From positions 558,001-622,000 of the forward strand of contig NC_009091.1 of NCBI RefSeq assembly GCF_000015965.1: DNA of 64,000 nucleotides, read 5' to 3'. Positions 1-64,000 of the stretch are shown here, in pieces; position 1 is the stretch's first letter; every line of letters starts with the position of its first letter. The notes under the pieces are model-generated. The model was given only the letters and a program-made list of their open reading frames with translations, had not been told where the DNA came from and did no database searches. This DNA comes from Prochlorococcus marinus str. MIT 9301 (lineage in GTDB: Bacteria > Cyanobacteriota > Cyanobacteriia > PCC-6307 > Cyanobiaceae). The translations under genes and the position numbers were made by a program.

Positions 1-42
1 ATATGGAATATTTAAGTTAAAGAAACTATTTGCTGGGTATAA

Positions 43-1215
43 ATGATAGCGGTGGAAGAAACTTTAAATAAAAAATGGAGTTGGTGGCCATTATTCCCCT
101 TATATCCTTATGGAAAAAAGAAAACAATTTTTAGAGAATTAATCCCTGATCAAATATGGTCCTTGGAACAAATACAGGGACTTTATTATGTTGCTGTTCC
201 AATAAGAATGACTGTAATAAAGGTTGATAATGGATTGATGCTAATAAATCCATTGCCTCCGACAAAAGAATTAATAAATGAGTTAGAAAAATTAACTGCG
301 ATTCACGGCAAAGTAAAAACAATAATTTTACCGAGTGCCTCTGGACTAGAACATAAAATTGGACTGCCAGCTCTTTCAAGAATTTTTAAAGATGCAGAAA
401 TTTGGCTTTGTCCTGGACAATGGAGTTTTCCCATAAATCTACCATTAGATTTTTTAGGAATTCCATCAAAAAGATCAAGAATACTGTTTGAGGAAGGTAC
501 TCCATATACAAACTCCTTTAAATGGTCTTCATTAGGACCATTAAATTTAGGACTTGGAAGATATCAGGAGATAAGCTGTTTCCATTACCCTACGAAAACT
601 CTTCATGTAACAGACGCAATAGTTGGAATAGACTCCAAACCACCTGAGATATTTAATTTTGATCCAACTCCACTTCTTTTTCATTCTAGAGAGAGAGGAG
701 ATGAACCTTTGATTGACACCATCGAACAAAGAAAAAAAGGATGGAAAAGGTTAGTCTTATTTTCATCTTTTTTGAAACCAGGAAAATTAAATATTCCACC
801 TTTAAAAGAAATATTTAATTATTCATTCAAAAAAGATCTTAGAAATTGGAGATCTCATTTCGGTATTTATCCCTTTTTATGGGACGAAGATTGGGAATCC
901 TCTCTTGTTGAAATAATGGGTAAAGATACTCCTAAAATTCAAATTGCACCAGTTTTACAAAAATTAATTTTTCCGCGTTCAAAAGAAGTATTACTTAAAT
1001 GGCTAGAAAATATAAAGTCTTTTGAAGATATGCAATATTTAATTCCAGCTCATTTTACGGCACCAATAAAATTTACAATAGAAGATTGTCAAAAATTAAT
1101 TGATGAAATTAATTCCCAAAAGTGGGATAAACTTCCTGAGGATAATAAATTTTTGATGAGTTTATATAAAAAATTGTTTGAACTAGGAATAATTCCGGAA
1201 GAAGTAAATCTTTAA
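43..1215 (+). CDS. DUF4336 domain protein
   Basis: This 390-residue protein resembles the DUF4336 family common in cyanobacteria and plants, which is thought to be related to the metallo-beta-lactamase fold. The N-terminus is rich in aromatic residues (WSWWPLFPLYPYGKK, about residues 12-26). Middle segments such as FHYPTKTLHVTDAIVGI and the late IPAHFTAPIKF look like degenerate remnants of that fold. The classical HxHxDH zinc motif is not visible, so catalytic activity is doubtful. An ATG start is used. The gene converges on the DUF760 gene with only six bases between them. Biochemical function is unknown. Confidence 0.75.
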   Translation: MIAVEETLNKKWSWWPLFPLYPYGKKKTIFRELIPDQIWSLEQIQGLYYVAVPIRMTVIKVDNGLMLINPLPPTKELINELEKLTAIHGKVKTIILPSASGLEHKIGLPALSRIFKDAEIWLCPGQWSFPINLPLDFLGIPSKRSRILFEEGTPYTNSFKWSSLGPLNLGLGRYQEISCFHYPTKTLHVTDAIVGIDSKPPEIFNFDPTPLLFHSRERGDEPLIDTIEQRKKGWKRLVLFSSFLKPGKLNIPPLKEIFNYSFKKDLRNWRSHFGIYPFLWDEDWESSLVEIMGKDTPKIQIAPVLQKLIFPRSKEVLLKWLENIKSFEDMQYLIPAHFTAPIKFTIEDCQKLIDEINSQKWDKLPEDNKFLMSLYKKLFELGIIPEEVNL

Positions 1216-1221
1216 AAACTA

Positions 1222-1557
1222 TTATTCTTCAATAGACATGTTTTCATCATTTTTGAGTGTTTGTTCCAGCTCTTTTCTTTGCTCCATTTGTCTTAAGAAA
1301 TATCCTGTCATCATTGCAGAAGATAATAAATTAGCAATGTTCTCTTTTGAAGATGTTATTTTTACATCAAATTGATCTGAAGGAAGCATTCCAAGAAGAC
1401 CTTGAACATTATGTCTAATAATTTCTTGAATATCTTCACTAGCTGATTTTGCTACTCTTTGAAGAACTTCTGGGGATTGTTTTTGTAAATATTGAATTAA
1501 ATCATTTTCATCGTTTGGATCATTATTTTCAGTAGCAAGAAATTCTGGATTAAACAT
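1222..1557 (-). CDS. DUF760 domain protein
   Basis: This 111-residue acidic protein matches the short DUF760 proteins of cyanobacteria and chloroplasts. The middle region (about residues 25-95) contains IIRHNVQGLLGMLPSDQFDV followed by a segment ending in AMMTGYFLRQMEQR, the characteristic core of that family. No signal peptide or membrane segment is seen. It lies 45 bases upstream of lepB's stop in the same direction as lepB, so the order of transcription is lepB then this gene. The function of the family is not known. Confidence 0.75.
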   Translation of the reverse strand: MFNPEFLATENNDPNDENDLIQYLQKQSPEVLQRVAKSASEDIQEIIRHNVQGLLGMLPSDQFDVKITSSKENIANLLSSAMMTGYFLRQMEQRKELEQTLKNDENMSIEE

Positions 1558-1602
1558 TTCTACAGCTTCAAGATATAAAAACCCTACAACATCAAGTACC
1601 CA

Positions 1603-2187
1603 TTAATCTAAATTATTAAGGGCAGGGAACCGAATAGGTCCAATTTTATTAAAAGGCCAATATCTAAAAATAGCTTTACCAATAACTTTTTTATAGGGTA
1701 AAAACCCCCAAATATGTGAGTCCATACTATTATTTCTATTATCTCCCATCACCCATAATGAGTCTTCTGGAACAATAAAAGGCCCAATAGAATAGTTAAT
1801 ATTTTGGTCAAAAAAGTAATTTCTTTGGGCGATATCATTTAAGTAAAGGTTACCGTCTCTAACTTCTACCTTGTCACCTGGGGTTCCAATTACTCTTTTT
1901 ATTAGTGCAGTATCTGCCTCATAACCAGCATTAATTAATTGTTCCGGAACGTTAAAAACAACTATTTTATTTTTTAATTTTGCAAGATTTGATTTGGATG
2001 TGATTTTAGGGGTTAATTTTTCAACAAGAATTTTATCTTGTATTTGAAGAGTTGGAAGCATGGAACCGGATGGGATCCATCTTGGCTCTATAACCTGCCA
2101 TCGTATAATTAAAGCTATAGATATCCAGATTAAAAGATTTTTTAAATCCCTTAGTATTGAATTTCTTTTTTCTTGAGTTGTAGACAT
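1603..2187 (-). CDS. lepB: Signal peptidase I
   Basis: This enzyme removes signal peptides from exported proteins at the plasma or thylakoid membrane. The 194-residue protein has one N-terminal membrane segment (about residues 17-30). The catalytic serine is S42 in PSGSMLPT, the lysine base is K97 in ALIKRVIGTPGD, and the conserved MGDNRNNSMDSHIWGFLP box is present near residue 150. Its length is typical of the short cyanobacterial form with one membrane anchor. It is divergent from menD, with about 50 bases between the two starts. Confidence 0.95.
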   Translation of the reverse strand: MSTTQEKRNSILRDLKNLLIWISIALIIRWQVIEPRWIPSGSMLPTLQIQDKILVEKLTPKITSKSNLAKLKNKIVVFNVPEQLINAGYEADTALIKRVIGTPGDKVEVRDGNLYLNDIAQRNYFFDQNINYSIGPFIVPEDSLWVMGDNRNNSMDSHIWGFLPYKKVIGKAIFRYWPFNKIGPIRFPALNNLD

Positions 2188-2237
2188 TTTTTATTTAATT
2201 CAGTTATGAGGAAAATCCCAAAGCATTTATGTAAATT

Positions 2238-4001
2238 ATGACATCATCTATTGAATGCCAAAATTTTCTTAGAAGTTTACAACTTTTGAATCTTCTTATA
2301 AAAATAGGAGTTCAAAATTTAATACTATGTCCTGGTAGTAGATCAGCACCTTTAGCAATAGCTGCTGGAGAATTAAATAAATTAGGAATGGTAAATATTT
2401 TTAATTCAATAGATGAGAGATCAGCGGGATTCCACTCTCTTGGGATTTCTGCCGCATCAGGTAATCTTTCTTTAGTTATTACAACTTCTGGGACTGCGGT
2501 AAGTAACTTATTGCCAGCAGCAGTTGAGGCAGATCGATCTTGTAAAGGTGTTATATTTCTTACTGCCGACAGACCCTTAAGATTAAAAGATTGTGGCGCT
2601 AACCAAACAGTAAATCAAGAAGATTTTTTGAGTTCAGTGTGTAGAAGTGTTTTAAGTACAAATCTAAATGGACTTCATGAAACGCAAGAAAATGAAATCT
2701 TGAATTTAGTTCGAATTACTGAGAAACAAATATCAACCTTCCCTGGTCCTATTCATTTAAATATTCCTATTGATAAGCCTTTAGATATTTCATTTTTGAA
2801 TAAAAAAAATGTTTTAGAGGTTTTTAAAAGAATTTATTTAAAGAAACAATATGTCTTTCAAAAAGTTGAAATAAAGTCTGATAAAAACAAATTCTTAGAA
2901 ATTTCAAAAATTTTTAATTTAGATGAATCTGGCATTATTTTGGTAGGTCCCTATCAAGGTTCAGTAAATGACTTATCTTCTTTCAATAAATCTTTAGAAC
3001 AATTACAAGAAATTACTGGTTGGCCAGTATTTGCTGATCCTGTTTCAGGAGTTTATTCTGATTTGAGAGGATTAGTTGTAAATTGGGAATTAGTCTTAAG
3101 AAAACATAAGAATCTTATTAAATGTAAACAACTTTTAAGGCTTGGTCCTATGTCATCTTCAATTGATTTAGAGAATTTTCTAATAAAGTTTGAAGGTATA
3201 CAAATTCTTATAAAAGAAAAAAATTATAGAAAATTGGACCCTATAAAAAAATCATTTGAATATGATTTTGGGCTATTAAATTTTACTTCTATATTGCTAG
3301 AGGAATTATCATTTAATGAAAAAAACAAAAAGTCTCTTACTCCGTTAGCTCTAGATCTCATAGAGGAAGGTAAGCAAATTAAAGATATTTTAAAAGACGA
3401 AATTATTATTGATAATAAAATTACTGAATATAAGCTTGCAAATCTTGTTCCAAAGCTTTGGCCAGCTGAACATCCAATAATGCTCTCCGCTAGTAGCCCG
3501 ATTAGAGATTGGCTTACTTTTTCTGAGAATGGTACTTTAACAAGAAATTGTTTCAGCTTTAGAGGAGCTTCTGGAATAGATGGTACTTTATCTCTTGCAT
3601 TAGGAATTTCTAGAATTAAAAATCCTTTACTTCTCGTGACTGGGGATTTGGCTTTTGTTCATGATATAAACGGTTGGCTAATTGAGAATTCAGTCGACAT
3701 GAATTTAACAATTCTTCTAATAGATAATAATGGTGGAAATATATTTAATCGTATTTATAAAAAAAATTTAAAAGAAGATGAATTTAAAAAACTATTTCTT
3801 ATGCCTAAAGAAATAAACTGGTCAAAACTCTCAGAGAGCTATCAAGTAAAATTTAAAAGTGTGTCAAATTTTAAAAAATTACGAGAGGCATTCGATTGGA
3901 GCATTTCTATCCAGAAATCTGTAATAATTAAAGTTGATATTGATCCAGAAAATGAAATTTATGAAAAAAATGCCCTGCTAGAAAAAATAATTGGCAGTTA
4001 A
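2238..4001 (+). CDS. menD: 2-succinyl-5-enolpyruvyl-6-hydroxy-3-cyclohexene-1-carboxylate synthase (MenD)
   Basis: MenD joins isochorismate and 2-oxoglutarate in a thiamine-diphosphate-dependent step. In cyanobacteria the pathway makes phylloquinone, the A1 electron acceptor of photosystem I. The 587-residue protein has the N-terminal cofactor-activating glutamate context [10 protein letters not shown] (about residue 60) and a C-terminal ThDP/magnesium motif beginning [12 protein letters not shown] and reaching DNNGGNIFN (about residues 470-500). The pyrimidine-binding segment [13 protein letters not shown] is also clear. The next gene, menB, acts later in the same pathway and follows after 35 bases. 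Confidence 0.96.
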
Positions 4002-4036
4002 ATTCATTTCTTTCTATCTTTAAATAATTAGTATTC

Positions 4037-4894
4037 ATGAAAGTATTACCTGGTAAAACAAGCTTAAATTGGACAGAATACAAATCTTATGAGGATATAT
4101 TGTTTCATAAATCAGATGAGGGAATTGCGAGAATTGCAATTAATCGCCCTGAAAAAAGAAATGCATTTAGGCCACAAACTGTAGATGAACTCATTAACGC
4201 ATTTAATATCGTAAGAAATGATGAAAATATTGGAGTAGTTCTTTTTACAGGTGCGGGACCTGACAAGAGAGGTATTTATTCTTTTTGCTCTGGAGGCGAT
4301 CAGAGTGTAAGAGGTGAAAATGGATATAAAAATGATGAAGGGAAGCAGAGGTTAAATGTACTTGAACTTCAAAGATTAATAAGAAGTTTGCCTAAAGTAG
4401 TTATTGCCTTAGTTCCTGGTTTTGCAATTGGAGGAGGTCAGGTACTTCATTTAATTTGTGATCTTAGCATTGCCGCAGAAAATGCAATTTTTGGTCAAAC
4501 AGGTCCAAGAGTTGGTAGTTTTGATGCTGGATTTGGATCTAGTTATTTGGCAAGACTCGTTGGTCAAAGAAAAGCAAAAGAAATTTGGTTTTTATGTAGA
4601 AAATATAATTCGAAAGAAGCATTAGAGATGGGCTTGATAAATGCAATTACAAAGATTGAAGAATTAGAAGCTGAGGGTGTAATCTGGGCAAGAGAGATTT
4701 TACGTAATAGTCCTACTGCTATTCGTATTCTTAAGGCTTCATTCAACGCGGAGAATGATGGAATTGCTGGTATTCAAGAATTATCTGGATACACAACTCA
4801 ATTATTTTATTCGTCTGAAGAAGCTCAAGAAGGTAGAGATGCCTTTCTCGAGAAGCGTCCACCAGACTTTTCTGAATATAAGTGGACACCCTAG
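4037..4894 (+). CDS. menB: 1,4-dihydroxy-2-naphthoyl-CoA synthase (MenB)
   Basis: MenB closes the naphthoquinone ring by converting o-succinylbenzoyl-CoA to 1,4-dihydroxy-2-naphthoyl-CoA. The 285-residue protein has the crotonase fold: [15 protein letters not shown] near residue 34, the oxyanion-hole segment CSGGDQ, the glycine-rich segment [10 protein letters not shown], and [20 protein letters not shown]. The QTGP context is that of bicarbonate-dependent type I MenB enzymes, as known from the family. It sits directly after menD and probably shares its transcript. Confidence 0.95.
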
Positions 4895-4929
4895 TTTATT
4901 CTTCAAAAGACCTTTTTAAATAATTATCA

Positions 4930-6381
4930 ATGAGAATTCTTCTTGCCGCTGCTGAATGTGCTCCAATGATCAAAGTTGGAGGTATGGGAGATGTGGTTGG
5001 ATCATTACCTCCATCTTTGATAAAACTTGGTCATGATGTAAGGGTGATAATTCCAGGATATGGGAAATTGTGGAGTCTTTTAGATGTATCGAATGAACCA
5101 GTCTTTAGAGCAAATACAATGGGGACTGATTTCTCTGTATATGAAGCAAAACATCCCATACATAATTATGTAATTTACTTAGTGGGTCATCCAACATTTG
5201 ACTCTGACCAAATATACGGAGGCGAAAATGAGGACTGGCGTTTTACATTTTTTGCTAGTGCCACTGCAGAATTTGCCTGGAATTGTTGGAAACCCCAAGT
5301 TCTCCATTGCCATGATTGGCATACTGGGATGATTCCTGTTTGGATGCATCAGGACCCCGAAATTAGCACTGTCTTTACAATTCATAATTTAAAATATCAA
5401 GGCCCTTGGAGATGGAAACTAGAAAAAATGACTTGGTGCCCTTGGTATATGCATGGAGACCACACAATGGCTGCGGCCATGTTGTATGCAGATAGAGTAA
5501 ATGCTGTTTCGCCGACTTATGCAGATGAAATTAAAACCCATGAATACGGGGAAAGTCTCGAAGGATTACTTAACTATATTTCAGGTAAATTAAGGGGAAT
5601 TCTTAATGGCATAGATCTTGATGAATGGAATCCAGCCAAAGATTCAGTTTTACCCGCAAAGTTTAGTATTAATAATTTAGAAAATAGGCAAGAAAATAAG
5701 AAAATTCTGCAGAGAGAAATGGGTCTTGAAGTAAATCCTAAAAAATATCTCTTAGGTATGGTTAGTAGGTTAGTTGATCAGAAAGGGGTTGACTTACTTC
5801 TACAAGTTTCAAGAAGACTTTTAGCCTATACAGATTCTCAAATAGCTGTTTTAGGGACTGGAGATAGATATTTAGAGTCTGGATTATGGCAACTGGCATT
5901 AGATTACCCAGGAAGATTTTCAGTATTTCTTACATATGATGATTCTTTATCAAGACTTATATATGGCGGATCTGATGCATTCTTAATGCCCAGTAGATTT
6001 GAACCATGTGGTATTAGTCAACTCTTGGCGATGAGATATGGCTCTATTCCAATAGTAAGGCGAGTTGGAGGTTTAGTTGATACTGTTTTACCTCATGATC
6101 CAGAAAATAATAGTGGTACAGGTTTCTGCTTTGATCGTTTTGAACCTATAGATTTTTATACTTCTTTAGTAAGGTCTTGGGAAGCTTTTAGGCATAAAGA
6201 TAGTTGGAAATTGCTACAAAAAAGAGCAATGAGCCAAGAGTTTAGTTGGCAAAGATCAGCTCTTGAATACGAAATTATGTATAAGGATGTTTGCGGAATA
6301 AAGGAACCATCACCAGATGTTGCTGAAGTTGAGAAATTTTCTTATGGACAATCAGCTGATCCATCTTTAAAAAAAGTATGA
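4930..6381 (+). CDS. glgA: Glycogen synthase (ADP-glucose, GT5)
   Basis: GlgA extends alpha-1,4-glucan chains from ADP-glucose, the main carbon store of these cells. The 483-residue protein opens with [20 protein letters not shown], which contains the ADP-glucose-binding KxGG motif. It continues with [13 protein letters not shown] and ends with the GT5 signature [21 protein letters not shown] near residue 360. Length and order of motifs are normal. The gene lies 35 bases after menB and 12 bases before murF, so a shared transcript is likely although the pathways are unrelated. Confidence 0.95.
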
Positions 6382-6393
6382 CTTAAATTCTTA

Positions 6394-7767
6394 ATGGATT
6401 TCTCTTTTTTTGAAATAAAAGATGTTTTGGGTGATATTAAAAATCTGGGCGAGGGGGGAATAGATTCTTTAAATTTCAAGAATATATGTATTGATAGTAG
6501 AACTTGTTTGAAAAATGATCTTTTTATAGCTATCAAGGGTAAAAATTTTGACGGACATAATTTTCTTCCAGACGTTTTAAATAAAGGGGTTAAATCAGTA
6601 GTTATAAAAGAAGGTATGCAGAAATTACTTCCTGATAATTTTCCTTGTTGGGTTGTTAGTGACACTTTAAATGCATTTCAAAAATTAACCTTGCTCAAAA
6701 GAAAAAAATTAAGTATCCCTGTGGTTGCCATAACTGGTTCAGTCGGTAAAACAACTACAAAAGAAATGGTTGGTGAGGTTTTAAATAAACTTGGAAAAAT
6801 TAAATTATCCCATGCAAATTTTAATAATGAGATTGGGGTTGGTCTCACTATTCTTGCTACAGATAAAGAAGATAAAGTTTTGGTCCTTGAGATGGGAATG
6901 AGAGGTCTTGGACAGATCGAAAATTTATCTAAATATAGTAAACCCGATATTGCAGTAATTACTAACATTGGGACAGCACATATTGGATTGTTAGGCTCTA
7001 AAAAAAATATTACTTATGCTAAGTGTGAAATTAGTAAATTTTTAAATCCCAAAGGAGTTGTAATAATACCAGCTAATGATTTACTTCTTGAAGAAACTTT
7101 AAGAGAATACTGGAAAGGTAGGGTAACAAAAGTAGAACTTCTTAATATAGAAAATCAAAATGACAGTTTTAAGAAAGATAATAATTTGCGAGGATTTTAT
7201 AATCCCTCTAATAAAACAATCTTAATCGAAGAAAATATCTTTGAAATTTCATTTGAGGGATTTCACAATGCTTCAAATTTCCTATTGGCTTATGCAGTTG
7301 CCAAAGAGCTAGGCATTGATTTTGAAAGTTTTAATAAATTTGATTTTGTAAGTTTAGGTGGAAGAAATAAAATTCTTAAATCAGTAAAAACAACAATATA
7401 TGATGAATCATATAATGCTTCGCCAGAGTCAGTAAAAGCATGTATTAAAACCCTCCTTGAAAAACCGAGAAATAAATTTTTCATATTTGGAAGTATGCAA
7501 GAATTGGGAGAAGAATCTGAAAAATTTCATAAAGAAATATTCAACTTAATAAATAATTCAGACATAGAAAAGTGTTTATTTATTTGTGATAAAAAAAATA
7601 AAAAAATTTACACCAATTATCTCAAAGATAAGAAAAAATTTTTAGTTTTAAATAATATTAAAGATGTACCTAAAGAGATAAACAAATCCACAAAAAAAGG
7701 TGATTCTATTCTTATTAAAGGGAGCAGAAGTTGGCAACTTGAAAAAATTATTGAATTAATCAATTAG
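6394..7767 (+). CDS. murF: UDP-MurNAc-tripeptide--D-Ala-D-Ala ligase (MurF)
   Basis: MurF adds the D-Ala-D-Ala dipeptide to the peptidoglycan precursor in the cytoplasm. The 457-residue protein has an N-terminal Mur ligase domain (NICIDSRTCLKNDLFIAIKG near residue 30) and the ATP P-loop VVAITGSVGKTTTKEM near residue 110. The central-domain segment HANFNNEIGVGLTIL and the C-terminal YDESYNASPESVKA complete the family pattern. It starts 12 bases after glgA and converges on glmU, with a single base between the two stop codons. Confidence 0.95.
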   Translation: MDFSFFEIKDVLGDIKNLGEGGIDSLNFKNICIDSRTCLKNDLFIAIKGKNFDGHNFLPDVLNKGVKSVVIKEGMQKLLPDNFPCWVVSDTLNAFQKLTLLKRKKLSIPVVAITGSVGKTTTKEMVGEVLNKLGKIKLSHANFNNEIGVGLTILATDKEDKVLVLEMGMRGLGQIENLSKYSKPDIAVITNIGTAHIGLLGSKKNITYAKCEISKFLNPKGVVIIPANDLLLEETLREYWKGRVTKVELLNIENQNDSFKKDNNLRGFYNPSNKTILIEENIFEISFEGFHNASNFLLAYAVAKELGIDFESFNKFDFVSLGGRNKILKSVKTTIYDESYNASPESVKACIKTLLEKPRNKFFIFGSMQELGEESEKFHKEIFNLINNSDIEKCLFICDKKNKKIYTNYLKDKKKFLVLNNIKDVPKEINKSTKKGDSILIKGSRSWQLEKIIELIN

Positions 7768-7768
7768 A

Positions 7769-9118
7769 TCAGGATTTCTTTCTTTCCCAATTTTCTATAT
7801 TTACTTGCTGAGTTCTTGAGATTGCTAATGAATTATCTTTTGAGTCTTTTGTGATCACTGAACCAGCTCCTGTTGTAACTGATTCCCCAAGATTTATTGG
7901 CGCTACAAAAACTGTATTTGCACCAATGCTGGAATTTTTACCAATTTTTGTTTGATGTTTTTTCTCGCCATCAAAATTTGCAGTAATAGTACCTGCTCCA
8001 ATATTTGTAGATCTTCCAATAATAGAATCGCCAATATAACTTAAATGGTTTACTTTAGATTCTTCCTCTAATTGACTATTTTTAATTTCAACAAAATTAC
8101 CTATTTTGCTAAAGGAAGATATTTTGGAATTAGGTCTTATATGACTATAAGGGCCAATTTTTATATAATCCATTATCTGAGAAGCATAAACAGTAGAGTT
8201 TGAAATTTCACAATTTAATCCCACATAAGAATTCTCAATAAAAGTATTTGGTCCGATAATGCAATGACTTTTTATTTTTGTATTTCCTCTTAGATGTGTA
8301 TTCGCCTCTATAATCACATCCTTACCAATTTCAGCTTCTTCACTAATTGAACAACTTGCTTTATTAATAAAAGTTACCCCATTAAGCATATGCTTTTCTT
8401 TAATTGAATTCTGCATATTTTCCTCGCATTCTGATAGTTGAATTCTGTTATTAATCCCTTGAAGCTCTCCATTATCCTCTACCTCGAGGCTTAAGGAATT
8501 TTTTAGCATAGATATGGTATCTGTTAAGTAAATTTCTTTTTGATTATTATTACTTCGCAAGGTATTAATTATTTCTGACAATTTACCCCAGTTAAAACAG
8601 TAAACACCCGCATTTATTAATCGGTTTTCTCTTTCTAGATCATTGCAATCTTTTTCTTCAACAATTCTCTCTATAAAATCTCCCTTTAAAAAAACTCTGC
8701 CATATCCGTGAGGATTTCTTTTCTTTGTAGTAATTAAAGAAACATCGGCATTTTTTGAATCGTGTAAATATAAAAGCCTTTTTAAAGTACTAGGCCTAAT
8801 GAGTGGCACATCGCCGTTAAGGACTAAAAGTTTTCCTTCATGTTTTTTTACTTCTCTACAAAGTATTTGGATAGCATGACCGGTTCCTGATTGAGGTTCT
8901 TGAATAACAATATGAATTTTTTTTTCGTTTGAAATTGACTTTTCTACTTCTTTTGATTTGTGTCCAGTAATTACGAAAATTTGATCAGGTTTTAATTCCA
9001 CACATGAATCAATTACTCTTTGTAGAAGACTTTTGCCAGAAATTTTATGTAAAACTTTTGGCAATGAGCTTTCCATCCTAGTGCCCTTGCCTGCCGCTAA
9101 TATCGCAACACTTAACAT
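7769..9118 (-). CDS. glmU: Bifunctional GlcN-1-P acetyltransferase / GlcNAc-1-P uridyltransferase (GlmU)
   Basis: GlmU makes UDP-GlcNAc for peptidoglycan and lipopolysaccharide. The 449-residue protein has the pyrophosphorylase motif [18 protein letters not shown] at its N-terminus and GDVPL near residue 100. From about residue 250 it becomes a left-handed beta helix of hexapeptide repeats, including the acetyltransferase segment [20 protein letters not shown]. Length is normal for the cyanobacterial enzyme. The methyltransferase gene upstream runs in the same direction, 19 bases away. Confidence 0.96.
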
Positions 9119-9137
9119 GTTTATTTGAAATCCCTAT

Positions 9138-10049
9138 TTAAATCTTACTCTTAACGGATAACTTCGTCATTCCCCACTTCTCTCTCCATTTATTTGTAGA
9201 TAATAGATTTGAAAAAAATTGCTCATCCAATCTTCTCTTGATTATATCGTCTTTGCTTGAGTTTAAATCTTGATCTCTATATGGAATACTTGCTTTAGTT
9301 AAGAGATGTTCCTCTTCCATTAAAGATAACTTTTCAAAATTGAAATTAGGTTTTAATTTTTTGTTATTAAATTTTGGTATCGCAACAGTTCCCTGACTCC
9401 AAAAAATTCTATTTTTAATACTTGGCTTAATAGTAAAAATTTCTAATCCAAGATTTCTTAAAGTTTTTCTTACTGCCGCTGATGAAGAATAAGTTATTAA
9501 ATAACCTTGAGAATTAAGATTTTCTGAGACTTTAGATAAAAATTCCATTGTCCATACTTGTGGGCATTTTTGAGGAGAAAAACCATCTAAATAAATCAGA
9601 TCGAATTTAATAGAGGAAGGAATAATTTTGATTTTTTCTCTCGCATCACCCCACAACACACTGCATTTAAAAAATTGATCCTCAAAGTAATCTTGTCGAT
9701 ACATTGATTCAAATATTGTTTTGACTTTTGGATCCCATAATTTAAGAAAAGATTCATTTCTCAGCGAATATTCAAGTGGCTTTTTATCAATCTCCAACGC
9801 ATACAAATTTAAATACGATTTTTGTTTAATTAATTCATCTAATAAAGAAGCGGAATTGTATCCTAAACCAAAACATATATCCAATACATTAAGAGATTTA
9901 CCCTTAAATCTTTGTAAATTAGAAGTAGATGTAAATTTCAACTTTGTTTCCTCCAATGCGCCCAATAAACTATGGAAGTTCTCTTGAAAAAACAAACTTC
10001 TTAATGAGTAACTACCATCTTTAGTTAAAATTTCTATTAATTCAGACAA
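9138..10049 (-). CDS. MnmC-type tRNA methyltransferase domain protein
   Basis: This 303-residue protein matches the DUF752/MnmC methyltransferase family, which methylates the aminomethyl group of wobble uridine 34 in some tRNAs. The SAM-binding loop is FGLGYNSASLL near residue 60, and the hallmark DLIYLDGFSPQKCPQVWT lies near residue 150. The FAD-dependent oxidoreductase half of the fused enterobacterial MnmC is absent, so this is a stand-alone methyltransferase. The start is TTG; no in-frame ATG lies nearer. It is 12 bases downstream of aroA and probably cotranscribed with it. Confidence 0.85.
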   Translation of the reverse strand: MSELIEILTKDGSYSLRSLFFQENFHSLLGALEETKLKFTSTSNLQRFKGKSLNVLDICFGLGYNSASLLDELIKQKSYLNLYALEIDKKPLEYSLRNESFLKLWDPKVKTIFESMYRQDYFEDQFFKCSVLWGDAREKIKIIPSSIKFDLIYLDGFSPQKCPQVWTMEFLSKVSENLNSQGYLITYSSSAAVRKTLRNLGLEIFTIKPSIKNRIFWSQGTVAIPKFNNKKLKPNFNFEKLSLMEEEHLLTKASIPYRDQDLNSSKDDIIKRRLDEQFFSNLLSTNKWREKWGMTKLSVKSKI

Positions 10050-10061
10050 AAACTTTTTAGG

Positions 10062-11372
10062 CTAGTTAGTTAGTTTGGCAAGCTCTTCCCAAAAAGTGGG
10101 ATACGAGACGCTAGCTGCATCTGCTCTCATGATTTTTGAGGTACCTTTGGCAAGCAGTGAAGCAATAGCAAGACTCATTGCTACTCGATGATCTGTCTCA
10201 CTATCTACCTCCGCAGAATGAAATTTTGATTGCCCATTAATAATTAACCCATCCTCTTTTTCTGTTATTTCAGCACCGAATTTTTGTAACTGTCGTGCCA
10301 TGACTTTTAATCTATCTGTCTCTTTAACCCTTAATTCTTGTGCATCCTTAATTTCAGAAACTCCATTACAAAAACAAGCAGCCACAGTAAGGATAGGAAT
10401 TTCATCTATGAGTTTTGGGAGAATATCTCCTTCAATAATGAATGATTTTAAATTATTTGAAGTCTTTACTTTTATAGATCCAATAGGTTCACCAGCAATA
10501 GTCGATTTATCTAAAATCTCATAATTGCAACCCATTGAATTCATAATATTTAAAATCCCTGTTCTAGTGGGATTTAATCCGACATTCTGAATTAAAACCT
10601 CTGAATTTGGAACAATAGATGCAGCAATCATCCAAAAAGAAGCAGAGCTTATGTCTCCAGGAATCAATATTTTCTGGCCAATTAAACTTCCCCCTGACTT
10701 GATAACTACATTTCTTCCAAATTCCCCTCTGATAGTGATGTCTGCTCCAAATGCTTTCAACATTCTTTCAGTATGATCTCTTGAAGAGGCTGGTTCAATA
10801 ACAGAAGTGGTTCCAGAAGCTTTGAGGCCTGCCAATAAGATTGCGGATTTTACTTGAGCACTCGCTACTGGAGTTCCCATAACACATCCTTTTAGTTTAT
10901 TCCCATTAATTGAGATTGGTGCTTTGTTCCCTTTTTCTCTACCAAAAATTTTGCCACCCATCAATGATAATGGTTTACCCACTCTCCCCATTGGCCTTTC
11001 ATTAAGAGAAATATCACCAGTTAAGATAAAATTCTTGCCTTCTTGACCGGCAAGTAACCCCATTAATAATCTCATGGTGGTTCCCGAATTCCCGCAATTG
11101 AGAATCTCTTTGGGCTCTTTTAATCCATTAATACCCAATCCTGAAATCGTAAAAGGCTTATCTTTTTTTATTTCTGGTATATTTACACCTAATTTTCTAA
11201 GACAATCAGCAGTTGAAAGGGGATCTTCAGAATATAAAAACCCCTCAATAGTCGTTTCACCCTCAGCAATACTCCCAATTATTAAAGCTCTATGAGAGAT
11301 GGATTTATCTCCTGGTACTTTTATTTTTCCTTTTAAATTAACTCCACCTTTAATTGTGCGGATATTATTCAT
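10062..11372 (-). CDS. aroA: 3-phosphoshikimate 1-carboxyvinyltransferase (EPSP synthase)
   Basis: AroA transfers the enolpyruvyl group of PEP to shikimate-3-phosphate in aromatic amino acid synthesis. The protein (436 residues from the preferred start) has the N-terminal signature [14 protein letters not shown], the PEP-loop [15 protein letters not shown] near residue 95 and the second signature [12 protein letters not shown] near residue 345. An ATG 39 bases further upstream (11411) is also in frame. I prefer 11372 because the family homology begins right after it and the upstream 13 residues look non-conserved. Confidence 0.95.
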
Positions 11373-11504
11373 TTTCAATTTAAATACTTGATAAGATTTC
11401 TGTAAAAACAAATTAGTTCTATCTTATCAATAAGTTTGTTTTTAAAAAAAAATAATCAAATTAAGTAACTGTTTTCTATAATAATTTTAGAAAAGGAACT
11501 AATC

Positions 11505-12233
11505 ATTAATCTCACTTATTATCACGTTGCAAAGGATGTTCCGGAATTTAATCCTGATATTGCAGTTGTAATTGATGTTTTAAGAGCTACAACCACTATT
11601 TCTTGGGCTTTAAATAATGGAGCCGATTCAATACAAGTCTTTGCAGATTTAGATCTATTGAAAGAGTCTGCAATCAAGTGGCAAGCTGATGAGAGACTAA
11701 TGCTCGGAGAGAGAGGTGGCAAGAAGATTGAGGGCTTTGATTTAGGAAATTCTCCTTTATCAGTTACAAAAAATGTTGTTAATGGTAAAAGACTTTTTAT
11801 GAGTACGACTAATGGGACTAAGTCATTGGAAAAAGTTCAAAATGCCACCCATTTGTTTGCTATGGGACTCCCAAATAGAAAAGCAGTTGCCGAAAAAATC
11901 ATTTCATTAAAAAGAGAAAATGTTTTAATACTTGGGAGTGGTTGGGAAGGGTCATATTCACTTGAGGATTCTTTGGCTGCAGGTGCTTTGGCCTCATACT
12001 TTAAACAGAACTGTGATTTTGAAATTAATATCATAAACGACGAATTACAGGCTGCTTTAGCACTCTGGGATTTTTGGAAAAATGATATTTTGAAATGTTT
12101 AAAAACAGCAACCCATGGCAAAAGATTGACAAGTCTTGGAGATTATGAGGATGATTTAAAATGTTGCTCTGAACTTGATTGCTTAGATATTGTTCCAGCT
12201 CAAGTTGAAAGAGGTGTGATTCGTGCCTCATGA
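11505..12233 (+). CDS. comB: Probable 2-phosphosulfolactate phosphatase (ComB), ATT start
   Basis: ComB hydrolyses 2-phospho-3-sulfolactate. Archaea use it for coenzyme M synthesis; its role in cyanobacteria is unclear. The conserved reading frame continues upstream of the first TTG (11658) through YYHVAKDVPEFNPDIAVVID and the family motif VLRATTTISWAL. No ATG, GTG or TTG exists between the in-frame stop at 11466 and that conserved block. The best start is ATT at 11505, preceded at 11494-11498 by AGGAA. From there the protein is 242 residues, the normal family length. Later motifs include MLGERGGKKIEGFDLGNSP and STTNGTKSL. Confidence 0.85.
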   Translation: MNLTYYHVAKDVPEFNPDIAVVIDVLRATTTISWALNNGADSIQVFADLDLLKESAIKWQADERLMLGERGGKKIEGFDLGNSPLSVTKNVVNGKRLFMSTTNGTKSLEKVQNATHLFAMGLPNRKAVAEKIISLKRENVLILGSGWEGSYSLEDSLAAGALASYFKQNCDFEINIINDELQAALALWDFWKNDILKCLKTATHGKRLTSLGDYEDDLKCCSELDCLDIVPAQVERGVIRAS

Positions 12234-12263
12234 TTTACGAATTGGTTCACTAGGAGTAAAGTC

Positions 12264-13091
12264 TTGACTGATTTTTTGGTAGCTGCATTGCAAATTACAA
12301 GTACTTCAAATGTTGAAGCGAATTTCATTGAAGCAGAAGAACAGATTGAATTAGCTGCTAGAAGAGGTGCTGAGTTAATTGGATTGCCCGAGAATTTTGC
12401 TTTTTTAGGAGGAGATGATGAAAAACTTAGATTAGCTTCGGAATTGTCAGAAAAGTGTGCAAATTTGCTAAAAACTATGTCACAAAGGTATCAAGTATTT
12501 CTTTTGGGAGGGGGTTATCCTGTCCCTGCTGGTGATGACAGTCATACTTTTAATAGATCAGCACTATTTGGTAAAGATGGACAGGTTTTGGCAAAATATG
12601 ACAAAATTCATTTGTTTGATGTTGATTTGCCAGATGGAAATTTATATAAGGAATCATCCACTATTTTATCTGGGAAAGAGTATCCGCCTGTTGTAGATAT
12701 TCCGGGCTTATGCAAAATAGGATTATCAATTTGTTATGACGTTAGATTTCCTGAACTCTATAGATATTTGTCTTCAAATGGTGCAGAACTAATTATGATT
12801 CCTGCAGCTTTTACAGCATTTACTGGAAAAGATCATTGGCAAATCCTATTACAAGCAAGAGCAATTGAGAATACTGCATATGTAGTCGCTCCAGCTCAAA
12901 CTGGGATTCATTATGGGAGAAGGCAAAGTCATGGCCATGCAATGGTAATTGACCCTTGGGGTACAGTTTTATCTGATGCCGGAAAAACTCAGGGAGCTGC
13001 AATAGCTCCTGCTGATAAAGAAAGAGTAAAGAAAATAAGGGAGCAGATGCCAAGCCTTAAACATAGGAAAAATAAGTTGTTTTCAAAATAA
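12264..13091 (+). CDS. Nitrilase-superfamily carbon-nitrogen hydrolase
   Basis: This 275-residue protein belongs to the carbon-nitrogen hydrolase superfamily and is closest in look to the Nit1/Nit2 branch (deaminated-glutathione or omega-amidase enzymes). The catalytic triad is E43 (GLPENFAF), K114 (YDKIHLFD) and C157 (LSICYDVRFPELYR). The substrate cannot be read from the sequence. The start is TTG at 12264. The stop codon overlaps the ATG of the amidase gene by one base, indicating a shared transcript running on to murI. Confidence 0.88.
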   Translation: MTDFLVAALQITSTSNVEANFIEAEEQIELAARRGAELIGLPENFAFLGGDDEKLRLASELSEKCANLLKTMSQRYQVFLLGGGYPVPAGDDSHTFNRSALFGKDGQVLAKYDKIHLFDVDLPDGNLYKESSTILSGKEYPPVVDIPGLCKIGLSICYDVRFPELYRYLSSNGAELIMIPAAFTAFTGKDHWQILLQARAIENTAYVVAPAQTGIHYGRRQSHGHAMVIDPWGTVLSDAGKTQGAAIAPADKERVKKIREQMPSLKHRKNKLFSK

Positions 13092-14176
13092 TGATAAAGT
13101 TTTTAGATAATAAACTTTTTCGTTATTTATCCGTTTTTTTATTTTTAAATTCTTTAATCCTTCCAGTTAAATCGTCAAGTGCTCTGGCGGCGTGGGTCCT
13201 AAAGAATAATGGGGTTTTAGAATTAAGAACTAAATCAAATACAAATTTAAAAGCATACTTTCAGAAGTCTAACCAAATATCTGGGGATAGATTCTGGGTA
13301 GATTTTCCAGGAGAATTAAAAAATCCCAGAATAATAAAAGGTAATGGCCCTATTAAAGAAATTAGATTAGGTAAACCAAATAAGGGTAAAACAAGATTAG
13401 TAATTGAATTTAAAGAAGAAACTTATTTAGAACCTTTGACTTGGAAAATGGTTGGCTTAGATCAAAATAGATGGAGAATCAAACTATTTAACCCAAAATA
13501 TTCATTTAAAAAGATTGGCGAAGGTTTAGTTGAAAAGAAAAGAGGAAATATCAAAGCAAATCAAAATTTTATTCATAAGAAGAAAAACAATTATGGTTAC
13601 TTGAAACTACCAGAGGTAAAACGAAACAAGTTTGAGGTTGTAATCGATCCAGGGCATGGAGGACCTGATCCAGGAGCAATAGGCATTGGTGGTATTAGAG
13701 AAACAGATGTTGTTCTAGAGGTTTCAAAAATAGTTAAAAATTTACTTTCTGAGAAAGGTGTCAAGGTTAGGTTGACTAGAACAAATGAAGTCGATTTGGA
13801 TTTACCTCCAAGAGTTTCCATTGCTAATAATACGGATGCAGATATCTTTGTAAGTATTCATGCAAATGCCTCAAGAGGTAAAAGAAGGGACATAAATGGA
13901 TTGGAAACCTTTTATTACAGAGGGTGGAGAGGAAGGTTACTCGCAAAAAGAATTCAAAAACAAATCTTAATAGTTTCCCCTGGAAGTCCTGATCGAGGAG
14001 TTAAACAAGGTCGATTTTATGTGATTAAAAATACTAGGATGCCTGCAGTACTTGTAGAAATTGGATTTTTAACGGGAAGATTAGATGCAAGAAGGTTAGA
14101 AAAAATAACGCATCGAAAAAGATTAGCCTATGCAATTGCAAAAGGCATCCTCGAATATCTTGATAAAGTAGGGTGA
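13091..14176 (+). CDS. N-acetylmuramoyl-L-alanine amidase (AMIN + Amidase_3)
   Basis: This enzyme cuts the bond between MurNAc and L-Ala in peptidoglycan, usually during daughter-cell separation. The 361-residue protein has an N-terminal signal peptide (about residues 1-33), an AMIN domain for cell-wall targeting (about 35-135) and an Amidase_3 domain (about 180-355). Zinc ligands lie in IDPGHGGPDPGA, GGIRETD and VSIHANAS; the catalytic glutamate is in LVEIGFLT. It overlaps murI by four bases (GTGA), so the two are translationally coupled. Confidence 0.92.
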   Translation: MIKFLDNKLFRYLSVFLFLNSLILPVKSSSALAAWVLKNNGVLELRTKSNTNLKAYFQKSNQISGDRFWVDFPGELKNPRIIKGNGPIKEIRLGKPNKGKTRLVIEFKEETYLEPLTWKMVGLDQNRWRIKLFNPKYSFKKIGEGLVEKKRGNIKANQNFIHKKKNNYGYLKLPEVKRNKFEVVIDPGHGGPDPGAIGIGGIRETDVVLEVSKIVKNLLSEKGVKVRLTRTNEVDLDLPPRVSIANNTDADIFVSIHANASRGKRRDINGLETFYYRGWRGRLLAKRIQKQILIVSPGSPDRGVKQGRFYVIKNTRMPAVLVEIGFLTGRLDARRLEKITHRKRLAYAIAKGILEYLDKVG

Positions 14177-14967
14177 AAATTAAAGTAGGTATATTTGATA
14201 GCGGAATAGGTGGTTTTACTATCCTTAATTCTTTACTAAAAATACGTAAAGATGTAGAAGTTTTTTATTTGGCGGATACAAAAAGAATACCTTTTGGGAA
14301 CAAAGACTCCAAAGAGATAAGATTAATTGCAAAGGAGATTTGTACTTTTTTTGTTGATAAGAATCTAGATGCACTTTTAGTTGCTTGTAATACTACAAAT
14401 GCTTGTGCGCTTGATATTCTTGAAGATAATCTAAAGATTCCTTGTTTTGACCTTATAAACTCAGTATCGGAATTAGTTGAAAAACAAATAATTGGTGTCC
14501 TAGCAACTTCAACAACTGTTCGATCATCGTATTATGAAAAAGCTATAAATACTAAAAAAGAGAATACGATAATATTGCAACAAGAATGTCCAAAATTTGT
14601 ATCGGAAATTGAAAAAGAAAAATTAAATCTTGATAAGTTAAATAGTCTTTCAGACTTATACTTAAGACCACTAATAAACAAAAATATTGAAGAATTAATA
14701 CTTGGATGCAGTCACTATCCTTTGATTTATGACATATTAAGAAAAAAATTAGGTCCAAATATAAAAATTATTGATCCATCGATAGGATTAATAAAAAAAT
14801 TTAATGAATCTTTTGCTATTCCAGAAACTGAGCGCTGTGAGAGTATTTCTTTCGAAAATGTAAAATTTTTTGTTACTTCAGAAAGAGATAATTTTTCCAA
14901 TAAAGTAAAATTTTGGCTTGGAATTAATAAAGAAATTAGGGTTGTTAACCTCCGAAGTAATGTTTGA
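14173..14967 (+). CDS. murI: Glutamate racemase
   Basis: MurI makes D-glutamate for peptidoglycan. The 264-residue protein starts with GTG inside the stop of the amidase gene. It has FDSGIGGFTI at the N-terminus, the first catalytic cysteine in LLVACNTTNA near residue 73 and the second in LGCSHYPLI near residue 180. Length is normal. The pairing with the amidase gene places two peptidoglycan genes in one operon. Confidence 0.95.
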   Translation: MKIKVGIFDSGIGGFTILNSLLKIRKDVEVFYLADTKRIPFGNKDSKEIRLIAKEICTFFVDKNLDALLVACNTTNACALDILEDNLKIPCFDLINSVSELVEKQIIGVLATSTTVRSSYYEKAINTKKENTIILQQECPKFVSEIEKEKLNLDKLNSLSDLYLRPLINKNIEELILGCSHYPLIYDILRKKLGPNIKIIDPSIGLIKKFNESFAIPETERCESISFENVKFFVTSERDNFSNKVKFWLGINKEIRVVNLRSNV

Positions 14968-14994
14968 TTCCTTAATATATAAGAGAGGTCAATC

Positions 14995-15966
14995 ATGAAT
15001 ACAGTAACAGAGCTACTACAACCAGTTGAAAATGATCTTGATGATCTTATTCTTGAACTGAAAAATCTAATAGGAGCTGGTCATCCAATTCTTCAAGCAG
15101 CAGCGGAACATCTATTTAGCGCTGGAGGAAAAAGACTGAGGCCGGGAATTGTTCTGTTAATTTCAAAAGCTATATCTCCGGAATTTTGCTTGACAACCAA
15201 ACATAAAAGGCTTGCTGAAATAACTGAGATGATTCATACAGCCTCATTAGTCCATGATGATGTTGTTGATGAGGCGTCTACAAGAAGAGGAGTAGATACA
15301 GTTCATAGTAGATTTAATACCAGAGTAGCTGTTTTGGCGGGTGACTTTTTATTTGCTCAAGCTAGTTGGCACCTAGCAAATCTTGACAATGTAAATGTAG
15401 TTAAATTACTTAGTAGAGTAATAATGGATTTAGCAGAAGGCGAAATTAAACAAAACTTAAATAGATTTGATTCAGCTCAATCTTTTCCCAAATACATCAA
15501 TAAAAGTTATTGTAAAACAGCATCATTAATAGCAAATAGTTGCAAAGCAGCTGGAGTTTTGAGTGGGATTAATGACGAAAACTTAACCTCGCTTTACGAT
15601 TTTGGCAAAAATATTGGTTTAGCATTCCAAGTTGTAGATGACATTCTTGACTTTACTGGAAATGATAAACAACTTGGAAAACCTGCTGTAAGTGATCTTG
15701 CTAGTGGTTATCTTACCGCCCCAGTTTTATATGCCTTAGAAGAAAATAAACAATTGTCAGTTCTTATAAACAGAGAACTTGCTGAAAAAGATGATTTAGA
15801 TAATGCTCTTAATATCATAATGAACTCTAAAGCTATTGAAAGTTCAAGAAAACTAGCTGAGGATTTTGCAATGCTCTCTAAAGAGGCTATAGTCTGGCTT
15901 CCTGATTCAGAATATAAAAGAGCTTTAATGGCTCTTCCAGAATTTGTTCTAAGCCGCATTTATTAG
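14995..15966 (+). CDS. sds: Long-chain polyprenyl diphosphate synthase (solanesyl type)
   Basis: This trans-prenyltransferase builds the long isoprenoid tail of plastoquinone by adding isopentenyl units. The 323-residue protein has the two aspartate-rich motifs HDDVVDEASTRRG (about residues 90-102) and VDDILDFTG (about 218-226), with GGKRLRPG near residue 45. A short residue context before the first aspartate motif (AEITEMIHTASLV) fits long-chain rather than geranylgeranyl enzymes. The chain length cannot be read with certainty. It starts 27 bases after murI. Confidence 0.9.
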   Translation: MNTVTELLQPVENDLDDLILELKNLIGAGHPILQAAAEHLFSAGGKRLRPGIVLLISKAISPEFCLTTKHKRLAEITEMIHTASLVHDDVVDEASTRRGVDTVHSRFNTRVAVLAGDFLFAQASWHLANLDNVNVVKLLSRVIMDLAEGEIKQNLNRFDSAQSFPKYINKSYCKTASLIANSCKAAGVLSGINDENLTSLYDFGKNIGLAFQVVDDILDFTGNDKQLGKPAVSDLASGYLTAPVLYALEENKQLSVLINRELAEKDDLDNALNIIMNSKAIESSRKLAEDFAMLSKEAIVWLPDSEYKRALMALPEFVLSRIY

Positions 15967-16060
15967 ATCTATTAGAAATAAATCTTTGAGCTAAATTAAT
16001 ATTAAAATTTTTGATAACCTTAATCTTTTCGACTAAATTTATTAAGCATAGATTTATTTA

Positions 16061-18043
16061 ATGACATTAGATAAAAAAAATTCAATCAATAACATACTTG
16101 AAGAAAAGAGAATTTTTCCTCCGTCAAAAAAATTTGCAGAAAACTCAAATATTAGTACTCAAGAAGAATTACTAAGTCTAAAAAAACAAGCATCAGATAA
16201 TCCTATTCAGTTTTGGGAATCTTTTGCAAAATCTGAATTAGATTGGTTTGAGCCATTTCAAACCGTGTTAGATAACGAAAATGCTCCCTTTTTTAAATGG
16301 TTCAAAGAAGGGAAACTCAATATTACATATAACTGCTTAGATAGACACATTAAGAGAGGTCTTGGAGGAAAGACTGCACTTATATGGGAAGGCGAACCCG
16401 GAGATAGCAAAAAATATACTTACGAAGAACTTCTAAAAGAGGTATGTAGAGCAGCTAATGCATTAAAAGCAATTGGTGTAAAAAAAGGAGATTTGGTATG
16501 TATTTATATGCCGATGATTCCTGAAGCGATGTTTGCGATGTTAGCTTGTGCAAGAATTGGCGCACCTCATTCAGTTGTCTTTGGAGGATTTTCTTCAGAA
16601 GCTTTAAAAGACAGGTTAATTGATGGAAATGCAAGATATGTTATTACTGCTGATGGTGGTTTTAGAAAAGATAAAGTGATTGAACTTAAGCAAGCAGTTG
16701 ATGCTGCAATTGAAAATGGGGCAGATAAAGTTGTTGAAAAAGTTGTGGTTGTTCAACGAACCAAAAAAAACATTTCGATGGTTGATGATAGAGATCTATG
16801 GTGGCACGAATTAGTAAAAGATCAAAAAGATCAGTGTGAACCAGAAATAATGAGTAGCGAAGATAGACTTTTTATTCTTTATACTTCAGGCTCTACTGGA
16901 AAGCCCAAAGGTGTAGTTCACACTACAGGTGGTTATAATCTTTGGTCCCATTTGACATTTAAATGGATTTTTGACTTAAAAGATGACGATATTTACTGGT
17001 GTACTGCTGACGTTGGTTGGATTACAGGTCATAGTTACATAGTTTATGGGCCTTTATCTAATGGTGCTACAACCTTAATGTATGAGGGAGTGCCAAGGCG
17101 CTCAAATTTAGGGGCTTTTTGGGAAATTGTTCAAAAATATAAGGTTTCTATTTTTTATACTGCACCAACTGCAATAAGAGCATTTATGAAGTCTGGGCGT
17201 GAAATACCTGATAAATATAATTTGGAGAGTCTTAGACTTTTGGGTACAGTTGGAGAACCAATTAATCCTGAAGCATGGATGTGGTACAAGGATGTTATTG
17301 GTAAAGATAAATGCCCTATTGTTGATACTTGGTGGCAAACTGAGACTGGTGGTGTGATGATAAGTCCCTTGCCTGGAGTAGTTGCCACTAAGCCAGGTTC
17401 GGCTACTTTCCCTCTGCCAGGAATCGAAGTTGAAATCGTCGATAAGGATGGAGATAAGGTTAAAGAAAATGAAGGTGGCTATTTAATTATTAAGAAACCA
17501 TGGCCAGGCATGATGAGAACAATTCACGGAAACTCAAAAAGATATTTGGAGAGTTATTGGGAATATATTTCCTTTAAAGGAGAAAAAAATGTTTATTTTG
17601 CTGGAGATGGAGCACGCATTGATGAAGATGGATATATATGGATTATGGGAAGAGTTGATGATGTCATAAGTGTCTCAGGACATAGGTTAGGGACAATGGA
17701 AATAGAATCTGCTTTGGTGAGTCATAAATCAGTTGCAGAGTCTGCAGTCGTTGGCAAAAAAGATGATTTAAAAGGTGAAGTGATAGTTGCTTTTGTATCT
17801 TTAGAGAAAGACGTGAACGGTTCTTCAGAATTAGTAGAGGATCTAAAGAAACATGTTGTTAATGAAATTGGAATTATCGCAAAGCCTGAAAAGATTATAA
17901 TTTCTGACTCTCTTCCGAAAACACGTAGTGGAAAAATTATGAGGCGAATTTTAAGATCTTTAGCTGGTGGAGAAAAAATTAGCGGTGATATAAGCACTCT
18001 TGAAGATAGTTCTGTTTTGGAAAAGCTGAAAGAATTATCCTAA
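16061..18043 (+). CDS. acs: Acetyl-CoA synthetase
   Basis: Acs activates acetate to acetyl-CoA through an acetyl-adenylate. The 660-residue protein has the AMP-binding P-loop [16 protein letters not shown] (about residues 275-290), the segment [10 protein letters not shown] near residue 425, and [20 protein letters not shown] near residue 530. The C-terminal acetylation-site context [14 protein letters not shown] contains the regulatory lysine known from the family. It overlaps the convergent DUF1350 gene by four bases. Confidence 0.96.
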
Positions 18044-18762
18044 TCAGATTCATCAATTAAATTGGAAATTTTTTTTATAGTATTTCTTTTGAATTCATCA
18101 TCGGCCCAGTCTCCCAAAAAATTTTCCCTTAGTCCTGCGCTTGCAATAATAGTGTGTGTACCTTTTAACATTACTCCCTTTGAATTATCTTCTTTTCTTG
18201 CTTTCAGACAAGAAAATAATTTATCTGTTTGATCTAATTCATCTGAGTTAAATTTTATGAGGAAGTTATTTTTTTGATTATATGTTTTTTCAATTAATCG
18301 CAGAGTTCTTTCAGGGCTTGGGCTGAATTCACTGTTGAATTCTAATTTTCGAGAAATTTGTTTCAATAATGGAATGGATTTATTAGCACTGAAGTTGTTA
18401 AAACTTATTGATATGAATTTTTCGCAGTTTCTTCCACCATCAGGAGAAATTAGATGAAGTTTGCAGCCTAGACTATGACCAATTCTTATTGAAGGAATTG
18501 ATGTTCCTATTCTTTTTGATAAAGATATTCGACAATTCTTGAAATCCCTCCATGCTTTAATAGCAAGTTGTTGGTGATCAAATTGTGGAGTGTATTTATA
18601 AGCATGTACTGCATAGTTTTTATTAATTAAACTGTCTATGAATCTTTTATAAGTTAAATCTGGTTTAGAAGCTAGATAACTTCCACCAATAAATTCTACA
18701 ATTTTTTTAGGATTTGAAGGCCAATAACAAAAATTATTAAATTGATATTTTGTAAAAGTCAT
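18040..18762 (-). CDS. DUF1350 family protein (alpha/beta-hydrolase-like)
   Basis: This 240-residue protein fits the DUF1350 family of cyanobacteria and plastids. Near the N-terminus it has [15 protein letters not shown]. The nucleophile-elbow-like [11 protein letters not shown] near residue 113 suggests an alpha/beta hydrolase fold with serine as the nucleophile. A late histidine in [10 protein letters not shown] could complete a triad. No signal peptide is seen. Substrate and role are unknown. The 3' end overlaps acs by four bases. Confidence 0.8.
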
Positions 18763-18879
18763 CTTTCATAAACAAAGAATGTTTCAAAAATTATTTTCTA
18801 ATCATGTTTCTTAATTTATATTAATTTAAGAGAAATTTTTATTAAATGCGTCAAGATAAATAAAAGTGTTTTCAGCTAA

Positions 18880-19659
18880 TTGGAACTACCTAACAAAAAA
18901 GAATTAAATCAATTGGATATTCTTCAGGATCAAGTTATTAGCTTTCCCTCTGAAGATAGTGTTGCTAATCATAATAAAAAAATTGAAAAAATTTTAATTC
19001 TTGATACAGAAACAACAGGTTTAGATGAAAATAAAGATGAAGTGATAGAGATAGGTTGTATTTTGTTTGATGTATCGTTTAAATGTGTACTTTCACAGGT
19101 CTCATTTTTATTCCCAGTTAATAATAATAAAGCAGAATATGTTAATGGCATATCTGCAGAAGTAACTAATATCTCTCAACCGTGGGAAGATGGATTGAAT
19201 TTCTTTTTAAAACTTGTTGATAGTTCGGATTTCATTGTCGCGCATAATGTAGAGTTTGATAAGAAATGGTTTGGGAAAGGAAGATTACCTAAGCTTAATA
19301 AAAAATGGATATGTAGTTTAGAAGATATTAATTGGTCTTTTCAAAAATCACTAAAAAATAGACCCTCAGTAACTGATCTAGCTTTATCTTTTTCAATACC
19401 AGTTTGGAATTTACATAGAGCTTTATCTGATTGCTTTTACATATCTGAAGTCTTCAAAAAATGTGATAATTTAGAGGAACTTTTACTTAAAGCTACTGAA
19501 CCGAGGTTTTTATACAAGGCGCTTATTAGTTACGAAGATAGATCTTTAGCTAAAAATGCTGGGTTCAGATGGAACAGTCCTGTGCAGGGAGCTTGGTCAA
19601 GAAAATTAACTACTGATGAGGCAAAAAATCTTGATTTTAGAGTTGAGATTTTGAGTTAA
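18880..19659 (+). CDS. DnaQ-like DEDDh 3'-5' exonuclease
   Basis: This 259-residue protein has an exonuclease domain of the DnaQ family (about residues 35-200). The acidic active-site motifs are ILDTETTGLDENKDEVIEIG (Exo I), VAHNVEFDKKWF (Exo II) and HRALSDCFYISEVF (Exo III with the DEDDh histidine). About 50 residues follow, including NAGFRWNSPVQGAWSRKL, which looks like a small added domain. It is not an obvious polymerase III epsilon subunit, and repair or RNA processing is possible. The start is TTG at 18880. Confidence 0.85.
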   Translation: MELPNKKELNQLDILQDQVISFPSEDSVANHNKKIEKILILDTETTGLDENKDEVIEIGCILFDVSFKCVLSQVSFLFPVNNNKAEYVNGISAEVTNISQPWEDGLNFFLKLVDSSDFIVAHNVEFDKKWFGKGRLPKLNKKWICSLEDINWSFQKSLKNRPSVTDLALSFSIPVWNLHRALSDCFYISEVFKKCDNLEELLLKATEPRFLYKALISYEDRSLAKNAGFRWNSPVQGAWSRKLTTDEAKNLDFRVEILS

Positions 19660-19689
19660 TATTTATTTAATTTTTGACTAAGAAAATAT

Positions 19690-20100
19690 TTAGTGCATCT
19701 TACAAGGCATCCATTTATCACCCATTTTATGTGCTCCAATACATCCGTATTTTGAAGCAGCCTTTTCAGCCTCTTGTTTAGTGTTAAATAGATCTGACAT
19801 CATATTTTCCTTATTTGAATTTGAAATTTGTTTGGAATGATTATGAGAATTAGGTGAATACTCCCATATCCCCATAGTAGTAACACCGGCAGAGATAATT
19901 CCCATTCCGACTACTGATAAATTGACTATTCCCATTGCGACTGCACCAAAAGAAAATACACCCATTGGGACTACCCCTATACTAATTACTCCCATTGGCA
20001 CTATTCCTATTGAAACTATACCAAGAGGTGCAATTCCAAAAGCAATTTTTTTTGGTTTTGTACCGCAATGTTGATTCTCTTTACTTTTATTAATTCCCAA
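19690..20100 (-). CDS. Glycine-repeat protein with C-terminal DUF3721 domain
   Basis: This 136-residue protein has two parts. Residues about 20-80 form a hydrophobic repeat with glycine at roughly every fifth position, for example GIVPMGVISIGVVPMG. Residues about 98-136 match the short DUF3721 domain: TKQEAEKAASKYGCIGAHKM followed by a final CKMH. DUF3721 domains occur in small marine picocyanobacterial proteins; the conserved cysteines and histidines suggest metal binding or a disulfide. The repeat could be membrane-embedded or a solenoid. The function is unknown. Confidence 0.75.
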   Translation of the reverse strand: MGINKSKENQHCGTKPKKIAFGIAPLGIVSIGIVPMGVISIGVVPMGVFSFGAVAMGIVNLSVVGMGIISAGVTTMGIWEYSPNSHNHSKQISNSNKENMMSDLFNTKQEAEKAASKYGCIGAHKMGDKWMPCKMH

Positions 20101-20198
20101 TAGTTTTTCTAAATGTTAAATTAAAATTGTCTCACAAAATAACCAATCAAAGATTAATTTCTAGATGAATTAAAAATTTTGAATTATTTTTTAGAACT

Positions 20199-21479
20199 TT
20201 GAATAACTTAAAAAACCTAAGAGGAACAGTAGACCTATTTCCTGATCAATTAATAAAGTGGCAAAACGTTGAAAGAATTTTATTAGAACAGCTTTCTAGA
20301 GCATCCATCAAAGAAATAAGAACACCAATATTGGAAATGACCGAATTATTTATAAGAGGAATTGGTGAAGGAACAGATGTTGTTAGCAAGGAAATGTATA
20401 CATTTCTTGATAGGGGGGAGAGATCTTGCACTCTAAGACCTGAAGGAACAGCCTCAGTTGCACGAGCGTTAATACAAAATGGAATATCGTCTAATCCTCT
20501 TCAAAAACTTTGGTACATGGGTCCTATGTTTAGATACGAAAGACCTCAAGCAGGCAGGCAAAGACAATTTCATCAATTAGGTGTTGAGTTTATAGGACAT
20601 GATTCAGTTAGAAGTGATGTTGAAATTATTGCTTTAGCTTGGGATATCTTAAGTAAATTAGGAATAAAAGAACTCAATCTTGAAATAAATACGTTAGGTG
20701 ATACTAATGACAGATCAAATTTTCAAAAATCTTTTTTAAAATGGTTACAAGCAAATAAAGATTCTCTAGATTTAGATTCTCAGAATAGAATTTCTAAAAA
20801 CCCTTTGAGGATTTTGGATTCAAAGAATATTCAAACTAAAAAAGTTCTTGAAAATGCACCAAGATTATCTAATTTTTTATCTGAAAAAAGTCATAGCAGA
20901 TATTTAGAATTAAAAAGACAATTAGAGGTTTTAAACATACCTTATGTAGAAAACTTTAATCTTGTAAGAGGTTTAGATTACTACACTCATACAGCTTTTG
21001 AAATTACTAGTGGGGCTCTGGGCTCCCAAGCTACAGTTTGCGGAGGAGGGAGATACGACGATTTAATAAAACAAATGGGAGGGCCAAACACTCCTGCAAT
21101 TGGTTTCGCTATTGGTTTAGAAAGATTAATTTTACTCGCAGGAAAAGAGCTTGAAATTCCAAGAAATACTGATATCTATATCATTAATAAAGGCTTAATT
21201 GCTGAATCATTCGCAATGGATTTATCTAGAAAATTAAGAAATTACGATTTGTTAGTTGAGTTAGATTTAAGCGGAGCCTCATTCTCTAAGCAATTTAAAA
21301 AGGCAAATAAACTTAAATCTAAAAGTATTATTGTTATTGGTGATGATGAGGCAGTTAATGGGGAATTTATTATAAGGCTCTTTGGTCAATCAGGTAATGG
21401 GAATAAAGAGGAGGTTATATCTTTTGAGAATGATATTAAATTAGAAAATTGGATAAATAATAACTTACTTTTAAAGTGA
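20199..21479 (+). CDS. hisS: Histidine--tRNA ligase
   Basis: HisRS charges tRNA-His. The 426-residue class II synthetase has motif 2 in WYMGPMFRYERPQAGRQRQF (about residues 108-127), the histidine-binding LVRGLDYYTHTAFEI near residue 255 and motif 3 in AIGFAIGLERLIL near residue 305. A C-terminal anticodon-binding domain follows. The start is TTG at 20199, with no suitable ATG upstream. The stop overlaps the start of the following small gene. Confidence 0.95.
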   Translation: MNNLKNLRGTVDLFPDQLIKWQNVERILLEQLSRASIKEIRTPILEMTELFIRGIGEGTDVVSKEMYTFLDRGERSCTLRPEGTASVARALIQNGISSNPLQKLWYMGPMFRYERPQAGRQRQFHQLGVEFIGHDSVRSDVEIIALAWDILSKLGIKELNLEINTLGDTNDRSNFQKSFLKWLQANKDSLDLDSQNRISKNPLRILDSKNIQTKKVLENAPRLSNFLSEKSHSRYLELKRQLEVLNIPYVENFNLVRGLDYYTHTAFEITSGALGSQATVCGGGRYDDLIKQMGGPNTPAIGFAIGLERLILLAGKELEIPRNTDIYIINKGLIAESFAMDLSRKLRNYDLLVELDLSGASFSKQFKKANKLKSKSIIVIGDDEAVNGEFIIRLFGQSGNGNKEEVISFENDIKLENWINNNLLLK

Positions 21480-21769
21480 TGTTCTTGAAGATAGTGATAA
21501 TTTTTCTTTTTATATTTATTTTTTTTAATTTAAGGAATTTTCTTAAATTAAATAAAAAACAAAAAGTTTTTAATTCTAAAAAAATAACAACTTTCAATAA
21601 AAAGAATCTTAATAATTGGATGAATTTAACTAAAAAAGAAAGATATAACTTATCAAAACAAGATTCTCTAAACTACATGGATAAAAGAAAGCTTTTATTA
21701 GACGAAATTAGAAATGAATATAAGAAAATATCTAGAAAAAATTCTGAGGGGAACATTAAGAAAAAATAA
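21476..21769 (+). CDS. Small basic membrane-anchored protein, unknown function
   Basis: I do not recognise this 97-residue protein. The first 18 or so residues are strongly hydrophobic (VIIFLFIFIFFNL), consistent with one membrane anchor. The rest is highly charged and lysine-rich, with a likely helix near KKERYNLSKQDSLNYMDKRK. It overlaps hisS by four bases (GTGA); an ATG directly follows the GTG, so either can be the start. It ends two bases before the next small gene, suggesting one transcript. Confidence 0.6.
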   Translation: MMFLKIVIIFLFIFIFFNLRNFLKLNKKQKVFNSKKITTFNKKNLNNWMNLTKKERYNLSKQDSLNYMDKRKLLLDEIRNEYKKISRKNSEGNIKKK

Positions 21770-21771
21770 TT

Positions 21772-22071
21772 ATGGAAAATTACTGGACTTCTAATAAAAA
21801 CATAAAAGGATTAAGACATTTTGTTTTAGTAAATGAGACTAAAGAAAAAGGAAATATTAGTTTTTTAATGGTTTCTGTCCTTGATTCTGAAATTAACTTA
21901 AAAACTACTTATGAAGAATTAATAAATAGTGGAAATTGGCACAAGGGTTGGATCAATCTTTCAAAGCATCAATCGATTACAGAAGAATACGTTAACTATA
22001 AATCCATCAATAAAGGAAAGGGTATCGATGAGATATTCATTAATGAAGATTCTTTATTTAATATTTCATGA
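21772..22071 (+). CDS. Small Trp-rich protein resembling the TIGR02450 family
   Basis: This 99-residue protein has the spacing of the small tryptophan-rich family TIGR02450: YWTS near the N-terminus, a RHF segment about ten residues later, and ELINSGNWHKGWINL near residues 45-60. The C-terminal 35 residues are not part of that pattern. The family has no assigned function. It follows the membrane-anchored small gene by two bases, behind hisS. Family assignment is by eye and moderate. Confidence 0.6.
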   Translation: MENYWTSNKNIKGLRHFVLVNETKEKGNISFLMVSVLDSEINLKTTYEELINSGNWHKGWINLSKHQSITEEYVNYKSINKGKGIDEIFINEDSLFNIS

Positions 22072-22207
22072 TTTGATATAAATCTTTCAAATCTCTTTTC
22101 TTTGTAAATACTAGGTTTTTTGTGACTTAATAATTATTTAAAAGTTTTACCCCTTTCAAAAAAATAAAATTAACGTTATCAAGGATTAATAATATTTACT
22201 TAATTCA

Positions 22208-22441
22208 ATGTTAGGGGATATGTGGAGCTCATCTGAGTTGACCTCGGAAAAACTAGGAATAACTGAAATTAAACTTTCTTTTTTACGGGAAAATGGAATA
22301 CTCAAGCCTGGGATTCATTGGAAAAGCTCTCCACTCGGTCAGAAAAAACCTTGGAAACCGAAAGCGCTTTACAATATAAAAAAGTGCAGAGAAATAATTA
22401 ATAAACTTTATTCTGAAGAAAACCATAATATTGCAGCCTAA
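22208..22441 (+). CDS. Small protein, possible helix-turn-helix, unknown function
   Basis: This 77-residue protein is not recognised with certainty. The segment SEKLGITEIKLSFLRENGIL (about residues 13-32) resembles the start of an excisionase or MerR-like winged helix. A basic Trp/Lys/Pro stretch (KSSPLGQKKPWKPKALY) and a final helix follow. This suggests nucleic acid binding, but no family can be named. It stands alone, with 136 bases of AT-rich DNA upstream. Confidence 0.55.
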   Translation: MLGDMWSSSELTSEKLGITEIKLSFLRENGILKPGIHWKSSPLGQKKPWKPKALYNIKKCREIINKLYSEENHNIAA

Positions 22442-22488
22442 AAATGATATATATTCCTGATTAATTTTTGGGAAAATATATAAGATAT

Positions 22489-22665
22489 TTATTCGATTAG
22501 ATTCTCATCCTTGCAATCAATAAGAGTATTTTGCAAAGTTGGATATAAGTTAATCATATCTATATATTGTTTCGATTTTCTGTAAGATTTTGCAGCCTTT
22601 TTGTAATGAACTTCAGATTTCATTTCTAGTGAAAATTTTCTAGAAGACTCTTGAGAAGTAGTCAT
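22489..22665 (-). CDS. Small 58-residue protein, unknown function
   Basis: A short frame on the minus strand encodes 58 residues beginning MTTSQESSRKFSLEMKSEVH and ending KDENLIE. It lies between the 77-residue gene and the pcbA leader. The composition is polar and charged, with a likely helix around HYKKAAKSYRKSKQYIDM, and it does not look random. No family is recognised. Support is limited to an ATG start, a clean frame and a position in an otherwise gene-free stretch. Confidence 0.45.
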   Translation of the reverse strand: MTTSQESSRKFSLEMKSEVHYKKAAKSYRKSKQYIDMINLYPTLQNTLIDCKDENLIE

Positions 22666-22996
22666 AATATTAGATGTCTTATTCCTTATTTAATAATTTT
22701 TTGAAAATGAGGCAATAACCACCACGGTGTAATGAAACAAAACATCGTTGTAATGTCAGCAAAATGAAATTTATTCAACTTATTTGAATTTAAAAATACT
22801 GGTTTATTTGATAGAACTTATATCTCTGAGAATAATTTTTCTTCATTAAATCTACCTTCTTTACTCTTGTCTTGCCCTTCGAATTATTTTTCTTTAGTAA
22901 TAGTTAGGATTACTAACCTTTACAATTTTGTTATGAATTCAACTGTTTGGTGAAATATAAAGTATTCTCAAGACGTTTAAGCTAATCAATTCCTAA
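22666..22996 (+). promoter_or_regulatory. Upstream region and probable long leader of pcbA
   Basis: About 330 bases precede pcbA without a gene on the plus strand. The stretch contains a hairpin-forming inverted repeat GTTAGGATTACTAAC at 22903-22917, two GTAATG words near 22730-22755 and several AT-rich blocks that could be -10 elements. Long 5' leaders are common on strongly expressed photosynthesis genes, but the transcription start cannot be placed from sequence alone. Confidence 0.4.
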
Positions 22997-24055
22997 ATGC
23001 AAACCTATGGAAATCCAGATACTACCTATGGATGGTGGGCTGGTAATTCAGGTGTAGCAAATCGCTCAGGAAAATTCATTGCTGCTCATGTAGCTCATGC
23101 AGGATTAATTGTTTTCTGGGCGGGTGCATTCACCCTTTTTGAACTTTCACGATTTGACCCAAGCGTCCCAATGGGTCATCAACCTCTAATCGTTCTTCCT
23201 CACCTAGCAACTCTTGGAATAGGGTTTGATGCTAATGGTGTTGCGATGGGAGATACTAAACCTGTTCTAGCGATAGCAATAGTTCACTTAGTTTCTTCTA
23301 TGGTTTTAGCAGCCGGAGGACTTTTACACTCTTTACTTCTTCCTGGAAATCTAGAAGATTCTGATGTAGCAAGAGCTAGAAAATTCAATATTGAATGGGA
23401 TAATCCAGACAAATTGACATTTATTCTTGGTCACCATTTAATTATTCTTGGTTTCGCAGTTATCGCTTTTGTTGAATGGGCAAGGGTTCATGGAATTTAT
23501 GATCCAGCTATTGGTTCTGTTAGACAAGTTGAGTATGAATTAAATTTGGCCAAAATTTGGAATCACCAAACAGACTTTTTGACTATTGATAGCCTTGAAG
23601 AAGTAATGGGAGGCCATGCTTTCCTTGCTTTCGTTGAAATCACAGGTGGTGCTTGGCATATTGCTACTAAGCAAGTTGGTGAATATACCAAATTTAAAGG
23701 TAAAGGACTTCTCTCAGCAGAAGCTGTTCTATCATGGTCACTAGCTGGAATCGGCTGGATGGCTATTATTGCAGCCTTCTGGAGTGCAGCTAACACAACA
23801 GTTTATCCAACTGAATTCTTTGGTGAACCACTTGAATTGAAGTTTAGTATTTCTCCTTATTGGGTAGATACTGTTGATCTTCCTGATGGTGAGTACACTT
23901 CAAGGGCATGGTTAGCTAATGTTCATTACTATTTTGGATTCTTCTTTATTCAAGGTCATCTATGGCATGCTTTAAGAGCACTAGGCTTTGATTTCAAGAG
24001 AGTTACAAATGCTATCAGTAATATTGATAGTGCAACAGTTACTCTTAAAGATTAA
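22997..24055 (+). CDS. pcbA: Divinyl chlorophyll a/b-binding antenna protein Pcb
   Basis: Pcb proteins form the membrane light-harvesting antenna of Prochlorococcus in place of phycobilisomes. The 352-residue protein starts [20 protein letters not shown] and has six hydrophobic helices, as in the CP43/IsiA family. Histidines that could bind chlorophyll lie in [27 protein letters not shown] and near the end in [18 protein letters not shown]. Length matches the single Pcb of high-light strains. Codon use here includes more GC-ending codons than neighbouring genes, as expected for high expression. A strong terminator follows. Confidence 0.95.
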
Positions 24056-24079
24056 TTTTCAAATTTTCTTACCAATATC

Positions 24080-24107
24080 AAAAGGCTCCTCTTACCGGAG
24101 CCTTTTT
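24080..24107 (+). terminator. Rho-independent terminator after pcbA
   Basis: A perfect ten-base stem, AAAAGGCTCC pairing with GGAGCCTTTT, encloses a seven-base loop and is followed by further T residues. It begins 24 bases after the pcbA stop and is the clearest intrinsic terminator seen in the window. Confidence 0.93.
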
Positions 24108-24148
24108 TATTTGAAAAATTTTGTTTATTAATTTAGATTTAGAGTTAT

Positions 24149-25537
24149 ATGTTTTTGAAATCATTGAATATTTTTTCGATACAGAATAAAGATATTTTTT
24201 CAAATTCTCTATTGATAAGTTTTTTTGGATTGTTAATTATATTTTTTTTGTTGATTTTTGGAAGGAAATTTAAACTAGCTGTGCAACTAGAAAGATTTGG
24301 ATTGCCGATAGCAGTCATATCAGGAATCTTAGGTATATCTATAGGCCCATTTGGTGCGATACACTTTTTACCAAAAGAAACAATAAATGTTTGGAGTAAT
24401 TTTCCTACTCCTCTTTTATCATTAGTCTTCGCAACTTTAATGATGGGAAGACCTATACCGAATATAAATGGTTTAGTTAAACCTATTTTTAATCAATTTC
24501 TATTAGCTCTTTCACTGGGTTTCGGACAATTTTTTGTCGGTGGCCTTGTTGTTAAATATTTGCTGCCTCCATCTATGGACGCAAATCCTCTAATGGGTTG
24601 TTTAATAGAGGTAGGTTTTGAGGGAGGTCATGGTGCTGCATCAATAATCGGTGAAAGTTTTAATAAACTAGGTTTCCCAAATGGCTTAGATCTTGGTTTG
24701 GCTATGGCAACAATGGGTCTTTTATCCTCTTCAATATTGGGTAGCATATTCATCTTCCTAGGAAGAACTTTAGGTCTTTCAGATACTGAGGAAATTCTTG
24801 AACAAAAAGATACTCTAAAGGAAAAAAATAAGACAGGAATTTTTGCGGATTTAAGAATTTTTATAATAAATCTTGGATTCTCTGGTTTGGCAATTTCTTT
24901 TGGTATTTTGCTACTTAAATTTTTAAGGTATATTTCAAGTTCTTTTGGAGATTTTTCGAAGGAAATTATTTTTTCACTACCAGTATTCCCTTTTATTCTT
25001 ATAGGTTCGCTCCTCATAAGATATATTTTAGAGAAAACCAAAAATACAGAATTTATTTCAAATATTCTGCAAAGGGAGATTGGTATTTTATCCACAGATT
25101 TGTTGATTTTTACAGCTATGGCGAGTTTAGATATCGCAGTTGTTTTTGATAATTGGATACTTATTTTAGTGTTTACTATTTTCGGTTTATTTTGGAATTT
25201 AATCTGCATTGCTTATTTCGCATACTTTATTTTTGATGATTATTGGTTTGAAAAGAGCTTGATAGAGTTTGGGAATTCTACAGGTGTAGTAGCTTCTGGG
25301 TTACTTCTTTTAAGGCTTGCAGATCCTAAAAATATTTCTAAGACTTTACCAATTTTTACGTCAAAACAGCTTTTCGCTCAGTTAATTCTTTCTGGGGGAC
25401 TATTTACAGTTCTTGCACCATTAATGATTTCTAAAATTGGGTTAGATTATTGGACAGAAATTTGTGCCCTAATTACATTCGCAATTCTCTTTATTGCATT
25501 GATTTTTAATAAAGTAGAGATGAAAAAGTTTCAATAA
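24149..25537 (+). CDS. Sodium/glutamate symporter-like carrier (GltS family)
   Basis: This 462-residue membrane protein has about ten to twelve hydrophobic segments and resembles GltS-type sodium/glutamate symporters. Features include LERFGLPIAVISGILGISIG near residue 50, the glycine-rich FEGGHGAASIIGESF near residue 160, and a second-half counterpart FGNSTGVVASGLLLLRLADP near residue 375, as expected for an inverted-repeat carrier. A cytoplasmic loop around residues 210-230 is charged. The substrate cannot be read from the sequence. It follows the pcbA terminator and so has its own promoter. Confidence 0.8.
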   Translation: MFLKSLNIFSIQNKDIFSNSLLISFFGLLIIFFLLIFGRKFKLAVQLERFGLPIAVISGILGISIGPFGAIHFLPKETINVWSNFPTPLLSLVFATLMMGRPIPNINGLVKPIFNQFLLALSLGFGQFFVGGLVVKYLLPPSMDANPLMGCLIEVGFEGGHGAASIIGESFNKLGFPNGLDLGLAMATMGLLSSSILGSIFIFLGRTLGLSDTEEILEQKDTLKEKNKTGIFADLRIFIINLGFSGLAISFGILLLKFLRYISSSFGDFSKEIIFSLPVFPFILIGSLLIRYILEKTKNTEFISNILQREIGILSTDLLIFTAMASLDIAVVFDNWILILVFTIFGLFWNLICIAYFAYFIFDDYWFEKSLIEFGNSTGVVASGLLLLRLADPKNISKTLPIFTSKQLFAQLILSGGLFTVLAPLMISKIGLDYWTEICALITFAILFIALIFNKVEMKKFQ

Positions 25538-25573
25538 GAACCCTAGAATAGTATTAGCCTAAATTTTATTTTA

Positions 25574-25831
25574 ATGTCATTTACTCCCTACGATATTCCA
25601 CCTCAAGAAAATAAAGGGAAGTGGTTTAGGAGTCATTTACTCGGAAGGGAAATTGAACTAGGAGAATTGTATAGTCTTGGATCAAATGATTTAGATTTGC
25701 TAATGGCGGAGACTGCAGAAATTAGAAGCGATCTTGATTTTAAGGAAAAAAATATTGGAAAATTTAGGACTGCAGGATATTTTTTGGAGTTAGCAAGAAT
25801 AATTGAAAAAAGAAAGTTGTTAGAAAGTTAA
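25574..25831 (+). CDS. Small conserved-looking protein, unknown function
   Basis: This 85-residue soluble protein is not recognised. It starts MSFTPYDIPPQENKGKWFRS and has a likely helical second half (LLMAETAEIRSDLDF and FLELARIIEKRKLLES). It reads like a genuine cyanobacterial small protein rather than a chance frame, with balanced charged residues. It begins 36 bases after the GltS-like gene and overlaps the convergent GST gene by four bases. Confidence 0.6.
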   Translation: MSFTPYDIPPQENKGKWFRSHLLGREIELGELYSLGSNDLDLLMAETAEIRSDLDFKEKNIGKFRTAGYFLELARIIEKRKLLES

Positions 25832-26487
25832 TTAAAAGGAAAATAATTCTTTCTATAATTTGGTTCCCATAATTCGTATTTATACATTAAGGTTTTAAAT
25901 TCTTTATTTTTCTCAAATAAATCTAACCAGTTTTTTATCGAGGGTTCAAAATAATTTATCCTTTTTTGACTTTCACAAGCAATTCTAAATTGTCTTACAA
26001 AAGGCCAAACAGACCAATCAGCGATTGTGGGGCTATCTCCAAAAAAATATTTGTTTTCTGCAAGTAGTTCGTTCCATCTCTTTATAAATTTCATAGCATT
26101 TGTGAAATGAAATTCTTCATCACTATCTTTATATCTAGTTGCATATTTAAATCGATCTAAATGATATTTGAATTCGTTATCGTTTTCATTAATTATTTCA
26201 AAAATATCTTCCTTTTTGTTCTCAGGAAAATAAATTAATTTAATGTTTTCCTTTTTCGACTCTGAGAGAGCCCACAGGATAATTTCAAGACTTTCTTCAA
26301 TAACTTCACTATTTTTTTTTATAAGAATTGGAACCGTTTTTGTCTTTGAATTATTTAAAAAATCTGGAGGTTTATTTTTTAAATCTATTTCTCTAATCTC
26401 TACTTTTATTTCGCAAATTAACAGGGCCCATCTTGCACGAATGGCATATGGACATCTTCGAAATGAATATAAAATATCGTTTTTCAT
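25828..26487 (-). CDS. Glutathione S-transferase family protein
   Basis: This 219-residue protein has a thioredoxin-like N-terminal domain starting with ILYSFRRCPYAIRARWAL, which contains a CPYA motif near residue 13. VPILIKKNSEVIEESLEII is the glutathione gamma-glutamyl-binding region. A helical C-terminal domain follows, with FFGDSPTIADWSVWPFVRQF near residue 150, the N-capping motif of the GST fold. A cysteine in the active site suggests an omega-like or glutaredoxin-like GST. The substrate is unknown. Confidence 0.85.
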   Translation of the reverse strand: MKNDILYSFRRCPYAIRARWALLICEIKVEIREIDLKNKPPDFLNNSKTKTVPILIKKNSEVIEESLEIILWALSESKKENIKLIYFPENKKEDIFEIINENDNEFKYHLDRFKYATRYKDSDEEFHFTNAMKFIKRWNELLAENKYFFGDSPTIADWSVWPFVRQFRIACESQKRINYFEPSIKNWLDLFEKNKEFKTLMYKYELWEPNYRKNYFPFN

Positions 26488-26561
26488 ATTGTAAAAACTT
26501 TTAATTTCCCTAATTCTTTTAGTATTATCTAAGTAGGAACAGTTTTAATTTTACAACGCAA

Positions 26562-27104
26562 ATGTCGGGATATGTTTACCTTATTAGAGTAGGAGATCTT
26601 TATAGGATTGGGAAAACGGATAATCTTGAAAAGAAAATTAAAAAATTAAAGCCAGATGAATTATTAACATCAATTATGACTAAGGAGCCAGAAACTCTTG
26701 AGGCAAGATTACTAAGAAAATATAAGTCGCAAAGAATCCCTGAAACTGGTTATTTAAAGCTTTCGAAAAGACAAATTAGAGAATGTAAAAAGCAATTTGA
26801 ATTAAAGGGTAGCTTGCCTCACACTTTAGATGCTGAAGTTTCCATAACTCTTTTTGCATCTTTTTTATTGTTTTCATTAGGTTTTTTTATTTTTAATTAT
26901 TTAAATTTTGGATTTGTAAGATCTATATCTTATTCTTTCGGAATGGCATCTCTACCAATGGTTATATTATTTGTTACAGGTAGTTTTGGGGGATACTTTT
27001 CTGAAGATTTATCTCTTTTTTCATTATTAACTAATCGAATAAAAGGTTTATTTATTGCAATTGCAATGCTTTCAATGGCTTACTTAATTTTTAATTTAGG
27101 TTAA
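26562..27104 (+). CDS. GIY-YIG/T5orf172-like domain fused to a membrane domain
   Basis: Residues 1-80 of this 180-residue protein resemble a compact GIY-YIG-type domain: SGYVYLIRVGDLYRIGKTDN carries the paired motif, followed by an LEARLLRKY helix. Residues about 88-180 contain three or so hydrophobic segments (ITLFASFLLFSLGFFIFNYL, SLPMVILFVTGSFGGYF, GLFIAIAMLSMAYLIF). A nuclease fold tied to a membrane is unusual. Whether it is catalytic is unclear. It overlaps the convergent SDR gene by four bases. Confidence 0.65.
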   Translation: MSGYVYLIRVGDLYRIGKTDNLEKKIKKLKPDELLTSIMTKEPETLEARLLRKYKSQRIPETGYLKLSKRQIRECKKQFELKGSLPHTLDAEVSITLFASFLLFSLGFFIFNYLNFGFVRSISYSFGMASLPMVILFVTGSFGGYFSEDLSLFSLLTNRIKGLFIAIAMLSMAYLIFNLG

Positions 27105-27808
27105 ATTTCATAGTTACAATTTAAGGCGATTTCAAATGGAACTGATTGGGTAGGTAACTTAAGAATAGTTGAGCATATTTCAGCAATATCCTCAGGTTGT
27201 GTCATGCTTGATTTGTCTAAGGAAGAAATATTTTGGGCCATTTTTGTATTAACCCAGCTTGGGCAAATTGCGGAAATCCTTATATTTTCATCCCAACCTT
27301 TATTTTTCATCGTTTGGCATAATCCCATCAAAGCAAACTTTGAAGAAGAATAAGCGGCTAAATCACCTTTGGATCTTTTCCCACTCATTGATACTAAAAC
27401 AATAATTCTTCCTCTTCTAGAGGTACATAAATGATCCCAAGAAAGCTTACATAAATGCCAAATTGCCAAAAAATTGATATTTAATGTATTTAAAATATCT
27501 TCTTCATCACCATCTTTGTATAAGAAAGGAACTTTCGATAATACTCCAGAGCAATTTATTACTGAATCAAATCCTCCAAATTTATCTACGGTATTCTTTA
27601 TCCAATTTTCGGCTGTAATTTTTTTTAAAGCATCATAGTGGTTGATTAGAATTTTCCCTTCTGGCCATTTTTTTGGATCAATAGCGCTTCCTTTTAATGA
27701 TTCTAAATCTCTTATGCCAAGACTAATTCTATTGCCTTCTTTTAATTCTTTATGTGCAATATTTAGTCCAATACCTCTACTGGCTCCACTTATTAATATG
27801 GTTCTCAT
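27101..27808 (-). CDS. Short-chain dehydrogenase/reductase (SDR)
   Basis: This 235-residue protein is a classical SDR. The NAD(P)-binding loop is ISGASRGIGLNIAH at the N-terminus, the structural NCSG replaces NNAG near residue 87, and the catalytic Y-x3-K is in AAYSSSKFALMG near residue 155, preceded by a serine in VLVSMSG. The substrate is unknown. It lies five bases downstream of the lycopene cyclase gene in the same direction, so the two may be cotranscribed. Confidence 0.88.
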   Translation of the reverse strand: MRTILISGASRGIGLNIAHKELKEGNRISLGIRDLESLKGSAIDPKKWPEGKILINHYDALKKITAENWIKNTVDKFGGFDSVINCSGVLSKVPFLYKDGDEEDILNTLNINFLAIWHLCKLSWDHLCTSRRGRIIVLVSMSGKRSKGDLAAYSSSKFALMGLCQTMKNKGWDENIRISAICPSWVNTKMAQNISSLDKSSMTQPEDIAEICSTILKLPTQSVPFEIALNCNYEI

Positions 27809-27813
27809 TTTAA

Positions 27814-29097
27814 CTATATGTTTGGAAATATTATCCTAAGTAACATTTTAAATTCTCTTCCATGCATAATCATAAGACCCTTCTTTACACTCCATGGAGC
27901 CTTTATAAACATTACGCACATCGCATACACAATCTCTTTTAAAGAAAGAGTATCAGTTAGAAAACCATACCATTGATTTTTAGGTAGTTGGAAAAAACTT
28001 CCAAAAAATTCTCTCAACAGTTTCTCGTCAAACCTCATGAGTTTTTCTAATCCAAATTGGTAAAGTGATTTCTTCCTAATTAATTCTTTTGACCATAAAG
28101 TTTCCCAACCTTTTCTAGCAATATGATAGGTACTTAGATTTTTGTTTTTAATTGCTTCTGAAACTGCCTTAGCGACAAGTGGAGCTCTTCTTAAAACATT
28201 ACCAATTAAATATCCAGATGCAGGATGAACCATTGAAGCAGCACCACCGTATCCAAGTATTTGTTGTTTGAAATCTGGGATTGGCATATTCATAGGAAGA
28301 AATAAGCCAAGCTCTTCGTGTTGCATGCTTGTGATTGATATATTTCGATAAGAAAGCCTCTTCTCTAGTCTCTCTTTTAAATTTTCCATTGTTAGAGGAT
28401 TTACTAAACCAAGAGATGTCTCTTCTAGAAAATATTTCCCATCCCCCATATCCATGGCATAAAGAAAAGTTGGCGGTTCTTTTTTTTGCTCATCGTTAAG
28501 ATGGTCATTTCTATAGTCCATTAATACAAACTGCCCTTTCTTAAGTGGAGGTTTACTAAAATTACCTACTATCCCATAACAAGTTTGGACAGCTAAGGGA
28601 CCACATGATTTTAATTTTAGAAAAACAGGATCATACCCTGTTGCATCTACTACTAATCTTGCAGAGTAAATTTTGCCATCTTTTGTAGTTACTGTACTTT
28701 TGTATTTTTCAAAATGTATTTTGTTGGCAAAGCCTTGATGCCATTTAATAAAAGACTTATTGCATTCATTAAACCAATAATTGTGGAGTTTCTTCTTATC
28801 AAATAATCCATAATCTAGTGAATGTTCCGTGGCTTTATTTTCGTCGTCCTGCTCTTCTAAAGCGCCATGCCCAAAAAAACTTACAGTATTCTTCCATCTA
28901 TATTCAAGTAAATCCTGAAGCCCGAGTTGATCAACTTCTTTCCCCCAAATGCCATATGTATTTGGCCAAGGCTCATCTGGTCCATTTGGAGAAAGCACTT
29001 CAACATCTAATTTTTCCTTACCTAAAGCTGAGGCAATAGCCATACCTGCAGGCCCTGCACCCAAAACAAGAACATCTGGCATATTTTCTTTTGACAT
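27814..29097 (-). CDS. crtL: Lycopene cyclase (CrtL family)
   Basis: CrtL cyclases close the end rings of lycopene to make alpha- or beta-carotene, needed for the pigments of the antenna and photosystems. The 427-residue protein has the FAD-binding VLVLGAGPAGMAIASALG at the N-terminus, the cyclase motif PWPNTYGIWGKEVDQLGL near residue 43, and YGGAASMVHPASGYLIGNVL near residue 280. Prochlorococcus is known to carry two such enzymes, one beta-type and one producing epsilon rings. I cannot tell from sequence alone which this is, though the neighbourhood after pcbA hints at the epsilon-type copy. Confidence 0.88.
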   Translation of the reverse strand: MSKENMPDVLVLGAGPAGMAIASALGKEKLDVEVLSPNGPDEPWPNTYGIWGKEVDQLGLQDLLEYRWKNTVSFFGHGALEEQDDENKATEHSLDYGLFDKKKLHNYWFNECNKSFIKWHQGFANKIHFEKYKSTVTTKDGKIYSARLVVDATGYDPVFLKLKSCGPLAVQTCYGIVGNFSKPPLKKGQFVLMDYRNDHLNDEQKKEPPTFLYAMDMGDGKYFLEETSLGLVNPLTMENLKERLEKRLSYRNISITSMQHEELGLFLPMNMPIPDFKQQILGYGGAASMVHPASGYLIGNVLRRAPLVAKAVSEAIKNKNLSTYHIARKGWETLWSKELIRKKSLYQFGLEKLMRFDEKLLREFFGSFFQLPKNQWYGFLTDTLSLKEIVYAMCVMFIKAPWSVKKGLMIMHGREFKMLLRIIFPNI

Positions 29098-29322
29098 TAA
29101 ATATAAATCTTATGATTAAAGAAATTTATGGAACAAATTATTACCTCTGCGCCTAGAATTATATTTTTCATCCAATACTTGTAATGAGAGTAGATTAATA
29201 ATAATCAAATTACTCAAATACTAGTGACTAAGTTTTCAGTGTTTTAACAATAATTTATAAGATTACAAAATAAAAAAAAACTTTATTTATTTTTTTATCA
29301 TAAAAAAAATATAGGAATTTAA

Positions 29323-30324
29323 ATGATTAAAAATAAAAATATTTTAATTACTGGAGGTAATTCAGGAATAGGGCTTTTTGCCATTATTAATTTACTGAAG
29401 ACGAAAAATATTTTATATGTTGTAATAAAAAACGAATTTAGAAAGAATGAATTTCTCAAAAAAATCGAGAAATATTTTGATAAAAATTACCTTAGTAAAT
29501 TTTTAAATATTATTGAAAATTGTGATCTTTCAGATCTAGATAATATTAAAAAAATTAAAGATTACTTTATTAGTAAAAAGATTTTTATAGATATTCTTGT
29601 TTTAAATGCAGGATTGCAATATACAGGCTCTTTTTACCCTAAAGTATCAAAACAAGGCATAGAACTAACTTTTGCGGTAAATCATCTTGCACATTTTTAC
29701 TTGGTAAATGTCCTAAAAGATTTTATTAGAGATATAGAAGAATCTAGAATCATTATTACATCATCAGATGTACACGACCCCAAAAGTTCAGGTGGCAATA
29801 TAGGAAAGAAAGCGGGACTTAATAACCTAGTTAATTTAAGAAAAAAAGTAACTGGGCAATTTTTAAATTTTAACGCTGATGAAGCTTATAAAAATAGTAA
29901 GTTATGTAATATTTTGTTTGCTAAAGAACTCGAAAAAAAATTAAAAATTTCCTCTAGTAAAATTTCTGTAATTACTTGGGCTCCTGGTCTAGTAATACCA
30001 AATGATGATCTCGGTTTTTTTAGATATAGTAAGCGCTTTAATCTCTTTGGGTATTTAATTTTTTCTAAAGCTGCAAAAAATATTTTAGGAATTTCTGAAA
30101 GTATAGAAAATGCTGGTAAGATACTTTCTGAAATTGTTCTTGATTCAAATTTAAATAATATTGGTTACGTTCATTTAAGTAATAAACTTATATCTTTTAA
30201 GAAACATAAATTAGTTGAAAGTAAGGTTAGTGATGAGGCAAATAATTCTGAGTTAGCTTCAAAACTCTGGATTTTAAGTGAAGAGATTTGTAGATCATTT
30301 GGCTTTGTTACTTTCAATATTTAA
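29323..30324 (+). CDS. SDR-family protein resembling protochlorophyllide reductase
   Basis: This 333-residue SDR has TGGNSGIGLFAI (cofactor loop), LVLNAGLQYTG (NAG motif, about residue 97), ITSSDVHDP and the catalytic-type YKNSKLCNILFAKEL (Y-x3-K). The overall length, the TFAVNHLAHFYLV segment and the C-terminal helix recall light-dependent protochlorophyllide reductase (POR) and its plant paralogues. It is lysine- and asparagine-rich with very AT-rich codons, more so than its neighbours, and is probably a divergent paralogue rather than POR itself. The 225 bases upstream hold no gene. It overlaps the convergent MscS gene by 30 bases. Confidence 0.78.
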   Translation: MIKNKNILITGGNSGIGLFAIINLLKTKNILYVVIKNEFRKNEFLKKIEKYFDKNYLSKFLNIIENCDLSDLDNIKKIKDYFISKKIFIDILVLNAGLQYTGSFYPKVSKQGIELTFAVNHLAHFYLVNVLKDFIRDIEESRIIITSSDVHDPKSSGGNIGKKAGLNNLVNLRKKVTGQFLNFNADEAYKNSKLCNILFAKELEKKLKISSSKISVITWAPGLVIPNDDLGFFRYSKRFNLFGYLIFSKAAKNILGISESIENAGKILSEIVLDSNLNNIGYVHLSNKLISFKKHKLVESKVSDEANNSELASKLWILSEEICRSFGFVTFNI

Positions 30325-31332
30325 GGTTTGTGTTGGGAATGCAAACTCTATATTATTAAACGCAAATTCCTCAATAATTCTTAAATTTATAGATTGTTGC
30401 GCTTCCATTGCGGCGAGATAATTATTTGTTGGGATGTAATAAACAAGTTCGAAATTAAGACTGAAGTCTCCGAAATCTGTGAAATGACATCTATCAAAAG
30501 AAGCATCTTTTGTCTCTTCAACTATTTTTTTAATTATTATTGGAATCAATTTCATAAGTTTTGGAGAGGTTTCATAAACTACTCCCAATTTATGTACTAA
30601 CCTTCTTTTTTCCATTTGTGCGTAATTTGAAATTATTCCATTTGTTAGGGCGCTATTACTCATTACTATTACTTCTCCATTAATACTTCTTATCCTTGAT
30701 GATCTTACTCCAACTCTCTCAACCATTCCGAGGACTCCATCAGATTTTATAAACTCACCTTTTTGAAAAGGTTTATCAAGCAAAATTGTTATATATTCAA
30801 AGAACTCCTGAACTGGATCTTTCAAAGCTAGTCCTGCTCCAATACCTCCTGCACTTAGTAAAGCCCAAATAGCAGTCATTTGAACACCTATATTTTGTAA
30901 GAAAAAAATTGAGCCAATAGTCCATGTTAATGCTTTTATCAATGGGGTTAGTGAAGATACCATCGAACTAATTGAGGAATCATTAATTTTCGAGGTCGTT
31001 TCTGTTAAAGATCTTATTAAAACTTTGTTGAGAGCTTTTATGATGATTATTAATATAAATAATTTCAAAATATTCAATATGACAGAGATGAAAGTTATTT
31101 CATCAGCAAAAAAATAGTCAATTGAAAAATAAAATGATAGGAGGAAACCTATAGGTTTTATGATTCCAGAGATCACCTCAAAAATAAAATCATCGAAATT
31201 TGTTTTTGTTCTTTTGGAAATCTTTTTAAAAAATATTTTTGAAACTTTTGAAATTATTATCGACAATAAAGTTCCAATGAAAAAAATAGATATTGCCAGA
31301 AGGAAGTTTTCAGTAACTAATTTCATATTCAA
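30295..31332 (-). CDS. Mechanosensitive ion channel family protein (MscS-type)
   Basis: MscS channels open under membrane tension and release solutes after osmotic downshock. The 345-residue protein has about four hydrophobic segments in its first half. The pore-lining helix region is AIWALLSAGGIGAGLALKDP (about residue 155), followed by the beta domain PFQKGEFIKSDGVLGMVERV. A C-terminal alpha/beta cap follows. The pattern and length fit small MscS homologues. The two ends of the coding frame are well defined (ATG start, stop within the 3' end of the neighbouring SDR). Confidence 0.88.
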   Translation of the reverse strand: MNMKLVTENFLLAISIFFIGTLLSIIISKVSKIFFKKISKRTKTNFDDFIFEVISGIIKPIGFLLSFYFSIDYFFADEITFISVILNILKLFILIIIIKALNKVLIRSLTETTSKINDSSISSMVSSLTPLIKALTWTIGSIFFLQNIGVQMTAIWALLSAGGIGAGLALKDPVQEFFEYITILLDKPFQKGEFIKSDGVLGMVERVGVRSSRIRSINGEVIVMSNSALTNGIISNYAQMEKRRLVHKLGVVYETSPKLMKLIPIIIKKIVEETKDASFDRCHFTDFGDFSLNFELVYYIPTNNYLAAMEAQQSINLRIIEEFAFNNIEFAFPTQTLNIESNKAK

Positions 31333-31404
31333 ATAAACCCTTAAATTTTATCTTTAATAAAATTTTAAATTATCTCAAAACAACAAGCCAGTCTTTATTT
31401 TTCT

Positions 31405-31974
31405 TTAACTCATTATTATGTTTCTAATTTCTTTAAATTCTTCTCTATCCGCAGTTTTGCATAATTCAAAAATTATTGATTCAGTTGTTGTTAAGATCGC
31501 CCCACTCTGAGTCATTCTTTGTAAGGCTATTTCATGATCTACTCTACTTCGACTTCCCATGGAATCTGATATGAGAGTAACTTCAAATCCTTTTTGTAAA
31601 CAATCTAAGACTGTTTGTTGAATACAAATATGCGTTTCGATCCCACAAACTATCAAATTAGTAATTTTCTTATCTTTAAGTTCTTTTAAAAAATCTTCTA
31701 TTTTAGCTAGGCTGAATTCCATTTTTTCAAATTTTCTAAATTCTGCTATTGGTGATAATTCAGGTATCGTTACTCCCAATTTGATTGGGTTCTGTTCAGA
31801 TATAAATATGTTTTCTTCTAAAATTTGGTAAGCATTTGTAAGCTTTTTAATGTTTTTGATTATTGAATCCTTATTAAAAATTGGTCTTATTATTTTTTCC
31901 TGAATATCAATAATTATCAAGGCGTTTACTTTCGATGATAATTTATCAAAAGAGATTTCTTGATCATTCATCAT
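31405..31974 (-). CDS. Isochorismatase-like cysteine hydrolase
   Basis: This 189-residue protein belongs to the isochorismatase-like superfamily, which includes nicotinamidases and other amidases. The triad aspartate is in ALIIIDIQEKI near residue 20, and the nucleophile cysteine is in IVCGIETHICIQQTVLDCL near residue 115. A segment LISDSMGSRSRVDHEIALQR follows. The substrate is not readable; a true isochorismatase role is unlikely without a siderophore locus. Two ATGs in tandem begin the frame. Confidence 0.82.
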   Translation of the reverse strand: MMNDQEISFDKLSSKVNALIIIDIQEKIIRPIFNKDSIIKNIKKLTNAYQILEENIFISEQNPIKLGVTIPELSPIAEFRKFEKMEFSLAKIEDFLKELKDKKITNLIVCGIETHICIQQTVLDCLQKGFEVTLISDSMGSRSRVDHEIALQRMTQSGAILTTTESIIFELCKTADREEFKEIRNIIMS

Positions 31975-32090
31975 TTATGTATAAAGATACATTTAACATA
32001 ATATTTTGAAGAACTTTAGTAAACATTTTAAATCAATAAGTTGTATTACTCTCATCTAGAGTTATTATTGAGAATAGCAATGGGTTAATT

Positions 32091-32543
32091 TTGTCATTAT
32101 CCTCTCAATACAAAGTCATCACATCTCCTCTTGGTGATGGATTACATAAAGATGGGAAGAGATTAACTCCTCAGAGGCTAAAAGTTCTTAATTTATTTGA
32201 AAATATTGGCTCTGGGAAGCATCTTAGTGCTGAAGAGGTTCATGAAAAGTTAGTTAAAACAAGCTCCAAAGTTTCATTAGCAACAATTTATAGAACTTTA
32301 AGACTTTTAGTGCAAATGGGGTTGCTTCATGAATTAGAACTCAGTGAGGGTGGACACAGATATGAATTGCTTAGTAACGACACACCTGATCATCATCATT
32401 TGATTTGCATTAGGTGTGGAAGAACAGAAGAATTCGAAAATGACGAGGTTTTAGAGGCAGGCAAAATTGCAGCAAAAGTTAATGGTTTTAAACTAATTGA
32501 ATCCTCTTTGAATGTAAGAGCTATTTGTCCTAATTGCATTTAG
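32091..32543 (+). CDS. Fur-family metal-responsive transcriptional regulator
   Basis: Fur-family repressors sense iron, zinc or peroxide and control metal uptake. The 150-residue protein has a winged-helix N-terminus with RLTPQRLKVLNLFEN and VSLATIYRTLRLLVQMGL (recognition helix, about residues 60-77). The dimerization domain follows, with the metal-binding HHHLICIRCG and a final AICPNCI. The two CxxC pairs form the structural zinc site. Which branch (Fur, Zur or PerR) cannot be decided. The start is TTG at 32091; an ATG just upstream runs into a stop after one codon. Confidence 0.9.
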   Translation: MSLSSQYKVITSPLGDGLHKDGKRLTPQRLKVLNLFENIGSGKHLSAEEVHEKLVKTSSKVSLATIYRTLRLLVQMGLLHELELSEGGHRYELLSNDTPDHHHLICIRCGRTEEFENDEVLEAGKIAAKVNGFKLIESSLNVRAICPNCI

Positions 32544-32549
32544 CAAGTT

Positions 32550-33482
32550 TCAACTTAAAGTCCCTCCACAACTTGACCCTGCACCTGCAGTGCAAGCAAA
32601 ACAATGTTCTTTTACAGCTACCCCGTAGTCAAAAGTAAATGATTCATCCAATAGATCAAAAAGTGTCTTTGGTCCTTTATTCTCTCGGAAATTTATCTGT
32701 TGGTTAAAGTCACAGTCATAAATTTCTCCTAGCCAATTTACGCTAATTGTCTTTTTACACATAAGATTTTCTAAATTTTTTTCATTAAAATTTTCTTTTA
32801 GTAATTTGTAATAAGTATTTAGTTTCCCTTCTCTTCTAAGAAATTCTTCATATCTATTTATTGGCATATTAGTTATTGTGTATAAATTATTAAAAACGAT
32901 GTTGAATTTTTCGAATAGAATTTCTTTATAATCCTTCTCCAATATTTCCTGAGAAGGAGGAAGAATTGGGCTTACAGGATTGTAAACAAGATTTAATTGT
33001 AATCCATTTTCTTTCTTTCCATATCCTAGATCATTAAGAATTTTAATGGCATTAATACTTTTTTCAAAAACGCCAAAACCTCTTTGAAAATCAACATTAT
33101 TTTTTTCATAACATGGTAGCGAAGCAGTAACTATCACTTTATTTTTTGCAAGAAATTGAGGAAGATCTTCATAACCCTCTTCAAAAAAAATTGTCAAATT
33201 GCACCTATCAATAATATCAACTTTTTTTGTGCTTAAGCTGGTTATTAGGTTTTTAAATTCTGGGTGAAGTTCTGGCGCACCACCTGTAATATCTAAAGTC
33301 TTGATTTTATATTTTTCAATTATCTTTGGAATAAGAGATATCATTTCATTGGACATTTTTTCAGTCCTTAGGGGACTCGAATTGACATGACAATGCTTAC
33401 AAGCCTGATTGCATTTATAACCTATGTTAATTTGCAATGTTTCTATAGGTTCTTTATATATTGAAGGGAATTTTTCTTTCAT
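32550..33482 (-). CDS. arsS: Arsenosugar biosynthesis radical SAM protein ArsS-like
   Basis: ArsS is a radical SAM enzyme known to attach the adenosyl group to dimethylarsenic when arsenosugars are made. The 310-residue protein has the cluster motif YKCNQACKHCHVNSSP near residue 25, the SAM-binding LDITGGAPELHPEF near residue 65, and a C-terminal cysteine-rich segment HCFACTAGAGSSCGGT that fits auxiliary cluster binding. No ArsM methyltransferase is seen next to it. It converges on the Fur-family gene with six bases between, and lies downstream of the ggpP-like gene. Confidence 0.88.
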   Translation of the reverse strand: MKEKFPSIYKEPIETLQINIGYKCNQACKHCHVNSSPLRTEKMSNEMISLIPKIIEKYKIKTLDITGGAPELHPEFKNLITSLSTKKVDIIDRCNLTIFFEEGYEDLPQFLAKNKVIVTASLPCYEKNNVDFQRGFGVFEKSINAIKILNDLGYGKKENGLQLNLVYNPVSPILPPSQEILEKDYKEILFEKFNIVFNNLYTITNMPINRYEEFLRREGKLNTYYKLLKENFNEKNLENLMCKKTISVNWLGEIYDCDFNQQINFRENKGPKTLFDLLDESFTFDYGVAVKEHCFACTAGAGSSCGGTLS

Positions 33483-33522
33483 GAATCTATTATTTATAAA
33501 TTGTCATTAGAAAATAAAAAAG

Positions 33523-34743
33523 TCAACTATTTTTTTTAAAGTTTGACCTCTCATTAGCAAGTTCAATAAACCAACTTATGTATTCTTTGGGACCATTTTT
33601 AAAAACTATGTCAAATTTTAAGTTGTCATGAACATCACTAATCCCTTTGAAACCAGTTTTTTTTGTAGAGGGTCTTTCAACTTCACCAGAACTACTATCT
33701 ACAAAAATTATTTTATTCTTAATCCCAAATTCATTACCTAATATTTGTATTAATTCTAGAAAAGACCTGTCACTTCCTCCTCTTGAATAACTTTTTTCAT
33801 CATTATTTTTTTTTGATGTGACTGTATCACCAACTCCAACAATCAAAGGCATATCTTCTTTTTGAATAGTTCTTTTGCATAAATCAATTTTTCCCACAAC
33901 AGAATTTGGAGAGTTTCTAAAGTTAAAATTTCTTCCAAAAGGAGCTTTACCAGTTTTATCCGCAATAAATTTATTTAAAAGAAATAAAACTCCAGAATCT
34001 TTAACTGCTCCTTTAATAAGTAATTGTATGTCTGTTGATCCGATATCATCTTGAGAGGAAAGTTTAATTGTTTCTCTACCATTTTTATTACCTAAATTTG
34101 GTGAAATATGAAGGAAAAATGAGTTTTTGAGGCCTTCGGATTCAGCTTTTAAAATGATTTCATTCATCATTTTTTCAAAACTAATTTGAATAAGCTTTCT
34201 TTTATCAGAATCTTCATGAACTAAATCAAATAGACTATTGAAATTAATCGTTGGCGAGAAGCGTGTTTCACATATCGATTTTACTGCGTGAAAATTGATA
34301 TCATCTTGGCTAAGTTCAGGAAAAATATTCTTAACTATATAATTAAATTTTGGTCTAATTAAACTAGGTACTTTAGATAAAAAACTTAGTTCTTTTTCTG
34401 AGACTCCTTCAAAACTTATTTCACCATTACTGTCTTGATACTCTACTCCACAGGCAGCTAAACCTCTTAAATATAGTTCTTTGTTTTTAGGCTCAGTAGT
34501 GCTCCTTAAACTCCTCTCTATTATTCTGTTAACTCCTCTTGGACCTTCATGTTCCCCGCAAGTTAATACAAAGAATTCCTCGGCAAATTCTTTTACTGCA
34601 TAGATATATTTTGATTCTAATTCTCTATTCATTGGATCTTTAACTAAAGGGATACAAACTCCGTCAATGTCTTGAATAAATAAGATATTTTTAGAAGAAA
34701 TTAATTGTTTTTTTTCATTTAAATTACTTACCATATATTCCAT
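33523..34743 (-). CDS. ggpP: Glucosylglycerol-3-phosphate phosphatase (StpA/GgpP-like)
   Basis: In moderately halophilic cyanobacteria this phosphatase dephosphorylates glucosylglycerol-phosphate to make the osmolyte glucosylglycerol. The 406-residue protein has a haloacid-dehalogenase-like start, LFIQDIDGVCIPLVKDP (about residue 22), the segment LTCGEHEGPRGVNRIIE, and late motifs MPLIVGVGDTVTSKK and RGGSDRSFLELIQ, all typical of StpA. The partner synthase GgpS is not in this window. It is divergent from a Rossmann-type gene, with 115 bases between. Confidence 0.88.
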   Translation of the reverse strand: MEYMVSNLNEKKQLISSKNILFIQDIDGVCIPLVKDPMNRELESKYIYAVKEFAEEFFVLTCGEHEGPRGVNRIIERSLRSTTEPKNKELYLRGLAACGVEYQDSNGEISFEGVSEKELSFLSKVPSLIRPKFNYIVKNIFPELSQDDINFHAVKSICETRFSPTINFNSLFDLVHEDSDKRKLIQISFEKMMNEIILKAESEGLKNSFFLHISPNLGNKNGRETIKLSSQDDIGSTDIQLLIKGAVKDSGVLFLLNKFIADKTGKAPFGRNFNFRNSPNSVVGKIDLCKRTIQKEDMPLIVGVGDTVTSKKNNDEKSYSRGGSDRSFLELIQILGNEFGIKNKIIFVDSSSGEVERPSTKKTGFKGISDVHDNLKFDIVFKNGPKEYISWFIELANERSNFKKNS

Positions 34744-34858
34744 ATTTATTATTATTTTCTTTTAATTTTCACTCATAAATTATAAATTAAAAAACTGAAT
34801 TTTTTCAATAAATAATTTGCTATGGTCAAAAATTGCTTTAATGTAGAAAAATATTGGT

Positions 34859-36406
34859 ATGGGTAAGAAATTAAAAAATTATCAAGAGTTTCCAAAAATG
34901 AAGAATAATTTCGTAGAAAACATCAAAGATGAAAAATATTTTTATTCATTGATTGAAGATGTAGAGAATAGCAAAGTTGGATTTTACAGTGTTGGTTTAT
35001 ATCCTGCATCACTAGCATACAACTGTGCTATGCATGGAAAATCAAATAATATTCTCTTGGCTCCTAGGGAAGATAGAGATTTGTTAGGTGCTTTCTCGAA
35101 AGATGTTATTTCTGGTATGGATAATGAGATTATTGAAAAGATTAAGAGAATGGGAAATTATTCTTCAGAGGGAAAAATAAAGTCTTTTGATCTAAATGAT
35201 CTTCTATTGAAATGTGAGATAGTTATTCTTGCTTCAAATAGTAATCACATACAAGATGATGTTAAAAATGCTTTAGAACTCAGAAAAAATTTAAAAAGGG
35301 AAAATGTGGTCCTTGGCTGTCTAGTCGGTTCTTTTTGTATTGATAATAAAAATAAAAACCCTTTTATTCTTTGTAATAAATATCCAAATTTAGCTTTTTT
35401 TACAGGGTTTCATCGTCACGGAGCTTTAAGAAATCCTAATGATAGTTTTACTGCAAATTTCTGCCATCCTAATGCGCTAACAGCATTAATAGGCGCACGC
35501 ATTTTGAATCAATTATCACCGAAAATTCAAGTTTCTCCTGGTGTTCACAATATTGAATGTCAATATATAAAATCAATAAAAAATATCTCATCAATTTTTG
35601 CAGGTTTTGTAAATAACTTTCATTCCGATAAGCCAGGAATGCTTCCTACCATTAATACGATTTTGTTAACTCAATGTTTAGACCAGGCCGCATCAGTATC
35701 AATAAAAGTTAGAAAAAAAAATAAATTAGAGAATAAATATCTTTCATTAAAAGAACTTGGTTATGGTGAAGAAATAATTAGTGCAAGGGAAATAAATAAT
35801 GAAAAATTTTGTGAAAAAGGAGATTATACTTTTTCTCAATTAAATGCTGTTAAGGCTGATGTCTTAGGAAGTATGACTCTACCAACTGAAGGAAAACCAA
35901 CACGGAATTTTCAAGCAGGACAAGTTTTATCAGATATGCTTTTGCAACTCAACAGATGTCCAAAAGATGTCTCAGAATTTGTAAATTGGTGTAATAAATA
36001 CTCTCTCAGTCAAGGAGGATTAGAAGGTCTAAAATCTTTAAAATTTTGGCCAGACATTTATAAAGAATTCAAAATTAAAAATAACAATTGTTCAATGATT
36101 AATCTGATTTATTTATGCTTTAATGCTAATTCAGAAGAAAAAAAAGAAATTTATAAGGTTTTAATTAGTTCAGAAGAAATAACTAATTTTTGCCAAGAAT
36201 CTGTGAAATCAGAATTATCTTTCGAACTAAATGAAAAATTAAAAGGAGATTATCTTTTTGATGATATTGAAAACTTTTATAAGAAATTATTTACTAACAA
36301 AGAGCAAAACGCCCTTAAAACAAATAAATATAGTAATCAAATTTCTAAAAAAAATCCTAGTTATATCAATGTATTGAAAATTATTAATAAATATTTTAAT
36401 AATTGA
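34859..36406 (+). CDS. Rossmann-type dehydrogenase-like protein, unknown substrate
   Basis: This 515-residue protein is not recognised with certainty. Around residue 40 the segment KVGFYSVGLYPASLAYNCAM looks like a Rossmann dinucleotide-binding loop of the 6-phosphogluconate or glycerol-3-phosphate dehydrogenase type, and VILASNSNHIQDDV near residue 122 fits the matching strand and loop. Middle motifs include FTGFHRHGALRNPNDSF and CHPNALTALIGA. The last 130 residues are Lys/Asn-rich and helical. The position opposite ggpP suggests a link to sugar-glycerol osmolyte metabolism, but this is inference. Confidence 0.6.
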   Translation: MGKKLKNYQEFPKMKNNFVENIKDEKYFYSLIEDVENSKVGFYSVGLYPASLAYNCAMHGKSNNILLAPREDRDLLGAFSKDVISGMDNEIIEKIKRMGNYSSEGKIKSFDLNDLLLKCEIVILASNSNHIQDDVKNALELRKNLKRENVVLGCLVGSFCIDNKNKNPFILCNKYPNLAFFTGFHRHGALRNPNDSFTANFCHPNALTALIGARILNQLSPKIQVSPGVHNIECQYIKSIKNISSIFAGFVNNFHSDKPGMLPTINTILLTQCLDQAASVSIKVRKKNKLENKYLSLKELGYGEEIISAREINNEKFCEKGDYTFSQLNAVKADVLGSMTLPTEGKPTRNFQAGQVLSDMLLQLNRCPKDVSEFVNWCNKYSLSQGGLEGLKSLKFWPDIYKEFKIKNNNCSMINLIYLCFNANSEEKKEIYKVLISSEEITNFCQESVKSELSFELNEKLKGDYLFDDIENFYKKLFTNKEQNALKTNKYSNQISKKNPSYINVLKIINKYFNN

Positions 36407-36499
36407 TTATTTTTATAATTTGCTAGAAAGTAAAGTTCTTAATTTATTTACTAATCTTGATTGCAGGGTTAGAATTACTATGGTTTAAAAAGGTTTTTT

Positions 36500-37159
36500 T
36501 TGAAAAAGGAATTAACTCATCGTTCTCATGAACTTAAAGCTCTTGGTTGGAATCAAGAAGACTTAACAAGATACGAAGATTTGTGGGAATACAGTCAAAG
36601 ATGGGGATTAATAAATTTAGAAAGAGAAGACAGACAGTTTTTAAAGAAGGCAGAAAAGTTACTCCCAAAGATCCAAAATAAAAAGATATCCGTTAAAAAA
36701 ACTATTGAAGAAAAATCTTATTATCAATGGTTAAATTTTTACCTCGATGAAATTAATACTTTTAGTAATTCTAATCTCCCAAAAAAGAAATATGGTGTTT
36801 GGACACTCTTAATTGAAGAGGAAATAAAACTTCTTAAGGAATTACAACCAGTTATGGGTCTTCCTGATACTTTAAAAGCTAAGAATCTATTCGAAAATAG
36901 AAAAGAGCTTATAAATAAAGCTTTTAGCGAATTTGATGCTAAGAACAATGATAAGTGTTTCAATTTTGATGAGGTTCTTAACAACTCTGAAAAAGATGTA
37001 GGTAAGAATTGGAAGTCAATTACTGAAAAAGATCCTGAGGCTAATAAAACTTTTCCAATAATTGATTCTGCCAATATTGAGAAACTCAGATCTGTGATAA
37101 AAGAGGATTTGAGTTTATATATGAAAGATAATTACCCCTCATTAAAAAAGGATTTATAA
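36500..37159 (+). CDS. Conserved-looking protein of unknown function
   Basis: This 219-residue soluble protein is not recognised. It is mostly helical and charged, with aromatic-rich segments such as LKALGWNQEDLTRYEDLWEY (about residues 12-31) and KYGVWTLLIEEEIKLLKELQ (about 97-116). No membrane segment, signal peptide or catalytic motif is visible. The start is TTG at 36500 behind an AAAAAGG stretch. It lies 72 bases before metY in the same direction, but the AT-rich gap makes independent expression possible. Confidence 0.6.
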   Translation: MKKELTHRSHELKALGWNQEDLTRYEDLWEYSQRWGLINLEREDRQFLKKAEKLLPKIQNKKISVKKTIEEKSYYQWLNFYLDEINTFSNSNLPKKKYGVWTLLIEEEIKLLKELQPVMGLPDTLKAKNLFENRKELINKAFSEFDAKNNDKCFNFDEVLNNSEKDVGKNWKSITEKDPEANKTFPIIDSANIEKLRSVIKEDLSLYMKDNYPSLKKDL

Positions 37160-37225
37160 ATATTTATCTTTTTTTTGTTTTTTTTTGGAACTTTTTTGAG
37201 TTAAATAGATAATAGGATCATTTAA

Positions 37226-38560
<1,335 letters not shown>

Positions 38561-38573
38561 GAAAGGAGATTTA

Positions 38574-39464
38574 TTGGCTTTAATAATTCCTGGTAATTAT
38601 CACAAGATTAGTGATGTTGAGAAAAATCATATATCTTGGATCGAACCAGAATTGGCAAAAAGACAGGATATACGTCCTCTTAGGATTGGTATTTTGAATA
38701 TTATGCCTCTTGGTAAGCAGTATGAATTTAACTTGCTACATCCACTTGGTTTATCTCCTCTTCAAATAGAGCCTGTTTGGATAAAGCTTAAAACTCACTC
38801 TTATAAGACATGGGATCTTAATCATCTAAATAATCTATACGTTACTTGGGAAGAAGCAAATAATCCAGAACCGTTAGACGGAATCATAATTACTGGGGCA
38901 CCTATTGAGCACTTAGCCTTTGAGGATGTTAATTATTGGGATGAATTTGTGAAAATTGTAAATGAAGCTAGAACTTCTTGTGCGAGTACTCTTGGATTAT
39001 GTTGGGCGGGCTTTGCTCTGGCTTATTTGGCAGGAGTTGATAAGCAAGTTTTTGATAGGAAATTATTTGGGGTATTCCCTTTAAAAAGTCTTGTTCCAGG
39101 ACACCCTTTGATGGGTACACAAGATGATGAATTTATATGTCCTCAAAGTAGATTTGCAGGATTACCAGATTTAGAAATGGAGAAGGCCCAAAAAGAAGGG
39201 AAATTGAATTTGTTGGCTTATGGAGAAAACGTCGGATATACAATATTTGAATCTATTGATCAAAAACAACTTATGCATTTAGGTCATCCTGAATATACGG
39301 TGCATAGAATTATTAGTGAAATTGAAAGAGACAAAGAAAAGGGAGATGTTCCTCCTCCTAAAAATTTTGATCCAAATAGTTCAAAAACCGCTTGGAGATC
39401 GCATAGGAATTTGCTTTTTCAGCAATGGCTTTGGTTTTGTTATCAACAAGTTAGTCTTAATTAA
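38574..39464 (+). CDS. metA: Homoserine O-acyltransferase (MetA)
   Basis: MetA acylates homoserine, providing the substrate for MetY. I choose TTG at 38574 because a good ribosome-binding sequence (GAAAGGAGA, 38561-38569) sits just before it; a longer frame from an ATG at 38502 lies inside metY and lacks this. The resulting 296-residue protein starts with LIIPGNYH and has the catalytic-cysteine segment LGLCWAGFALAYL near residue 140. HLGHPEYTVHR near residue 230 contains the active-site histidine and glutamate. Acetyl versus succinyl specificity is not resolved; pairing with MetY suggests acetyl. Confidence 0.93.
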   Translation: MALIIPGNYHKISDVEKNHISWIEPELAKRQDIRPLRIGILNIMPLGKQYEFNLLHPLGLSPLQIEPVWIKLKTHSYKTWDLNHLNNLYVTWEEANNPEPLDGIIITGAPIEHLAFEDVNYWDEFVKIVNEARTSCASTLGLCWAGFALAYLAGVDKQVFDRKLFGVFPLKSLVPGHPLMGTQDDEFICPQSRFAGLPDLEMEKAQKEGKLNLLAYGENVGYTIFESIDQKQLMHLGHPEYTVHRIISEIERDKEKGDVPPPKNFDPNSSKTAWRSHRNLLFQQWLWFCYQQVSLN

Positions 39465-39469
39465 CTTTC

Positions 39470-41035
39470 TTAATGAGCACTTTCAATACCGCCTAGTCTT
39501 TCAAATAAGTTAAGACTTTCTTTATTTAATCCTACAATTTCAACTTTAGAACCACCATTCTGGAACTTCCTTATAATTTGCTCGAGAGCAATAACGCCAC
39601 TTTGATCCCAAATATGAGCTAAAGACATATCAATTACGATATTTTCAGGATGTTCATAAATATCAAATCCTTGTAAGAAATAAATTTTACTTACAAAAAA
39701 TAATTGTCCTTTTACTTTGTAGGTAGTCAAATTATTTTCTTTAGATCTTGAAATAGTTATAACTTTTGCTACTTTTCTGCTGAAAAGAATTGCAGCTAAA
39801 GCAACTCCTGCAATAACTCCAAGTGCAAGATTATGAGGTTTTGTCAGCATTGTAACTGCAAAAGTCATAAGCATTACTGCAGTATCACTTTTAGGTATCT
39901 TTCTAATATTTTTTAATCCATTTATATCTGCTGTACTTATTGCGATGGTTATCATGATTGCTACTAAAGCTGCCATTGGTATTGCTCCAATCCAAGACTT
40001 CAAGAGGATAATCATTATTAGTAGAGATATACCTGAGGAGAGAGTTGATAATCTAGATTTACCACCATTTTCAGTATTCATAACAGATTGCCCAACTAGG
40101 GCACATCCAGCCATTCCACCAAATAAGGATGCCACAATATTTGCGATTCCCTGTCCTCTTGCTTCTTTATTTTTATTAGAACTTGTATCAGTTACATCGT
40201 CTAAAATGTCTTGAGTTAAAAAGGTTTCCATTAAACCCACGAGAGATATTGCAAGTGAAGTCGGTAAAATAATTCCTAATGTTTCAAGACTAAAAGGTAC
40301 TTTTCCATTTTCTATTGATCCAAAAGGAAGAGAAATACTTGGTAATCCATCAGGTAATTTACCCAAATCGCCTACTGTTGGGACATCTAGATTCAAGAAT
40401 ATGCTTATGAGAGTAATTACTACTATCGCGATAAGTTGAGATGGGACTACTTTTGTGATTTTTGGAAGCCCATAGATAATTATTAATCCTAGGATTACAA
40501 GAATCCAAACTACTGGGATCTGAGAGTTAACTGGATATTGACTCAAAGTTTGTTCAATTAATCCTTTTGATTCTTTAATACCTATTCCTAACTGAGGTAG
40601 TTGTGCCTGAAATATTAAAAGCGCCAATGCATTTACAAATCCACTTAATACTCCCGTTGGCACGAATCGCATTTGGTAGGCAAGTCTTAAATATCCCCAA
40701 AGAATTTGGAAAATTCCAGTTAATATTCCAGCTGCAATAAGATATGGGACTCCTAATCCAGGAGCTTGTGATTCTCCATAAGCAACAAGTCCAGTCATCA
40801 AAAGAGCTGTTGAACCTGTAGCTGAAGTGATCATCCCCCTTCTTCCTCCAACAATCGCAATTGTTATAGATAAGCAAAATGCACCAAAAAGGCCAACTTT
40901 AGGATCTACACCAGCTATCCCTGAAAAAGCAATTGCTTCTGGGATCATTGCAAAAGCAACTACTAAGCCAGAAAGAATATTTGACTTTGGATCATCTAAC
41001 CAATTTTTAGATAAATATCTTGAGAAATTTGACAT
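39470..41035 (-). CDS. SulP-family anion transporter (bicarbonate or sulfate)
   Basis: SulP carriers move sulfate or, in cyanobacteria, bicarbonate with sodium (BicA). The 521-residue protein has about ten to fourteen hydrophobic segments, starting with NILSGLVVAFAMIPEAIAFS near residue 18. IVASLFGGMAGCALVGQSVM lies near residue 300. The C-terminal STAS domain runs from about residue 410 to the end (NIVIDMSLAHIWDQSGVIAL). The sequence does not settle the substrate: the position next to methionine genes favours sulfate, the lineage favours bicarbonate. It converges on metA, five bases apart. Confidence 0.87.
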   Translation of the reverse strand: MSNFSRYLSKNWLDDPKSNILSGLVVAFAMIPEAIAFSGIAGVDPKVGLFGAFCLSITIAIVGGRRGMITSATGSTALLMTGLVAYGESQAPGLGVPYLIAAGILTGIFQILWGYLRLAYQMRFVPTGVLSGFVNALALLIFQAQLPQLGIGIKESKGLIEQTLSQYPVNSQIPVVWILVILGLIIIYGLPKITKVVPSQLIAIVVITLISIFLNLDVPTVGDLGKLPDGLPSISLPFGSIENGKVPFSLETLGIILPTSLAISLVGLMETFLTQDILDDVTDTSSNKNKEARGQGIANIVASLFGGMAGCALVGQSVMNTENGGKSRLSTLSSGISLLIMIILLKSWIGAIPMAALVAIMITIAISTADINGLKNIRKIPKSDTAVMLMTFAVTMLTKPHNLALGVIAGVALAAILFSRKVAKVITISRSKENNLTTYKVKGQLFFVSKIYFLQGFDIYEHPENIVIDMSLAHIWDQSGVIALEQIIRKFQNGGSKVEIVGLNKESLNLFERLGGIESAH

Positions 41036-41065
41036 TTTAAGTTTATTTATAATTAAGAAGTTACC

Positions 41066-42346
41066 TCATAAAGGAGGCAAAATACCTTGTGGGTCAAAAA
41101 TATTCTTTAAAGTTTTTAATTCATTCATTCTGTTTCCAAAAGCTAATCTAATTTCTTCCTCATGAGAATCCAAATGATTATGCAATTGGGCTAAGTGAAT
41201 ATTTGGATAAAACCTTTTTAGCTTGCTCCACGATTTATAAATCCATTCCAGAGCGACTTCTTTTTCTTGAAGATCATTTTTTTTCCATGATGCATATATC
41301 CATGGTTTCCAAGTGCTTTTTCTATGAACAAAAAAGCTTGAGCCATGATTTAACTTTTTAGTTTTGCAACCTAATTGTTGAGAAGCAACATAACAGGAAT
41401 TATTAGGTTTATTTTCCATTATTTCGTCCATACATCTTATGAAAATTGGGATATCATTTTTTAAATCTTCTCCAAGAAGACTAATTACCTCAGAATGGTT
41501 ATTTGCATTCAGCTCATACAAATTCAATTCCTTTGGGTAGAAATTTATTTTGTTAAAGTTCTCATAAATTTGTTTTTCTAGAGAAGGAAATTTGTCAAGA
41601 AGCATTAGGTATTTTTCTGTTTTTTTATCCTCTAAATTATTTTTGAGTTCAGCAAAAATATATATATAAATTTTTTGGGCATAAATCCATTGAAGACTAA
41701 TATTTTCTGGGAATTCCTCTGATAGTTTTATTATTTCTGTAAGTTCATTTAGATTTACAAATCCTTCAATAACCTTAATTGAATTAGATTGGATAGTCTT
41801 AAGTTCTATTTCGGTAATAATTGAAAAGAAGGGTGCTGCGCCTTTAATTCCTTCCCAAATCAATTGTTCTTCATTATTTATTTGATTTTTTTTTAAAGAA
41901 ATAAATGTGCCATTACCCAAGAAACCTTTTATTGATTCAATATTATCAATGGCTAATCCGTAGGTTCTACTGAGCGGGCTTACTCCACCAGTAAGTATAT
42001 AGCCTGCTCCAGGTAGTTTAGAAAGTCCGATTGGAAAACTTCGATTATGTTTTTGTAAATAATTTAATAGATCCCCCATTATTACACCACCTCCAATTGT
42101 TACTAAATTGGTTTTTCTATCTAGATGAATTTTGCTGTGATTTTTTCTTAGATCAAGAGTTGTAAAACCATTTTTTGCACAGCTAGAAGTTGTACCTCCA
42201 CTACACACGCAAAGGTGCTCGAATTTTTCGTAAGAATAGTTATCCTCATTAAATAAGGATTCATCCACGTCATAAATTAATTTCTTTAATTTTGCATCCT
42301 TTGAGTTGATATTTGGAACTTCAAGCAAGTTATTATTATTTTTCAC
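41066..42346 (-). CDS. FAD-binding (PCMH-type) oxidoreductase
   Basis: This 426-residue protein has an N-terminal FAD-binding domain of the vanillyl-alcohol-oxidase/berberine-bridge type. Segments seen are CSGGTTSSCAKNGFTTLDL (about residue 48), TNLVTIGGGVIMGDLLNYL and LPGAGYILTGGVSPLSRTYG (about 108-127). The C-terminal half ends with NRMNELKTLKNIFDPQGILP, the usual closing motif of such oxidases. The substrate is unknown. It lies 30 bases upstream of the SulP gene in the same direction and is divergent from cbiX. Confidence 0.82.
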   Translation of the reverse strand: MKNNNNLLEVPNINSKDAKLKKLIYDVDESLFNEDNYSYEKFEHLCVCSGGTTSSCAKNGFTTLDLRKNHSKIHLDRKTNLVTIGGGVIMGDLLNYLQKHNRSFPIGLSKLPGAGYILTGGVSPLSRTYGLAIDNIESIKGFLGNGTFISLKKNQINNEEQLIWEGIKGAAPFFSIITEIELKTIQSNSIKVIEGFVNLNELTEIIKLSEEFPENISLQWIYAQKIYIYIFAELKNNLEDKKTEKYLMLLDKFPSLEKQIYENFNKINFYPKELNLYELNANNHSEVISLLGEDLKNDIPIFIRCMDEIMENKPNNSCYVASQQLGCKTKKLNHGSSFFVHRKSTWKPWIYASWKKNDLQEKEVALEWIYKSWSKLKRFYPNIHLAQLHNHLDSHEEEIRLAFGNRMNELKTLKNIFDPQGILPPL

Positions 42347-42387
42347 TACAAGATATTGTTCTTTACTATTATGGTATAAGTAATAAT

Positions 42388-43518
42388 TTGAATTTGGATA
42401 ATTTAGATTTGAAGTTAAATAATCAAGTCGCGATACTTATCTGTGGACATGGGAGTAGAAATAAACTAGCCATTACTGAATTTCAAGAATTAACTAATTT
42501 CATCCAAAAAAGATATCCAAACTTTTTAGTTGAACATGGTTTCTTGGAATTTGCTAAACCTTCGATTGTTGATGCTTTAGACAAGTTAAAAGATCTTTCT
42601 ATAAAAAAAGTAATTGCAATACCAGCAATGCTTTTCGCTGCTGGCCATGTAAAAAATGATATACCTAGCCTGCTTATGAATTATTCAAGTAAAACAGGAA
42701 TTGAAATAATTTATGGAAGAGAACTAGGTATTAATAATTTAATGATTAGTGCAGCTTGTGAAAGAGTAAAGGATGTATTTAGACAAAATAATAATCTAAA
42801 ACCTGTAGAATCATTATTAGTTGTTGTGGGTAGAGGCTCTTCTGACCCAGATGCGAATTCCAATGTTTCAAAAATAACGAGAATGATCGTAGAGGGTATT
42901 GGTTTAGGGTGGGGGGAAACAGTTTTTTCTGGAGTAACTTTCCCCCTTGTTGAACCTGGCTTGAAAAATGTTGTAAGACTTGGTTATAAAAATATAATTA
43001 TTTTCCCTTATTTCCTTTTCTCAGGTGTCCTTGTTACAAGAATAAAAAGGCAAAGTGATTTAGTTGCGATTAATAATCCAAATATTTCATTTATACATGC
43101 AAAATATCTTTCGTCACAGTCTTATGTGGTCGACACTTTTGTAGAAAGGATCGAAGAGATTCTTAATAACGAAGGTAATAATTTTATGAATTGCTCAACT
43201 TGTAAATATAGATCAAATTTATTTGGCTTTGAAAAAGAAGTTGGAATGGTCCAAGAAAGTCATCATGACCATGTAGAGGGCTTGGGTATCAGCTGTGAAT
43301 TATGTGATCCTGAATGTAATGGTGCTTGTGAAATACAAAATCAAATCCCAACTAATAATCAAGAAAAATCAGACAAAGGAGGAGGTGATTGCTTAGAACA
43401 TGAACATGTAGAGGCTCATCAACACGAACATAATCACCATCACCATCACCATAGTATTTATCCAAATTCAAAACACCCTTTAGGCCCTGTCACGCTTCGC
43501 TTGCCTAATAAAGACTAA
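42388..43518 (+). CDS. cbiX: Sirohydrochlorin chelatase CbiX-like with His-rich C-terminus
   Basis: CbiX inserts cobalt into sirohydrochlorin early in anaerobic B12 synthesis. The protein (376 residues from the TTG at 42388) has two chelatase half-domains: VAILICGHGSRNKLAITEF with the active-site histidine, and LLVVVGRGSSDPDANSNVSK in the second half. A Cys-rich stretch (NCSTCKYRS and CELCDPECNGACEI, about residues 270-325) is followed by HEHVEAHQHEHNHHHHHH, a metal-storage-like tail. A longer frame starting at 42313 overlaps the divergent FAD gene and adds residues that look non-conserved, so I reject it. Confidence 0.88.
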   Translation: MNLDNLDLKLNNQVAILICGHGSRNKLAITEFQELTNFIQKRYPNFLVEHGFLEFAKPSIVDALDKLKDLSIKKVIAIPAMLFAAGHVKNDIPSLLMNYSSKTGIEIIYGRELGINNLMISAACERVKDVFRQNNNLKPVESLLVVVGRGSSDPDANSNVSKITRMIVEGIGLGWGETVFSGVTFPLVEPGLKNVVRLGYKNIIIFPYFLFSGVLVTRIKRQSDLVAINNPNISFIHAKYLSSQSYVVDTFVERIEEILNNEGNNFMNCSTCKYRSNLFGFEKEVGMVQESHHDHVEGLGISCELCDPECNGACEIQNQIPTNNQEKSDKGGGDCLEHEHVEAHQHEHNHHHHHHSIYPNSKHPLGPVTLRLPNKD

Positions 43519-43897
43519 ATCTTAAGAAAATCCGTTGAAATTAATGAATCACCTGTCTCTTTCTCGACTTAGTCTTAATAGACTCAGTATATATAAGTAT
43601 TATTAATATATAATCGTCAAAGTATTTTAAGCTAGATTTTCCACAATTTGCAGGTTGTTTTCCACGTCCAAATCCACACTGGACTAGAAATGGCAGTATT
43701 TTTCAAAAAAAACAGGACTTCAACATTATTGTTGACTTTTTTTTAAGAACTATTCAATTTCCTTATTTGAAAAAGAGGTTTTTTAAAAACCTACTTATAA
43801 CATGAGTCTTATTTGATAATTTGAAAAGTTTACCTGAAGATTATTGTTGATATTTTTAGAGAAAAATATCATTATTGTTGATGTAGAAAATAAATTT
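43519..43897. promoter_or_regulatory. Gene-free stretch with DnaA-box-like cluster and AT-rich repeats
   Basis: No credible gene is seen in these 379 bases. They contain three same-direction DnaA-box-like nonamers: TTTTCCACA (43637-43645), TTTTCCACG (43658-43666) and AAATCCACA (43670-43678). A near-palindrome AGGTTTTTTAAAAACCT lies at 43776-43792. Three exact copies of ATTATTGTTGA lie at 43725, 43840 and 43871. TTTTCCACA is the form of DnaA box reported for cyanobacteria. A regulatory or replication-related role is inference. Confidence 0.4.
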
Positions 43898-44155
43898 ATG
43901 GATCAAATCAGCCAAACAAATTTAACTGATAAGAAACTCGTAGAGTGCTCTTCAAATAAAGTCTCATTAGAAACAGAGCTTTCAGAAACTCTTTATAACA
44001 CGATGAAAGATTTCGTATTAAGTAACCCGACTTGGGATCAATATAAGCTTATAAATTCAGCATTAGCTACTTTTCTCGTTCAAAACGGTTGTACAGATAA
44101 TTCTGTCTCAGAAATTTATTTAAATCAATTATTTACACCCTCTAAGTCTTTTTAA
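43898..44155 (+). CDS. DUF2811 domain protein
   Basis: The preferred start is ATG at 43898, giving 85 residues; the in-frame stretch upstream is low-complexity and overlaps a repeat. VSLETELSETLYNTMKDFVL and TWDQYKLINSALATFLVQNG match the short DUF2811 family of cyanobacteria. These proteins have a ribbon-helix-helix-like pattern, but no function is known. The 3' end overlaps the convergent GMC oxidoreductase gene by 14 bases. Confidence 0.78.
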   Translation: MDQISQTNLTDKKLVECSSNKVSLETELSETLYNTMKDFVLSNPTWDQYKLINSALATFLVQNGCTDNSVSEIYLNQLFTPSKSF

Positions 44156-45782
44156 TATTTAAACAGGCTCTTCTACTCAAGGCCATCATTGTAAGTGTGG
44201 GGCTTTGCCAAGATGATGTGGGCCAGCATGCTCCATCTAGTACCAGTACATTCTTACATCTCCACAATCTATTAAATTTATCAACTACGCTATTTTCTTC
44301 ATTTAACCCCATCGGTGCTCCCCCTACCTCATGAATATAATATCCAGGAGGAGGAGGACTATCTGAAAGTGCTATCAAATTTTTTGTAAATAAACTCCCT
44401 AGTGGAATATTCATTAGTTCATCAATATTTTTTATTTTCCCATTTGCAGCTTTGACTGATCTTTGTATTGTTTTTTCCATATGTTTTGCCATATTTAACT
44501 CATTCTCGCTCCATTCGAATTCAATGTAGGGAATTGGTATTCCCCATTCATCTGTTTTTCTTGAGAGAGAAACTGAGTTTTTCTCTCTTGGAAGGACTTC
44601 ACCATGGGCGATAAGAAAGCCAATGGATTTGTTTACGTCTTTTTGTAAAAATTTAGGTATCCCTAATCTATCAATTGCCCCCCAGATCCCATAACCTCTA
44701 TGGAAATTTATGTCATCAATTTCTGGCAAATTTGAACCAAAAGGAATAAAGAAGCTGCCTGCTCCAGAAAGATCGGGAGGATTATCTAGTGATTTATCTG
44801 AGTTTTTTGCTTTTGGGACTGAAAAAAATCTACATATAGATATGTGATCCATTAGATATTTACCTAATTTCCCAGAATTATCTTTAAACCCTGAGGAATT
44901 TGATTTGTATTCTGAGTTTAATAGTATTCTCAATGTTGAAATTGTTGATGCGCAAAGAAGAATCAAATCACAATCCAATACTTCTTTGTATCCATTTTCT
45001 AGGTTTACAATCGTTAGTTTTGAGGCAAGCTCTGTTATCTTGTTAATCTCAAAAGACTCCACTAGGTAATTAGAGATTATTTGTACATTTCCAGTATCTA
45101 AAGCTTTTTTAAAAGAGCTTCCTAAGCTAGAGGACTTGGGCCAATTTTTTTCTTTTACAGATGAATTACGGTCAAATCCTCTTGATTGGATAAATGGATA
45201 GTTTAATTTTGATTTAACTTTGCTGCCAAAAACATTTTCGTTTTCTGTAAGAGGAATCTCACCAATATATTTACCGTTTGGGACCTCCTTGATATCATCT
45301 TTTCGGCCATAAATTCCGCAGAAATTTTCAATAAAATCATAGTGCGGGGAGATTTCTTCGTACGAGATAGGCCAGTTTGGCCCGAATCCGTCTTTTTTAG
45401 CTGGATGAAAGTCTTCTGAGGAAAGTCTTAAAGTTATGCCTCCCCAGGTTAATGATCTCCCCCCAAATTGTTTACCTTGTGTCCAAAGAAATGGCTTTTT
45501 TTTTGGGAAGTCATAAGGATGCTTCAATTCATTTGAATATAAGTCAGGATTATTTTTCCAATAACCAGGATGTTGGCACTGATTGGCATTTTTTTTTGTT
45601 ATTAGTCCTGATAATCTTTTTAATGTACTTTTTGGCTCATGATTACTAGCTTCATCCCTTTTAACTTGAGGCCCTGCTTCTATTACTAAAACTTTGATCC
45701 CTTGTTCTGCCAATGTAAGTGCTGCTATTCCTCCTGTAGCTCCAGAACCAACAACAATTGCATCATAAGGACTTATATCCAA
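44142..45782 (-). CDS. GMC-family FAD oxidoreductase
   Basis: This 546-residue protein is a glucose-methanol-choline-type oxidoreductase. The FAD-binding loop VVGSGATGGIAALTLAEQGI is at the N-terminus, followed by EAGPQVKRDE. GGRSLTWGGITLRLS near residue 108 is the second family signature. The C-terminus has GGAPMGLNEENSVVDKFNRL and a closing PTSSWQSPTLTMMALSRRAC. The donor substrate (a sugar or alcohol) is unknown. The neighbouring pentapeptide gene is divergent. Confidence 0.85.
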   Translation of the reverse strand: MDISPYDAIVVGSGATGGIAALTLAEQGIKVLVIEAGPQVKRDEASNHEPKSTLKRLSGLITKKNANQCQHPGYWKNNPDLYSNELKHPYDFPKKKPFLWTQGKQFGGRSLTWGGITLRLSSEDFHPAKKDGFGPNWPISYEEISPHYDFIENFCGIYGRKDDIKEVPNGKYIGEIPLTENENVFGSKVKSKLNYPFIQSRGFDRNSSVKEKNWPKSSSLGSSFKKALDTGNVQIISNYLVESFEINKITELASKLTIVNLENGYKEVLDCDLILLCASTISTLRILLNSEYKSNSSGFKDNSGKLGKYLMDHISICRFFSVPKAKNSDKSLDNPPDLSGAGSFFIPFGSNLPEIDDINFHRGYGIWGAIDRLGIPKFLQKDVNKSIGFLIAHGEVLPREKNSVSLSRKTDEWGIPIPYIEFEWSENELNMAKHMEKTIQRSVKAANGKIKNIDELMNIPLGSLFTKNLIALSDSPPPPGYYIHEVGGAPMGLNEENSVVDKFNRLWRCKNVLVLDGACWPTSSWQSPTLTMMALSRRACLNIKKT

Positions 45783-45889
45783 AACCTATTTCGTGATTTG
45801 CTATTTCAATAAATATAGCATTCAGTAAATAATTAATTTTTAGATTTCAGCTTAAGAAGTTAGAATTTATTGAAATACTACCCAAACAA

Positions 45890-46363
45890 ATGAGATTTAT
45901 AATTTTAACTTTTTTAATAGTTGTTTTAACCCTCCCTTCTAGAAGCTTCGCTGCGCTGGATTATGGTAAACAATCTTTGGTAGGGGCTGATTTTTCTGGA
46001 TCTGATTTAAAAGGAGCAACTTTCTATTTGACTGATTTACAAGACGCAAATTTGTCAGGTTGTGAGCTCCAAAATGCGACTCTTTATGGAGCAAAATTGA
46101 AAGATACTAATTTAAGTAACTCCAACTTAAGAGAAGTAACTTTAGACTCGGCTGTTTTAGATGGAACAGATTTATCAAATACTAACTTGGAGGATTCTTT
46201 TGCTTATAGTACTCAGTTTGAAAATGTAAAAATACAAGGCGCAGACTTCACAAATGTTTTTTTGCCAAAAGATATTATTAAGAAATTTTGTGAAAGTGCT
46301 ACTGGAACTAATCCATTTACAAATAGAGAAACCAGAGAAACCTTAGAGTGCGATTACATTTAA
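45890..46363 (+). CDS. Secreted or lumenal pentapeptide-repeat protein
   Basis: This 157-residue protein has an N-terminal signal peptide (about residues 1-22, ending RSFAA). About fifteen pentapeptide repeats of the A(D/N)LxX type follow, from GADFSGSDLKGATFYLTDLQ to GADFTNVFLP, forming a right-handed quadrilateral beta helix. Two cysteines near the end (KKFCESATGTNPFTNRETRE and the final ECDYI) recall thylakoid-lumen pentapeptide proteins. The role of that family is not settled. Confidence 0.85.
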   Translation: MRFIILTFLIVVLTLPSRSFAALDYGKQSLVGADFSGSDLKGATFYLTDLQDANLSGCELQNATLYGAKLKDTNLSNSNLREVTLDSAVLDGTDLSNTNLEDSFAYSTQFENVKIQGADFTNVFLPKDIIKKFCESATGTNPFTNRETRETLECDYI

Positions 46364-46365
46364 AT

Positions 46366-46758
46366 TTATGCATATATAAGTTCTTTTTTAATTTTTCTTT
46401 GTTTATAAAGTGATCTCCCAACAGGCCAACCTAAAATAGATAAATGTCTCATTAAAGAGCTTGAGTATTTGAAATAAAAATTGTCTGAATATTTGATGCC
46501 AATTTCACTTAGAGTGGTTATTAATAAAAATAGATCTTTCTTTTTGCCTTTTTTCATATCCAATAATATCAATGGCCCACTTGATAATTTTTTTTCTACA
46601 ACCTTATCATTTTCAGCAAAACCAATTATAAGTGAATTTAATGCATCAGAATAAAGAGTATAAATTATTCCATCTTTAGATTTATCTAAAGATGTATCTA
46701 CATTAAATCTTGATGATATTAATGTTCTGTATCCTTTAATGATTTTTCTGTTATTCAT
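46366..46758 (-). CDS. Unknown protein paired with ribbon-helix-helix gene
   Basis: I do not recognise this 130-residue basic protein. It begins MNNRKIIKGYRTLISSRFNV and ends in a Lys/Arg-rich tail (GRSLYKQRKIKKEL). The middle has alternating hydrophobic residues suggesting beta strands and helices but no clear membrane segment. It follows the ribbon-helix-helix gene in the same direction with two bases between them, so the two are almost certainly one transcript. Confidence 0.55.
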   Translation of the reverse strand: MNNRKIIKGYRTLISSRFNVDTSLDKSKDGIIYTLYSDALNSLIIGFAENDKVVEKKLSSGPLILLDMKKGKKKDLFLLITTLSEIGIKYSDNFYFKYSSSLMRHLSILGWPVGRSLYKQRKIKKELIYA

Positions 46759-46760
46759 AA

Positions 46761-47258
46761 TTATTTGATTTCATCCTGAGCTAATTCGTATTTCTCCAAT
46801 AGATTGTTTACTTCTGCTAGTGCAATCCTCTTTTGACAGGCCGAGTCATATCTATTTACTGCTATTGAAGGTATTGAACCTTTGCTTTTCATTTCCCTTA
46901 TACCAGTTTCTAAACATTGAAAAGCAACACTTGATAGATCTCTTCCTTCTGCTGCGGCCCAAACTTTCAAAAGATAAGTAAGATTTGAAGGCACTGAGAT
47001 CTGAACTTTGTTTGAATTTGAAGTATTTAATGCAATATCATCGAGACTAATTTCTTTAGAGGAAATAGTTTCTTTAACCTTTTTCTTCAAAAATTTTACT
47101 TGGCTTATAGCGTTCTCTTTATTCTTTATTTTTTGTTCTATTTCAAATAACTCTTCTTCAGAATTAATTAAAGCTTCTAATGCCCATTTAGCATCATCTT
47201 TCGCAACCGCGGTTCTATCAAGCCATTCATCTCTTATTTTTGACCAATTACTAGGCAT
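46761..47258 (-). CDS. Protein with probable ribbon-helix-helix DNA-binding domain
   Basis: This 165-residue protein has a coiled-coil-like N-terminal half (EELFEIEQKIKNKENAISQV, about residues 33-52). A segment near residues 90-130 fits a ribbon-helix-helix fold: strand KVQISVPSN, helix YLLKVWAAAEG, turn RDL, helix SSVAFQCLETGIREM. This suggests a DNA-binding regulator. The palindromes at 47289-47324, just upstream of its ATG, could be its own operator. It is the first gene of a two-gene unit. Confidence 0.6.
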   Translation of the reverse strand: MPSNWSKIRDEWLDRTAVAKDDAKWALEALINSEEELFEIEQKIKNKENAISQVKFLKKKVKETISSKEISLDDIALNTSNSNKVQISVPSNLTYLLKVWAAAEGRDLSSVAFQCLETGIREMKSKGSIPSIAVNRYDSACQKRIALAEVNNLLEKYELAQDEIK

Positions 47259-47288
47259 AAACTTTATAAGCTAATTCTATGATATATA

Positions 47289-47338
47289 AATCTATATAGA
47301 TTGTCTATATATTCTAAATAGAATAAGTATAGATTGTT
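47289..47338 (-). promoter_or_regulatory. Palindromic operator-like cluster upstream of the ribbon-helix-helix gene
   Basis: A perfect 14-base palindrome AATCTATATAGATT (47289-47302) is followed by ATTCTAAATAGAAT (47311-47324), whose six-base arms are perfect. The word ATAGATTGT occurs twice, starting at 47296 and 47329. They lie 31-80 bases upstream of the ATG at 47258, where autoregulatory operators of such proteins are often found. Confidence 0.45.
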
Positions 47339-47524
47339 TAAAGTTTTAATTTTATTTTTAATAATTCCTCCTCTTAGAAATAATCTTTTACAATAAATGA
47401 AACTGCAGAATCCTTCCAATGTGATCTTAGAAGTATTTTTTCGCTAATTGATAACTTTATATTTGATAATTCAGACTTTTTAAATTTTAGTTATTTGTTT
47501 ATTTAATTAAAAACTTCTGAGCTT

Positions 47525-47914
47525 TTAATCTCTTTCAATAAGTTCAATTTTATAACCATCAGGATCCTCAACAAAAGCCAAGACAGTAGTACTATTTTTC
47601 ATTGTTTTAGGTTTAGTTGTTATTTTACAACCATTTTTTTCTAATCCTTGGCAAATTAGATGAATATCTTTTACTCCAATAGCTATATGACCATATTTAT
47701 CTCCAAGCTCATAGTCTTCAGATTTTTTGTCCCAGTTATAAGTTAATTCAATTACTGAGTTTTCTTTTTCTGAGCCATAACCAACAAATGCCAAAGTGAA
47801 TTTTCCATGAGGGTAATCCTTTTTTCGCAATAAATTCATTCCTAATCTATTGACGTAGAAATCAATGGATTTATCTAAATCTCCAACCCTCAACATTGTG
47901 TGTAGGATACGCAT
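47525..47914 (-). CDS. gloA: Lactoylglutathione lyase (glyoxalase I)
   Basis: Glyoxalase I detoxifies methylglyoxal as its glutathione adduct. The 129-residue protein has [20 protein letters not shown] with the first metal-binding histidine. [15 protein letters not shown] supplies a glutamate, [12 protein letters not shown] a histidine, and [18 protein letters not shown] the final glutamate. The set fits a small homodimeric nickel- or zinc-dependent enzyme. It stands alone, with about 130 bases to the next gene. Confidence 0.93.
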
Positions 47915-48047
47915 TTTGAATAATAAACCTGAATCAATTATCTAATATTTAACAACCATCTGCCAAAGTTGATTTTTTCGAAAGTAAGTCTTTTTATTAA
48001 GTTCAAAAAATTAGGTTAAAATATGAATACGAAATTTCAATAATATA

Positions 48048-48482
48048 TTGAATCAGATATTCCAAAGACTCTCATCAGTATTTTTGTATACTTTGCCATT
48101 AAAGGCATCAATACCTTTTGGATATTATTTGTTCTATAAATATTCATTTTTAAAAATACTATTATTACTAACTTTTCCGATAGCAATAATTGAAAAATCT
48201 TTGCCTTTTGGTAGTTTTTTATTATTTATAATTTTGTTTGCTGGAATAGTAAGAAATCCAAATGTTTCCTATTTCGTAAGATATAACGCATGCCAAGCAT
48301 TACTTATTGATATTGCTTTGATAATAATTTCATATCTCTTGAGAATATTTCCCATAGTTGAATTAGGCTCAATAATTTTTATATTTACACTATGTATTTT
48401 TATTTATTCTATTTCTCAATGTATTTATGGAGTTGAACCTGAAATACCCTTAATTAGTAAATCTGTAAGAATGCAAATTTAA
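48048..48482 (+). CDS. Tic20-like membrane protein
   Basis: This 144-residue protein has four hydrophobic segments and the Tic20 signature VRYNACQALLIDIALII near residue 80. Tic20 is part of the chloroplast protein-import channel; cyanobacterial homologues (Ycf60) have unknown function. The start is TTG at 48048. No ATG is available in the short upstream gap. It converges on a small secreted-protein gene. Confidence 0.8.
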   Translation: MNQIFQRLSSVFLYTLPLKASIPFGYYLFYKYSFLKILLLLTFPIAIIEKSLPFGSFLLFIILFAGIVRNPNVSYFVRYNACQALLIDIALIIISYLLRIFPIVELGSIIFIFTLCIFIYSISQCIYGVEPEIPLISKSVRMQI

Positions 48483-48509
48483 AAAGATTTATAGATTTAC
48501 TGACTTTCT

Positions 48510-48839
48510 TCAGCACTCATTCAGAATAGATTCCCATCTTTGTTGACTTGCCTTTATTGCTTGCATTGGTGGATTAGCTCCCTCTATTTCAAAGGCTTTA
48601 ATTAATGATTTATTAGCTAATAGCCCTAATCTTGCTGCCTCTCTTTGCCTAGAGCATACTTTTTTTCTTGATCCCTCTTTTAGGTTATTTTCGATTTCTT
48701 TAAGAATCTGGCTAGCTTCATTCGATTTAGAATAAAAATCATTCATGTAAACATCAAGTGCAGTATCAGCAAAGTTTTCAACTGGAGTGATTATTGTGAC
48801 TAAGTACACTATAAAACTTGCAAATAAAAATATTTTCAT
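48510..48839 (-). CDS. Small secreted protein, unknown function
   Basis: This 109-residue protein has a signal peptide (about residues 1-24, ending ENFADT). The mature part is helical with two cysteines (RKKVCSRQREAARLG and a terminal NEC), which may form a disulfide. I do not recognise the family. It follows the membrane-protein gene upstream by seven bases and probably shares its transcript. Confidence 0.6.
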   Translation of the reverse strand: MKIFLFASFIVYLVTIITPVENFADTALDVYMNDFYSKSNEASQILKEIENNLKEGSRKKVCSRQREAARLGLLANKSLIKAFEIEGANPPMQAIKASQQRWESILNEC

Positions 48840-48846
48840 AAGAATT

Positions 48847-49431
48847 TTAAGTAAATTTTTTGTCCGATCTCTTCAATACTAAATAAAAGGTAAGAACGCT
48901 AATTGTTCCAGATGGGCCTATTAAAATATGCCAAAATTGATCGCCACTAATCGAGAGCCTTGTGCCAAAGAAAGTCGTAAAAATAATACCAAATATTGGG
49001 TAAAGAATAAAAAGCCAATCTTTAAAAACTCTTTGCCAATTAATAATTAGAAGGATACTTATTATTACTTGAAAAAGGAGAGCAATAGTTTTATCAAATA
49101 AAAAATATGAGATTATTGAACATAAAGATATGCAAAAATTAGTTTTTTGAATAATTCTATTTTTTAAAACTGATATTGATAAAAATGTTAGACCTAAAGA
49201 TAGGAAAGAATAAAATAACCAATTAAATAAAGAGGAATGATCTACATAAATCCATGATGTTTGGGTATGATCTATCATTTCAGAAATCGAAGCCAATCCT
49301 AAAAAAATAAAACCGAAAGGTATTAATTCGTTCTTGTGAATGTGTTTGAAATTATTGATCGATCTTATTCCTAATAATATTGGGATGATTGCCGCCTGAA
49401 AATGGGCTAATAATAAAATTGAAAAAAACAA
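48847..49431 (-). CDS. Polytopic membrane protein, unknown function
   Basis: This 194-residue protein is hydrophobic with about six or seven membrane segments. Notable polar residues inside segments include SEMIDHTQTSWIYVDHSSLF (about residues 50-69) and a late GDQFWHILIGPSG. The spaced Ser, Asp and His residues loosely recall the CREST family of membrane hydrolases, but I cannot support that by eye. No neighbour clarifies the role. Confidence 0.55.
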   Translation of the reverse strand: MFFSILLLAHFQAAIIPILLGIRSINNFKHIHKNELIPFGFIFLGLASISEMIDHTQTSWIYVDHSSLFNWLFYSFLSLGLTFLSISVLKNRIIQKTNFCISLCSIISYFLFDKTIALLFQVIISILLIINWQRVFKDWLFILYPIFGIIFTTFFGTRLSISGDQFWHILIGPSGTISVLTFYLVLKRSDKKFT

Positions 49432-49487
49432 AATAAATTCTCAAACTCAATTCATCTGAAATTTAAATATAAAAAATCATTTTCAGG

Positions 49488-49688
49488 TTATCTCAGTAGG
49501 GATAGATACCATTGCCCGATTACTATGATCAATATTGTAAGAACAAAAGGGAAAGCAGGATATCTTGTCTGAAAATTAGCTGGAGGCCAAGGAGACCAAG
49601 ATATTAATCTACCTTGAGGTTCATTTGAAATAATTTTTTTGTTCGATTTTTTGGATATTAGATTATCTGTGGCAAATCCTTTATTCAT
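49488..49688 (-). CDS. Small single-span membrane protein, unknown function
   Basis: This 66-residue protein has a polar N-terminus, an aromatic/proline segment (SWSPWPPANFQTRYP) and one C-terminal membrane helix (FVLTILIIVIGQWYLSLL). It lacks the chlorophyll-binding ExxNGR motif of high-light-inducible proteins. The composition looks like a genuine thylakoid or plasma membrane subunit, but no family is recognised. It lies just outside the left border of the tRNA-flanked insertion. Confidence 0.5.
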   Translation of the reverse strand: MNKGFATDNLISKKSNKKIISNEPQGRLISWSPWPPANFQTRYPAFPFVLTILIIVIGQWYLSLLR

Positions 49689-49772
49689 AGTCCAAATAAA
49701 AGATATCTTAACAAAGACGTACCAAAAGGGCGTTTTATTATTCGGTTGAATTTCAGTTTCGTTTTATTAAGG

Positions 49773-49789
49773 ACGGAGGGGGTGTGATT
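49773..49789 (-). repeat. Partial copy of the tRNA-Ser 3' end (att-like)
   Basis: ACGGAGGGGGTGTGATT differs at one base from the same stretch at the tRNA-Ser 3' end (52146-52162). It includes the acceptor-stem and T-arm 3' sequence and the base after the discriminator. It stands alone: the rest of the tRNA is not present here. It is strikingly GC-rich against the AT-rich background. Confidence 0.65.
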
Positions 49790-49852
49790 TTCATTCAGCC
49801 CTAATGATTGTCTATGACTGCCTATGGCGATATTTTTTGAATTAGATCAACT

Positions 49853-49876
49853 AAATCCCCCAGTAAATCCCCCAGT
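49853..49876. repeat. Tandem 12-bp repeats, left border
   Basis: AAATCCCCCAGT occurs twice head to tail (49853-49864 and 49865-49876). The same unit recurs near the right border of the insertion, in the same orientation. It lies just beyond the stop of the last cassette gene (49915). On the minus strand the unit would read Thr-Gly-Gly-Phe if translated, but no open frame uses it here. Confidence 0.75.
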
Positions 49877-49914
49877 AGATTTTCCCTTTATTTTTGAAAG
49901 ATTTAAGCGTTTCA

Positions 49915-50430
49915 TTAGTATCCAAATACATCATCACATTTATTTTTTGGGAGATCAAAATGATGAGTGTGCCAAAACTTTTTAATTTTAACTTCAAAAG
50001 AATCAGTATTTTTAATGATCTTATTTCTTTTTAGTTTCTTTGTAATTTCCTTCAAGAGAACAAGCATTCTTGTTTCTGTTTCTTCCCTTGTTAATGGATC
50101 TCTGTATATAGAGGCTCTTATATTCTTTTTCTTTAACAAAAATTCATTGCAGTACTTAGTGTAAAGTTTTGATCTTTTTTTTGAGATTGAGTCTTTAATT
50201 CTCTTCTCTTCATTTTCAAGTCTTATCTTTTTCTCTTTTTTTTCTCGTTGGACCTTTCTTTCTTTTAGGCAAGCTTTATATGATAGCTTTGCACTAAATT
50301 CATTTCTTTCAAAAGAAGCTACATCTCTACAATATTTCTTATCTTCCTCATATGCCCCCCAGGCGAATAAATTAATAGGAAAAAGAGCCTGCATTGTTAA
50401 AAGGGTAATGACTAATAAATTTATCCGCAT
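49915..50430 (-). CDS. Secreted Lys-rich protein, unknown function (cassette gene 4)
   Basis: This 171-residue protein has a signal peptide (about residues 1-24, ending PINLFAWGA). A strongly basic, helical middle follows (RKVQREKKEKKIRLENEEKR). Cysteines lie near residues 34, 54, 103 and 165. I do not recognise a family. Its start overlaps the end of the preceding gene by ten bases. It is the last gene of the four-gene unit inside the tRNA-flanked insertion. Confidence 0.6.
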   Translation of the reverse strand: MRINLLVITLLTMQALFPINLFAWGAYEEDKKYCRDVASFERNEFSAKLSYKACLKERKVQREKKEKKIRLENEEKRIKDSISKKRSKLYTKYCNEFLLKKKNIRASIYRDPLTREETETRMLVLLKEITKKLKRNKIIKNTDSFEVKIKKFWHTHHFDLPKNKCDDVFGY

Positions 50431-50804
50431 TGCTTATCTTCTCCAGTTATGCAGTATCTTTTTGACTCACTATTCAGACGTTGTTGACAGGCAATTGTCA
50501 TTAATGGCTTAACTGTTCCTTGCCCAAAGAATTTGTTTTGATAGTGATAACAAATACTCCCTCTTGCTTTTCTCCATTCTTCCCAAAGTTGGTCATTATT
50601 TAATTCTTTTTTTAATTCCCAATCTGACTTTAGTAATCTCTCTACCTCACATCTTGTATATTCTGGAGTGGATCCAGTCTCTACACATTCAAATGGATAG
50701 TTTTCAAAGTAACTTTCTTTCCACCTTTCAAAATCTTTATCCTCAGCATTTACCTCTATAGGTAAAGCGAAAGCAGCTAGCAGTGAGAGTAGTAAGTATT
50801 TCAT
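50421..50804 (-). CDS. Secreted Cys-rich protein, unknown function (cassette gene 3)
   Basis: This 127-residue protein has a signal peptide (about residues 1-20, cleavage near EVNAED). The mature part has six cysteines, in YPFECVETGSTPEYTRCE, GSICYHYQNKFFG, MTIACQQRLN and SKRYCITGEDKQCG, suggesting several disulfides. The family is not recognised. It abuts the preceding gene (one-base overlap) and overlaps the next by ten bases. Confidence 0.6.
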   Translation of the reverse strand: MKYLLLSLLAAFALPIEVNAEDKDFERWKESYFENYPFECVETGSTPEYTRCEVERLLKSDWELKKELNNDQLWEEWRKARGSICYHYQNKFFGQGTVKPLMTIACQQRLNSESKRYCITGEDKQCG

Positions 50805-51400
50805 TAATTACATCTAGGTTTATTCTTCCATACAGGAGAATCACAATTTATATTTCCTTTCTTTCCTTTTTTTGTGGATTCTAAAGACCAATCTTCTATT
50901 AGATCGTTATCGTAAGGATTTAGATTTTTGTCTCTACCGTGAGTATCTTGTGGACCTTGGCTGTTTGGGAAACGGTAATTAGGTATAGGCTTTGCATCTT
51001 GTGACTTAAAACGAACAATTGCTTTTCCAAAATCTCTACCTGCTTTTTTATTTGAAAAAAGGAAAAGAGCAATTTTCTCATTATTATTAGATGAAAGATA
51101 TCTTATGTAGTAATAATATTCTGCGGGCTGAGAACTCCAACCTGCATAACCTTCTGTCTCTCTTCTTACCGATATGAATTGGGATCTATCTATTCCTCCT
51201 TGTCCTTCTACCCACATTGAGCGACCCTGAAATCTTACGCGGCATTTATTTTTTATTTGTCGACACCAAGCATCGTGATAACTTTTTGGTCCACCAGACT
51301 CTATATCCTCTCTAAAGTCTGCATCTCCAAAATCAGATTTTACTGGAAGCACTATTGAGCTAGATACTAATAATAATAATAAAATAGATTTTTTAATCAT
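50804..51400 (-). CDS. Secreted protein, unknown function (cassette gene 2)
   Basis: This 198-residue protein has a signal peptide (about residues 1-22, ending VKSDFG). The mature part contains DAWCRQIKNKCRVRFQGRSM, GQGGIDRSQFISVRRE and an aromatic AEYYYYIRYLSS, reading as a beta-rich extracellular domain. Four cysteines occur, two early and two at the C-terminus (NCDSP and the final RCN). I have the impression that such proteins recur in marine picocyanobacteria, but no name is known. It overlaps its upstream neighbour by four bases. Confidence 0.62.
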   Translation of the reverse strand: MIKKSILLLLLVSSSIVLPVKSDFGDADFREDIESGGPKSYHDAWCRQIKNKCRVRFQGRSMWVEGQGGIDRSQFISVRRETEGYAGWSSQPAEYYYYIRYLSSNNNEKIALFLFSNKKAGRDFGKAIVRFKSQDAKPIPNYRFPNSQGPQDTHGRDKNLNPYDNDLIEDWSLESTKKGKKGNINCDSPVWKNKPRCN

Positions 51401-51897
51401 CTTGCATCAATACACATCGTAAAGAAAAAACGATTTCTACCTGCAAAGCCATCACTAGACTCAAGTTCTAATTCTGCTTCTTGGCATCTTTCCATACTTT
51501 TAAAAGGTATTTTATGAATTGCATTACCTCCCTGACTGACGCTGGATCGCATTACGAGCCATATATTTGCATCTGAATTAATTGAAGAATCTAAGGTTTT
51601 CAAAGCTTCTTCCCTTGCATTTTTTAAATCAATTAAAGCGTTATCTTTATTAGCTTTTAATTCATTTATGCTACCTAATCTTAACGAGTCTAATTCTTTC
51701 AAAAGGTCAGATTTTGTTGATTTGATTTCGTTTAAAGTTTCTTTTCTTTCTTTTTTTAATTCGATTAATGTCTTGGATATTTCAGACTCTGCATCAGTTT
51801 GTTTTTTAAGAGTACTCCAAACTTGACTTGATGCTAAAACAACAATTCCCAAAGTTCCAATGACAGAAAGAGCCTTGTAAAAAAAATTATTTGACAT
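51397..51897 (-). CDS. Membrane-anchored coiled-coil protein (cassette gene 1)
   Basis: The protein (166 residues from the ATG at 51897, 176 from an ATG at 51927) has one N-terminal membrane segment (ALSVIGTLGIVVLASS). A long charged coiled coil follows (about residues 30-100), in which LKELDSLRLGSINELKANKD is typical. The C-terminal 55 residues form a compact domain with WLVMRSSVSQGG and a closing RCQEAELELES...FTMCIDAR. I do not recognise the family. It is the first gene of the four-gene unit. Confidence 0.6.
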   Translation of the reverse strand: MSNNFFYKALSVIGTLGIVVLASSQVWSTLKKQTDAESEISKTLIELKKERKETLNEIKSTKSDLLKELDSLRLGSINELKANKDNALIDLKNAREEALKTLDSSINSDANIWLVMRSSVSQGGNAIHKIPFKSMERCQEAELELESSDGFAGRNRFFFTMCIDAR

Positions 51898-51955
51898 TAG
51901 ATCTATAAAAAGACGCTTATTGCCCATATCTTAGTTCGACCTTAAGATCGAATTC

Positions 51956-52000
51956 AATCCCCCAGTAATTTTTAACAAATCCCACAGTAAATCCCCCAGT
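51956..52000. repeat. 12-bp repeats, right border
   Basis: Three copies of the left-border unit lie here: AATCCCCCAGT (51956-51966, eleven bases), AAATCCCACAGT (51977-51988, one mismatch) and AAATCCCCCAGT (51989-52000, perfect). The short words AATGATTG and TCTATGAC also occur next to both repeat clusters, though in different spacing. They lie upstream of the first cassette gene. Confidence 0.75.
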
Positions 52001-52146
52001 AAATGATTGACTCTATCTGATTGTTTATGGAGGTCTATGACAAGGCTAAGTTTCTATAATCTTTTAAATTTGGCTTTATATCTAGGTTTAAAATAATTCT
52101 GTCTGCCTGTGGTGGAATATGACACCCTATGCAGGTTTTCTAAATA

Positions 52147-52233
52147 CGGAGGGGGTGGGATTCGAACCCACGGTGCCCTTGCAGACACGCTAGTTTTCAA
52201 GACTAGAGCCTTAAACCACTCGACCACCCCTCC
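52147..52233 (-). tRNA. tRNA-Ser (UGA)
   Basis: Reading the minus strand, GGAGGGG at the 5' end pairs with CCCCTCC at the 3' end, followed by a G discriminator; CCA is not encoded. The anticodon arm CTAGTCTTGAAAACTAG has anticodon TGA. A long variable arm follows (class II, as expected for Ser), then the T-arm GTGGGTTCGAATCCCAC. Total length is 87 bases. It is the right border of the putative integrative element. Confidence 0.95.
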
Positions 52234-52595
52234 AGGCAAAAATATTTAAATTTTGACTTTTTAATTATATCAAAAGAAGGTTGAATTTCTGGAAAAACAT
52301 GAACTCATTCTTGTTATAAAAATCTTCAAAAATTTTAATAATTTGGATTTTATTAGTTGTTTGATTTTTTAGGCAACTTTAAAAATAAAAAAAGTTTGAT
52401 ATTGATTAATTGCCTATGAAGTAAAAACCAAAATGATCGTGTCACATAATCATTTTTTTATTGGCAATTAATTAACAAAATTGGCAACAAAACTAAAACA
52501 TCAGTTGAGACATTAATTTGTTATTTACAAATAAAAATAGTAGAATTTTTTGAGTTTATTTCTAAAGCTTTCAGCTTCACTATAAGGATTATCAA
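52234..52595. promoter_or_regulatory. AT-rich gap upstream of the prepilin peptidase gene
   Basis: No gene is seen in these 362 bases. They hold TAGGCAA (52370-52376) and its inverse TTGCCTA (52410-52416), and two direct TTGGCAA words at 52461 and 52481, exactly 20 bases apart (about two helical turns). These could be regulator sites for pilD or for the tRNA. This is inference from spacing only. Confidence 0.35.
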
Positions 52596-53399
52596 GTGGA
52601 AATAATATTGATATATTTGTTTGTAATTGGTTGTTGTATAGGAAGCTTTGTAAATGTAGTAATTTATAGATTACCTTTAAATCAATCAATAGTTTATCCC
52701 AATAGTAGATGTCCGAAATGTAATTCAAGAATTAAATGGTTTGATAATATACCAATAATAAGTTGGCTTTTATTAAGAGGTAAATGCAGAGCTTGTAAGA
52801 ATAAAATAGCTTTTTTTTACCCTAGTATTGAATTATTTATAGGCATTTTATTTTGTCTTAATCTATACTCTCAGCCAACAATTTATAGTCAACAACCTAC
52901 AAATTTAATTATATTTTTGGGATGTATTTTTAGTGTAATTTTATTTACCTTAGCAATATTAGATTTTAAATATTTTTGGCTTCCGCAAGTTCTTACTTCA
53001 GGAGGTTTTGTTTCAGGAATAATTACCTCTTTATATATTGATCTTAGCAATGATCTCTATCAATTTAATTATGTAATTTATACATTACTTGCTTCTTTAT
53101 TAGGTTTTACATTTTTTAATTTATTAAGTCGTATAGGTAAAAAAATTTATAATAAACCCGTAATTGGAGGAGGGGATGCGAAACTAGGTGCCATGATTGG
53201 TTCTTGGTTAGGTATACAGGGATTATTTATATCTATATGGTTAGCATTTATATCGGCTGGTATTTTTGTGATTGTAGGTTTAATTTTTAAAAAAATAAAA
53301 AGGAATCAAAAAATACCTTTTGGGATTTTTTTAGCTTTGTCTGGATTGCTTGTTTGGTACTTTGGCAATGAGATATTTTTAGATATATTATTTTTATAA
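52596..53399 (+). CDS. pilD: Prepilin peptidase (A24 family, PilD-like)
   Basis: PilD cleaves the leader of type IV prepilins and methylates the new N-terminus. The 267-residue membrane protein has the N-terminal methylase domain with two CxxC pairs (CPKCNSRIKWFDNIPIISWL and CRACK). The catalytic aspartates are in LDFKYFWLP and in GGGDAKLGAMIGSWLG, the GxGDxKL motif, near residue 190. About seven hydrophobic segments are present. The start is GTG at 52596. It converges on pilC. Confidence 0.93.
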   Translation: MEIILIYLFVIGCCIGSFVNVVIYRLPLNQSIVYPNSRCPKCNSRIKWFDNIPIISWLLLRGKCRACKNKIAFFYPSIELFIGILFCLNLYSQPTIYSQQPTNLIIFLGCIFSVILFTLAILDFKYFWLPQVLTSGGFVSGIITSLYIDLSNDLYQFNYVIYTLLASLLGFTFFNLLSRIGKKIYNKPVIGGGDAKLGAMIGSWLGIQGLFISIWLAFISAGIFVIVGLIFKKIKRNQKIPFGIFLALSGLLVWYFGNEIFLDILFL

Positions 53400-53412
53400 A
53401 TTATACAAGGAT

Positions 53413-54774
53413 TTACCCCACAGTAGACATCATACTGAACATAGGTAAATACATAGCAATTAGAATGATTCCTACAAAAACAGCTACGAATATAATCATT
53501 AAAGGTTCCATTATTGAAGTTAAGCTTTTGACGCTTGAAGAGACTTCATCTTCATAAAAATCAGCTAGTTTTGTAATCATTTCACTTAGCTCACCTGTCT
53601 CTTCTCCTATCCTAAACATTGATGTAAACATTACTGGAATTACGGACTCTTTATCAAAAGCTTTGTGCATGGGATTACCTGCTTGGATATCGTAATAAGC
53701 ATTTTCTATGATCCTGGTAAAAATCCTATTTTTCAAAGTTTTCTTAGCGATTGTTAAAGACTCTAAAATTGGAACCCCTGCACTATTTAATGAAGATAAG
53801 GTTCTTGAAAAATTTGCTAAACATGATTTTGTTACTAAGTCTTTTGTGATAGGTAATTGGAGAAGAGTTTTGTCATACCACCAAATAACTGAAGATCTAC
53901 TTGATAAATATTTATAAAAAAGATAAATAGCAAACCCAGATGGAACTGCTTTGAAATAAAATTCAATTGTTCTTAGTTGATCTGATAAGTTAATTAAAAA
54001 TTGAGTAATCCCAGGCAATGGGGCCCCTGATTGATCATAAATATCTACAAAAATTGGAATAACAAAAAGCATCATTATAAAAACTATTACTACTGTAAGT
54101 ATCGCTATAGCTGAAGGATATGCTAAAGCGCTTTTTATCTGACCCTTGATTTTTGCAAGACTTTCTAATAATTTTGCTTGGCGATCTAAAGTGTTTGGCA
54201 ATAATCCAGCAGTTTCTCCGGCGCTTACAAGCGCTCGATACATTTCATTAAATACTTCTGGATATTTATCTAACATTTCAGACATGGTGGAACCTTTGCT
54301 TATGCCTGAGGCTATCTCTTTAAATGAGTATCTTATGGATATATTTTCAGATGTATCTGCAATTATGTTTAGGGATTCTAATAAAGGTAACCCTGTTCTA
54401 ATCATCGAAGAAAGCTGTTTTGTTGCAACTGCTAAATCTTTTATTGGAGGACTTTTTAATTTTCTTCCCTCCATTAACCTTGGCTTTAATATCTTTTTTT
54501 TATTTCTTAGTGAAGTCATGTCACCCTCGATAAATTCTTTTCTTTCTTGTATTTTCAATTCGACGTAAGTTTTCAAAATTGAAAGTTTATTTTTTTCTTT
54601 TTTTCTTAAATTTTGATTTTTTGCAGGTATAGGTATAACGTTTTTATATTTTTGAGTGATTCTCGCGTTTTTATGTTCTGGAATTCTATTTGGATTATTA
54701 AGCACTTTTCTTTTATGCCTAGCTTTTTGCATAAGCCTTCTTAATTTTGCGTTTTCGATGTATCTATAATCCAC
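53413..54774 (-). CDS. pilC: Type IV pilus inner-membrane platform protein PilC
   Basis: PilC is the platform on which the PilB and PilT motors act. The 453-residue protein has a basic N-terminal extension of about 115 residues, then two T2SS-F domains with paired motifs KEIASGISKGSTMSEMLDKY and AYYDIQAGNPMHKAF. A membrane segment follows each domain (AILTVVIVFIMMLFVIPIFV and a final IIFVAVFVGIILIAMYLPMF). It lies 32 bases downstream of pilT. The N-terminal extension is longer and more charged than usual. Confidence 0.92.
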   Translation of the reverse strand: MDYRYIENAKLRRLMQKARHKRKVLNNPNRIPEHKNARITQKYKNVIPIPAKNQNLRKKEKNKLSILKTYVELKIQERKEFIEGDMTSLRNKKKILKPRLMEGRKLKSPPIKDLAVATKQLSSMIRTGLPLLESLNIIADTSENISIRYSFKEIASGISKGSTMSEMLDKYPEVFNEMYRALVSAGETAGLLPNTLDRQAKLLESLAKIKGQIKSALAYPSAIAILTVVIVFIMMLFVIPIFVDIYDQSGAPLPGITQFLINLSDQLRTIEFYFKAVPSGFAIYLFYKYLSSRSSVIWWYDKTLLQLPITKDLVTKSCLANFSRTLSSLNSAGVPILESLTIAKKTLKNRIFTRIIENAYYDIQAGNPMHKAFDKESVIPVMFTSMFRIGEETGELSEMITKLADFYEDEVSSSVKSLTSIMEPLMIIFVAVFVGIILIAMYLPMFSMMSTVG

Positions 54775-54806
54775 AATTATTTTGTAGTATTTAAGTTCAT
54801 ATCAAT

Positions 54807-55880
54807 TTATGTTGGCATCTCAGAATTAATTTCTTCAAGCAAACCTTTCAAAACATTTGGCCTATTACATTTATATAAGGCTTCGTCAGTGGTAATTGCA
54901 CTTTTAGATACAAGTTCAGATAAACATTGTTCTAAAGTTTGCATTCCAAATTTTCCTCCTATTTGTAGTTGAGAATAAACTTGCGATGCTTTTGCTTCCC
55001 TAATTAAATTAGCAATAGCATTATTGTTAACTAATATTTCTGCTGCTAGGCATCTTTTATTATCAATAGTTTTACATAATGTTTGCGAAATTACACCAAT
55101 TAAAGATGAAGATAGTTGAACTCTAATTTGCATTTGCTGAGATGTTGGGAAGACATCAATTATTCTGTCTATTGTTTGAGAGGCTGATGCCGTGTGTAAA
55201 GTCCCTAATACTAAATGGCCAGTTTCTGCTGCAGTAATGGCTAAGCTTATTGTCTCCAGATCCCTCATTTCACCAACTAATATAATATCAGGATCTTCTC
55301 TTAGTGCTGACCTTAATGCATTTGAAAAGGAAATAGTATCTTCTCCAACTTCTCTTTGTCTTACTAAACAATTTTTATTGTTATAGATGAATTCAATTGG
55401 GTCTTCAATAGTTAATATGTGGTGTGCAAAATTTGTATTAATCCAGTCAATCCCACTTGCTAGTGTCGTCGTTTTCCCAGATCCAGTTGGACCAGTTACA
55501 AGCATTAAACCTCTTGGTCTACTTAAAAGTTGTTGAACACTATCAGGGAGACCTATTTTTGAAAAACTTGGAATTTCAGTATTGAGTGCTCTCATAACAC
55601 ATGAAATCTTACCCCTGTCTATAAATATGTTCATCCTAAATCTCGCAATCCCCTCTAAGCCATAACTACAATCGAGTTCTTTTTCCTTATCAAATTTTGC
55701 AAGCTTTTCATTGCCTAAAATTTGAGTAAGATCTGCTCTCAATTCTTTACTTGTATATTGTTCGCTTGATGCTGGTAAAATTTGTCCTTGAATTCTAAAA
55801 AAAGGATAGCTGTCTCCTGTTAAATGCAGGTCAGAACCATTTCTTTTTACTAACTCTGACATGAGATTAGTTAATTTCAT
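54807..55880 (-). CDS. pilT: Type IV pilus retraction ATPase PilT
   Basis: PilT depolymerises the pilus and powers retraction, twitching and DNA uptake. The 357-residue protein has the Walker A motif VTGPTGSGKTTTLAS near residue 130, the Asp box, and Walker B in DIILVGEMRDLETISLAI near residue 205. The His box is GHLVLGTLHTASASQTIDRI. Length is normal. Its start overlaps pilB's stop by four bases; the order pilB-pilT-pilC is the usual one in cyanobacteria. Confidence 0.94.
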   Translation of the reverse strand: MKLTNLMSELVKRNGSDLHLTGDSYPFFRIQGQILPASSEQYTSKELRADLTQILGNEKLAKFDKEKELDCSYGLEGIARFRMNIFIDRGKISCVMRALNTEIPSFSKIGLPDSVQQLLSRPRGLMLVTGPTGSGKTTTLASGIDWINTNFAHHILTIEDPIEFIYNNKNCLVRQREVGEDTISFSNALRSALREDPDIILVGEMRDLETISLAITAAETGHLVLGTLHTASASQTIDRIIDVFPTSQQMQIRVQLSSSLIGVISQTLCKTIDNKRCLAAEILVNNNAIANLIREAKASQVYSQLQIGGKFGMQTLEQCLSELVSKSAITTDEALYKCNRPNVLKGLLEEINSEMPT

Positions 55881-57583
55881 AATTCTTCAGATTGAGTGTC
55901 ATTGAGTAAGCAAACACGTTCAACTTCTTCAATTGTAGTAAGTTCATTTCTTACTAAATCCATACCATATTTTAGTAAACTTCTTCCATTTTTTTCAAAA
56001 GCACGTTCTCTTATTTGATCTGCATTGGATTGCTTCATTATTAAATCTCTAATCGAGTCATTAACTTTCATTACTTCATAGATACCAACTCTTCCTTTAT
56101 AGCCACTTCCGTTGCATACGGGGCAGCCTTTATTTGTTTTGTTTAAGAATCTTGCTTTTTCTACTCCTAAAGAAAATGCTAAATGATTTTCATGTGCGTT
56201 TATTTTTTTTAATTCACTACAAGATTTGCAAACTTTTCTAACTAATCTTTGAGCAACAACTCCTATGATTGAGGCCCCAATAAGATAAGGTGGGATTTCC
56301 ATTTCAGCAAGTCTTGTAATTGCTGTTGCAGTATCATTAGCATGCAACGTTGTGAAAACCATGTGACCAGTTAATGCCGCTTCCATTGCGGCTTGAGCTG
56401 TTTCTTTATCTCTAGTTTCTCCCACTAAAATAATATCTGGGTCTTGCCTCATTAAAGACCTTAAAGCTCTCGAAAAATCAAGTCCCTTTTCTCTAATTAC
56501 TTGAACTTGATGAATGCCATCAAGTGTATATTCTACTGGGTCTTCAACCGTACTTATATTTACTCCTGGTTTATTAAGGTCACTCAACATAGAATATAAA
56601 GTTGTTGATTTGCCGCTACCGGTCGGTCCAACTACAATCACAATTCCATATGGAGATTTAGACATATTTTTTATTAAACTTAATTCATCATTTTCTGTAA
56701 TTAATTTTGAAAGGTTAAGTACAGAATTATCACTCTCAAGTGCCCTAAGCACAACTTTTTCTCCCCATCTTCCAGGCAATGTGCTTACTCTAAAGTCAGA
56801 TCTTCTTCCTCTTAACAGACATCTTATTCTCCCATCTTGGGGTAACCTTTTTTCAGATATATCTAGCTTACTCATTATCTTAATCCTACTAATTATTGGG
56901 TTTACATGTGATTTTGGAAACGCAAAAGCCTCTTTTAAAACTCCATCAATTCTATATCTTATCCTTAAGCGATCCTCTAAAGGTTCTGCATGAATATCTG
57001 ATCCCTTTAATGTGAAACATTTACTTAAAATTGAGGCTACACCGGCAATTACGGGATCATTAGATGCAGTAAGTTCTTCCCCAAATAAAATATCATTATC
57101 CATTTCTGAATCGTCACCAATATTTGCCTGAGCCAACTTAATAAGTGCTTCATCATTAGCATCATCAATTAGTTCTATGTCCTCATTAATAGAGGATTCA
57201 TTTGAGTTTTGAATATTGTATTGAATACTCTCTGTGTTTGACTCTTCAAAATAATTGATATATTCATCATTAAGTACATTTTCTTCTACATCATTAATTT
57301 TTTCTAAAGTTTGATTTTGATTTGAACTTTTTTGAATTTTTTCAACTGATGTGTCATGATTATTCTCAAACCAAGTTTCCCATTCTAAAGATGTAATTTG
57401 TTTTAAGGAAACTTTTAAATTATATTCACTTTCAATAGTTTTGATAACTTTTTTTACTTTAATATAATCTAAATTCATTGCTCCTAAATCTAAAGTTTCC
57501 TCGCCAATTTCAATAACTATTATCCCTGCATCTTCACATAATTCAGGCGTGAGAAATTTACTTATTTCATTAGTATCAATCAT
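55877..57583 (-). CDS. pilB: Type IV pilus extension ATPase PilB
   Basis: PilB hydrolyses ATP to extend the pilus. The 568-residue protein has Walker A in VGPTGSGKSTTLYSML (about residue 320) and Walker B in DIILVGETRDKETAQAAMEA. The tetracysteine metal site is in CKSCSELKK and CPVCNGSGYKGRVGIYEV near residues 455-500. The N-terminal 150 residues are acidic and asparagine-rich and fit the domain that contacts PilM or the platform only loosely. It is the first gene of pilB-pilT-pilC and is divergent from the PilP-like gene. Confidence 0.94.
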   Translation of the reverse strand: MIDTNEISKFLTPELCEDAGIIVIEIGEETLDLGAMNLDYIKVKKVIKTIESEYNLKVSLKQITSLEWETWFENNHDTSVEKIQKSSNQNQTLEKINDVEENVLNDEYINYFEESNTESIQYNIQNSNESSINEDIELIDDANDEALIKLAQANIGDDSEMDNDILFGEELTASNDPVIAGVASILSKCFTLKGSDIHAEPLEDRLRIRYRIDGVLKEAFAFPKSHVNPIISRIKIMSKLDISEKRLPQDGRIRCLLRGRRSDFRVSTLPGRWGEKVVLRALESDNSVLNLSKLITENDELSLIKNMSKSPYGIVIVVGPTGSGKSTTLYSMLSDLNKPGVNISTVEDPVEYTLDGIHQVQVIREKGLDFSRALRSLMRQDPDIILVGETRDKETAQAAMEAALTGHMVFTTLHANDTATAITRLAEMEIPPYLIGASIIGVVAQRLVRKVCKSCSELKKINAHENHLAFSLGVEKARFLNKTNKGCPVCNGSGYKGRVGIYEVMKVNDSIRDLIMKQSNADQIRERAFEKNGRSLLKYGMDLVRNELTTIEEVERVCLLNDTQSEEL

Positions 57584-57753
57584 ATTTTTTCACTATGAAT
57601 TGTTTTTGAGAGCTGAAAAAATTTAATACAAAGAAATCCTAATTTAAATATAGACATATAATAAGGATTAATAGTACTTTATTTCAAAATGAAGCTATAA
57701 TTTTTATTAGTCGTCTAGATAAATATATTTTTCAACAGTTTTTTTTCGGATCA
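57584..57753. promoter_or_regulatory. Divergent promoter region between pilB and the pilP-pilQ genes
   Basis: These 170 AT-rich bases separate two divergently transcribed pilus gene sets and must contain promoters for both. Several TATAAT-like words are seen (for example near 57655 on either strand), but no single pair of -35 and -10 boxes is convincing. Confidence 0.4.
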
Positions 57754-58239
57754 ATGAAAAATTTTCTTTTTGAAACACTGAATAAAAATATTTTATTAAT
57801 AATATTGGCTTATTTGTTTTGCCAAGGATCAATTCTTAATGCACAAGAAAAAAAAATACATTCACTTCCCATAAAAAAAGAATCTATACAACCCGATAAA
57901 TCTACGAAAGATCTCATTCCGATGCCCTCAGGAGATATCAATACTTCTTCAACCAAAGTTAATTTCAATAGAAATCCTTTTCAAGAACCTTTAAAAACTG
58001 AATTTCCAACAATAGAAAATTTATATTCAACTTTAAAATTCAGAGGATTAGCACATTCAGATAATAAGCTTTTTGCCATCATTGAAACAGACAGTAATCA
58101 AAAATTTTATAAGGTTGGAGATTATCTTGATAATGGATTTGTGATTCAATTTATTTCATTAGATAATGTAACTGTTGATATCTCAAATGGATCTAAAAAT
58201 TACAGACTTTCTTTAGTAGATATTGAGAAACTAATATGA
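57754..58239 (+). CDS. PilP/GspC-like protein
   Basis: This 161-residue protein has an N-terminal membrane segment or signal (about residues 12-30, LLIILAYLFCQGSILN) and a proline-rich linker. The C-terminal domain (about 75-160) has the pattern of the homology region of PilP or GspC: RNPFQEP, LKFRGLAHSDNKLFAIIETD, KVGDYLDNGFVIQFISL. PilP links the inner-membrane PilMNO complex to the secretin. Position at the front of the operon rather than after pilO is unusual. Its stop overlaps pilM's start by four bases. Confidence 0.7.
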   Translation: MKNFLFETLNKNILLIILAYLFCQGSILNAQEKKIHSLPIKKESIQPDKSTKDLIPMPSGDINTSSTKVNFNRNPFQEPLKTEFPTIENLYSTLKFRGLAHSDNKLFAIIETDSNQKFYKVGDYLDNGFVIQFISLDNVTVDISNGSKNYRLSLVDIEKLI

Positions 58240-59621
58240 AAAAGAACAAAACATCTACTTTTAAGAAGTTTATAAATAAAATTGGGCAATTTAAATCTAT
58301 TAATTATCTATCAAAGATAAAATTTACTAAATTAAAATCTTTTTCTTTTCTTTCTGAAATCTCAAAGAGAAAAAGATATAAAAAAATTCTAGAAAAGCTA
58401 AATCAATTTAAAGATCTTGAAATTACAAATAAAAAAGAGAAGAATATCAAAAAATCCAACCATGCCAACTCTTCCATTTTAAAAACAAAGATTTTTAAGA
58501 AAATAATTGAAAAAATTAATAAATTAGAAAATCTTAAAATTAAGATCCAAAAATACAACAAGTCTCACAATTCTGGAAATATTCTGAAACTAGAAACTTT
58601 AAGAAATGATTTTCTGGAAGTATTTGATAGGATTAAAAATTATAAATTTTCAGGAAGCAAATTTAAATTAGCAAAAAATAAAAACAACGAAAGATATCAG
58701 CAAAAAATTGGTGTTGCATTTTATGGGGACCATAATTTAATTATTGTTAGTGCCAATATTGACTTAAATAATAATATAAAAATAATTGCCTTAAATGAAA
58801 TCCCAGTTCCAAGCAATGTGATTGGGGACTCCTTAGTAGAAGATACGAACGAATTGGCCAATATTTTACTGGACTCTCTAACTCTTTTAGAACTTTTAGA
58901 ATCGCCATTATTATTAGTTTTATCAAGTTCCTTTTTTAATATTCATACTTTCAATACCTCTGATTTAAAACAGATTTCACAATCTGACAAAAAGGTTGAA
59001 TCTAAGAGTCCATATTTACCTGCTAATACACTTGTAGATTTTCTCAGGATGAACGATGTTAAAATTAAAAATGGATTGGTACGAACTATTTATGCAAAAA
59101 AGGACTTTATTAAGAGTTGGACAGATACGTTAGAGATAGTTAATTTACCAATAATTGGTTTAGTGCCTGCATCTGTGCATGTATTTGATTCTATAACTTC
59201 AAAAATTACAGAGGAAATTACTGTTTTATTAGATATTGAATCTTCAGAAACAACTTTATTAATAGGAAGTAATTTAGATAGATTAAATTCCTATAAATTA
59301 CCATTTGGTTATTCCCTATACATCACAGATAATTTAAAAAAATCTAGCAAAAGTTATTTTGAAAGAGCTTTAAATTCAGTAAAATTAATAATGAAAGATT
59401 TAAATCAAGAATTACCTTTAAATATATTTGTAATGGGAAAAGGATTAGATAAATTATTAGATTCTGAAATTAATCTACCAGAAGGTTTTAAATCTATATC
59501 TAATTTGAACTTGGCTAATTATTTATATAAACCTCAAACAATGCAAATCCATGAAATAGGTTCTAAATCTATTGAGAATAGTCTCTATTCTTTAATTTCA
59601 ATATTGTCATCATGCGTATAA
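58236..59621 (+). CDS. pilM: PilM-like pilus assembly ATPase with long basic N-terminus
   Basis: PilM is an actin-like protein on the cytoplasmic side of the pilus complex. The 461-residue protein starts with about 150 lysine-rich residues containing two similar helices (KKILEKLNQFKDLEI and KKIIEKINKLENLKI). The actin-like part follows with IGVAFYGDHNLIIVSANID near residue 155, LLDIESSETTLLIGSNLDRL near residue 330 and FVMGKGLDKLLDSEI near residue 410. It overlaps both neighbours (four bases upstream, ten bases with pilN). The basic extension is not typical. Confidence 0.75.
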   Translation: MKKNKTSTFKKFINKIGQFKSINYLSKIKFTKLKSFSFLSEISKRKRYKKILEKLNQFKDLEITNKKEKNIKKSNHANSSILKTKIFKKIIEKINKLENLKIKIQKYNKSHNSGNILKLETLRNDFLEVFDRIKNYKFSGSKFKLAKNKNNERYQQKIGVAFYGDHNLIIVSANIDLNNNIKIIALNEIPVPSNVIGDSLVEDTNELANILLDSLTLLELLESPLLLVLSSSFFNIHTFNTSDLKQISQSDKKVESKSPYLPANTLVDFLRMNDVKIKNGLVRTIYAKKDFIKSWTDTLEIVNLPIIGLVPASVHVFDSITSKITEEITVLLDIESSETTLLIGSNLDRLNSYKLPFGYSLYITDNLKKSSKSYFERALNSVKLIMKDLNQELPLNIFVMGKGLDKLLDSEINLPEGFKSISNLNLANYLYKPQTMQIHEIGSKSIENSLYSLISILSSCV

Positions 59622-60337
59622 AATATAACTTTGCCTTTAAAAATTCCAAATTAAGTCCATGGCAAAGGCCTGCTCCTCCTAATTTACTAGTTACAGATGC
59701 CAGCATAGATAAAAAATTATTTTTTCTTTACCAGGAGTTTAATAAAAATGCAGAAATATTTTATCCATCATCATTAATTTTAATTTTAAGCTTTGTTATC
59801 TACCTAATTAATATATTCCCAACTTTAACAATAAAAAAATTTGAAGCTGACCATAATCAATACTCACTTATTTCTTCAAAATTATTAGATTTAAATTCTT
59901 CAAAACAGCGTTATAAAAAAAATTTAAATAATTTAGAAGAATATTTTTCTCAGTCGACAACATCATATTTATTTGCATTTTATCTGCAGAATTCTGTACC
60001 TAAGGGAGTAAAGATTAATAGTTATTCCTTTAGCGATAATGGCTTTGATATTAATTTGAGTTCCTATAGTTTAGATTCAATAAACGAATTTATTACCTTG
60101 ATTATCGAATCTCCCGTCATCAATAAAAAAAGTGTAACTATTAATCAAATTAACCGCTTAGAGTCTAATTCCAATAAAGGGGAAAAAGTCAGCACGATCT
60201 ATGATTTGGAAATTTATGGTCAAACAGCAAAAATTGATATAAAAAAACGTGAGGATTTATATAGAGAATCAAATGCGAATGGTTTACTTAGAAAGTTACA
60301 AAGATTTAATTATTTAAAATCACTTTTAAGAGGTTGA
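59612..60337 (+). CDS. pilN: PilN-like inner-membrane pilus protein
   Basis: PilN and PilO form the periplasmic part of the inner-membrane pilus complex. The 241-residue protein has a short cytoplasmic N-terminus with a proline-rich SPWQRPAPPNLL, one membrane helix (about residues 50-70, SLILILSFVIYLINIF), then a coiled coil and a small ferredoxin-like domain (GVKINSYSFSDNGFDINLSS). The order after pilM and the length support the assignment. Sequence similarity is weak by eye. It overlaps pilO by four bases. Confidence 0.72.
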   Translation: MRIKYNFAFKNSKLSPWQRPAPPNLLVTDASIDKKLFFLYQEFNKNAEIFYPSSLILILSFVIYLINIFPTLTIKKFEADHNQYSLISSKLLDLNSSKQRYKKNLNNLEEYFSQSTTSYLFAFYLQNSVPKGVKINSYSFSDNGFDINLSSYSLDSINEFITLIIESPVINKKSVTINQINRLESNSNKGEKVSTIYDLEIYGQTAKIDIKKREDLYRESNANGLLRKLQRFNYLKSLLRG

Positions 60338-61209
60338 TTAAAGTGAAATTGCAAAATTATAAAAATCTGTTTTCTGGATTAACAAAAAAAATTAAAGAAT
60401 TCGATATTAATTCATTTTTAGAAGAAATAAAAAATTTAAGTATTGATGATTTAAAAAATATAAACTACAAAAGGTTATTTTATGATATTCGTAACTCTCA
60501 ATATTTAAAACCTACAATAGGAATTTTTAGTGCCTCAATAATAACAATTTTAATATTCATACCCTCTGTAGAGACAGTTACTGAATCCTTCAAGAAAGCA
60601 AAAAAATACAAATATGAATCAAAAGATTTACTAAATAAAACCTCTGAACTAAAAAACAAATCTCTTAAATTCGAAGAAATAAAAACAAAAGTTACTGAAA
60701 TAAATTCTTCTTTTATTAGTAAAGAACAAATTATCTTTATTACTCAACTATTAAATGAAACTGCAAAGAAGACAAACGTTAAAATTAATTCTTTCTCCCC
60801 TATAGTTAGAAAAGAAAGTTCAAAATTATGTAAAGTTTCAACCTTTCAAAAAAAATCTGAGAATTTTAAATCAGTAAAAAAGAAGCCTAAATTTCAAAAA
60901 AAAGGATTGATAAACGATAATTATTTTGAAGTAACATTTAAATCAGATTATTTAGATATTATTCAATTTCTAAAAGAAATTCAATTATTTGATGTTAATG
61001 TAACTCCACTTTGCATAGAGGTTAATTCTCAACAAAAATCAACATCCATTTCTGAAAAAAATAATGAATATGATTCATTAATTATCCCATTAAGTAAAGG
61101 GGGAAAACCATTAATTTCACAAGATGATGTAGATAAGATTAATGTAACTTCCGAATCAGGAAATGTTGAAACAAAGTTAGTTTTAAAAATACCTTCTTTT
61201 AATAAATAA
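60334..61209 (+). CDS. pilO: PilO-like inner-membrane pilus protein
   Basis: This 291-residue protein has a charged N-terminus, one membrane helix (about residues 63-80, TIGIFSASIITILIFIPS), a coiled coil (KSLKFEEIKTKVTEINSS) and a C-terminal domain with FEVTFKSDYLDIIQFLKEIQ typical of PilO. The start is TTG at 60334 inside pilN's stop; a GTG nine bases on is an alternative. Two cysteines (SKLCKVS and TPLCIE) may form a disulfide. It is followed by pilQ after 108 bases. Confidence 0.75.
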   Translation: MIKVKLQNYKNLFSGLTKKIKEFDINSFLEEIKNLSIDDLKNINYKRLFYDIRNSQYLKPTIGIFSASIITILIFIPSVETVTESFKKAKKYKYESKDLLNKTSELKNKSLKFEEIKTKVTEINSSFISKEQIIFITQLLNETAKKTNVKINSFSPIVRKESSKLCKVSTFQKKSENFKSVKKKPKFQKKGLINDNYFEVTFKSDYLDIIQFLKEIQLFDVNVTPLCIEVNSQQKSTSISEKNNEYDSLIIPLSKGGKPLISQDDVDKINVTSESGNVETKLVLKIPSFNK

Positions 61210-61317
61210 ATTTGATTTATTATTTAAATCTTTTAATAGTTACCAACTAAGAAGAACAAATTTTTTTGTTGATTTTAACCTATGTTGCTATTATTATTAG
61301 TAATTTAAGAAAATATC

Positions 61318-63036
61318 TTGCGTATTAATAGAAAGTCTCTTAAAAGATCGTTTTCGCTATTTGCACTTACTTCTTTATTAAGTGCTAGCGCAAATTCTGC
61401 GGAAAATGTTTCTTTTAATAAATTTAATCCCAAGAAAATTGTCACTCAAAATATTCTTCTTAATTACCCTAAAGAATTTTTAAATGAGGATAAACTTTTT
61501 CAAAATCAAAATTATTTATTGTCCTCTTTAATTTCTAACCCAAATTTATTAGAAATTGAAGGACCCTCTGTCTCATTAGTATTTAAGCAAGCTAAAGCAA
61601 AAGCAATTTTTGAATATCTCGCTGAAATAGGAAATTATGGTTTTGTATGGGTTAAAAATAGTCCTAATAAAGAGAATGATGTAGATAATCAGAGATTAAT
61701 TTCGATGACCTTAAACGATGTAAGTTATAAAAAAGCTATTAATTCATTGTTATTGGCAAGTGGTTTGCAAGCAAAATTGCATAATAATATTCTTTATGTA
61801 GGCCCTAACGTAAGAAATACTGTTTTTGATACAAGAAGCACTGATGTTTATCAGTTGAATCAGATAAGTGCCAGCTCAGCTGCTGATTATTTAGCAAATT
61901 TAGGAGCTAGTGTTACAAAAACATTCACGATTACAACATCTGTTACTTCTGGAGCCTCACAATCTCAGGCAGTTCAAGGAGCCTCAACATCTTCTACTAC
62001 TACTGATCAATCAGAAACATCAGTTAAAGTTTATGGCGCAACTATTGGCCCATTAGTAGGCTTAATTGCGACTACTGATGAGCGACTTCAAACAGTAACA
62101 ATGGTTGGCGAAAAATATCTTATTGATTTAGCTAATGGATTTTTACAGAAATTAGACATTAAACAAAAACAAGTTGCATTAAGCGTCAAAGTCCTTGATG
62201 TAAATATGTCAGATAAGAATTCATCCATGAAAGATTATGGAGGTAAATTAGACGATGCATTTATAATTGGTAGCCAAGGAAAAATTAAATCAGCATTTGG
62301 AAGCTTTTTACCAGTTTTCCCTGAAGGAAATTCTACAGATGCAACCACCAATCCAGGAATTAACTCAAGTCAAAGAACAACTAATTTTGATAACAAATCT
62401 TTTTTTGGTTTGTTAGAAGCAAGTATTGAAAATGGAACTACAAAGGTTTTAGCAAGTCCAACTCTTTTACTAAGTGAATCATCTGGTTCGGCAGGAGATG
62501 GAAGTAGTATAGGTCGAAAGGTTGGCAATGAGGGTTTTGTTGAGATTGGGGATAAGGTTCCTGTAGATGCAACAAAAGGCGATGGTGGTTCTTGTACTTA
62601 TAGTTTTGAAACTGTGGGAGTAAAATTAGGTGCGAAAATCCTAGGTATTGATCAAAATGATTATGTTACTTTTACAATGACACCTATTGTTACTGGAATT
62701 TCAGGTAGTTTTAATATTGTTGGATGTGGTTCAGTTTCAAAGATTAATAATAGGAGACTTGATACTGGTGCTATACGGATAAAAGATGGCGAAACATTAG
62801 TTCTTACTGGTGTTATCCAAGAAACTGATATAGATACAACTTACAAATTACCATTACTTGGAGATTTACCTTTATTGGGGGGTTTATTTAGATCAAAACA
62901 AGCTTCAAAAGATAAAAGAGAGCTCATTATTTTAGTAACTCCAAAAGTTCTGGAAGACAAATCATCCAATATTGCAGATTATAATCTCGAATTTAAAAAC
63001 AAAGATGCTACAAATTTAATTAATCAAATTAAGTAA
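61318..63036 (+). CDS. pilQ: Type IV pilus secretin (PilQ/GspD family)
   Basis: PilQ forms the outer-membrane channel. The 572-residue protein has a signal peptide (about residues 1-27, ending SANSAEN), a small STN-like domain (about 85-160) and a Ser/Thr-rich low-complexity stretch (about 205-240). The C-terminal secretin domain (about 340-550) has RRLDTGAIRIKDGETLVLTG, LPLLGDLPLLGGLFRSK and RELIILVTPKVLED. No AMIN domains are seen, which makes it shorter than typical cyanobacterial PilQ. The start is TTG at 61318. Confidence 0.9.
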   Translation: MRINRKSLKRSFSLFALTSLLSASANSAENVSFNKFNPKKIVTQNILLNYPKEFLNEDKLFQNQNYLLSSLISNPNLLEIEGPSVSLVFKQAKAKAIFEYLAEIGNYGFVWVKNSPNKENDVDNQRLISMTLNDVSYKKAINSLLLASGLQAKLHNNILYVGPNVRNTVFDTRSTDVYQLNQISASSAADYLANLGASVTKTFTITTSVTSGASQSQAVQGASTSSTTTDQSETSVKVYGATIGPLVGLIATTDERLQTVTMVGEKYLIDLANGFLQKLDIKQKQVALSVKVLDVNMSDKNSSMKDYGGKLDDAFIIGSQGKIKSAFGSFLPVFPEGNSTDATTNPGINSSQRTTNFDNKSFFGLLEASIENGTTKVLASPTLLLSESSGSAGDGSSIGRKVGNEGFVEIGDKVPVDATKGDGGSCTYSFETVGVKLGAKILGIDQNDYVTFTMTPIVTGISGSFNIVGCGSVSKINNRRLDTGAIRIKDGETLVLTGVIQETDIDTTYKLPLLGDLPLLGGLFRSKQASKDKRELIILVTPKVLEDKSSNIADYNLEFKNKDATNLINQIK

Positions 63037-63051
63037 CGAAAATTAATTAAT

Positions 63052-64000
63052 CTATTTGATATGGACGCAGAAGGATTCAGGACCTTTTGAAAGAGATCCT
63101 AACCAGTCATTGGCAAAAATATTTTTTGAACTCTCGCAGAAATTATTATAAAGAGATATGCTATCGATTACTAAAGCACCTATTGCAGATTTACTCCTTG
63201 TGAGTTGATTATAATCATCAATAATTTCTTCAAAATTTCCATCTTCTCTCCCTACGCATGGTTGCAAGATCGAAGCTTTTATTGTTGAAGGCTTCCATGC
63301 ACTTAAGATTATTAGTTGTCCTATATATTCTGATTCTAACGATCTACAAACATCTTCCCAGGGGTTAATAGCTGTTTCTACTTCCGCTGTTAAATTATTT
63401 AAGAAACTAAAGGCAGCAATTTTATTTTCAGAAGTAAGTGCTTGAGGTCCATCTTCGAATAAATAATTTGAAGAACCGTTATTAGATATTATTTGAATAT
63501 ATATTTTATTTTCTTCTGAAAGATTATTAGAAGAAGGAAGCTTATTAATATGTTGTTTCAAGCTATTTATTGTATATTCGAATAAATTTTTACCATTAAT
63601 TGTTGGAGATATTAATTCTGGCTCATCAATTTGTTCCCAACTTCCATCAATTACTTGCCCATTCAGGTGAAGATAATCTTCATTCATAAAAAATGAATTA
63701 TCTATTATGTAAGTAACTTTATTAGATTTTAGACAAATCCCCATCCAGCAACACTGGCTACCAAAACAAAAAGAAGATAGTTGTTCATTATTTGGTTCAT
63801 TTTGGTAAATGTTTATTTGATTCTCATCTTGAATAGATGTAAAACCTCCTATCGATGCTATTGATCTTATTTCATTTTTATCAATCCCTTTTTGAAGATC
63901 ACTTGCTTCAATTTGAATTTCAATTGCTTTTTTAAACTCGTCTATACAGAAGGAAATCCCTTTAACTGTTTTGATGTCTCCCCATTTATTAGGACAAGAG
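63052..64000 (-). CDS. Unidentified protein, 5' end beyond the window
   Basis: The frame stays open from the stop at 63052 to the right edge of the window, so at least 316 residues are coded and the start lies outside. An internal ATG at 63744 is not the likely start, because the protein-like sequence continues beyond it. Visible features include two glycine/cysteine clusters (FCFGSQCCWMGICLK), an acidic segment (EDGPQALTSENK), NPWEDVCRSLESEYIGQL and a C-terminal FCVHIK. I do not recognise a family. It converges on pilQ, 15 bases apart, and may be a pilus accessory or surface protein, but that is inference from position. Confidence 0.6.
   Translation of the reverse strand, partial: SCPNKWGDIKTVKGISFCIDEFKKAIEIQIEASDLQKGIDKNEIRSIASIGGFTSIQDENQINIYQNEPNNEQLSSFCFGSQCCWMGICLKSNKVTYIIDNSFFMNEDYLHLNGQVIDGSWEQIDEPELISPTINGKNLFEYTINSLKQHINKLPSSNNLSEENKIYIQIISNNGSSNYLFEDGPQALTSENKIAAFSFLNNLTAEVETAINPWEDVCRSLESEYIGQLIILSAWKPSTIKASILQPCVGREDGNFEEIIDDYNQLTRSKSAIGALVIDSISLYNNFCESSKNIFANDWLGSLSKGPESFCVHIK

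Follow-up and report, generated by a model that had tools for sequence, protein, structure and literature searches.

The interval at positions 49773–52157 of the window (the 64,000-nucleotide stretch of the Prochlorococcus marinus str. MIT 9301 genome analysed here, NC_009091.1, positions 558,001 to 622,000) is very probably a non-autonomous element that resembles cis-mobilizable elements (CIMEs) and was formed or mobilised through the action of a lambda-type integrase encoded elsewhere. In the best reading of the data, it is one of many elements stacked at tRNA genes in Prochlorococcus. Its insertion through site-specific recombination is well supported, with direct support coming from a duplicated core, empty sites in relatives, conserved ends with exchangeable cargo, and a matching layout in integrase-bearing elements.

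An earlier note on this DNA had described a 17-base copy of a tRNA-Ser 3′ end, located 2,373 bases from the intact tRNA and in the same orientation. Sequence comparison and ARAGORN analysis confirmed this arrangement: positions 49773–49789 (ACGGAGGGGGTGTGATT) and 52146–52162 (ACGGAGGGGGTGGGATT) are identical at 16 of 17 bases. Directly repeated tRNA 3′-end sequence bounds an element of approximately 2.4 kb (2.37 kb) on both sides, with the tRNA left whole, as is characteristic of integrative elements. At the distal core, the chromosome lies to the left and the element to the right (attR orientation). The limits were assigned as follows.

49773–49784, plus strand: distal core (attR) ACGGAGGGGGTG, a copy of the tRNA-Ser 3′ end (repeat match, empty-site alignment).
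49773–49885, no strand assigned: distal element end with core, TATGAC-containing spacer and arm repeats (conserved in seven genomes).
51950–52146, no strand assigned: proximal element end with arm repeats and spacer (conserved in seven genomes).
52146–52157, plus strand: proximal core (attL), inside the tRNA 3′ end (ARAGORN, repeat match).
52146–52234, minus strand: tRNA-Ser(TGA), the integration target, intact (ARAGORN).

The 12-bp core occurs twice in the window, compared with a mean of 0.03 occurrences after shuffling (one mismatch allowed), and no shuffle contained two. The extended motif CGGAGGGGGTG[N]GATT is found exactly only at the two core sites in the whole genome (1.64 Mb); a third site has one mismatch. 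That a GC-rich 17-mer recurred here by chance, which the earlier note had considered unlikely, is a negligible prospect in view of the shuffle expectation, and it is refuted by the empty sites of other genomes, which end exactly at the core.

These empty sites emerged from a comparison of the window with 47 loci from other genomes, a non-random sample because the loci had been picked for a repeat or core match. In 13 genomes, the distance from the flank gene to the tRNA was 325–366 bp versus 2715 bp in the window, and the distance predicted for an empty site was 342 bp (2715 less 2373 bp). When joined, the two flanks of the window aligned with all 13 empty sites through the predicted core junction. 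Thus, the comparison with close genomes that the earlier note had proposed as a check yielded the empty site and supported its claim of site-specific integration at the tRNA. The 17-bp copy also proved to be an edge of synteny, with the left flank conserved as far as the copy and variable sequence past it. Neither element end nor the interior had a match in the four empty-site genomes compared.

The strongest evidence for the element, unreported by the earlier note, is a 12-bp repeat, AATCCC[C/A]CAGTA, located just inside both ends. Five copies were detected by the repeat scan.

49854–49865, plus strand: putative arm-type repeat AATCCCCCAGTA.
49866–49877, plus strand: putative arm-type repeat AATCCCCCAGTA.
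51956–51967, plus strand: putative arm-type repeat AATCCCCCAGTA.
51978–51989, plus strand: putative arm-type repeat AATCCCACAGTA.
51990–52001, plus strand: putative arm-type repeat AATCCCCCAGTA.

The exact AATCCCCCAGTA 12-mer is present in four copies in the whole 1.64-Mb genome, every one of them in this interval. Measured from the core, the distal repeats begin at 80 bp; a proximal pair occupies the stretch 145–168 bp from the tRNA. Such repeats inside both ends are a hallmark of integrative elements, and their layout is that of the integrase-bearing elements described below. No tandem repeats of the arm type were detected on the 5′ side of tRNA-Ser(TGA) in the window scan. With simple scripts and no formal null per locus, and with many of the compared genomes incomplete, a search of 265 genomes at ≤3 mismatches detected the doubled repeat in 11. 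In eight of these 11, including the one studied here, it has tRNA-Ser(TGA) on one side and the conserved left-flank gene on the other; in two others (G134 and G242) it adjoins tRNA-Ser(TGA), and in G052, where the contig stops short of the tRNA, it adjoins the left-flank genes.

Both element ends are conserved in at least seven other Prochlorococcus genomes (G041, G118, G161, G069, G090, G005, and G137), with 79–97% identity over 92–111 bp at the distal and 81–91% over 168–198 bp at the proximal end. The 2064-bp interior of the window element had no match in any of these seven, and the same ends at this tRNA enclose different or no cargo in the relatives. In G161 the cargo includes one protein with a match to PDC-S57, a set of PADLOC models for candidate defence, along with a NOV_C/DUF3427 protein, and in G069 and G137 both ends overlap on one repeat pair to give gene-free forms of ~245–249 bp. 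Further repeat units were found at tRNA-Ser(TGA), among them ATTTCCCCTACC, AATCTGCCAACA, TTCACCCAACA, TTCCCCCAACA, TCCCAAACACA, and CACACACGAAA. Type I restriction-modification genes belong to the cargo that TTCACCCAACA repeats enclose in G137, and type III genes to that in G181. Tandem stacking of elements was seen at tRNA-Ser(TGA) loci, and several loci contain at least two core copies, which matches the expectation for stacked insertions. At loci L045, L046, L048–L057, and L059, the tRNA copy extends to the anticodon, suggesting a second element class at the same gene.

Homologous recombination, as might follow DNA uptake, could also account for cargo exchange between conserved ends, with no site-specific event each time; the flanks and ends are conserved enough to act as homology. 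Taken alone, this process is an improbable explanation, because it accounts neither for the duplicated core and the clean empty sites nor for stacked elements of different families that each end at a core copy. A further reading is that the interval is a dead remnant of an autonomous element from which a deletion removed the integrase; the remnant would since have passed down vertically, and some strains would have lost it. An element without integrase in a genome without a related one would fit this reading, and the cargo-less ~245-bp forms indicate that deletion between the ends does occur. We nevertheless regard it as rather unlikely: deletion from one ancestor cannot yield unrelated cargo between the same ends, the cores and arm repeats as well as all four cargo ORFs are intact, and the cargo is far more diverged from its homolog in G052 than the flanks are.

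The earlier note had counted four cargo genes and no recombinase, and the interval indeed contains four minus-strand ORFs of 171, 127, 198, and 176 amino acids. No recombinase is among the four ORFs of 49773–52233, and the element thus differs from an autonomous form with a self-encoded integrase; retained att sites with the recombination genes gone are what defines a CIME.

49915–50430, minus strand: cargo ORF of 171 amino acids, signal peptide by eye, no family match.
50421–50804, minus strand: cargo ORF of 127 amino acids with the leader MKYLLLSLLAAFALPIEVNAE.
50804–51400, minus strand: cargo ORF c198 (198 amino acids), predicted to be secreted (leader), with the C-terminal tag INCDSPVWKNKPRCN.
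51397–51927, minus strand: cargo ORF c176 (176 amino acids), N-terminal transmembrane segment and coiled coil by eye; homologs start at the ATG at 51897.

None of the four products matched a Pfam, PHROG, NCBIfam, or PADLOC family. The leader of the 127-aa ORF resembles the leader MKRLLLPLLAALALPTAVNAE of other cargo at this site. Homologs of c198 with 57–85% identity are encoded in other genomes, where c176 adjoins c198 as well; no c198 homolog was found in phages. A predicted structure of c198 gave PH/PTB-like matches, which were set aside for function owing to low confidence (pLDDT 57). A search for the cargo alongside a tyrosine recombinase, as the earlier note had suggested, located a c198 homolog in G050, within a tRNA-Asn element that has an integrase and repeats of its own. 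Different repeats, TTTTGGGCAC, enclose both c198 and c176 in G052. Between the window and G052, dS was 0.7–1.15 for the cargo versus 0.185 for a flanking gene; thus, the cargo was not inherited along with the flanks. The corresponding cargo dN/dS values of 0.08–0.18 indicate that the genes are under purifying selection.

A tag close to INCDSPVWKNKPRCN forms the C-terminus of 17 distinct proteins in the fetched loci; carriers are the product of 50804–51400 in the window and proteins at L147, L175, L183, and L188–L191. Several of these proteins are otherwise dissimilar, and most start with a signal-peptide-like leader. The tag may be a sorting signal.

Candidate sources of the recombinase activity were found in autonomous relatives. 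At tRNA-Ser(TGA), G050 harbors a 6.1-kb element that shares the core of the window element, has TCCCAAACACA as its repeats, and encodes a 429-aa integrase. The ends of this element also bound integrase-less elements in G171, G095, and G101, the interiors of which had no match to the G050 element. Within the genus, 22 of 266 genomes encode homologs of the 429-aa integrase; for the family, the figure at E ≤ 1e-15 was 63 of 300 genomes. Elsewhere in the genus, integrases of 430–450 amino acids sit in elements with the same layout as that of the window, and autonomous elements at tRNA-Asn and tRNA-Ser(GCT, CGA) have an 11–18-bp core at the tRNA 3′ end. The layout was compared in 12 stretches that contain both an integrase and a suitably placed tRNA, and an identical repeat unit was present at both ends in eight of them. 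In these elements, 80–92 bp separate the distal repeats from the core, and the proximal pair starts 134–157 bp from the tRNA.

Residues R260, K289, R363, and Y398 are conserved in 13 aligned integrases. The integrase model (pLDDT 85) has an N-terminal beta-sheet/helix domain, and its best PDB matches were full-length lambda Int; the element integrases are thus predicted to have a lambda-Int-like fold. In the lambda-integrase class, the N-terminal domain binds arm sites (PMC11963761). The autonomous relatives carry an integrase and a resolvase, and a non-systematic inspection of relatives brought up neither a relaxase nor a conjugation gene. Phage integrases were only distantly related (≤25.6% identity among the matches listed). 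No autonomous element with AATCCCCCAGTA repeats was found in the 265 genomes searched, and neither the doubled repeat nor the distal end nor the 429-aa integrase had a match in IMG/VR. The host genome encodes a single PF00589 protein (389 amino acids), which was set aside as helper because it has no significant similarity to the element integrase.

We propose that a lambda-type (heterobivalent) tyrosine integrase, encoded elsewhere, would have recombined a circular form of the element with the 12-bp core in the tRNA-Ser(TGA) 3′ end. The tRNA would have stayed intact because the element supplied the identical 12 bp. The AATCCC[C/A]CAGTA repeats at both ends would serve as arm-type sites, to which the N-terminal domain of the integrase presumably binds. 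With complete attL and attR sites including arm sites but no integrase, the element would be movable only in trans or, like a CIME, in cis after accretion. Its past movement probably occurred in trans, and it may still be mobile today with the aid of a presumed helper of the lambda type.

Beyond tRNA-Ser(TGA), we observed several pairs of tandem repeats with different units, arranged in a row with small genes between them, near tRNA-Pro(TGG) at L180, L183, and L190; these rows resemble stacked cassettes without integrases. On the 5′ side of tRNA-Ser(TGA), the window encodes a prepilin peptidase, a T2SS-F protein, and two T2SS-E-type ATPases (52596–57583). Of the 47 loci from other genomes, only two had the prepilin peptidase in this position. 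On the same side of the tRNA, G050 has tandem TTCGGAACTC repeats (L163, 2384–2519 and 10805), and G069 has a 390-aa integrase-family ORF (L038, 10038–11210). Insertions of another kind may use the 5′ side of this tRNA.

A broader and more tentative idea, which we consider possible but somewhat short of probable, is that Prochlorococcus tRNA genes hold an integron-like reservoir of small integrase-less cassettes, stacked in tandem, each framed by a separate pair of arm repeats that corresponds to one member of a diversified group of lambda-type integrases, and with cargo exchanged between families and tRNA sites. If so, the reservoir would contain secreted proteins that have a leader and a C-terminal tag in common, restriction-modification systems, and candidate defence genes. 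Few mobile-element genes have been identified in this abundant photosynthetic organism; for the turnover of its flexible genes, the present data provide att sites at the sequence level, along with arm repeats, empty sites, and integrases that are candidate helpers. Arm repeats also offer a route to integrase-less elements that are overlooked by searches for recombinase genes.

Among known systems, the earlier note had pointed to tycheposons, and the element shares with them the Prochlorococcus host, the tRNA target, and a tyrosine recombinase in autonomous relatives. Tycheposon integration has been described for seven tRNA genes. The link to tycheposons was not established: as quoted in PMC10872708, tycheposons measure 4–200 kb and carry a recombinase, whereas the window element has 2.37 kb and none, and we did not file it as a tycheposon for these two reasons. 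That it is a tycheposon or a fragment of one appears doubtful. The ICEMlSym and lambda att systems likewise have repeated arm sites flanking the core on both sides, bound there by the integrase N-terminal domain (PMC11963761); in the window element, the sites are putative and known from sequence, and the integrase is missing. MITEs and CALINs are likewise non-autonomous and depend for movement on an enzyme from another locus (PMC11389934), but they rely on transposase inverted repeats or attC sites rather than on tRNA-specific tyrosine recombination and arm sites. The nearest described kind are the CIMEs and microCIMEs of Streptococcus, cis-mobilizable elements that retain their att sites but have lost the integrase (PMC7563491). 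CIMEs originate from conjugative or mobilizable elements (PMC7563491), whereas the relatives inspected here show no recognised relaxase or conjugation gene, and several arm-repeat families share one tRNA in Prochlorococcus. In both cases, att sites are kept without an integrase, elements are stacked in tandem at one 3′ end, and decayed members lie farther from the target gene. Streptococcal CIMEs with cargo measure 1.2–13 kb and gene-free forms 130–220 bp (PMC7563491), and the latter have their counterpart in the gene-free forms of ~245–249 bp at tRNA-Ser(TGA).
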